DNA of 34,851 bases from positions 1 through 34,851 of the forward strand of contig JALSLI010000182.1 in NCBI GenBank assembly GCA_026988395.1, written 5' to 3'. Of the stretch, positions 1-34,851 are shown in pieces. Numbering within the stretch: position 1 is the first letter of the stretch; each line of letters starts with the position of its first letter. Under the pieces are notes generated by a model. The model was not told where the DNA came from, did not search any database, and was given only the letters and a program-made list of their open reading frames with translations. Position numbers and translations under genes: made by a program. The DNA is from Flavobacteriaceae bacterium. GTDB taxonomy: Bacteria > Bacteroidota > Bacteroidia > Flavobacteriales > Flavobacteriaceae.

Positions 1-20
1 ATAAGAACTTTTATCCATTC

Positions 21-50
21 GGAAGGAAGGGATTTTATTCCCTTTCTTTT
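21..50. terminator. Possible hairpin terminator at the left edge
   Basis: A purine-rich arm at 22-32 can pair with the pyrimidine-rich arm at 39-49 (core AAGGGA / TCCCTT, loop TTTTAT), with some G-U pairs. It lies 83 bases past the end of the minus-strand hydrolase gene. The T-rich arm is on the plus strand, so it could equally end a gene entering from the left. Nothing else in 1-132 can be assigned. Confidence 0.3.
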
Positions 51-132
51 GAAAAAATAAATCTAATCTCTAAGCCTCGAAAAAAGTTGCATTTATTACT
101 TGAATTTAAGTTATCAATAAAACCAAATGCGA

Positions 133-2073
133 TTAGTATTTTAATACTTTAAATTCAATACTCGAATCGGTAAAAATTGTATGAGTTTGCGATTTAAAAT
201 CACTTTCATTGGCTTTGTAAATGTTTTCCACAAAAGTTTGCGGATTCAAATCAATTAAAGGAAACCAAGTACTTTGGATTTGCACCTGAATTTTATGTCC
301 TTTTTTAAAGGTATGAAACACATCTTGTAAAGTGAAATTTACCGGCGTTTTTTTATTTGGCACAAAGGCTTCCGGAAACTCAAAACTATTTCTAAATCGT
401 CCGCGCATCACTTCACTTCTAACCAACAAATGGTAATTACTCATTTTTAAATGTGATTGCATTTCTTTGTTATTTTCCGGCTCATTATTTGGATGAACAT
501 CGATAATTTTAACAATCCAATCTGTATCAGTTCCGGTAGTAGCAACTTGTAATTTAGCAGTTAAATCACCTATCATCGTCACATCTTCTGTTAAAATTGG
601 TGTCTCAAAAGTTAAAACATCTGGCCTTCGTGATGCAAAACGTTGGTCATCGGTCATATACTTTCTTGGTGTAAACACTGTTTTTATATCCTCTGAATAT
701 GGTACGGGATGTTTCACATCACTTATAAATTTAATCTCTTTTAATGTTTGTTTTGTATTTGTTAATTTCTGATTATCAGATAAAAACATTGTTCTTTTTA
801 CAACGTTTTTTGGTGGCCAACTATCGTACTTTTTCCATTGTTTATTTCCGGTATCAAAGACATACGCTTCGGGCAAACCGGAATTTTTATCTCCATTCTC
901 TTTAAGGAAATGATGAAAAAATTTGGTTTCTATTTCCTTTTGAAAAAACAGTGAAATCGAATCGCCAAAATAATAATTCCCAACAGCATTTCTCGCTTTA
1001 TCTCTTGCCCAACCACCGTGATCCCAAGGACCAAAAACCAAAGTATTATAATTATTAGGATTGTTTTTTTCTATTTTTTTATACGATGCCAAAGGACCGT
1101 ACAAATCTTCTGCATCAAAAAAACCACCAACAAACATTGTTGTTACTGTTGGATTGATATTTTTTAGATGCGGAATAATGTTTTTGCTTTGCCAAACAGA
1201 ATCGTAATTAGGATGATTAATAATTTCTTTCCAAAAATAATCATCTATTGTATTTGTTTCCTTAGCTGTTTTGCTGTGTTCAAAAAACGAATTTAATTTC
1301 TTTAACGGTGTGTGTTTTAACAAAAAATCATATTGATCTTGTGTTTTCATATCCGGAAACTGATACCAAGCAGTATCAGTTGGTTGGTTTTTAAAAGTAC
1401 CGAACAGCGATATTGCTCTAAAATAACTGAGTAAAAAAGCTCCGTTATGATGAAAATCATCAAAGAAAAAATCGGCAATACATGCTTGTGGCGAAGCTGC
1501 TTTTAAAGCAGGATGTGCATCAATGGTAGAAACAGTAGCATAATGTCCGGGATACGAAATTCCCCAAGTACCAACTTTTCCGTTATTATTTGGTACATTT
1601 TTTACCAACCAATCTATCGTATCATAAGTATCAGTAGATTCATCAGATTGATTTGGTTTTTTATTAGTAACAATAGCACGCATATTATCGTAAACTCCTT
1701 CGCTCATCCATCTACCGCGAACATCTTGATACACCACAATATAACCTTCGTGCATCATAAATTTATTGGGTGCAATCTTTGTTCTAAATTTATCTTCACC
1801 GTAAGGTCTGCAACTATAAGGTGTTCTTTGTAATAAGATAGGATATTTTTTACTTGTATCTTTTGGCGAATAAATAGAAGTAAACAGCTTTACTCCATCA
1901 CGCATGGTAATTCTAACCTCTTGCTTGGTATAATGATTAGCTACATAATTAGTTGTACTTTTGATTTTTTCCGTTTTCGGAAGTGACTTACAACTTATAA
2001 CAGCCACAAATACATACAGAAAAACTATGGAAATAGAAATTTTCTTATATCTCATTTTTAGTGAATTTTTCAC
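133..2073 (-). CDS. CocE/NonD (X-Pro dipeptidyl-peptidase S15-like) hydrolase, lipoprotein
   Basis: A 646-residue serine hydrolase of the CocE/NonD family, which includes cocaine esterase, alpha-amino acid ester hydrolases and glutaryl-7-ACA acylase. The N-terminus is a lipoprotein signal with lipobox VISC at residues 25-28, so the enzyme is probably anchored to the inner or outer membrane facing the periplasm or outside. The alpha/beta-hydrolase domain shows the nucleophile motif GISYPG (Ser173), an acid at Asp320 (GGFFDAEDL) and His352 (GPWDHGG). The C-terminal third is the beta-rich jelly-roll domain of the family. The start at 2073 overlaps the end of hutI by 29 bases; the second Met (2055) would leave an 11-base overlap and a shorter n-region, and is equally plausible. 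The overlap implies translation from the hutI transcript. The substrate cannot be told: an ester, a peptide or a beta-lactam-like amide are all possible. Confidence 0.88.
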   Translation of the reverse strand: MKNSLKMRYKKISISIVFLYVFVAVISCKSLPKTEKIKSTTNYVANHYTKQEVRITMRDGVKLFTSIYSPKDTSKKYPILLQRTPYSCRPYGEDKFRTKIAPNKFMMHEGYIVVYQDVRGRWMSEGVYDNMRAIVTNKKPNQSDESTDTYDTIDWLVKNVPNNNGKVGTWGISYPGHYATVSTIDAHPALKAASPQACIADFFFDDFHHNGAFLLSYFRAISLFGTFKNQPTDTAWYQFPDMKTQDQYDFLLKHTPLKKLNSFFEHSKTAKETNTIDDYFWKEIINHPNYDSVWQSKNIIPHLKNINPTVTTMFVGGFFDAEDLYGPLASYKKIEKNNPNNYNTLVFGPWDHGGWARDKARNAVGNYYFGDSISLFFQKEIETKFFHHFLKENGDKNSGLPEAYVFDTGNKQWKKYDSWPPKNVVKRTMFLSDNQKLTNTKQTLKEIKFISDVKHPVPYSEDIKTVFTPRKYMTDDQRFASRRPDVLTFETPILTEDVTMIGDLTAKLQVATTGTDTDWIVKIIDVHPNNEPENNKEMQSHLKMSNYHLLVRSEVMRGRFRNSFEFPEAFVPNKKTPVNFTLQDVFHTFKKGHKIQVQIQSTWFPLIDLNPQTFVENIYKANESDFKSQTHTIFTDSSIEFKVLKY

Positions 2074-3295
2074 CCTTTATAAATACACTTTTTATTTTAT
2101 CCATTCCAAAATGATATGGAATGGAAGTGTACGAATAAATAGGTTTGGTTAATATTAGGTTCGCTAATTTTCCTTTGGTTATTGAGCCTACTTTATCAGA
2201 AACATTCATTGCATAAGCAGCATTTATTGTTGCCGCATTTATCGCTTCCTCAGGAGTCATTTTCATTTTTATACAAGCGGTTGCTACGACTAAATTCATA
2301 TTTCCGGAAGGTGTAGATCCGGGATTATAGTCGGTTGCCAAAGCAAAAGGCAGATTATTGTCTATTATTTTGCGTGCCGGCGTGTACGGAATAGACAAGA
2401 AGAAAGAACAACCCGGAAGTGCAACAGGCATGGTTTTACTATTCTTTAAAATCGAAATGTCCTCATCTGTTAAAATTTCTAAATGATCTACCGACAAAGC
2501 ATCATATTTAACACCAACAGCTACACCACCGATAGTGGTAAATTGATTTACATGAATTTTAGGTTGCAATCCGTATTTTTGAGCTGCTTTTAATATATAT
2601 TCGGTATCGGCAACCGAAAAATAATCGGTTTCACAAAAAACATCTATAAATTCGGCTAAATTTTCTTTGGCAACTTCCGGTAAAATTTCATTTACTACTA
2701 AATCTAAATATGCTTGTTTATTTTCTTTAAATCCTTGCGGAACAGCATGAGCACCAAGAAAAGTTGATTTAATTTCTATTGGATAATTTTCTTTTAATTT
2801 TTTAATCACACGCAACATTTTAAGCTCGGCTTCTTTGGTTAATCCGTAACCTGATTTTATCTCAATTGCTCCTGTACCTAAGGCAATTGCTTCTTCTAAA
2901 CGGTTTTTACTTTGCTCATAAAGCGACTCAAAAGACGTTTGTTGTAAACGTTTAGCGGAGTTTAAAATACCTCCTCCTCTACTGGCAATTTCTTCATAAG
3001 ATAGACCTTTAATTCTATCTACAAATTCATCTTCACGATTTCCGGCATAGACCAAATGCGTATGCGAATCTACCCAAGTTGGCATAACGATACGACCTGT
3101 TGCATCGATTATTTTTTTATCCTTATCGGAAGGAGTATCTTCCATTTTACCATAATCTTTAATAATACCATCTTCAATTAAAAGAAAAGCATTTTTAATT
3201 ACCGGTAAATTTTTCATATCCTTTCCTTTAATGACAGAAACAGGAACATCTCTAACTTGTATTAATTCTTTTATATTTATAAAGAGAGTTTTCAT
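2045..3295 (-). CDS. hutI: Imidazolonepropionase
   Basis: A 416-residue amidohydrolase-superfamily enzyme that opens the imidazolone ring of 4-imidazolone-5-propanoate to give N-formimidoyl-L-glutamate, the third step of histidine degradation in the cytoplasm. Visible marks are the metal-binding DSHTH motif (His78, His80), an Arg-rich segment after GGGILNSAKR, the VDHLEIL strand, and the late LATDYNPGSTPSGN motif characteristic of HutI. Length matches the family (about 400-420). It lies 169 bases downstream of hutU on the same strand, so the two may be co-transcribed. The intervening stretch has no clear terminator and no full TAnnTTTG match. Its 3' end overlaps the start of the lipoprotein hydrolase gene. 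Confidence 0.95.
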   Translation of the reverse strand: MKTLFINIKELIQVRDVPVSVIKGKDMKNLPVIKNAFLLIEDGIIKDYGKMEDTPSDKDKKIIDATGRIVMPTWVDSHTHLVYAGNREDEFVDRIKGLSYEEIASRGGGILNSAKRLQQTSFESLYEQSKNRLEEAIALGTGAIEIKSGYGLTKEAELKMLRVIKKLKENYPIEIKSTFLGAHAVPQGFKENKQAYLDLVVNEILPEVAKENLAEFIDVFCETDYFSVADTEYILKAAQKYGLQPKIHVNQFTTIGGVAVGVKYDALSVDHLEILTDEDISILKNSKTMPVALPGCSFFLSIPYTPARKIIDNNLPFALATDYNPGSTPSGNMNLVVATACIKMKMTPEEAINAATINAAYAMNVSDKVGSITKGKLANLILTKPIYSYTSIPYHFGMDKIKSVFIKGEKFTKNEI

Positions 3296-3464
3296 TTTTT
3301 AAATTATTATATTTTAGCTTAAAAGTCCTTAGGCTTTATTTTACAGAGTTATACCATTTTTTTTAAACAGTAAGAAATACAAGGAGTTGTTTAAGAATTT
3401 CATATAGAAACATAAAAAGAGACCTAAATATCCATTCAAAGCTCAGCATTTATAACTCATGAAT

Positions 3465-5465
3465 CTATAATCCTAAATCATCCAGCAAATCGTCTTCTAC
3501 TATATTTGGCAGTGTTATTTTGAGGTTTGGCGTGCGTTGCATTTCACGTTTCGCTGCAAAAAGAGCTTCTTTATTTCTTGCCCAGCTTCTTCTGGCAATA
3601 CCATTATTTACATCGTAAAAAAGCATGCTTTTTAAACGTTCCTCAGCTTCTTTTGTCCCGTCTAATAACATCCCGAAACCACCGTTTATCACTTCTCCCC
3701 AGCCTACACCTCCACCGTTATGGATGGAAACCCAAGTTGCTCCTCTAAAACTATCTCCAATAACATTATGGATTGCCATATCTGCCGTAAACTGACTGCC
3801 ATCGTAGATATTAGAAGTTTCCCTGTAAGGCGAATCCGTTCCGCTGACATCGTGATGATCACGACCAAGTACAACAGGACTGATAATTCCTTCCGCAACA
3901 GCATCATTAAAAGCTTTTGCTATTTTCATTCTACCTTCGGCATCTGCATATAAAATACGAGCTTGCGAACCAACAACCAACTTATTTGCTTTTGCATTGC
4001 GAATCCAAGTTATATTATCTTGCATTTGCAATTGGATTTCTTTTGGTGCAGATTTCATAATTTCTTCTAACACATCACCTGCAATTTCGTCGGTTTTATC
4101 TAAATCTTCCGGCTTTGCCGAGGTACAAACCCAACGGAATGGTCCGAAACCGTAATCAAAACACATAGGACCTAAAATATCTTGCACATACGATTTGTAT
4201 TTAAAATCAATGCCGTTTTCTGCCATAATATCGGCTCCTGCTCGCGATGCTTCCAATAAAAAGGCATTACCATAATCAAAAAAATAAGTATCTTTTGCTG
4301 CGTGTCTATTAATTGCTGTAGCTTGTCGTTTTAATGAATTTTGCACTTTTTCTTTAAAAATTTCCGGCTCTTCACGTATAAGTCTATTAGCTTCTTTGTA
4401 AGAAACACCAACCGGATAATAACCGCCGGTCCACGGAATATGAAGAGATGTTTGATCGGAACCTACATGGACAAAAATATCTTCTTCATCAAATTTTTCC
4501 CATACCTCCACCACGTTACCTATATATGCTATGGAAATTACTTCTTTATTTTTCTGAGCTTGTTTAACACGATTTATCAAATCGTTTATATCTTCGGTTA
4601 AGACATCCACCCATCCTTGCTCGTGTCGCTTTTTGGCGGCTTTTTCGTTTACTTCGGCGATGACCGTAATACAGCCTGCAATATTTCCGGCTTTTGGTTG
4701 AGCTCCACTCATACCTCCTAAACCGGATGTTAAGAATATTTTACCGGCTGGCGAATCATCTTCTTTTAAAATTTTTCTGAAAGCGTTCATCACCGTAATT
4801 GTTGTACCGTGTACGATACCTTGCGGACCTATATACATATACGAACCTGCTGTCATTTGTCCGTATTGCGTAACACCAAGAGCGTTAAAACGCTCCCAAT
4901 CATCGGGTTTTGAGTAGTTTGGCACCATCATTCCGTTAGTAACCACCACTCTTGGTGCATCTTTAGAGGAAGGAAACAAACCCATTGGATGCCCGGAATA
5001 CATATGTAAGGTTTGTTCATTAGTCATTGTTGCCAAATATTGCATTGTTAGCAGATATTGTGCCCAATTTTGAAAAACAGCACCGTTTCCGCCATAAGTA
5101 ATTAATTCTTCCGGATGTTGAGCTACAGCAGGATTTAAGTTATTCTGAATCATATGCATTATAGCTGCTGCTTGTATAGATTTATGCGGATATTCTTCTA
5201 TCGGTCTGGCATAAAAATCGTAATTTGGCTTAAATCGATACATATAAATACGACCGTATTCTTTTAACTCGTTTGCAAATTCTTCTGCCAATTCTTTATG
5301 CCATTTTTTAGGAAAATAGCGTAAAGCATTTTTAATGGCTAATTTTTTTTCTTGATGAGATAAAATATCTTTTCGTTTAGGAGCGTGATTTACATCTTTT
5401 GCATAAGCTCTTTTTGGTGGTAATTCTTGAGGTATTCCTTGTAAAATTTGTTCTTTAAACGTCAT
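3465..5465 (-). CDS. hutU: Urocanate hydratase
   Basis: A 666-residue NAD+-dependent urocanase, converting urocanate to 4-imidazolone-5-propanoate, which HutI then uses. The Gly-rich segment GLGGMSGAQ (residues 248-256) is the NAD-binding region. The motif GPFRWVCTS places the conserved active-site Cys at residue 447. The C-terminal part carries the conserved YRETSNIYDGSQFTADMAI and HNGGGVGWGE segments. The protein is roughly 110 residues longer than the classical Pseudomonas/Bacillus form (about 555), as in the long urocanase subgroup. A histidine ammonia-lyase gene (hutH) is not in this window. A TAnnTTTG element 38 bases upstream, placed after the yebC terminator, suggests its own transcription unit. 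Confidence 0.95.
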   Translation of the reverse strand: MTFKEQILQGIPQELPPKRAYAKDVNHAPKRKDILSHQEKKLAIKNALRYFPKKWHKELAEEFANELKEYGRIYMYRFKPNYDFYARPIEEYPHKSIQAAAIMHMIQNNLNPAVAQHPEELITYGGNGAVFQNWAQYLLTMQYLATMTNEQTLHMYSGHPMGLFPSSKDAPRVVVTNGMMVPNYSKPDDWERFNALGVTQYGQMTAGSYMYIGPQGIVHGTTITVMNAFRKILKEDDSPAGKIFLTSGLGGMSGAQPKAGNIAGCITVIAEVNEKAAKKRHEQGWVDVLTEDINDLINRVKQAQKNKEVISIAYIGNVVEVWEKFDEEDIFVHVGSDQTSLHIPWTGGYYPVGVSYKEANRLIREEPEIFKEKVQNSLKRQATAINRHAAKDTYFFDYGNAFLLEASRAGADIMAENGIDFKYKSYVQDILGPMCFDYGFGPFRWVCTSAKPEDLDKTDEIAGDVLEEIMKSAPKEIQLQMQDNITWIRNAKANKLVVGSQARILYADAEGRMKIAKAFNDAVAEGIISPVVLGRDHHDVSGTDSPYRETSNIYDGSQFTADMAIHNVIGDSFRGATWVSIHNGGGVGWGEVINGGFGMLLDGTKEAEERLKSMLFYDVNNGIARRSWARNKEALFAAKREMQRTPNLKITLPNIVEDDLLDDLGL

Positions 5466-5502
5466 TACTTGTTTGCTTTGAATTTCTTTTTTTGAATAGT
5501 TT

Positions 5503-5510
5503 CAAATTTA
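5503..5510 (-). promoter_or_regulatory. Predicted -7 element of the hutU promoter
   Basis: The minus strand reads TAAATTTG, a full match to the Bacteroidetes TAnnTTTG element, 38 bases before the hutU start and just after the terminator that closes the yebC unit. No well-spaced TTG -33 element is present, so support rests on the -7 match and position. Confidence 0.4.
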
Positions 5511-5535
5511 CATTAAAAAAAACAATTTTATAAAA

Positions 5536-5565
5536 AAAGGTTCTGAAAAAAATAACAGAACCTTT
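5536..5565 (-). terminator. Rho-independent terminator after yebC
   Basis: Ten-base perfect arms (AAAGGTTCTG / CAGAACCTTT) flank a 10-base A/T loop. On the minus strand the stem is followed by a run of seven T. It lies 29 bases past the yebC stop codon, separating yebC from hutU. Confidence 0.72.
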
Positions 5566-5593
5566 AAAATTTATTTTTAAATACCATTTAAAT

Positions 5594-6310
5594 TTACTCC
5601 ACTACCATATTGTGATATACATTTTGCACATCATCATCTTCTTCGAGACGTTCTAATAATTTTTCGACATCTTTTTGTTGGTCTTCGGGTAATTTTTTGG
5701 TTGTGGTAGGTATTCGTTCAAAACCGGAAGAAAGTATTTCAATTTCATTATCTTCTAAATATTTTTGGATGTTCCCAAATTGTTCAAAGGGAGCGTAAAT
5801 ATGAATTCCTTCTTCATCTTCAAAAACTTCTTCTACTTCAAAATCGATTAATTCGAGTTCTAATTCCTCTAAATCAATATCTTCTTTTTTAGCAATTCTA
5901 AAATTACAGGTACGATCAAAAAGAAATGCTACCGAACCTGATGTTCCGAAATGGCCATCACATTTATTAAAAGCGGCTCTAACATTTGCTACAGTACGAT
6001 TATTATTATCGGTTGCTGTTTCTACTAAAATTGCAATTCCGTGTGGTGCGTAACCTTCAAACAAGACTTCTTTATAATTTGCCGTATCTTTATCGGATGC
6101 TTTTTTAATTGCACGAATTACATTATCCTTTGGCATATTTGCTGCCTTCGCATTTTGGATAACGGCTCTTAATCTTGCATTGGTTTCGGGATTAGGCCCA
6201 CCTTCTTTAACGGCCATTACAATATCTTTACCTATACGTGTAAACGTTTTAGCCATTGCTGACCAACGTTTCATTTTTCTAGCTTTTCTAAATTCAAATG
6301 CTCTTCCCAT
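5594..6310 (-). CDS. YebC/PmpR family DNA-binding or translation factor
   Basis: A 238-residue member of the YebC/TACO1 family. Family members have been described as transcriptional regulators (PmpR) and, for some, as ribosome-associated factors that relieve stalling at proline-rich stretches. The start MGRAFEFRKARKMKRWS followed by the MAKTFTRIGKDI segment is the typical N-terminal domain, and the central VETATDNNNRTVANVR and GTSGSVAFLFDR segments are family hallmarks. The C-terminal part is strongly acidic. It follows the small acidic protein gene by 13 bases on the same strand, so they probably form one transcript. A terminator lies downstream. Which of the two proposed functions applies cannot be told from sequence. 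Confidence 0.93.
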   Translation of the reverse strand: MGRAFEFRKARKMKRWSAMAKTFTRIGKDIVMAVKEGGPNPETNARLRAVIQNAKAANMPKDNVIRAIKKASDKDTANYKEVLFEGYAPHGIAILVETATDNNNRTVANVRAAFNKCDGHFGTSGSVAFLFDRTCNFRIAKKEDIDLEELELELIDFEVEEVFEDEEGIHIYAPFEQFGNIQKYLEDNEIEILSSGFERIPTTTKKLPEDQQKDVEKLLERLEEDDDVQNVYHNMVVE

Positions 6311-6323
6311 ATTCTTTCTCTTT

Positions 6324-6713
6324 TTACCAGTCTTCTCCGGCTTGTTCTTTTAAATCTGCTACAAAAGCTCTAATATCAGCAATATTCATTTTATTATCAG
6401 GCTCTAGCATGTTAGATAATAAATAATTAAGACTTTCTTCTGGATTAATCTCTACTTCTTCTTTTTCTATTTCAATGATGTTACCATCTGCATCTTCAAT
6501 TGGTTCATCTTCCGGAATAGCAACATTAAAAGTACCATTTTTTTCTATGTGCTGGTATGTTAAGCGTATCACCTTTGCCAAAAGAGGCTGGTTTTCATCA
6601 ACTACAATTTTACGAAGTGCTTTAAAATCTTCAGAAATACCTCTTGTAATGCCATTTTTGGTGATATCCTCTTTTATTCCTTTGATAATTGTGTAATACT
6701 TGGAGTTATTCAA
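6324..6713 (-). CDS. Small acidic protein of unknown function
   Basis: A 129-residue soluble protein that I do not recognise as a named family. The N-terminal half (residues 1-60) is predicted helical and mixed-charge (IIKGIKEDITKNGITRGISE...). The middle (66-88) is very acidic, with PEDEPIEDADGN and repeated Glu. The C-terminus (95-129) is helical and ends in Trp. There is no signal peptide or membrane segment. A well-spaced Bacteroidetes promoter lies 26 bases upstream, and yebC follows after only 13 bases. That makes it the first gene of a two-gene unit and supports it being real. A role tied to YebC is inference from position only. Confidence 0.78.
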   Translation of the reverse strand: MNNSKYYTIIKGIKEDITKNGITRGISEDFKALRKIVVDENQPLLAKVIRLTYQHIEKNGTFNVAIPEDEPIEDADGNIIEIEKEEVEINPEESLNYLLSNMLEPDNKMNIADIRAFVADLKEQAGEDW

Positions 6714-6738
6714 TTTCTTTTATTTTTTGGTTATACTG

Positions 6739-6771
6739 CAAAGATAAAAGAATTCACAAAATAAATGCAAA
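6739..6771 (-). promoter_or_regulatory. Promoter of the small acidic protein - yebC unit
   Basis: On the minus strand a TTTG (-33 region, 6771-6768) is separated by 21 bases from TATCTTTG (6746-6739), an exact TAnnTTTG -7 element. The start codon at 6713 lies 26 bases downstream of the -7 element. Confidence 0.6.
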
Positions 6772-6852
6772 TAGCGAAATATTATTTTTCTATAATGACA
6801 TTATTAAATATGCATATCGTGTTAGATGTTAGAAAGTATCCTAACAAAAAAA

Positions 6853-6878
6853 CCGTAAAATTTAAAATAATTTTACGG
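6853..6878 (-). terminator. Terminator after groEL
   Basis: Nine-base perfect arms (CCGTAAAAT / ATTTTACGG) surround an 8-base loop. On the minus strand a T-run follows, 54 bases past the groEL stop. T residues also follow on the plus strand, but no plus-strand gene needs it. Confidence 0.7.
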
Positions 6879-6931
6879 CTTTTTATCTATTAATCATTAT
6901 GAATCACTCATAATTTGAATTCATCACGCTC

Positions 6932-8584
<1,653 letters not shown>

Positions 8585-8599
8585 TTAATTTCTGTTATT

Positions 8600-8881
8600 T
8601 TATTTTAAAATTGCTAAAATATCTGCTTCACGCATCATAATATAGTCTTTACCGTCTAATTTTAATTCGGTTCCGGCATATTTGCCATAAATCACCTTAT
8701 CACCAATTTTTACGGTCATTGGCTGATCTTTAATTCCTTTTCCAATCGCAACAACTGTTGCTTCTTGTGGTTTTTCTTTTGCTGAATCCGGTATATACAA
8801 TCCGGAAGCTGTTTTAGTTTCTGCTTGAATTGGTTCTAATAAAACACGATCGGATAATGGTTGAATCTTTAATTTACTCAT
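8600..8881 (-). CDS. groES: Co-chaperonin GroES (10 kDa)
   Basis: A 93-residue co-chaperonin that caps the GroEL ring. The N-terminal strand KIQPLSDRVLLEP, the mobile loop (ETKTASGLYIPDSA, about residues 21-34) and the KIGDKVIYGKYAGTEL and MMREADILAIL segments are all present. It is the first gene of the groES-groEL unit. The secG operon terminator lies upstream (8966-9002), so transcription should begin in 8882-8965. The only -7-like sequence there is TAATTTTA on the minus strand around 8930, one base off TAnnTTTG. Confidence 0.98.
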   Translation of the reverse strand: MSKLKIQPLSDRVLLEPIQAETKTASGLYIPDSAKEKPQEATVVAIGKGIKDQPMTVKIGDKVIYGKYAGTELKLDGKDYIMMREADILAILK

Positions 8882-8965
8882 TTTTTATAAAATTTTTAAT
8901 TTGATTAATTTCTACTTTTTCACTCTAAAATTATGCCAATTAAGCAACCTGACATACTAATAAAT

Positions 8966-9002
8966 AAAAAATGCCAAGCTGTCAGACAACTTGGCATTTT
9001 TT
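8966..9002 (-). terminator. Terminator between secG and groES
   Basis: Thirteen-base perfect arms (A6TGCCAAG / CTTGGCAT6) with an 11-base loop. It is symmetrical and T-rich on both sides, so it could work in both directions. Both neighbours are on the minus strand, so its job is to end the miaB-to-secG operon 23 bases past the secG stop. Confidence 0.78.
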
Positions 9003-9024
9003 ATTATTTTTTTTTAAAAAAAAA

Positions 9025-9360
9025 TTATTTTTTTTCTGTATTATTTTCAACAGGTGTTGTAGTATTACCTGCATCTTGTTTAGGTGTTTCAAAATTTTCT
9101 ACTTTTATGGTAGATTCTACTTTTGCATCACTGGAGTGATATACAAAATTAGAGAAAATAATCAAAACAAATAAAGATATCGCCAAAGTCCAAGTTGCTT
9201 TGTCTAAAAATTTATTAGTATCTTGAACACCTCCTATTTGAGCTCCACCACCAAATGAAGAATCCAATCCTCCTCCTTTTGGATTTTGAACCATAATAAT
9301 TAAGATTAATAAACTTGCTATTATTAAAATTAAAATAATGAATAAATCGTATAAAGTCAT
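9025..9360 (-). CDS. secG: Preprotein translocase subunit SecG
   Basis: A 111-residue inner-membrane protein of the SecYEG translocon. There are two membrane segments (about residues 5-24 and 55-74), separated by the diagnostic cytoplasmic loop VQNPKGGGLDSSFGGGAQ. The tail after the second segment is polar, rich in Thr, Glu and Asn, as usual in Bacteroidetes SecG. It begins only two bases after the stop of the preceding TPR-protein gene, so it is co-transcribed. It is the last gene before a strong terminator. Confidence 0.95.
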   Translation of the reverse strand: MTLYDLFIILILIIASLLILIIMVQNPKGGGLDSSFGGGAQIGGVQDTNKFLDKATWTLAISLFVLIIFSNFVYHSSDAKVESTIKVENFETPKQDAGNTTTPVENNTEKK

Positions 9361-9362
9361 AT

Positions 9363-10199
9363 TTAGTTATTTTTTAAAAATTCTACTGCCTTAATTCGGT
9401 CTGCAAAGAAACTACTTTTTTCCGGATATTTCAAACTTAAAATACGAAAAGCTTGAATTGCTTTGTCATATTTTTTTTGTTCTACATAAACTCTTGCTAA
9501 AGTTTCAGTCATTAAACTATTGTTATTTTTAACGCTATCCTTTGCTATATCTATGGTTACTGATTTTTTAACCGGTTTTATTTTTGGTTTTTTCTCTAAA
9601 AATTTTTCAATTAATTCTAATTTTTTAGTTGTATTTTTATTGCTATTTTTTTCATAAGAAGTTTTTTCATTACCTTTTTTTGTACTCTTTTTTACTAAAC
9701 TAGAATCAATTTCACCTTTTTTTGGTAAAATTTCAAGTTTATTTTCACTTAATTGCAACCATTGATTAAACGAAAATGCTTCATTTTTATCAAAATGAAT
9801 TGGTTTGCCTATTTCTAAAATTTCTTTTGCTTTTTCCTTTTGAATAAATTCTTTATTATCTTTAGGTTGTATTTCTTTTTCTTTAGAAACTACTAATTCT
9901 GAACCAACTACTTCTATTTGATTTATTTCTGTTGTTTTTTTCTTAGAATCTTTTTCAAAATAAAAATTATCTGAAGTAATAAAATCAAATAATACGGTTC
10001 TATTAGTTGTATAAGCAGCTGTTTTTTTAAGAGCTTGATTGTACAGAAAACTATTTTGTTTTTTTAAACCTTTAAGGTGTAAAACACGTGCTGCTTGAAA
10101 ATACGGAAATACCTCTATAACTTCCTTTAAAACAAGTGTTTGTTTTTTAGAAATTGATTGTGGATTTTTTAAAAGCGATATGATTTTTTCGGTTTGCAA
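9363..10199 (-). CDS. TPR-containing protein of unknown function
   Basis: A 278-residue protein without signal peptide or membrane segment. The N-terminal ~80 residues are helical and resemble a helical-hairpin repeat (VIEVFPYFQAARVLHLKGLKKQN). The middle, about residues 85-225, is Lys/Glu/Asn-rich, low in complexity and probably disordered. The C-terminus (about 228-275) carries one clear tetratricopeptide repeat, ARVYVEQKKYDKAIQAFRIL, followed by YPEKSSFFADRI. It lies in the tightly packed miaB-lptE-secG operon, 15 bases after lptE and two before secG. Position suggests an envelope-related scaffold, but no catalytic motif is visible and I assign no function. Confidence 0.82.
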   Translation of the reverse strand: MQTEKIISLLKNPQSISKKQTLVLKEVIEVFPYFQAARVLHLKGLKKQNSFLYNQALKKTAAYTTNRTVLFDFITSDNFYFEKDSKKKTTEINQIEVVGSELVVSKEKEIQPKDNKEFIQKEKAKEILEIGKPIHFDKNEAFSFNQWLQLSENKLEILPKKGEIDSSLVKKSTKKGNEKTSYEKNSNKNTTKKLELIEKFLEKKPKIKPVKKSVTIDIAKDSVKNNNSLMTETLARVYVEQKKYDKAIQAFRILSLKYPEKSSFFADRIKAVEFLKNN

Positions 10200-10214
10200 A
10201 ATTTTATTTTCAGG

Positions 10215-10718
10215 TTACCATTGAGCCAAAGCTTCATTAAAAATATCTTGTGTAATACGTTCTAAAATAACGTTATAAGCTTCTTCTAAAATACTACCAA
10301 CCAACAATTTATCGGCTGGATATTCATAAAAATGAGAAAACGTTTTATCAAAATTTTTCTCTTCATCCAATCTATTCTCAAAATGTACTTTTACACGTAT
10401 TATTAATCTATTTTGTGCTGCTTTTTGATCTGCAGTAGCAGCTGTTGGTGTAATACGATAATCAGTTATTTCACCGGTTAAAAATAAATCGCCTCCGGAT
10501 TTCACCAAATTCAAGTTAGTTTGTTGTAAAAACCGATTTTCCAATGCTCTAATAAAAACATTACTCAATGAAGGTTCTACATAAGATGCGTTATTAAGAA
10601 AATAATTAATTTGTATGGTTTTAGCGTCACCAACACTTCCTCCTGTAAAGGAATAAATACCACAATTTTGTAGGGTTAAAATACCTAAAATAAATACGAT
10701 ATAGAGTAGTTTCTTCAT
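10215..10718 (-). CDS. lptE: LPS-assembly lipoprotein LptE
   Basis: A 167-residue outer-membrane lipoprotein. In the LPS export pathway LptE plugs the LptD barrel. The start at 10718 gives MKKLLYIVFILGILTLQNC, a proper lipoprotein signal with lipobox Cys19; an upstream in-frame Met (10742) would add eight residues before it and is disfavoured. The mature protein starts CGIYSFTGGSV, the Bacteroidetes LptE pattern. It then has the AKTIQINYFLNNASYVEPSLSNVF segment and an ending with YNVILERITQDIFNEALAQW. It is in the operon with the AAA+ activator upstream and the TPR protein downstream. Confidence 0.9.
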   Translation of the reverse strand: MKKLLYIVFILGILTLQNCGIYSFTGGSVGDAKTIQINYFLNNASYVEPSLSNVFIRALENRFLQQTNLNLVKSGGDLFLTGEITDYRITPTAATADQKAAQNRLIIRVKVHFENRLDEEKNFDKTFSHFYEYPADKLLVGSILEEAYNVILERITQDIFNEALAQW

Positions 10719-10768
10719 AAGAAAATTTTGGTAAAAATACACTGATTCATTTATTAATTACGTTAAAA

Positions 10769-12022
10769 TTATTGTAAATCGTATTGTTTAATTTTACGAT
10801 ACAAGGTTCGCTCGGAAATACCTAAATCACTTGCTGCCTTTTTTCGTTTTCCCTTATTTCGTTCTAATGCCTGAATAATCATTTCTTTTTCTTTTTCTTG
10901 TAAAGAAACCATTGGTTCTACTACTTCAGCGTATGTTCCTGTGATGTTATTATCTTTATAAAAAGGTTTTGAATTAAAAGGTTTTATAACTTCAATAGTT
11001 TGTTTGGCATCTTCTATTTTATTTACCTGAGTTAATATTTTTTGCACATCATCACTATCAGCTATTACTGTTGAGTTTGAATGTAAATCACGTTCCTCCA
11101 TCAATTTTTTAGTAATTCTTTTAAGCTCATTGATATCTTTACGCATATCGAGCATAATTTTATAAAAAATTTCGCGTTCGCTGCCAAAATCGGCATTTGC
11201 ATCACCGGTACCTACAATTACAGGAAGTAACTTTTTATTTTCGGGTAAATATTGTTTTAATATTTCGGGAGTTATCAATCTGGATTCTTCGATAACCGAC
11301 ATTTGTTCTACGATGTTTCGCAATTGACGAATGTTTCCTTTAAAAGGATAATTTTGCAATATTTTTACTGAATCTTCGGTTAACCGAATTGTTGGCATAT
11401 TGTATTTTTTTGCAAAATCAGATGCAAATTTTCTAAATAGCAAATGAATATCCTCTTTTCGCTCTCGTAATGGAGGTAACTCTATTTCGACGGTACTTAA
11501 ACGGTAGTACAAATCCTCCCTAAATTTTCCTTTATTGATGGCTTCTTGCATATTCACATTAGTTGCGGCTACAATACGAACATCAGTTTTTTGTGGTTTG
11601 GAAGAACCTACTTTTAAAAATTCGCCGGTTTCTAAAACACGTAACAAACGTACTTGTGTAGTTAGTGGCAACTCACCTACTTCATCTAGAAATATCGTTC
11701 CGCCATCGGCAACTTCAAAATAACCTTGTCTGGTTTGGGTTGCTCCGGTAAAGGCTCCTTTTTCGTGACCAAACAATTCGCTATCAATGGTTCCTTCAGG
11801 GATTGCTCCACAATTAACAGCGATATATTTTTTGTGTTTTCTATGCGATAAATTATGAATGATTTTTGGAATACTTTCTTTACCAACACCACTTTCTCCG
11901 GTTACCAAAACGGAAATATCGGTTGGTGCAACGCGAATTGCTTTTTTTAAAGCACGATTTAATTTTTCATCATTCCCTATAATTCCGAATCGTTGCTTGA
12001 TGGTTTGCAAATTATCACTCAT
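10769..12022 (-). CDS. Sigma-54-interacting AAA+ transcriptional activator with Fis-type HTH
   Basis: A 417-residue bacterial enhancer-binding protein that would use ATP hydrolysis to open sigma-54 promoters. The AAA+ domain starts almost at the N-terminus: Walker A GESGVGKE (42-49), the sigma-54-contacting GAFTGA loop (89-94) and Walker B GGTIFLDEVGE (107-117). Arg-finger and sensor regions follow in LYYRLSTVEIELPPLRER. A linker of about 130 residues leads to a Fis-like helix-turn-helix (RNKGKRKKAASDLGISERTLYRKIK). There is no receiver, GAF or PAS domain, so no sensor input is visible. It sits five bases after miaB and 50 bases before the lptE start, in the same operon. Confidence 0.93.
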   Translation of the reverse strand: MSDNLQTIKQRFGIIGNDEKLNRALKKAIRVAPTDISVLVTGESGVGKESIPKIIHNLSHRKHKKYIAVNCGAIPEGTIDSELFGHEKGAFTGATQTRQGYFEVADGGTIFLDEVGELPLTTQVRLLRVLETGEFLKVGSSKPQKTDVRIVAATNVNMQEAINKGKFREDLYYRLSTVEIELPPLRERKEDIHLLFRKFASDFAKKYNMPTIRLTEDSVKILQNYPFKGNIRQLRNIVEQMSVIEESRLITPEILKQYLPENKKLLPVIVGTGDANADFGSEREIFYKIMLDMRKDINELKRITKKLMEERDLHSNSTVIADSDDVQKILTQVNKIEDAKQTIEVIKPFNSKPFYKDNNITGTYAEVVEPMVSLQEKEKEMIIQALERNKGKRKKAASDLGISERTLYRKIKQYDLQ

Positions 12023-12027
12023 AACAA

Positions 12028-13467
12028 TTATATTTTTTCTCCTATTAAAGTTGCGGCAGTAGCACGATTAATCTTAACGTGTACCAAATCACCTAATTTT
12101 TCACTTCCGGTTTTTGGAAAAACCACCACGGCATTTTGTGAATTTCGTCCTTTCCACTCCTCTTTATTCTTCTTGGAAACACCATCGATTAGAACTTCTA
12201 CTGTTTTACCTATAAATTGTTCCAAACGGAATTTACTGTGTGCCATTTGCTTGTTAATAATTTCCGTTAAACGGCGTTTTTTGACTTCTAACGGCACATC
12301 GTCAGGCATTTTTTTTGCGGCTAATGTTCCTGGTCTTTCGGAGTATGCAAACATAAATCCGAAATCATATTTTACGTAATCCATTAACGAAAGTGTTTGT
12401 TGATGGTCTTCTTCGGTTTCGGTACAAAATCCGGTAATGATATCATGTGAAATTGCACAATCCGGAATTATTGTACGTATTTTGTCAATCAATTCGATGT
12501 ATTCTTCACGTGTATGCTGACGGTTCATTTTCTTTAAAATACGTGTGCTTCCGGATTGTACCGGCAAGTGAATATATTTACAAATATTATCATGATTTGC
12601 AATGGCATGTAAAACATCTTCGTGCATATCATATGGATTGGAAGTTGCAAAACGAATTCGCATTTTAGGTAAAGCAGTTGCTACCATTTCGAGTAATTTG
12701 GCAAAATCAATTGCTGTTTGTTGGGCAATTTCGGATGCTTTTTTAAATTCCTTTTTCAAACCGCCGCCATACCAAAGATAGGAATCGGCATTTTGACCTA
12801 AAAGTGTAATTTCTTTAAAGCCTTTATTCCATAAATCTTTTGCTTCATCAATAATGCTTTTTGGATCTCTGCTTCGCTCTCTTCCTCTGGTAAAAGGGAC
12901 TACACAAAATGTACACATATTATCACAACCTCTTGTTATAGTTACAAATGCAGAAACACCATTTGAGTTTAATCGCACCGGTGAAATATCACCATAGGTT
13001 TCTTCTTTTGAAAGAATCACATTAATTGCATCTCGACCTTCTTCTACTTCCTTTAATAAATTTGGCAAATCTTTATAAGCATCGGGACCAACAACTAAAT
13101 CCACCATTTTTTCTTCATCTAAAAATTTGGTTTTTAAACGCTCCGCCATACAACCTAAAACACCTATCTTCATTTTAGGGTTTTCATCAATTTTAACGCG
13201 ATTGTACTTTTGCAAACGTTTTCTAATAGTTTGCTCGGCTTTTTCACGAATGGAACAAGTATTAACCAGTACTAAATCTGCTTCTTCTAATTTATTTGTT
13301 GTATTATAACCTTGAGTTTCTAAAATTGCTGCTACTATTTCGCTGTCGTTCATATTCATTTGACAGCCGTAACTTTCTATAAAAAGTTTTTTGGTATTAC
13401 CTTTTATATTGTTTGTTACTAGTGCTTGACCTTGTTTTTTTTCTTCAATTACGTGTTCACTTGCCAT
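12028..13467 (-). CDS. miaB: tRNA (N6-isopentenyladenosine-37 C2)-methylthiotransferase MiaB
   Basis: A 479-residue radical-SAM enzyme that adds a methylthio group to i6A37 of tRNAs reading UNN codons. The N-terminal UPF0004 domain has its three cluster cysteines (Cys35 in ESYGCQMN, Cys71 in VNTCSIREKA, Cys106 in GVLGCMAER). The radical-SAM CxxxCxxC motif is Cys181, Cys185, Cys188 (GCDNMCTFCVVPFTRG). A TRAM RNA-binding domain forms the C-terminal ~65 residues. An insertion around residues 235-250 (KKEFKKASEIAQQ) is typical of Bacteroidetes MiaB. It is the first gene of the miaB-secG operon and has a TATCTTTG -7 element 65 bases upstream. Confidence 0.97.
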   Translation of the reverse strand: MASEHVIEEKKQGQALVTNNIKGNTKKLFIESYGCQMNMNDSEIVAAILETQGYNTTNKLEEADLVLVNTCSIREKAEQTIRKRLQKYNRVKIDENPKMKIGVLGCMAERLKTKFLDEEKMVDLVVGPDAYKDLPNLLKEVEEGRDAINVILSKEETYGDISPVRLNSNGVSAFVTITRGCDNMCTFCVVPFTRGRERSRDPKSIIDEAKDLWNKGFKEITLLGQNADSYLWYGGGLKKEFKKASEIAQQTAIDFAKLLEMVATALPKMRIRFATSNPYDMHEDVLHAIANHDNICKYIHLPVQSGSTRILKKMNRQHTREEYIELIDKIRTIIPDCAISHDIITGFCTETEEDHQQTLSLMDYVKYDFGFMFAYSERPGTLAAKKMPDDVPLEVKKRRLTEIINKQMAHSKFRLEQFIGKTVEVLIDGVSKKNKEEWKGRNSQNAVVVFPKTGSEKLGDLVHVKINRATAATLIGEKI

Positions 13468-13531
13468 GAAATCTTCTTTTTATTTGTATCTTTTTTTCAG
13501 ATAATGAAAAATATCGGAATTTTTAATGATG

Positions 13532-13539
13532 CAAAGATA
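13532..13539 (-). promoter_or_regulatory. Predicted -7 element of the miaB operon promoter
   Basis: The minus strand reads TATCTTTG, an exact TAnnTTTG match, in the gap between the upstream gene's terminator and the miaB start. A TTTG lies only 12 bases upstream of it, closer than the usual 19-21, so the -33 element is uncertain. Confidence 0.55.
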
Positions 13540-13583
13540 CATTTTTTATGACAAACTGACAGTTGATTTTAATCAAAAAAAAA

Positions 13584-13607
13584 GCGATTACCGTTTCCGA
13601 TAATCGC
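13584..13607 (-). terminator. Terminator after the DUF505-like gene
   Basis: Seven-base arms GCGATTA / TAATCGC enclose a 10-base partly pairable loop. On the minus strand nine T residues follow immediately. It lies 44 bases past the stop codon of the 631-residue protein. A second weak hairpin (AACCTT / AAGGTT, 13612-13633) sits between the two. Confidence 0.65.
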
Positions 13608-13650
13608 ATGAAACCTTAAAATCTGTAAAGGTTAAATAAATAATTAAAGA

Positions 13651-15546
13651 CTAGACATCTATTTCTGTCCAACTATCATCTAATTCTTCTAACATTTCGG
13701 CAGCTTCGATAAGTAACAAACCATTTTCGGTAATTTGATCTTTACTAGCATATCTTGCTTTACGTAAAAGTGTTAAAGTATCTTCAAAAGTAGCTAAATC
13801 CATTTTTAATAATTTTAAAGCTTTTTTCCAATTATCAGGTAAAATACGTACTTTTCTTTCCTTAACGTATAGAGAACCTACTTCTTTTAAAGCTCTTAAA
13901 ACATGGATAATCTCCGGTGTTACAGGATATTTAAAATTACCTGCTAAACCTGATGTAGCACGTTTTACTAATTTTCCCGGCTCTGATAAAACAACTAAAT
14001 CATTAGGATACATATTTACCATTGCTCTAGCGTCTAGTTTTTCAATTAACTGAATTAACTCTTCTCTGGAGTACTCTTTAAATGATTCCAATAAATCATC
14101 TATATACATTCCTGTTGTATAAGGAATTTGTTCCATTATTTTTAAACCGTATTTTGTTAAATTTGGCGTTTTATTATTATATGCCAATTTTGCAAAGAAT
14201 TTACCTGTTGGCGTTGGTTCATTAACAATGGTTTTTGCTTTAATTGCTTTTTCAATCCATCTTCCATCAGGTGACAATAACATGTGTCTTCCAATAGTAA
14301 CCGCTTTAACACTTTCTGCAGGAATTTCTCTTGGATTTTCTTTTAGAATTTTAACAACTCTTTTACCATCTTTTGTTAACACATAGTACATTGTACCATC
14401 TTCTGTCATCTCTGGTTCTATTAACTGAAATCCTTGCATACCAAATAGAGCAGCATCAAAATCATAAACGTGGTGAAACCATTCTTCTTCCGATTTAAGG
14501 TTTTCTAATTCGTTTACGTATTTTTGTTTAATTTTAGGCAATTCATTTAATCTTCTACCATATTTTTCTTTTAATTCTTGTGCTTCCTTAAACTTTTTAG
14601 TAATCAATTCGTTTTTGATATTCTTTTTGGTAGCCACATATTCCGGATTTTTTTCTGATTTTTTATTGATCTCTTCAATAACTTGCATTAATGAAAATTC
14701 CAATTCATCAATATCAATACTCATTGCGTCATCATAAAATCCGTTAAAGTATAAATCTGCAGCTCGCAACAAATGTAAACCTGCCGGTAAAACCTCATTT
14801 TTATCATCAATTACGGCTTGAGCTACTAAATCTAAACGCAAATTTTCATCGATTTCTTCACCTTCAACAACAGCAAAAATCGCCTCAAAATATGCAGGTG
14901 TGATGGTTTTGAAAAAAGCCCCTTTTAACAATGCGGCTCTTAACTGTTGCCCTACTCCTGTAAAGTTGTAATACGATCCACCATTCGCTGTATATGCTAA
15001 CAAACGTAAAGCTTCTGCTTCAATAATTTGATTGATATCAGCTGCCAACAAATCTCTTTTAGGAGCAGGACCTACAGGTGTTTTCTTTAAAAATTCTTGT
15101 AAAGGTTTGTTTATGTAAAAAGATAAATCTGCTTCCTCATATACTTCTAAAACTTTTTTTCCAAACGGACTAAGCACATCATCAACGACCATACCTCTTT
15201 TTTCCAATCGAGGTTTCATCTCTTTATTTACTTTATCCTTAGCCATTTCTGCAGCATAAAGCATGCTGATAATATCACTTCCTACAAAACGAAAATCATC
15301 TTTTAATGATGCAAAATCAGGTATTGAACCATTTGCTTTTGCTTCTTTAAAAGATTCTATTAATAATGTTCCGGGATAGGTTAAATAAAAATGGCTCTCA
15401 TCTTCTCTTAATAGACCCATCTGTTCTAATTGAACATATAATAAAATATCTTTATCGGATTCTAATACTTCAAATCCATGAAGTATTGCTTTGTTTTTAT
15501 CGAATACCATTTCTAAGATATCCAAATGTTGTTTTGTTAAAATCAT
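13651..15546 (-). CDS. Large protein of unknown function, DUF505-like, with repeated winged-helix-type signatures
   Basis: A 631-residue cytoplasmic protein with no signal or membrane segment. From memory it resembles DUF505, a family known mainly from archaea and deep-branching thermophilic bacteria; I hold this at moderate confidence. What is directly visible is a signature of hydrophobic-(T/S)-x-x-G-x-x-hydrophobic repeated eight times, at about residues 54, 125, 195, 390, 424, 463, 520 and 605 (e.g. LTYPGTLL, LSPFGKKV, LTKDGKRV, LTKYGLKI, ITENGLLL). This is the pattern of the wing and last helix of winged-helix domains. A charged helical, probably coiled-coil segment spans about 290-355. 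The start at 15546 is chosen because a TATCTTTG promoter element lies at 15590-15597. The longer reading to 15672 would begin upstream of that promoter. It is monocistronic, with its own terminator. Function unknown. Confidence 0.8.
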   Translation of the reverse strand: MILTKQHLDILEMVFDKNKAILHGFEVLESDKDILLYVQLEQMGLLREDESHFYLTYPGTLLIESFKEAKANGSIPDFASLKDDFRFVGSDIISMLYAAEMAKDKVNKEMKPRLEKRGMVVDDVLSPFGKKVLEVYEEADLSFYINKPLQEFLKKTPVGPAPKRDLLAADINQIIEAEALRLLAYTANGGSYYNFTGVGQQLRAALLKGAFFKTITPAYFEAIFAVVEGEEIDENLRLDLVAQAVIDDKNEVLPAGLHLLRAADLYFNGFYDDAMSIDIDELEFSLMQVIEEINKKSEKNPEYVATKKNIKNELITKKFKEAQELKEKYGRRLNELPKIKQKYVNELENLKSEEEWFHHVYDFDAALFGMQGFQLIEPEMTEDGTMYYVLTKDGKRVVKILKENPREIPAESVKAVTIGRHMLLSPDGRWIEKAIKAKTIVNEPTPTGKFFAKLAYNNKTPNLTKYGLKIMEQIPYTTGMYIDDLLESFKEYSREELIQLIEKLDARAMVNMYPNDLVVLSEPGKLVKRATSGLAGNFKYPVTPEIIHVLRALKEVGSLYVKERKVRILPDNWKKALKLLKMDLATFEDTLTLLRKARYASKDQITENGLLLIEAAEMLEELDDSWTEIDV

Positions 15547-15589
15547 AATCTGTTTATTTTTATCTTTAATTATTTGAATGTAGTTTTTC

Positions 15590-15597
15590 AAAGATAA
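15590..15597 (-). promoter_or_regulatory. Predicted -7 element of the DUF505-like gene
   Basis: The minus strand reads TATCTTTG, an exact TAnnTTTG match, 43 bases before the ATG at 15546. It decides the start: the in-frame upstream ATG at 15672 lies on the far side of this element. No TTG with 17-23 base spacing is seen. Confidence 0.55.
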
Positions 15598-15749
15598 TAC
15601 CATTTTGAATAAAAATCGTCTATAACAAACAATAAAGACAAATTGACATTTTAATAAAATAAATACTGCCAAATACAGTATAAATAAAGAGTTTGAGTTG
15701 TTTTAATTTTTAGTAGTAAAATAAAAACTTCTTGTAAAATAGAAGAAAA

Positions 15750-15782
15750 TTTGTCAGATTAAAAAAATTCTACATACTTTTG
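15750..15782 (+). promoter_or_regulatory. Promoter of topA
   Basis: TTTG at 15750-15753 is followed after 21 bases by TACTTTTG (15775-15782), an exact TAnnTTTG -7 element. The topA ATG lies 38 bases downstream. Confidence 0.6.
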
Positions 15783-15820
15783 CCAAAAAATAGCACTCCT
15801 TAATATATAACACAATATTT

Positions 15821-18310
15821 ATGGCAAAAAATCTAGTAATCGTTGAGTCTCCTGCAAAAGCAAAAACCATTGAGAAATTTTTAGGTAAAGATTTTCAAGT
15901 AGAATCCAGTTTTGGTCATATTGCTGATTTACCTTCTAACGAACTGGGAATCAATGTAGATGGTGATTTTAAACCTAAATATGTCATCTCAAAAGATAAA
16001 AAGGATGTTGTTAATAAATTAAAAAAATTAGCTAAAAATGCCGAAACTGTATGGCTTGCTAGTGATGAAGACCGTGAAGGAGAAGCTATTGCTTGGCATT
16101 TATACGAACAATTAAAACTAAAAGATAGCAATACAAAACGCATTGTTTTTCATGAAATTACAAAATCCGCTATTGTTAATGCTGTTGAAAATCCAAGAGG
16201 AATAAACTACCACCTTGTTAACGCACAACAAGCCAGACGTGTTTTAGATCGTTTGGTAGGATACGAATTATCTCCCGTTCTTTGGCGTAAAGTAAAAGGA
16301 GGACTTTCGGCAGGTAGAGTGCAATCGGTTGCTGTTAGATTAATTGTAGAGCGAGAAAGAGAAATTTTAGATTTTAAACCGGAAGTTACCTATCGCATAG
16401 ATGCCGAATTCACTAATCAAGAAGGTAAAAAATTTAAAGCAAAACTCCCAAAAGGCTTTAAAACAAAGGAAGAAGCTGAAAAGTTTTTACAATCTTGTAC
16501 AGATGCCAATTTTAAAGTAAGTGATTTACAAACAAAACCGGCAAAGAAAACACCTGCTGCACCATTTACAACTTCTACTTTACAACAAGAAGCTTCCAGA
16601 AAATTATATTTTCCGGTTGCAAAAACCATGATGATTGCACAACGTTTATACGAAGCCGGTCATATTACTTATATGAGAACCGATTCGGTTAACCTTTCTA
16701 ACGATGCCAAAAATGCTGCTGCCGAAGAAATCAAAAAATTATACGGTGATAAATACAGCAAAACTAGAAATTACAAATCCAAATCTAAAGGTGCACAAGA
16801 AGCTCACGAGGCTATTAGACCTACCGATATGTCTAAACAAGGTGTTCCTAGTGATTATGATCAAGATAGATTATACAAATTAATCTGGAAAAGAACCATT
16901 GCTTCACAAATGAGTGATGCTCAATTAGAACGTACTAATGTTAAAATTAATAATAATAAAAACAAAGAAATATTTACGGCTAACGGTGAGGTAATTAAAT
17001 TTGACGGTTTCTTAAAAGTTTATTTGGAAAGTAATGATTCCGATGAAGAAGAGCAAGCAGGAATGCTACCTAAACTGCATATCAATGAACCTCTTAATTA
17101 CAATTATATTAAAGCTACCGAACGGTACTCTAGATCAAAAGGAAGATATACCGAAGCTGCATTAGTTAAACGTATGGAAGAATTAGGTATCGGAAGACCT
17201 TCTACTTATGCTCCAACAATTTCAACTATTCAGCGAAGAAATTATGTTGAAAAAACAAATATTGAAGGCGTTGAACGCAAATACAACCAATTAACACTTC
17301 AAAATAATAAAATAGAAAATAGAATTTTAAGCGAAACAACCGGTGCTTCAAAAGGAAAATTAATACCAACAGACATTGGTATGATTGTAACCGATTTTTT
17401 GGTAAGTAACTTCAATAATATTTTAGATTACGGATTTACAGCAAAAGTAGAAGAAGATTTTGATGAAATTGCCAGAGGACATGAAGATTGGATTAAAACC
17501 ATAAAAGATTTTTATAAAGAATTTCACCTTACAGTAGAACATGTAAAAGAAAATGCTGAGCGTGAATCCGGCGAACGAATTTTAGGAAAAGATCCTAAAA
17601 CAGGTAAAACCGTTCTGGTACGATTAGGTCGCTTTGGTGCTATGGCTCAAATTGGTGATCGTGACGACGAAGACAAAATATTTGCAAGTCTTAACCCAAA
17701 TCAAAACCTTTCTACCATTACTCTAGAAGAAGCTTTAGAACTATTTTTATTACCTAAAACATTAGGACTTTATGAAGACAAAGAAGTTGTCGTCGCAAAC
17801 GGAAGATTTGGTCCGTACATCAAATTTGATAGCAAATTTATATCCTTACCTAAAGAAGCAGACCCTTTATCCATTTCACTTGATGAAGCAATCGATTTAA
17901 TCGAAGCCAAACGGAAAGCAGACGCACCAATTGCAACATATGACAATTTACCGGTGCAAAAAGGTGTTGGTCGCTTTGGTCCTTTTATTAAATGGAACAA
18001 TATGTTTATCAATGTAAATAAAAAATATGATTTCGATAATTTAACCGAAGAAGATATCAAAGATTTAATCGAAACCAAAAAACAAAAAGAAATTGATAAA
18101 ATTATCCATAATTGGGAAGACGAAGGAATACGAGTTGAAAAAGCAAGATGGAAACGTTTTAACATCATACAAGGAAAAACCAAAATTGAATTACCGAAAA
18201 CAACAGATGCAGAAAACCTTACTTTAGAAGAGGTAAAAGCAATTATCGAAAAAAACACGAAGAAAAAGAAAAAAACTACCAGAAAAAGAAAAACCACTAA
18301 AAAGAAATAA
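15821..18310 (+). CDS. topA: DNA topoisomerase I (type IA)
   Basis: An 829-residue type IA topoisomerase that relaxes negative supercoils by a 5'-phosphotyrosine intermediate. The N-terminal TOPRIM domain shows LVIVESPAKAKTIEKFLG and the acidic SDEDREGE motif (81-88). The active-site tyrosine is Tyr284 in HITYMRTDS. The GIGRPSTYAPTI motif follows. The C-terminal part lacks four-Cys zinc fingers and instead has repeated GRFG(P/A) modules (GRFGAMAQIG, GRFGPYIKFD, GRFGPFIKWN), followed by a Lys/Arg/Thr-rich tail of about 20 residues, the usual Bacteroidetes form. It has its own promoter upstream. The tail is very A-rich in DNA. Confidence 0.98.
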   Translation: MAKNLVIVESPAKAKTIEKFLGKDFQVESSFGHIADLPSNELGINVDGDFKPKYVISKDKKDVVNKLKKLAKNAETVWLASDEDREGEAIAWHLYEQLKLKDSNTKRIVFHEITKSAIVNAVENPRGINYHLVNAQQARRVLDRLVGYELSPVLWRKVKGGLSAGRVQSVAVRLIVEREREILDFKPEVTYRIDAEFTNQEGKKFKAKLPKGFKTKEEAEKFLQSCTDANFKVSDLQTKPAKKTPAAPFTTSTLQQEASRKLYFPVAKTMMIAQRLYEAGHITYMRTDSVNLSNDAKNAAAEEIKKLYGDKYSKTRNYKSKSKGAQEAHEAIRPTDMSKQGVPSDYDQDRLYKLIWKRTIASQMSDAQLERTNVKINNNKNKEIFTANGEVIKFDGFLKVYLESNDSDEEEQAGMLPKLHINEPLNYNYIKATERYSRSKGRYTEAALVKRMEELGIGRPSTYAPTISTIQRRNYVEKTNIEGVERKYNQLTLQNNKIENRILSETTGASKGKLIPTDIGMIVTDFLVSNFNNILDYGFTAKVEEDFDEIARGHEDWIKTIKDFYKEFHLTVEHVKENAERESGERILGKDPKTGKTVLVRLGRFGAMAQIGDRDDEDKIFASLNPNQNLSTITLEEALELFLLPKTLGLYEDKEVVVANGRFGPYIKFDSKFISLPKEADPLSISLDEAIDLIEAKRKADAPIATYDNLPVQKGVGRFGPFIKWNNMFINVNKKYDFDNLTEEDIKDLIETKKQKEIDKIIHNWEDEGIRVEKARWKRFNIIQGKTKIELPKTTDAENLTLEEVKAIIEKNTKKKKKTTRKRKTTKKK

Positions 18311-18315
18311 TTTTG

Positions 18316-18323
18316 TATCTTTG
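18316..18323 (+). promoter_or_regulatory. Predicted -7 element upstream of the arginase-fold gene
   Basis: TATCTTTG is an exact TAnnTTTG match, beginning six bases after the topA stop codon and 53 bases before the next ATG. The -33 region would fall in the topA tail and shows no TTG. Independent transcription of the downstream gene is therefore possible but not certain. Confidence 0.42.
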
Positions 18324-18376
18324 CTTATAATCCCTCATTTTTTTTTCGGCAAAACTAACATCTAGCAATATAATTA

Positions 18377-19525
18377 ATGGATTTTACTTATTTACAACCC
18401 GTAGAAACTGCTGTTTTAGAAGAAATTGCTTCTTTTAAAACAGAAAAATTGGGCAATAATGTGAGCTTCCATACAGATAAAACATTACCTGAAATAACTT
18501 CATCTGTAAAAATCGCTATCTTAACAGTTTCAGAAGACCGAAATGCCGTAAATAACCAAGATACAGGGACCAATTTTAATGAAGTCAGAAAAGAACTATA
18601 CAATTTATATAAAGGAAATTGGAATACTGATGTCATTGATTTAGGTACGATTAAAAAAGGAAACAGTGTTAAAGATACTAATTTTGCTCTTTCTGAGACA
18701 ATATACAGTTTACTAAAATTAAATATTATTCCTATTATCCTTGGCGGAAGCCAAGCACTTACTTATGCAATGTATCGTGCATTTGACAAACTGGAACAAA
18801 TGGTTAACTTGGTAGCAATCGATAATAAATTCGATTTAGATGATATGGATGCTCCGTTAAATTCGCGTAACTATTTAAGTAAAATCATTATGAATGAGCC
18901 CAATAATCTATTTAATTTTAGTAATATTGGTTATCAAACATTCTTTAATGCACAAAATGAAATTGATTTACTAGACAAATTATATTTTGACAGCTACCGT
19001 TTGGGAACTGTAAATAAAGACCTTACCGTTGTGGAACCTATATTACGAGATGCCGATATTGTCTCAACAGATTTAAGTGCAATAAAATTAAATGAAGCTC
19101 CGGCAAACAATAATGCCACACCAAACGGATTTTATGGTGAAGAAATGTGTGCCATACTAAGATATGCCGGTTTAAGCGATAAAGTAAAAACTTTAGGCAT
19201 CTTTGAATACAACCACTTATTAGACAATCGCAAACAAACGGCTCAATTAATTGCTCAAATGATATGGTATTTTATTGAAGGTGTAAATTACAGAACAAAT
19301 GAATATCCGTTTCAATCGAAAAAAAATTACTTAAAATACATTGTTCCAATAGATGATGATGTTATAAACTTCTACAAAAGTAACTTAAGTGACAGATGGT
19401 GGATGGAAATCGCAAACAATATTACTAAAAAAGAAACGTTAATACCTTGTAGCTACCAAGACTACTTAGAAGCTAACAATCAAAATATACCGGAAAGATG
19501 GTGGAAAACTTTAAGGAAATTATAA
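18377..19525 (+). CDS. Arginase/formimidoylglutamase-fold protein with degenerate metal site
   Basis: A 382-residue protein of the ureohydrolase (arginase/agmatinase/HutG) superfamily. The fold signatures align in order, but several Mn ligands are replaced. The GGDH motif is GGSQ (123-126; His to Gln). DAHxD is DNKFD (149-153; second ligand His to Lys). SxDxDxxDP is STDLSAIKLNEAP (230-242; Asp234 position is Ser). Asp149, Asp153 and Asp232 remain, as does the late Glu277 (FEYNH). A C-terminal extension of about 70 residues, rich in aromatic residues (RWWMEIA, ERWWKTL), follows the core. It is commonly labelled formimidoylglutamase in this group, but with half the ligands gone classical binuclear-Mn catalysis is doubtful. 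It sits between topA and gldK, with gaps of 66 and 167 bases. Confidence 0.85.
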   Translation: MDFTYLQPVETAVLEEIASFKTEKLGNNVSFHTDKTLPEITSSVKIAILTVSEDRNAVNNQDTGTNFNEVRKELYNLYKGNWNTDVIDLGTIKKGNSVKDTNFALSETIYSLLKLNIIPIILGGSQALTYAMYRAFDKLEQMVNLVAIDNKFDLDDMDAPLNSRNYLSKIIMNEPNNLFNFSNIGYQTFFNAQNEIDLLDKLYFDSYRLGTVNKDLTVVEPILRDADIVSTDLSAIKLNEAPANNNATPNGFYGEEMCAILRYAGLSDKVKTLGIFEYNHLLDNRKQTAQLIAQMIWYFIEGVNYRTNEYPFQSKKNYLKYIVPIDDDVINFYKSNLSDRWWMEIANNITKKETLIPCSYQDYLEANNQNIPERWWKTLRKL

Positions 19526-19692
19526 AAATATACACAATAAAAAGAAATTTAATACGTTTATAAAACCATCCAAATAAAAAAAAAGGATTTAGAATTGTGT
19601 AATTAAAAAAATATTAATAGGTTTACGGCCTGAAAAAAACACCTTATAAATAAAATAAGATTTTTTATTAAAAGTTAAATTAAAATAAACAA

Positions 19693-21090
19693 ATGAAATA
19701 CGAAGTATTTAAAACAAAAAAGGGGAACTATGTATTTGGTAAAAATCTAATAATTGTATTTTTATTAGCAACTTTTATCTACAGTTGTAAATCAAATGAC
19801 AGAGGTGAATTAGTAGGTGTTTCTGCTAAACGAAAATTTTTCTCGGAAAAACCTTTCGGTACGGTATTGGTTCCAGGAGGTGCATTTACAATGGGTAAAC
19901 AAGATGAAGATATTGCAGGATCATTAAGTACACCCAGAAGAACGGTAACCGTTAGACCATTTTATATGGATGAAACCGAAATTACCAATAGCGAATACCG
20001 TGAATTTGTTTATTGGGTAAGAGACTCTATTATACGTACTAAATTAGCTATTATGGCTGATGAAGTTAGTGATGCAGAATCTTCTTTAAATAAATATAAA
20101 TTTAAGGATTCTACAAGTAATGGTGGTGTTTATTATAAATATATGATGGACAATTACGGTAGTTTGGGTGATGTAAATTCACCAACAGAAGGTCGTTTCT
20201 TAAATTGGGATGAAGATTTAATATTTGACACAAAAGAATTTCCGGATGCTTACTACACAGAAGTAATGGATAGTATGTACTTACAAACTACCGAAACTTT
20301 TGATGGTAAACGTATTTTAGATGCTTCTAAAATCAATTATCGCTACTATACTTTTGATAATGAAGAAGCAGCAAAACATAAAGGAAAAGATCGTAGTAAA
20401 TATATTAAACCACATGATTTAAATGTGTATCCTGATACTACTGTTTGGGTAAAAGACTTTAATTATTCGTATAACGATCCTATGCACCAAGATTATTTCT
20501 CTCATCAAGCATACAATGATTACCCTGTTGTTGGTGTAAATTGGCCACAAGCAAATGCTTTTTGTCATTGGAGAACAAAAAAGAAAAATGACTGGATTTC
20601 TAAGAAAAAGAAACCGGGACCAAGACAGCCTCACTTTAGATTACCATCTGAAGCAGAGTGGGAATTTGCAGCTCGTGGTGGATACGAATATGCTAAATAC
20701 CCTTGGGGAGGACCTTACACTTTTAGTGACAGAGGCTGTTTCTTAGCAAACTTTAAACCGCAACGTGGTGATTACGCCCTAGATGGTGCATTATATACTG
20801 TAGAAGGAAAATCATATAATCCTAACGGATACGGCTTGTACAACATGGCAGGTAATGTTTCTGAATGGACAAATACAGCATACAATCCTACTTCTTATTA
20901 TATGGAGTCTACTATGAATCCTAATGTAGAAGATAAAAAGAATAATCGTAAAGTAATCCGTGGTGGTTCTTGGAAAGATGTTGCTTACTTCTTAGAAGTA
21001 AGTACCAGAGATTTCGAATACGGAGATACGGCAAGAAGTTATATCGGTTTTAGAACAGTACAAGATTACTTAGGGAAACCGGTTAAATAA
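19693..21090 (+). CDS. gldK: Gliding motility / T9SS outer-membrane lipoprotein GldK
   Basis: A 465-residue lipoprotein of the formylglycine-generating-enzyme/sulfatase-modifying-factor fold. With GldN it forms the periplasmic ring of the type IX secretion system under the outer membrane. The signal sequence ends in lipobox FIYSC (Cys32) after a long n-region. The FGE-type fold shows LVPGGAFTMG, ETEITNSEYREFV, YPVVGVNWPQANAFC, FRLPSEAEWEFAARGG, NMAGNVSEW and VIRGGSWKD. The length matches F. johnsoniae GldK (about 464). It heads a four-gene cluster in canonical order with short gaps. The 167-base leader has only an imperfect -7 match (TACGTTTA near 19553). Confidence 0.97.
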   Translation: MKYEVFKTKKGNYVFGKNLIIVFLLATFIYSCKSNDRGELVGVSAKRKFFSEKPFGTVLVPGGAFTMGKQDEDIAGSLSTPRRTVTVRPFYMDETEITNSEYREFVYWVRDSIIRTKLAIMADEVSDAESSLNKYKFKDSTSNGGVYYKYMMDNYGSLGDVNSPTEGRFLNWDEDLIFDTKEFPDAYYTEVMDSMYLQTTETFDGKRILDASKINYRYYTFDNEEAAKHKGKDRSKYIKPHDLNVYPDTTVWVKDFNYSYNDPMHQDYFSHQAYNDYPVVGVNWPQANAFCHWRTKKKNDWISKKKKPGPRQPHFRLPSEAEWEFAARGGYEYAKYPWGGPYTFSDRGCFLANFKPQRGDYALDGALYTVEGKSYNPNGYGLYNMAGNVSEWTNTAYNPTSYYMESTMNPNVEDKKNNRKVIRGGSWKDVAYFLEVSTRDFEYGDTARSYIGFRTVQDYLGKPVK

Positions 21091-21133
21091 AATCAATTAA
21101 TTAAAACAACTTTAAAACTTAAACTTTAAAATT

Positions 21134-21778
21134 ATGGCAAAATCAGGAAAATTAAAAAAGAGAATCTTTCACATGGCATACAGTATCGGGGCATCTGTAG
21201 TTATCTTAGGAGCACTTGGTAAAATTATGCACATGTCTATATTAGGTATCCCAGGAGGTACTTTATTAACTATTGGACTAGTTGTTGAAGCATTAATTTT
21301 CTTCTTATCTGCTTTTGAAAAATTAGATGACGAATTAGATTGGTCATTAGTATATCCTGAATTAGCAGGAGGTACAGCTAGTGCTAAAAGTAAAAAAGAA
21401 GCAACGGATGCTGACGGTCTTTTATCTAAAAAATTAGATAAAATGTTAAAAGATGCACAATTAGATTCTAATTTAATGTCTAGCTTAACAGAAAGCATCA
21501 AAAACTTTAAAGGAGCTGCTGATACGATTAAACCTGCTGTAGATTCAATTGGAGCTACTGCCAAATACAGTGAACAATTATCATTAGCTGCAAGCCAAAT
21601 GGAATCATTAAACAATTTATACAAAGTACAAATTGATAGTACTTCTCGCCAAGCACAAGTAAATGAAGAAGTTGCAAATAATGCCGCTGCTTTAAAAGAG
21701 CAAATGGAATCACTAGCTAACAATCTTTCTTCATTAAACGGTGTTTATGGTGGTATGTTATCTGCTATGCAAAAGTAA
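21134..21778 (+). CDS. gldL: Gliding motility / T9SS motor stator protein GldL
   Basis: A 214-residue inner-membrane protein with two N-terminal transmembrane helices (about residues 14-34 and 42-61) and a cytoplasmic helical tail. With GldM it forms the proton-driven motor of the type IX system. The charged membrane residues are kept: Lys30 and His33 in GALGKIMHM and Glu52 in VVEALIFF. These match the positions reported as Lys27/His30/Glu49 in F. johnsoniae with a three-residue offset. The tail (about 100-214) is helical and likely coiled coil. It lies 43 bases after gldK and 35 before gldM. Confidence 0.97.
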   Translation: MAKSGKLKKRIFHMAYSIGASVVILGALGKIMHMSILGIPGGTLLTIGLVVEALIFFLSAFEKLDDELDWSLVYPELAGGTASAKSKKEATDADGLLSKKLDKMLKDAQLDSNLMSSLTESIKNFKGAADTIKPAVDSIGATAKYSEQLSLAASQMESLNNLYKVQIDSTSRQAQVNEEVANNAAALKEQMESLANNLSSLNGVYGGMLSAMQK

Positions 21779-21813
21779 TAAGCAATCAATTAATCAAATT
21801 TAAAAATTAAATT

Positions 21814-23367
21814 ATGGCAGGAGGAAAATTATCCGCAAGGCAGAAAATGATTAACTTGATGTACCTGGTATTTATTGCAATGCTTGCAATGCAAATGGGT
21901 AAAAAAGTATTATCAGCTTTTGGTCGTATGAATGAAACTTTTGAGGAGACTGTAACTTCTTCAACAGAAGCAAATAATGCAACTCTTAAGCAATTATCCG
22001 GTTTAGCCCAAGAGCAACCTGAAAAATATTCAAAAATATACCAAGATGCTAATGCATTACATCAAAAATCAACTGAATTTAACAGTTATTTATCTAATTT
22101 AAAAAACGAAATGCTTTCTAAATCTGAAGATAAAAAGAATTATGAAGCGATGAGTAGCTCAAACTATGTTGATGAAATGTTTTTTAAAGACGGTAAAGAA
22201 ACCGCAAAAGGAAAAGAGTTTGTTAACAAAGTAGCATCTTATAGAGAAGATGTTCTTAAACTCTTAGATCCTAAAAAAGATGCTGCTTTAGTAAAAAAGG
22301 TAAAAAAATGGTTTGATACAAGCCCTGATAAACATGGTAAAAAAGGTAAAAGAGAAGAGCCTTGGTTAGCTAGTAGATTTGAAGGATTTCCTTTAATATC
22401 TTCTGTTTCTAATATCTCTAAAATGCAAACAGATGTTGCTGCAACCGAAAAAGAATTTATGGGTACTTCTGTTAGCGGACAACGTAAATCGGATGTGTCG
22501 ATGACTAATTACGATGCGATGGTAGTATTTGATAAGAATGCTTACTATCCGGGCGAAAAATTATCCGGTAAAATTGTTTTAGGTAAAAACGATCCAACTA
22601 TTAAAGCTAAAGAAGTTATCATAAATGGTAAGAAAGTTTCTGATGATCAAATACAAGCAGGACAAGTAATTTTATCCGGCTCAGCAGGAAATGTTGGTGA
22701 ACATGAACTAAAAGGTAAATTTGTCTTTTTAGAAGATGGTAAACCTGTAGAAATTCCTATTGTTGGTGGTAGTTACTCTGTAATACCAAGACCAAACGAA
22801 GCAATTATCTCTGCTGATAAAATGAATGTTGTTTATCGTGGTGTTGCAAATCCGCTTTCTATTTCAGTACCTGGTGTACCTGATAATAAAGTAAATGCAA
22901 GTGCTCCGGGATTAAAGAAAATTAAAGCCGGTAAATATGTAATGAATCCGCCTAAGGCTAGAGAAGTTAAAATTAGTGTCACTGCTAAATTACCAAACGG
23001 ACAAACAGTTCATTCAAGTAAAACATTTAGAGTTAAAGACATACCATCTCCTACAGGTACTATTAGAGGTCAAGATGGATACCAAAAAATGTCTAAATCT
23101 AGTTTGGCTAAATCTACCGTAGGTGCTGTTCTTAAAGACTTTGTTTTCGATTTAGATTTATACGTAAATGAATTTAAAATTAAAGTTCCGGGTAAACCAA
23201 CCATTACATGTAGTGGCAAGAGGATGAGTTCACAAGCAGTTAGAGCAATAAACAAAGCAAAACGTGGTGATGCTATCATCATATTTGATATAAAAGCAAA
23301 ATTAAAGGGGAACAGTTCTTACCGTCTAAAAAAGACATCGCAAGTTACTGTTGAAATTACAAGTTAA
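21814..23367 (+). CDS. gldM: Gliding motility / T9SS motor protein GldM
   Basis: A 517-residue protein with one N-terminal transmembrane helix (about 13-32, LMYLVFIAMLAMQM) and a long periplasmic rod of helical then beta-rich domains that contacts the GldK/GldN ring. Arg9, just before the helix (KLSARQKM), matches the arginine that pairs with the GldL membrane glutamate in the published GldLM structure. A helical domain comes first (about 40-215). Ig-like beta domains follow (YYPGEKLSGKIVLG, NPLSISVPGVPDNKV, and a C-terminal domain with GKPTITCSGKRM). The size matches the family (about 513-520). Confidence 0.97.
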   Translation: MAGGKLSARQKMINLMYLVFIAMLAMQMGKKVLSAFGRMNETFEETVTSSTEANNATLKQLSGLAQEQPEKYSKIYQDANALHQKSTEFNSYLSNLKNEMLSKSEDKKNYEAMSSSNYVDEMFFKDGKETAKGKEFVNKVASYREDVLKLLDPKKDAALVKKVKKWFDTSPDKHGKKGKREEPWLASRFEGFPLISSVSNISKMQTDVAATEKEFMGTSVSGQRKSDVSMTNYDAMVVFDKNAYYPGEKLSGKIVLGKNDPTIKAKEVIINGKKVSDDQIQAGQVILSGSAGNVGEHELKGKFVFLEDGKPVEIPIVGGSYSVIPRPNEAIISADKMNVVYRGVANPLSISVPGVPDNKVNASAPGLKKIKAGKYVMNPPKAREVKISVTAKLPNGQTVHSSKTFRVKDIPSPTGTIRGQDGYQKMSKSSLAKSTVGAVLKDFVFDLDLYVNEFKIKVPGKPTITCSGKRMSSQAVRAINKAKRGDAIIIFDIKAKLKGNSSYRLKKTSQVTVEITS

Positions 23368-23380
23368 AATTAGATACGTT

Positions 23381-24286
23381 ATGAGTTTAAAAAATGGAAT
23401 ATTTATTCTATCATTTACCGTGTTATTCACCAATTTGGTAAATGCACAAGCAAATTTATTAAATGCAACCATTCCGGAAGAAGTTGGTGTAAAAACTGCT
23501 GAGCAATTAGCAGCTGACAACGATGAACCGCTTCCTTATGGTTATATTGATGATCGTGATATCTTATGGTCTAAAATGGTATGGGAATATATGGATTTAA
23601 ATGAGAAAATGAATCTCCCATTTTATTATCCTGCAGATACTAGCAATATTGATCCTAACAGAAGATCTTTGTACGACACACTTCTTAGAGGAATCCGTAG
23701 TGGTGAAATCGTTGATGTTTATGATGATTCATATTTTACTACACGGTTAACTCGTGAAGAAATTGAAAAAACCTTAGTTAAAATTGATACTACAGATGCA
23801 GGTATTGAGCAAGTTAACTTTGGTGAACCGGTTTCTGAAGAAAATATTAACGTTCGTTACATGCAATCTGCAGATATACAAGCTTACAAATTAAAAGGAT
23901 TGTTTTACTTTGATAAAAGACAAGGTGAATTGAGATATCGTTTGCTAGGTTTAGCTCCTGTTTCGCCGGATATTAACTTTATCGATGATAATGATAATAC
24001 CGAATTAACGGAGTATGTAGAACTATTTTGGGTTTGGTATCCAAGTGCTAGACCTCTATTACATAATATGAAAGTCTTTAATCCTAAAAATGCTGCTTAT
24101 CCACTATCGTATGATTTGTTGCTTACAGCTAGACGTTTTAGCTCATTAATTTATCGAGAAGAAAACGTTTATGGTAACCGTGATATTTCCGAATACATTA
24201 AAAACAATGCACTATTCCAGGTGCTTGAAGCAATGAAAATCAAGGATAACATCCGTAATAAAGAAATTGATATGTGGAATTATTAA
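23381..24286 (+). CDS. gldN: Gliding motility / T9SS periplasmic protein GldN
   Basis: A 301-residue exported protein that partners GldK in the periplasmic T9SS ring. The start at 23381 gives a clean signal peptide (SLKNGIFILSFTVLFTNLVNAQ, probable cleavage after VNA). An in-frame ATG at 23351 would lie inside gldM and push the signal inward, so it is rejected. Family-typical segments include DDRDILWSKMVWEYMDLNEKMNLPFYYP, YKLKGLFYFDKRQGELRYRLLGLAPV and the basic VLEAMKIKDNIRNKEIDMWNY end. It starts 13 bases after gldM and is followed by a strong terminator, so it closes the gld operon. No gldO paralogue is next to it. Confidence 0.95.
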   Translation: MSLKNGIFILSFTVLFTNLVNAQANLLNATIPEEVGVKTAEQLAADNDEPLPYGYIDDRDILWSKMVWEYMDLNEKMNLPFYYPADTSNIDPNRRSLYDTLLRGIRSGEIVDVYDDSYFTTRLTREEIEKTLVKIDTTDAGIEQVNFGEPVSEENINVRYMQSADIQAYKLKGLFYFDKRQGELRYRLLGLAPVSPDINFIDDNDNTELTEYVELFWVWYPSARPLLHNMKVFNPKNAAYPLSYDLLLTARRFSSLIYREENVYGNRDISEYIKNNALFQVLEAMKIKDNIRNKEIDMWNY

Positions 24287-24309
24287 TAAATTCATAACAC
24301 AAAATATTT

Positions 24310-24340
24310 AAAAAGACTGTCTTTTAGACAGTCTTTTTTT
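24310..24340 (+). terminator. Strong terminator after gldN
   Basis: Twelve-base perfect arms (A5GACTGTC / GACAGTCT5) enclose a five-base TTTTA loop and are followed by T residues. It lies 23 bases past the gldN stop and closes the gldKLMN operon. Confidence 0.87.
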
Positions 24341-24355
24341 ATGTAATTTTACCAA

Positions 24356-25390
24356 ATGAAAATAGATTATATTGTAGTAGGATTAGGTTTAGCAGGTATC
24401 GCTTTTATCGAACAACTAAAGCAACACAACAAAACTTTTATTGTATTTGAAGACAACAGTCAGAACTCATCAAAAGTTGCCGGTGGTATGTTTAATCCTG
24501 TAATTTTAAAACGTTTTACGCCTGTTTGGCAAGCTACGGAACAACTCAAAATTGCCATACCTTTTTATAAAAAATTAGAACAAAAATTAAATTGTACACT
24601 AATCCGATACATCGATATAAAAAAAAGTTTCAAAACGATTGAAGAACAAAATAACTGGTATTTTGCCTGTGATCATCCTAAATTAAAAAATTATTTATCC
24701 AAAGATATTCAAGAAAATACCAATTCGTGTATTATTGCTCCAAACGGCTTGGGTAAAGTAACGAATGTTGGTAATATAAACACTAAAATACTTCTTGATA
24801 ATTATAAAAAAGAAATATCCGATTTTGTTATTGAAGAAAAATTTATACATTCTAAATTACAAGTTGCTTCAGATAAAATTCAATACAAATATATCAATGC
24901 TAAGCACATTGTTTTTTGCGAAGGTTATGGCATAAAACAAAATCCGTTTTTTAAAAATTTACCACTTAAAGAAGCTAAAGGCGAATTATTAGAGATAAAA
25001 ACTGGAAATTTAAAAATTGACTTCATACTAAAATCATCGGTTTTTATCATGCCTTTATCTACAGATACCTATAAAGTTGGTGCTACTTTTAACTGGAAAG
25101 ATAAAACGAACCTACCAACAGAAAACGGAAGACAAGAACTAATTGATAAGCTTAAAAAAACGATAACTTGCGATTACAAAATAACCAATCAAGTTGCGGG
25201 AATAAGACCAACTGTAAAAGACCGAAGACCTTTAATAGGCACTCATAAAACACATAAAAACGTACATCTCTTAAATGGTTTGGGGACACGTGGTGTGATG
25301 CTCGCTCCTATTCTATCAAAAAAATTATTTCAAGCAATTGAAAATAATAAAGAAATCGAAAAGGAAATTAATTTGAATCGTTTTTATTAA
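24356..25390 (+). CDS. FAD-dependent oxidoreductase (DAO family)
   Basis: A 344-residue soluble flavoprotein of the D-amino-acid-oxidase/glycine-oxidase type. The N-terminus shows the FAD-binding GxGxxG (VVGLGLAGIAFIEQL, residues 6-20), then SSKVAGGMFNPVILKRF. The C-terminal part has the IRPTVKDRRPLIG and LNGLGTRGVMLAPILSKKL segments that close around FAD in this family. The substrate is probably an amino acid or other amine, but cannot be named. It starts 16 bases after the gldN terminator. The only -7-like sequence, TAATTTTA at 24344-24351, would give an almost leaderless mRNA. Its 3' end overlaps the convergent DUF983 gene by 23 bases. Confidence 0.88.
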   Translation: MKIDYIVVGLGLAGIAFIEQLKQHNKTFIVFEDNSQNSSKVAGGMFNPVILKRFTPVWQATEQLKIAIPFYKKLEQKLNCTLIRYIDIKKSFKTIEEQNNWYFACDHPKLKNYLSKDIQENTNSCIIAPNGLGKVTNVGNINTKILLDNYKKEISDFVIEEKFIHSKLQVASDKIQYKYINAKHIVFCEGYGIKQNPFFKNLPLKEAKGELLEIKTGNLKIDFILKSSVFIMPLSTDTYKVGATFNWKDKTNLPTENGRQELIDKLKKTITCDYKITNQVAGIRPTVKDRRPLIGTHKTHKNVHLLNGLGTRGVMLAPILSKKLFQAIENNKEIEKEINLNRFY

Positions 25391-25775
25391 TTTTATTTTT
25401 CTTTACATACTTTTCATCATAAGACTCAAAGAAATTCATATAAATTAATCTGGATAATTTAAATGTAACAGGCATCAATACAAGTATAGAAATAATTACA
25501 GCAATAAAACTAACTATCATATTTAAACCCAATAACTGACAAATAACAAAAATCGTAACAAAAATTGCCACAGTCATTCCGTAAGAAACGTACATCGCTC
25601 CGTGAAAAAAAGAAGGCTCTTTTTCATATTTTAAACCACAAACATCACAAGTTTTGTGCATTTTAAATAAATTCTTTAAATGAAACGGATTGGCATCTTC
25701 ATAAACATCTCCTTCTTGACAACGCGGACATTTATTATTAAAAACACTGTATAAGAATGTACCTTTTTTAAACAT
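25368..25775 (-). CDS. DUF983 family membrane protein
   Basis: A 135-residue protein. The N-terminal half is a zinc-ribbon-like segment with two CxxC pairs (NKCPRCQEGD and KTCDVCGLKYE). Two transmembrane helices follow (about residues 60-80 and 84-104), and then a basic C-terminus with several Lys and Asn. This layout matches DUF983, whose function is unknown. It converges on the FAD oxidoreductase gene with a 23-base 3' overlap and is divergent from the ABC-F gene. A TAAATTTG element lies upstream at 25829-25836. Confidence 0.88.
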   Translation of the reverse strand: MFKKGTFLYSVFNNKCPRCQEGDVYEDANPFHLKNLFKMHKTCDVCGLKYEKEPSFFHGAMYVSYGMTVAIFVTIFVICQLLGLNMIVSFIAVIISILVLMPVTFKLSRLIYMNFFESYDEKYVKKNKINKNDSN

Positions 25776-25828
25776 AATTGATTTTAGTTAGCAAATTAAT
25801 TCCTACTTTCGCACTTTGTAGAAAAAAG

Positions 25829-25836
25829 CAAATTTA
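25829..25836 (-). promoter_or_regulatory. Possible -7 element for the DUF983 gene
   Basis: The minus strand reads TAAATTTG, matching TAnnTTTG, 54 bases before the DUF983 start; the nearest upstream TTTTG is about 25 bases away. On the other strand TACTTTCG (25804-25811) is one base off consensus and could serve the divergent ABC-F gene. Confidence 0.33.
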
Positions 25837-25867
25837 ATTATATTTTTTAATTTAAAAGTAACAAAAG

Positions 25868-27775
25868 ATGTTAAATGCTCACAATATTACGGTTTCCTTC
25901 TCCGGAGAAGATTTATTTTCAGGGATTAGTTTTAAACTCGTTGCCGGAGATAGAATCGGTTTAGTAGGAAAAAATGGTGCCGGAAAATCTACTTTGCTAA
26001 AAATTATTGCCGGTGAGCAAGAATACGATAAAGGTACAATTGCATTAGAAAAAGAGCTTAAAATAGGTTATTTAAAACAAGATATCGAATTTGTTGGCGG
26101 AAAAACCGTTTTGGAAGAATCCTACCAAGCTTTTAAAGAAATTGTTGCTATAGAACAAAAACTAGAACAAGTAAATAAAGAATTAGCAGAAAGAACGGAT
26201 TACGAAAGTGCTTATTACTTAGATTTAATGCATAAACTTGATGATTACAGCCATCAATATGAACTTTTAGGTGGTTATAATTATCAAGGTGAAACGGAGA
26301 AAATTTTAAAAGGACTCGGATTTAAAACCGAAGATTTTAACCAATTAACCGATACCTTTTCCGGTGGTTGGCGTATGCGTATCGAATTGGCAAAACTACT
26401 TTTACAAAAAAACGACATCCTGCTACTCGATGAACCTACCAATCACTTGGATATCGAATCAATTATTTGGTTTGAAAATTTTTTAAAAAACTATTCCGGT
26501 GCAATTATGACTGTATCACACGATAGAATGTTTTTAGATAATATTACAAATAGAACAATAGAAATATCTCTTGGTAAAATATATGATTTTAAAAAACCAT
26601 ATTCGCAATATCTGGTTTTAAGAGGTGAAATAAAAGAAAAACAACTCCAATCACAAAAAAACCAAGAAAAAGAAATACAACGTACCGAGCAACTTATCAA
26701 TAAATTTAGAGCCAAAGCAAACAAGGCTTCTATGGCACAATCGCTCATCAAAAAATTAAATAAAATCGAACGTATCGAAGTAGATACTGATGACAATGCC
26801 GTGATGAACGTACGATTTCCTATTTCAGTACAACCCGGAAAAGTGGTTTTTGAAATTGAAAATCTCTCTAAAAATTATGACAATAAAAAAGTGCTAAACA
26901 AGGTAAACTTGTTAATTGAAAGAGGAACAAAATTAGCTTTTGTTGGACAAAACGGACAAGGAAAAACCACACTAGCCAAAATAATGGTAGGTGAACTGGA
27001 ATATCAAGGAAAATGTAAAAAAGGACATAATGTACAAATTGGTTATTTTGCTCAAAATCAAGCCGAATATTTAGATGGCGAAAAAACCGTTTTACAAACC
27101 ATGGAAGATGCCGCAAATGATACCAATAGAATAAAAGTACGCGATATGTTAGGTGCCTTTTTATTTGGAGGTGACGCAGTAGATAAGAAAGTAAAAGTGC
27201 TCTCCGGAGGCGAACGTAACCGTTTGGCTATCTGCAAGATGCTCCTTCAACCTTTTAACGTCTTGGTAATGGATGAACCTACAAATCATTTGGATATCGC
27301 TTCAAAAAATGTACTTAAAAAAGCATTATTAGATTTTGAAGGAACGCTAATTGTAGTATCACACGATAGAGATTTTCTACAAGATTTAACCGAAAAAGTG
27401 TACGAATTTAAAGACCGGAAAATAAAAGAATATTTAGGCGATATAAACTATTATTTAGAAAGACATAATCTAGATAATATGCGTGAAGCGGAAAAAAAAT
27501 TAAACTTGAAAAAAGTGACTAAAACCATCTCGTCTGATGAAAAAAAAGAACTCGACAAACAAAAAAGATTGTTACAAAAGGAAATCAATAAAATAGAAAA
27601 CAAAATTTCTAAATTAGAAAAAGAAATTAAAAAAGCAGACTTAAAAATAGCAGAGGACTACGAAGCCGTTTCTAAGGACGCTACTTTTTTTGATAATTAC
27701 AATAAAACAAAAAAGGAACTAAAAACTATAGAAAATACTTGGGAAGAATTAATCGAAAAACTAGAAGAGTTATAA
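25868..27775 (+). CDS. ABC-F family ATPase (ribosome-associated type)
   Basis: A 635-residue soluble protein with two fused ABC ATPase domains and no membrane part. ABC-F proteins bind the ribosomal E site as translation factors or antibiotic-protection proteins. Domain 1 has Walker A GKNGAGKST (34-42), signature FSGGWRMR and Walker B LLLDEPTNHLD. Domain 2 has Walker A GQNGQGKTT, signature LSGGERNRL and VMDEPTNHLD. The linker between them (KEKQLQSQKNQEKEIQRTEQLINKFRAKANKA) is the P-site tRNA interaction motif region. The C-terminus (about 545-635) is a charged coiled coil, as in Uup/YdiF-like members. A housekeeping role is more likely than drug resistance, but sequence alone does not settle it. 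Confidence 0.94.
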   Translation: MLNAHNITVSFSGEDLFSGISFKLVAGDRIGLVGKNGAGKSTLLKIIAGEQEYDKGTIALEKELKIGYLKQDIEFVGGKTVLEESYQAFKEIVAIEQKLEQVNKELAERTDYESAYYLDLMHKLDDYSHQYELLGGYNYQGETEKILKGLGFKTEDFNQLTDTFSGGWRMRIELAKLLLQKNDILLLDEPTNHLDIESIIWFENFLKNYSGAIMTVSHDRMFLDNITNRTIEISLGKIYDFKKPYSQYLVLRGEIKEKQLQSQKNQEKEIQRTEQLINKFRAKANKASMAQSLIKKLNKIERIEVDTDDNAVMNVRFPISVQPGKVVFEIENLSKNYDNKKVLNKVNLLIERGTKLAFVGQNGQGKTTLAKIMVGELEYQGKCKKGHNVQIGYFAQNQAEYLDGEKTVLQTMEDAANDTNRIKVRDMLGAFLFGGDAVDKKVKVLSGGERNRLAICKMLLQPFNVLVMDEPTNHLDIASKNVLKKALLDFEGTLIVVSHDRDFLQDLTEKVYEFKDRKIKEYLGDINYYLERHNLDNMREAEKKLNLKKVTKTISSDEKKELDKQKRLLQKEINKIENKISKLEKEIKKADLKIAEDYEAVSKDATFFDNYNKTKKELKTIENTWEELIEKLEEL

Positions 27776-27795
27776 CCTTAATTCCGAAACTTAAA

Positions 27796-27827
27796 TTTGA
27801 TAATTTAATTCTTTTTCTGTAATTTTA
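27796..27827 (+). promoter_or_regulatory. Possible promoter of the UPF0173 gene
   Basis: TTTG at 27796-27799 is followed after 20 bases by TAATTTTA (27820-27827), one base off TAnnTTTG. The ATG at 27844 is 16 bases downstream. The same variant octamer precedes the FAD oxidoreductase gene. Confidence 0.4.
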
Positions 27828-27843
27828 CTCAAAATAAAAAATC

Positions 27844-28539
27844 ATGAAAATTACTTTTTTAGGTCATGCATCGCTTCAAATTGAAGTAGCTGACAAGTTT
27901 ATCATTGTAGATCCATTTATTTCGGCTAATGAAAAGGCTAAAAATATCAATATTTATGATTTAAAAGCAGATTATATTTTGCTTACCCACGCACACCAAG
28001 ATCATATTTTAGATGCCGAAGTAATTGCTAAAAATACCGGAGCAATAATCATTTCAAATTTTGAAATTGTAACACATTACGAAAAATTAGACATCGATGG
28101 ACATGCCATGAATATTGGTGGTTCTTCGCAATTTGATTTCGGAAAAATAACCATGTTAAATGCCATTCATAGCAGTTCTTTTCCTGATGGAAGTTATGGC
28201 GGAAATCCGGCAGGTTTTGTCTTAGAAACCAAAGAAGCAAACATTTATATTGCTGGAGATACAGCTCTTACAATTGATATGCAACTCATTCCGCTACAAA
28301 CAAAATTAGACCTTGCCATTTTACCAATAGGTGATAATTTTACAATGGGAATTGAAGATGCTGTTATTGCATCCGATTTTATTCGCTGTAACAATATTTT
28401 AGGGTATCATTATGATACCTTCACTCCTATTAAAATCGACCACCAAAAGGCAATAAACGCTTTTAAAAACAAAGATAAAGAATTGACTTTATTACAAATT
28501 GGTGAAGCATTGTTAGTGGCTATTGAAAGTAAAAAATAA
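27844..28539 (+). CDS. UPF0173 metal-dependent hydrolase (metallo-beta-lactamase fold)
   Basis: A 231-residue cytoplasmic protein of the metallo-beta-lactamase superfamily, UPF0173/YtkL group. The N-terminal strand KITFLGHASLQIEV and metal motif LTHAHQDHILD (HxHxDH) are intact. The second-shell motifs GGNPAGFVLE, YIAGDTAL (metal-bridging Asp) and NILGYHYDTF (last His ligand) are also present. Length is normal. The substrate is not known for this group; relatives cleave phosphodiesters or lactones. It starts 68 bases after the ABC-F gene and appears to have its own weak promoter. Confidence 0.93.
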   Translation: MKITFLGHASLQIEVADKFIIVDPFISANEKAKNINIYDLKADYILLTHAHQDHILDAEVIAKNTGAIIISNFEIVTHYEKLDIDGHAMNIGGSSQFDFGKITMLNAIHSSSFPDGSYGGNPAGFVLETKEANIYIAGDTALTIDMQLIPLQTKLDLAILPIGDNFTMGIEDAVIASDFIRCNNILGYHYDTFTPIKIDHQKAINAFKNKDKELTLLQIGEALLVAIESKK

Positions 28540-28607
28540 ATTGATATAAAGTAGACACGTATAGAAGTAAGCTGATTTTTTAGTACAAAGTGAAGTGTAC
28601 AAATAAT

Positions 28608-28719
28608 AGATTCTTCACTTCACTCCTTTGGTTGCTTCATTATAAAAAAAACAATTTTAATAATCTAAAAATTAATCGAATATGCATATCATTCAAAGGG
28701 AGAAACGACCGAAGAATCT
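28608..28719. repeat. Intergenic element with imperfect inverted ends
   Basis: The left arm (28608-28631) and right arm (28694-28719) are inverted copies: perfect outer AGATTCTTC / GAAGAATCT and inner CCTTTG / CAAAGG with a variable GA-rich stretch between. The 62 bases inside are A/T-rich and non-coding. The layout resembles short dispersed intergenic repeats I recall from Bacteroidota genomes, but only one copy is in this window. Together with an AAGTGAAG / CTTCACTT hairpin (28588-28620) it fills most of the 240-base gap between the UPF0173 and Nramp genes. Confidence 0.5.
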
Positions 28720-28745
28720 CTTTAAAAGTAATAAATATCACTAGA

Positions 28746-28771
28746 TTTGTAAATTATTTTTGATTTACAAA
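28746..28771 (-). terminator. Possible weak terminator after the Nramp-USP gene
   Basis: Nine-base arms TTTGTAAAT / ATTTACAAA with an 8-base loop lie nine bases past the transporter stop. The stem is A/T-rich and no T-run follows on the minus strand, so termination would be weak. Confidence 0.3.
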
Positions 28772-28779
28772 AGCCTAAA

Positions 28780-30651
28780 TTAATTTACAATAAAAACCGG
28801 AATATTCACCAAATGTCGCAATTTATCAATTGTAGCTCCAAAGAGTATGTCTTTAAACCAGCGATGCCCATGCGACCCAACAATTAACAAATCAAATTTT
28901 TCTTCTTTAGCAATTTTTGCAATGGCATAAGATGGTTTTCCGTAACCAATTCTTATCTCAGCTTTATAGCCTTTTTCTTCTAAAAATTGTTTTACTTTTT
29001 TAAGCATTATAAGATCTTGTTTGGTTTCTGCATCTTCAGAAGTTTCATCCCATAATCTTGCCGTAGCAGACTCTACAATATGTACCAAATAATAAATGGT
29101 TTCCTTTGTTCCTAGAGACAGAGCAGTACTGATTATTTTATTTTCCATACCGGAAAAATCAATAGCCAAACCAATTCGTTTATAAGTCGTAGGTGTTAAC
29201 GTATTTAGTTTTAAATCTTTATGTAAAACAATTGGTTTTAGCTTCATTTTTTGCCATAATGGCGTAGCCAAAGTATAAAGCAATAAAATAGATACGAGAA
29301 TAAGTACCGGAAAAACAATACCATACAAAACAAAAGGAGATATATCTTGTTTTATCCAATTCGATATTTCGGAAATGACTAATTTTATGTTTAAACCTAC
29401 AATAATGGATACAACTAACCACGAAAGGATTTTTATAGGTAAGGAAATGGCAAATTTTCCCATATATTTTTTGTTACTTACAAAATAAATAAGCGGAATG
29501 ATAGCAAATCCCAATTGCAAACTTAATATTACCTGACTAAATATTAATAAATTACCTATGTAATCTCTTCCCATAATCAAAATCACCAAAATTGCCGGAA
29601 CTATAGCCAATAACCGCGTTATTAATCGACGCATCCAAGGTGAAATACGAATATTAAGATAGCCTTCCATTACTATTTGTCCGGCCAAAGTACCTGTTAA
29701 AGTAGAACTTTGTCCGGCAGCGATTAATGCCACTGCAAAGAGAATTGGAGCCAACTTTGTGCCTAAAATTGGTTCTAAAAATTTATAAGCATCTTCGATT
29801 TCTGCAATATTAAAATTACCGGTTTTATAAAAGGTGGCAGCAGCGAGAATCAAAATTGCCGCATTAACAAAAAATGCCAAATTCAAAGCAATAACCGAAT
29901 CGAAAAAATTAAATTTTATAGCTTGCTTTAAAGATTTTTCATCTTTACCAAATTTTCTGGTTTGTACCAAAGCAGAATGTAAATATAGATTATGTGGCAT
30001 TACGGTAGCACCAATAATCCCGATAGCAATATATAAAGCAGTCTCATTTGGTATGGAAGGAATAAAACCTGTCATAATTTCATGAATATCCGGTTTTGCC
30101 AAAAACATTTCCACTAAAAACGATGCTCCAATGATAAATATTAAACCTATGATAAAGGCTTCCATCTTACGCATCCCTTTCCCAATAAGGAAAAAAATTA
30201 AAAATGTATCCAAGGCTGTAATCGAAACTCCCCAAATTAAATCAATACCAAAGAGTAGATTTAAACCAATTGCCATACCCAAAACTTCCGCTAAATCAGT
30301 TGCTATGATTGCCAATTCTGCCAATAAATACAAGAAAAAATTAACCAACGGTGGATAAGTCATTCTATTGGCTTGTGCCAAATCCACACCTGCAACCAGA
30401 CCTAATTTAGCACTTAAACTTTGCAACAACAAAGCCATTAAATTACTCATTAACAAGACCCAAATTAAAGTGTAACCAAATTGAGCTCCTCCGGCAATAT
30501 CGGTTGCCCAATTTCCCGGATCCATATACCCAACACTAACAATATATGCAGGTCCCATAAAAGCAAACAACTTGCCAAATAAGGTTTTCTTTTTGGTTAT
30601 ATCTACTGTTTTATGTACATCACTAAGTGAATTATTTGTGTTTTTTTGCAT
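28780..30651 (-). CDS. Nramp-family divalent metal transporter fused to a universal stress protein domain
   Basis: A 623-residue protein. Residues about 25-465 are an Nramp (MntH-type) transporter of eleven or so membrane helices. The metal-binding DPGN of helix 1 (residues 44-47, GYMDPGNWATDIAGG) and MPH of helix 6 (218-220, ATVMPHNLYLHSALV) are intact. Residues about 488-623 form a UspA domain (RIGLAIDFSGMENK at the start). Its ATP-binding pattern GSHG-9-GAT (592-607) indicates the nucleotide-binding type. It should import Mn2+ (or Fe2+) with protons across the inner membrane; the USP part would sit in the cytoplasm and may gate transport. It is divergent from an mntR-like regulator, and a consensus promoter upstream contains a palindromic operator. 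Ordinary MntH proteins are about 410-450 residues, so the fusion accounts for the extra length. Confidence 0.93.
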   Translation of the reverse strand: MQKNTNNSLSDVHKTVDITKKKTLFGKLFAFMGPAYIVSVGYMDPGNWATDIAGGAQFGYTLIWVLLMSNLMALLLQSLSAKLGLVAGVDLAQANRMTYPPLVNFFLYLLAELAIIATDLAEVLGMAIGLNLLFGIDLIWGVSITALDTFLIFFLIGKGMRKMEAFIIGLIFIIGASFLVEMFLAKPDIHEIMTGFIPSIPNETALYIAIGIIGATVMPHNLYLHSALVQTRKFGKDEKSLKQAIKFNFFDSVIALNLAFFVNAAILILAAATFYKTGNFNIAEIEDAYKFLEPILGTKLAPILFAVALIAAGQSSTLTGTLAGQIVMEGYLNIRISPWMRRLITRLLAIVPAILVILIMGRDYIGNLLIFSQVILSLQLGFAIIPLIYFVSNKKYMGKFAISLPIKILSWLVVSIIVGLNIKLVISEISNWIKQDISPFVLYGIVFPVLILVSILLLYTLATPLWQKMKLKPIVLHKDLKLNTLTPTTYKRIGLAIDFSGMENKIISTALSLGTKETIYYLVHIVESATARLWDETSEDAETKQDLIMLKKVKQFLEEKGYKAEIRIGYGKPSYAIAKIAKEEKFDLLIVGSHGHRWFKDILFGATIDKLRHLVNIPVFIVN

Positions 30652-30683
30652 AAATTATATAATGAATTAACCTAAAAGTCATG

Positions 30684-30715
30684 CAAATGTAACAAGTTAG
30701 AGTATACTAACAAAA
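30684..30715 (-). promoter_or_regulatory. Promoter of the Nramp-USP gene
   Basis: On the minus strand TTTTG (30715-30711) is followed after exactly 19 bases by TACATTTG (30691-30684), a textbook Bacteroidetes -33/-7 pair. The start codon is 33 bases past the -7 element. The spacer is occupied by the palindrome described as the operator. Confidence 0.7.
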
Positions 30716-30723
30716 TATGTTAG
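30696..30723. promoter_or_regulatory. Predicted MntR-type operator
   Basis: GTTAGAGTATACTAAC (30696-30711) is a near-perfect palindrome (two mismatched pairs) lying between the -33 and -7 elements of the transporter promoter. A third half-site GTTAG (30719-30723) pairs with the central CTAAC across 7 bases and lies near the -33 position of the divergent regulator gene. TTAG/CTAA half-sites recall DtxR-family boxes. This fits metal-dependent repression of the transporter and autoregulation; binding is inferred. Confidence 0.52.
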
Positions 30724-30733
30724 TACAATTTTA

Positions 30734-30741
30734 TATATTTG
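30734..30741 (+). promoter_or_regulatory. Predicted -7 element of the mntR-like gene
   Basis: TATATTTG is an exact TAnnTTTG match, 20 bases before the ATG at 30762. No TTG -33 element is found; a GTTAG half-site occupies that region instead. Confidence 0.5.
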
Positions 30742-30761
30742 CTCTTTAATTAAAATCTATT

Positions 30762-31424
30762 ATGCCTTCGCAAACCAAAGAAAATTACCTAAAAGCAATT
30801 TATTTTTTAAGTGTTAAAAATAAAAACGTTACCATAACCGAACTCGCTAAAAAAATGCAGGTAAGCAAGCCTACTTGCAATCATATGGTTAAAAAATTAG
30901 AAGAGTTATCTTTGGTGAAATATCAAAAATACAAACCGTTAAAACTCACAGTAAAAGGTAAAAAAATTGCCACATCAATTATACGACAACATCGGCTAAC
31001 CGAAATGTTTTTAACACAAATTATGGGTTTCGGCTGGGAAGAAGTACACGATATTGCAGAAGAAATTGAACATTTAAATTCCAATTTATTTTTTGATAGA
31101 ATGGATGAAATTTTAGGTTTCCCTACCGTAGATCCACATGGTTCTCCGATACCGGATAAATCAGGTAAAATAATAAAATCAAAACAAGTTAATTTTATAG
31201 AAGCACCTGTTGGTAAGCAAGTTAAATTTTGTGGTTTTTCAAAAAGTTCTAAGGAATTATTACTTTACTTAAATAAGAAAAAAATTCAATTAGGTGCGGT
31301 ATTATCTATTGTTCAGATAGAAAAATTTGATAATAGCTATGAGATACTTATAAATAACGACAAACAAAGCACTACTCTATCTTACGATGCTTGCTCTTGT
31401 TTACTGGTTACCCCTTTGGAATAA
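30762..31424 (+). CDS. DtxR/MntR-family metal-dependent transcriptional regulator
   Basis: A 220-residue iron/manganese-dependent repressor. An N-terminal winged helix-turn-helix (about residues 5-65: TITELAKKMQVSKPTCNHMVKKLEELSLV) is followed by the helical dimerisation and metal-binding domain (IIRQHRLTEMFLTQIMGFGWEEVHDIAEEIEHL, FPTVDPHGSPIP). A C-terminal SH3/FeoA-like domain (about 145-220) is present, so it is the long DtxR/IdeR/TroR layout rather than the short MntR. It is divergent from the Nramp transporter with 110 bases between starts, which makes manganese or iron homeostasis the likely role. Which metal it senses is not decided by the sequence. Its stop codon directly abuts a MITE-like element. 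Confidence 0.93.
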   Translation: MPSQTKENYLKAIYFLSVKNKNVTITELAKKMQVSKPTCNHMVKKLEELSLVKYQKYKPLKLTVKGKKIATSIIRQHRLTEMFLTQIMGFGWEEVHDIAEEIEHLNSNLFFDRMDEILGFPTVDPHGSPIPDKSGKIIKSKQVNFIEAPVGKQVKFCGFSKSSKELLLYLNKKKIQLGAVLSIVQIEKFDNSYEILINNDKQSTTLSYDACSCLLVTPLE

Positions 31425-31605
31425 ACACATCTCCTGTGCACCTCTCATGAAGGGCGTTTTGCGTCTCTTAAAAAAAAATTTATCTTTTTTGATGTTTATT
31501 TTTAGTTGTCTAGGACTAATTTTAATAGCTTCAAATATGATATAATATAGACAAACAATCTCTATCCGTTCAGCAATCCCCTCTCGAGAGGGGTTAGGAG
31601 TGTGT
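31425..31605. mobile_element. MITE-like element, copy A (~181 bp)
   Basis: This non-coding element shares a core with copy B at 33421-33598; I count about 13 differences over the last ~150 bases. The right end keeps the terminal inverted repeat (31577-31605), including the 16-base perfect palindrome CCCCTCTCGAGAGGGG. The left end (31425-31455) is recognisable but decayed. The two copies are in the same orientation. Copy A fills the space between two convergent genes, from the mntR-like stop codon to 13 bases before the TRIC gene's stop. No transposase is present; mobilisation in trans is inferred. Confidence 0.72.
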
Positions 31606-31618
31606 TTAGAGTAGAATA

Positions 31619-32221
31619 TCAATCAATCTTAGGCAATTCCAATTTATATTTAACTGCGATCAATCGAATAGTGATAACCGTAATTATCGTTCCTAAATAC
31701 TGAATGTAATGTGGTGCATCAATTTGATAAAGTACCAAAAAAACAAATGCACCTATAAAACATGCCAAAGCATAGATTTCTTTTTTAAAAATTAGTGGGG
31801 TTTGTTGCGTTAAAACATCCCTCAAAACACCTCCAAAGACAGCTGAAACAACTCCCATAATAGCTGCAATAAAGGGATGTAATCCAAAATTTAATCCTTT
31901 TTCGGTTCCCAACATTGTAAAAACTGCAATTCCGATAGTATCAAATAAAAACATGGTTTTACTTAGTGGTGCAATCTTTTTTTTAAATAAAAAAACTACC
32001 AAAACAGCAACCAAAATTGTCCAAATATAATTTAGATCTCCAATCCAGTTTATAGGATGGTAGTTAATTAAAACATCTCTAATCATGCCTCCACCAACAG
32101 CGGTAACAAAAGCTATAATAATCACACCAAACAAATCGTACTTTTTTGCGGAAGCTACCAAAGCACCACTTATAGCAAAGGCAAAAGTACCTATGATATC
32201 TAATGCATAGATTAAATCCAC
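31619..32221 (-). CDS. TRIC/UPF0126 family membrane channel
   Basis: A 200-residue inner-membrane protein with about seven hydrophobic helices and two internal repeats, each carrying a Gly-rich RDVL motif (VGGGMIRDVLI and FGGVLRDVLT). This is the UPF0126/YicG layout, now described as bacterial homologues of trimeric intracellular cation (TRIC) channels. The N-terminus IGTFAFAISGALVASAKKYDLFG is diagnostic. The ion and direction are not known for this branch. It follows the DEAD-box gene by three bases on the same strand, so the two are probably co-transcribed. Its 3' end meets MITE-like copy A. Confidence 0.92.
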   Translation of the reverse strand: MDLIYALDIIGTFAFAISGALVASAKKYDLFGVIIIAFVTAVGGGMIRDVLINYHPINWIGDLNYIWTILVAVLVVFLFKKKIAPLSKTMFLFDTIGIAVFTMLGTEKGLNFGLHPFIAAIMGVVSAVFGGVLRDVLTQQTPLIFKKEIYALACFIGAFVFLVLYQIDAPHYIQYLGTIITVITIRLIAVKYKLELPKID

Positions 32222-32224
32222 AAT

Positions 32225-33337
32225 CTATCTTTCTTGAAAATTAATATTTAATTTTTTTTGTAAATCGTAAATATCTTGCATTTCACTAGGTAAAACAAGA
32301 GCAATAGATTCTCCTTTTTTACCGGCTCTTGCCGTTCTACCGCTACGATGTGTATAATATTCGCGTTGCTCAGGTAATTGATAATGTATTACAAAACCTA
32401 AATTTTTTACATCAATTCCTCTGGCAGATACATCGGTTGAAACCAAATATTGCAAACTTCCGTTTTTAAAAGCACGCATTACTTTTTCACGTTCTTTTTG
32501 TTGCATATCACCTTCTAATGCCTTAACGGAAAAACCTTCCTCTTGCAACTCATCTGCTAATTTTTGGGCTCCCAGCTTCGTTTTCACAAAAATAATTCCT
32601 CTTTCTTCTTGCTTTTCGTCTAACAATCCCATCAACGTTTCCAATTTATTTTTTAGAGTTGTCATTTTATATTGATGAACAATATTTTCATTTACAACAT
32701 TACTTCGGTTTACCTTTACCTCTACTCTATCTTTTTCCATATAATTACGGATGATTTGTTGTATTTCATCAGGCATTGTAGCTGAAAAAAGCCACGTGTT
32801 TTTTTGTCCTTTTGTGTATTGTAGAATTGTATTCAGATCTTTTTTAAATCCCATATTTAACATTTCATCGGCTTCATCTAATACTAAAGTTTTTATATTT
32901 CTTAAATTAATGACATCTCTTTCAATTAAATCGATTAATCTTCCCGGAGTTGCTATTACAATATGTGTTGGTCTTTTTAATCGTTGCATTTGCTTATCAA
33001 TTTTCTCTCCTCCGTAAACAGCTTCCAAAAATATTTTTTTATCCAAATACTTTGTGTATTTAAATAGTTGTTTTTTTATTTGTTGTACCAATTCTCGCGT
33101 AGGGGACAAAATCAAGGCTTGAATTAACGGTTGATTAGCATCGATTGTTTCTAATAACGGCAGACCATAAGCAGCTGTTTTTCCTGTACCGGTTTGTGCC
33201 AATCCGATGAAATCGGTTGGTTCATTAAGGAGTATTGGGATTGCTTTTTCTTGAATTTCTGTTGGATTTTTAATTCCTATTTCGTTTAATCCTTTTATGT
33301 AATCTTCTATTATTCCTAGTTGTTTGAATGATGCCAT
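32225..33337 (-). CDS. DEAD-box ATP-dependent RNA helicase
   Basis: A 370-residue RNA helicase with both RecA-like domains. Motifs are the Q motif (NPTEIQEKAIP), motif I AQTGTGKT (47-54), PTREL, TPGRL, DEAD (154-157), SAT (185-187), the RGIDVK segment and HRSGRTARAG. It ends soon after domain 2, without the long basic tail seen in many RhlE/DeaD proteins, so it is a minimal core. The start at 33337 (MASFKQLGI) is chosen because a TATTTTTG promoter element lies 18 bases upstream. A longer GTG reading from 33424 would cross that promoter and enter MITE-like copy B. Likely roles are ribosome assembly or RNA turnover in the cold; the specific target is unknown. Confidence 0.94.
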   Translation of the reverse strand: MASFKQLGIIEDYIKGLNEIGIKNPTEIQEKAIPILLNEPTDFIGLAQTGTGKTAAYGLPLLETIDANQPLIQALILSPTRELVQQIKKQLFKYTKYLDKKIFLEAVYGGEKIDKQMQRLKRPTHIVIATPGRLIDLIERDVINLRNIKTLVLDEADEMLNMGFKKDLNTILQYTKGQKNTWLFSATMPDEIQQIIRNYMEKDRVEVKVNRSNVVNENIVHQYKMTTLKNKLETLMGLLDEKQEERGIIFVKTKLGAQKLADELQEEGFSVKALEGDMQQKEREKVMRAFKNGSLQYLVSTDVSARGIDVKNLGFVIHYQLPEQREYYTHRSGRTARAGKKGESIALVLPSEMQDIYDLQKKLNINFQER

Positions 33338-33354
33338 TGTTCTAAAATTTCTTG

Positions 33355-33362
33355 CAAAAATA
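33355..33362 (-). promoter_or_regulatory. Predicted -7 element of the DEAD-box - TRIC unit
   Basis: The minus strand reads TATTTTTG, an exact TAnnTTTG match, 18 bases before the ATG at 33337. A TTTTG lies 15 bases upstream of it, slightly closer than usual. The leader would be only about 11 bases. Confidence 0.5.
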
Positions 33363-33420
33363 CGGTTATTTTGTTTACAAAAGGAGAAGTTTCTTGTTAT
33401 GTTAATTATATAGTGGATTG

Positions 33421-33598
33421 ACACACCCCTACCCCTCTCTAGAGGGGAGTTTTGCGTCTCTTAAAATAAAACTTATCTTCTTTGATGGATATTTTTAGTT
33501 GTCTAGGACTAATTTTGATAGCTTCAAATATGGTATAATATAGAGAAACAATCTCTATCCGTACAGCAGTCCCCTCTTGAGAGGGGTTAGGGGTGTGT
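33421..33598. mobile_element. MITE-like element, copy B (~178 bp)
   Basis: The better-preserved copy. The terminal inverted repeats of about 28 bases (33421-33448 and 33570-33598) begin ACACACCCCTA and differ at roughly two positions; each contains an internal near-palindrome CCCCTCT-GAGGGG. The core has a conserved TTGTCTAGGACTAA stretch and a hairpin ATAGAGA / TCTCTAT (33540-33558). It lies between the DegT-type gene and the DEAD-box promoter, upstream of the latter by about 60 bases. I see no convincing target-site duplication and no coding capacity. Confidence 0.75.
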
Positions 33599-33613
33599 TT
33601 TCTGTATAAATGC

Positions 33614-34735
33614 TTAATTTAAACTCTGTTTAATTGCCTTTACAATTCTATTTAAATCTAGTTGTGATAAATTACTACCGCTGGGCAAGCAAAGTCCGCG
33701 ATTGAATAAATCTTCTGAAACACCATTTGTATAAACTACTTCGTCTTCAAAAACAGGTTGCAAGTGCATCGGTTTCCAAAGCGGACGGCTTTCGATATTT
33801 TCTTTATCCAATGTCAAACGGATTTTTTCACGTATTTCGAAAGAATCCGTTAGAATCGTTGTTAGCCAGCGATTGGAAAAAACATTTTCAGGTTCTTGTA
33901 AAAATGTAAAGTCTAAACCGGCGAGTTGTTTATTATAAAAATCAAAATTTGCACGGCGGGCTTTTACTCTATCGTTTAAAACTTCCATTTGTCCGCGACC
34001 AATACCTGCTACGATATTACTCATACGATAGTTATACCCAATTTGCGAATGTTGGTAATGCGGAGCATCATCTCTTGCTTGGGTTGCTAAAAAAATAGCT
34101 CTTTCTTTATTCTCTTTGGTTTTAGTCACTAACGCTCCACCTCCGGAAGTGGTAATTATTTTGTTTCCGTTAAAGGATAAAATTCCATAATCGCCCAATG
34201 TTCCGCACATTTGTTCGTGATAAACACTGCCTAGTGCTTCGGCAGCATCTTCAACTACGGGAATATTATATTTTTGGGCAATGGCATTTATTTCATCCAT
34301 TTTTGCCGGCATACCATACAGATGCACCACTACAATAGCTTTGGGTTTTTTACCTTTTTTGGTTTCGGTAACAATGGCGGTTTCCAGTAACTCCGGATCT
34401 ATATTCCACGTATTTTTTTCGCTGTCTACAAATATTGGTTTTGCTCCTAAATAAAGTATCGGATTGGCGGAGGCAATATGTGTATTGGATTGAATAATCA
34501 CACTATCGCCGTTTTTGACACCTAACATAACTAAGGCTAAATGAATTGCTGCAGTTCCGGAATTTAAAGCCACCACTTTTAAATTGTGATTTAATACTTT
34601 TTCCAATTCCGCTTCAAAAAAATCTATTTGCTGACCAACCGGTGCTACCCAACCGGAAGCAAAAGCATCTTTGATATATTTTAGCTCCGAACCACTTAAA
34701 TGAGGTGGAGAGAGGTATATTTTTTGTTTATTCAC
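33614..34735 (-). CDS. DegT/DnrJ/EryC1/StrS family PLP-dependent aminotransferase
   Basis: A 373-residue fold-type I aminotransferase of the sugar aminotransferase group, which aminates nucleotide-linked keto-sugars for surface glycans. The PLP-lysine is Lys192 in LSFNGNKIITTSGGG. The pyridine-nitrogen Asp is Asp163 (VVEDAAEALGS), and the early SGTAAIHLAL and SNTHIASANPILY segments are also typical. The start is GTG at 34735; no in-frame ATG is near, and the N-terminus KIYLSPPHLSGSELKYIKDAF aligns with the family start. The PglE/LegC-like N-terminus suggests a bacillosamine- or legionaminic-type pathway, but that is a guess. No other sugar genes are in the window, so its partners must lie outside or elsewhere. 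Confidence 0.9.
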   Translation of the reverse strand: MNKQKIYLSPPHLSGSELKYIKDAFASGWVAPVGQQIDFFEAELEKVLNHNLKVVALNSGTAAIHLALVMLGVKNGDSVIIQSNTHIASANPILYLGAKPIFVDSEKNTWNIDPELLETAIVTETKKGKKPKAIVVVHLYGMPAKMDEINAIAQKYNIPVVEDAAEALGSVYHEQMCGTLGDYGILSFNGNKIITTSGGGALVTKTKENKERAIFLATQARDDAPHYQHSQIGYNYRMSNIVAGIGRGQMEVLNDRVKARRANFDFYNKQLAGLDFTFLQEPENVFSNRWLTTILTDSFEIREKIRLTLDKENIESRPLWKPMHLQPVFEDEVVYTNGVSEDLFNRGLCLPSGSNLSQLDLNRIVKAIKQSLN

Positions 34736-34774
34736 AATGTATTATTTTAATTTTTAAATTATTACTGTCCGATA

Positions 34775-34803
34775 AAAAATTCCTCAATAATTGAGGAATT
34801 TTT
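34775..34803. terminator. Hairpin terminator at the right edge
   Basis: Thirteen-base perfect arms (A5TTCCTCAA / TTGAGGAAT5) enclose a three-base loop, with T residues on both strands. It lies upstream of the DegT-type gene. It therefore most likely ends a minus-strand gene coming from the right; a minus-strand frame ending in TAG at 34828-34830 is open to the window edge. Alternatively a plus-strand gene begins with the ATG at 34842. The last bases do not decide this. Confidence 0.6.
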
Positions 34804-34851
34804 CGTATAGTTGAATAATGATCTAACCTAAAATTCAACATATGAGCAAAG

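Follow-up and report, generated by a model that had tools for sequence, protein, structure and literature searches.

What kind of element is represented by two near-identical non-coding stretches in a Flavobacteriaceae genome, and which enzyme could have copied them? The window, by which we mean the whole stretch of 34,851 nucleotides that was analysed (contig JALSLI010000182.1), contains both. A reading made from the sequence alone took them for MITE-like elements with terminal inverted repeats, moved in trans by an insertion sequence with the same ends. The comparisons described here point to a different partner: the copies are probably non-autonomous palindromic repeats of the REP/BIME type, and their cognate enzyme a nuclease of the DUF559 family (PF04480).

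Both copies are intergenic. They align without gaps at 89% identity over 176 nt (31441-31616 and 33434-33609), and BLAST matches 31441-31607 to copy 2 at 90% (E 2.5e-61). The features are as follows.

31425..31605, plus strand: copy 1, a non-coding repeat unit of two inverted modules with an AT-rich core between them (89% and 90% match to copy 2 in the two alignments)
31425..31456, plus strand: left module of copy 1, degraded; placed by sequence reading and alignment, with the inner end set by eye; it fails the module pattern
31578..31605, minus strand: right module of copy 1, read on that strand as ACACACTCCTAACCCCTCTCGAGAGGGG; differs from the module by 1 mismatch
33421..33598, plus strand: copy 2, repeat unit; from self-comparison, BLAST and the module pattern
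33421..33447, plus strand: left module of copy 2, ACACACCCCTACCCCTCTCTAGAGGGG; 0 mismatches, inverted repeats
33448..33570, plus strand: core of copy 2, which lacks a coding frame of at least 80 aa; it resembles that of copy 1 and varies more among the genome's other copies
33571..33598, minus strand: right module of copy 2, read on that strand as ACACACCCCTAACCCCTCTCAAGAGGGG; 0 mismatches

The near-identity and intergenic position of the two stretches had been recognised in the sequence-only reading and stand. The inverted ends it described are clean in copy 2 (33426-33448 / 33570-33592, 87%; 33421-33435 / 33584-33598, 93%) and degraded on the left of copy 1, which begins ACACATCTCC. Its core without a coding frame is also seen here: no ORF of at least 80 aa lies inside either copy, and a listed minus-strand ORF with a GTG start (32225-33424) extends into the first four bases of copy 2. 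The neighbours of copy 1 are an iron-dependent repressor gene and a glycine-transporter family gene, and those of copy 2 encode a DEAD helicase and a DegT aminotransferase; none is a mobility gene. The flanking genes of the two copies differ, and the pair is therefore not a segmental duplication, for which homologous flanks had been named as the sign. No direct target duplication is visible by eye at either copy. Folding of the entire copy 2 yields -77.9 kcal/mol, whereas shuffles average -42.8 kcal/mol (z -8.5) and none of 200 folds as well; this energy comes mostly from pairing of the two ends. A known RNA family was rejected, as the window gives no Rfam match at gathering thresholds. A conserved RNA structure of the core is likewise unsupported, with a double change in 1 of 19 predicted pairs among nine copies.

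Each unit comprises two inverted modules that flank an AT-rich core. In a module, one to four bases separate the tag ACACACCCC from a 7-bp hairpin, CCCCTCT-loop-AGAGGGG. A multi-copy family had been predicted, with a whole-genome search using copy 2 as the check, and this search did recover further copies: BLAST with copy 2 returns 36 pieces on 8 contigs of its own assembly (2.37 Mb, 200 contigs, 84% complete). The stretches fetched from these 8 contigs contain at least 26 modules with no more than two errors. This number follows the removal of 5 rows with 4-5 mismatches from the 31 found; four of them overlap, by coordinates, a listed module on the opposite strand, and the fifth (contig C131, 8632) marks the right end of a unit that escaped the pattern on its own strand. 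Many modules are arranged in opposite-orientation pairs at two spacings, tag-inward at 26-40 bp and tag-outward at about 120-250 bp, and the window copies are tag-outward pairs. Arrays of modules are located on contigs C190, C131 and C181, the last of which also bears a run of left ends in a single orientation. The core is alike between the window copies and has drifted in the other copies of the genome. The same genome holds tandem repeat arrays at C131:4144-4645 (L033) and C190:1737-2361 (L032); one of these lies upstream of a large protein gene whose ends look repeated and the other upstream of apparent sugar-nucleotide genes, with gene identities assigned by reading.

Across the class, the exact module pattern was observed in 35 of 395 sampled genomes, the window's own included, and a reversed control pattern in 0 of 395. 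The most copies in a single genome are 51 forward and 47 reverse. In five congeneric genomes, none of up to the best 20 first-look candidates scored per genome matched the repeat. Same-genus genomes do hold relatives of the window's neighbour genes (among up to the best 40 first-look candidates per genome) and keep these genes without a match to the element. Clean empty sites in the genus are unsupported, as the outer neighbours differ in the two genomes that were read (L180 and L181). Six viral contigs of IMG/VR carry the exact 28-base module, in 8 stretches altogether; carriage of DUF559 together with modules by phage was rejected, as the fetched viral module stretches contain no DUF559 at E 0.001.

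In other genomes, paired modules enclose a gene. Ten of ten tag-inward module pairs with starts 410-566 bp apart, taken from the first places listed per genome, enclose DUF559 sequence. Seven of them contain standalone genes of about 125 aa (L109-L114 and L117), one holds a copy broken over two frames (L116, genome G393), and the last two are in-frame inserts in a methionine synthase (L115) and an Eco57I-type methylase (L121). No DUF559 is enclosed by the other fetched pairs, which are tag-outward or closer together (L122-L127). In the loci printed, the gene is located between two inverted modules and not inside one, and the right-module letters of copy 2 (ACACACCCCTAACCCCTCTCAAGAGGGG) also adjoin DUF559 genes in other genomes. 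In DUF559 loci the tags are directed toward the gene, whereas in the window copies they point outward. DUF559 is present within the stretch examined in 5 of 30 retained module loci.

The association is also seen from the side of the gene. Among 53 Pfam-found DUF559 loci, which were not chosen by module (23 and 30 from two Pfam-model searches), 33 exhibit flanking inverted repeats above the best of 20 shuffles, compared with 1 of 53 control windows placed 1 kb farther out; this set includes two pieces of one gene (L067 and L073), two loci already known beside modules (L061 and L078) and some hits that cover part of the domain. The other 20 loci have no inverted-repeat flanks above shuffles. A profile search yielded 80 loci, 4 of which were dropped at contig edges, and flanking repeats were found at 62 of the remaining 76 compared with 8 of 258 control windows (Fisher p 1.9e-44), in a set biased by seven query proteins that came from module-flanked genes. 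At the level of genomes, PF04480 was matched in 181 of the 395 sampled, that is, in 28 of 35 module-positive genomes versus 153 of 360 others (Fisher p 2.4e-5, with relatedness ignored); these counts, like the open-frame counts given below, were made by hand from tables. PF04480 has no match in the window's own assembly, at 84% completeness, nor in 6 of the 34 other module-positive genomes.

One gene interval, which we take to run from rpoN to cvfB, carries DUF559 with modules in two genomes of a genus (L110 and L111) and is unfilled in four (L161-L164). Divergence of the spacers is too great for base-exact placement of the element ends, and the filled and unfilled versions are at most compatible with homing-type copying. 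Searches of open-access literature, a coverage that omits most subscription journals, yielded no paper linking DUF559 to a repeat family or an inverted repeat.

The modules of different loci are not identical, and their variation tracks the enzyme. Four tag types were defined by pattern among the 80 profile-search loci, where 14 of the 80 rows are untyped. The types of the two flanks agree in all 39 loci with both flanks typed. On a nuclease tree of 124 columns, in which 33 of 77 inner branches are open, tag type requires 8 changes against a shuffled mean of 19.9, and 0 of 200 shuffles are as low. Mucilaginibacter has two tag types that fall on separate nuclease branches, and Pontibacter likewise; module type therefore follows nuclease lineage rather than host genus. 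One species, Mucilaginibacter rigui, has a DUF559 gene of each of two clades. The second Mucilaginibacter tag type has copies at several places in 5 of 6 searched genomes of one genus. Stem letters vary by tag type with pairing kept (CCCCTCT, CCCCTCC, CCCCCTT and CCCTCCC). A perfect stem of 7 or more accompanies 75 of 104 tag hits, compared with 28 of 5200 shuffles. A perfect stem of at least 6 immediately ahead of the tag is lacking in 22 of the 69 T1 tag hits.

The AlphaFold model of one DUF559 protein has a pLDDT of 93. The closest solved structure is NGO0050 (3hrl, Z 16.1), and the model also superimposes on the catalytic domain of I-Bth0305I (3r3p, Z 11.8) and on Vsr (1cw0, Z 10.6). The DUF559 sequence profile matches 3hrl and 3r3p as well. 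The predicted fold of DUF559 is thus that of Vsr and the I-Bth0305I homing endonuclease. One DUF559 gene is assigned to the EDxHD homing-endonuclease family in a passage of a genome paper (PMC9403480). Compared with I-Bth0305I, whose Vsr-like nuclease fold the DUF559 partner of other genomes shares, DUF559 loci differ in being flanked by inverted hairpin modules and linked to dispersed gene-less copies, and no intron or intein context was noticed in the loci read.

Tagged inverted hairpins, an enzyme gene enclosed by them, copies without a gene and the agreement between module type and nuclease lineage together lead to the reading of the window copies as REP-like repeats parted from their enzyme. 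The copies look orphaned in their genome, because its assembly has no PF04480 match; we infer that the nuclease either was lost or is encoded in sequence that the assembly does not cover. A DUF559 nuclease would recognise the module, extruded or single-stranded, through the tag and stem of its own lineage and would nick or cut there. Repair or replication might then copy the flanking stretch into new sites. A gene located between two modules would spread itself in this way, and gene-less module pairs such as the window copies would be moved in trans. The earlier proposal of a non-autonomous element with a partner in trans is consistent with neighbours that are not mobility genes and with an assembly lacking PF04480. 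The insertion sequence with matching ends that it proposed as parent fares less well: the same ends elsewhere carry a DUF559 gene and are arranged like REP/BIME, which makes a classical full-length insertion sequence an improbable parent.

The resemblance to REP/BIME repeats and their RAYT enzymes is one of design. In the portion of PMC2817692 consulted, short tagged hairpins form opposite-orientation pairs and arrays, an enzyme gene lies between two inverted copies, and the repeat type agrees with the enzyme lineage; all of these are observed here. The differences concern the parts. The linked gene in the loci looked at is PF04480, a nuclease with the predicted Vsr fold, whereas RAYT is an HUH tyrosine (Y1) transposase. 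The tag is ACACACCCC and not GTAG or CGTC, and each window copy spans 180 bp, much of it a long core.

Several observations count against the REP-like reading. The window's genome and six other module-positive genomes have no PF04480. Twenty of the 53 DUF559 loci lack detectable flanks, and many modules are away from any DUF559 gene. Target duplication, excision and a base-exact empty site were all unseen in the loci compared. DUF559 is a nuclease family, and the joining of DNA by it is purely hypothetical. Finally, the moving unit is ambiguous, because the tag direction in DUF559 loci is opposite to that in the window copies.

The main rival explanation reverses the dependence. The modules would be palindromic repeats that are older than the association and independently serve some cellular or selfish function; DUF559 homing-type nuclease genes would insert at them, such that the nuclease depends on the repeat. 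Insertion sequences are reported to target REP repeats in the part of PMC1525189 available to us; 7 of the 35 module-positive genomes, the window's included, have modules without a PF04480 match, and most modules are away from DUF559, as the 5 of 30 retained module loci illustrate. A target of this kind is at odds with a module type that tracks nuclease lineage across hosts and agrees on both flanks in every doubly typed locus, and with genes that lie between two inverted modules instead of within one. We regard this explanation as unlikely, though deserving of serious consideration.

As ordinary MITEs, the window copies would belong to a DDE-transposase insertion sequence that is absent from the assembly or went unrecognised; this is distinctly improbable. 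MITEs are defined in the section of PMC3733652 consulted as non-coding, multi-copy elements of 70-300 bp with inverted ends of 15-30 bp, and the window copies correspond to this description: they measure 180 bp, have inverted ends of about 28 bp, are highly similar, belong to a set of several copies and contain no coding frame of at least 80 aa. An assembly that is 84% complete in 200 contigs could also miss the parent. Against this stand ends that are themselves hairpins and occur in arrays of both orientations, the lack of a direct target duplication by eye at the window copies, and the module loci read, in which no insertion sequence bearing these ends was noticed.

A RAYT or IS200/IS605-type (HUH) transposase acting on the window copies as its REP sequences is very improbable. 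The design of tag plus hairpin, inverted pairs and arrays is that described in the consulted part of PMC2817692, and the own genome does have a single weak Y1_Tnp match of 28 bits. This IS200-like gene (C100:12544-12789, L279), in a 196-aa frame, has no module nearby, and a Y1_Tnp partner was rejected on its distance from the modules. No Y1_Tnp relative was detected at E 0.01 among module-locus ORFs with one query sequence, a search of limited reach. The part of PMC3733652 consulted sorts most REPs into two tag classes, GTAG and CGTC, and the tag of the module belongs to neither. Maintenance by selection, as terminators, mRNA-stabilising hairpins or structured RNA and not as mobile DNA, would fit the strong fold of the entire copy 2 and the position of both copies between genes, and is scarcely credible given the lack of an Rfam match in the window at gathering thresholds, the variable core with its compensatory change in 1 of 19 predicted pairs, the lack of a match in five same-genus genomes and searches of that genus that point to absence of copies at the same positions.

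Beyond the window, the REP-like reading has a wider form. DUF559/EDxHD nucleases and tagged hairpins may constitute a class of selfish DNA in its own right, encountered here in Bacteroidota and several further phyla: REP-like, driven by a homing-type nuclease, and able both to occupy core genes in frame and to seed gene-less copies; we put this forward tentatively, as a proposal whose chances fall a little below even. If the link is true, the large family DUF559 of unknown function would acquire a role, REP-like repeat populations would have emerged with a second kind of enzyme, and some peptide inserts in core bacterial proteins could be understood as translated hairpin modules.

In other genomes, core genes also carry DUF559 in frame, either internally or at the end. 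The host genes include methionine synthase, leucyl- and other class I tRNA synthetases, RecG, histidinol dehydrogenase, a glutamine-amidotransferase-domain protein and an Eco57I-type methylase. These loci were recognised by Pfam scanning (L056, L062, L057, L115, L121, L131, L133, L137, L146, L149, L152, L155, L157 and L158) or by reading (L060, L066 and L071). Open frames of at least 400 aa hold 32 of the 53 Pfam-found loci, and 20 of these 32 have inverted-repeat flanks above shuffles. Rickettsia palindromic elements are described in the consulted part of PMC3733652 as palindromic repeats in frame inside genes. DUF559 with flanking inverted repeats is likewise in frame inside host genes; the inserts looked at here differ by including a nuclease gene, and the likeness drawn is one of description. 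Beside the in-frame DUF559 of L115 and L121, the peptides TPLLRGAGGVS and PQPLSRGE resemble translated hairpin modules.
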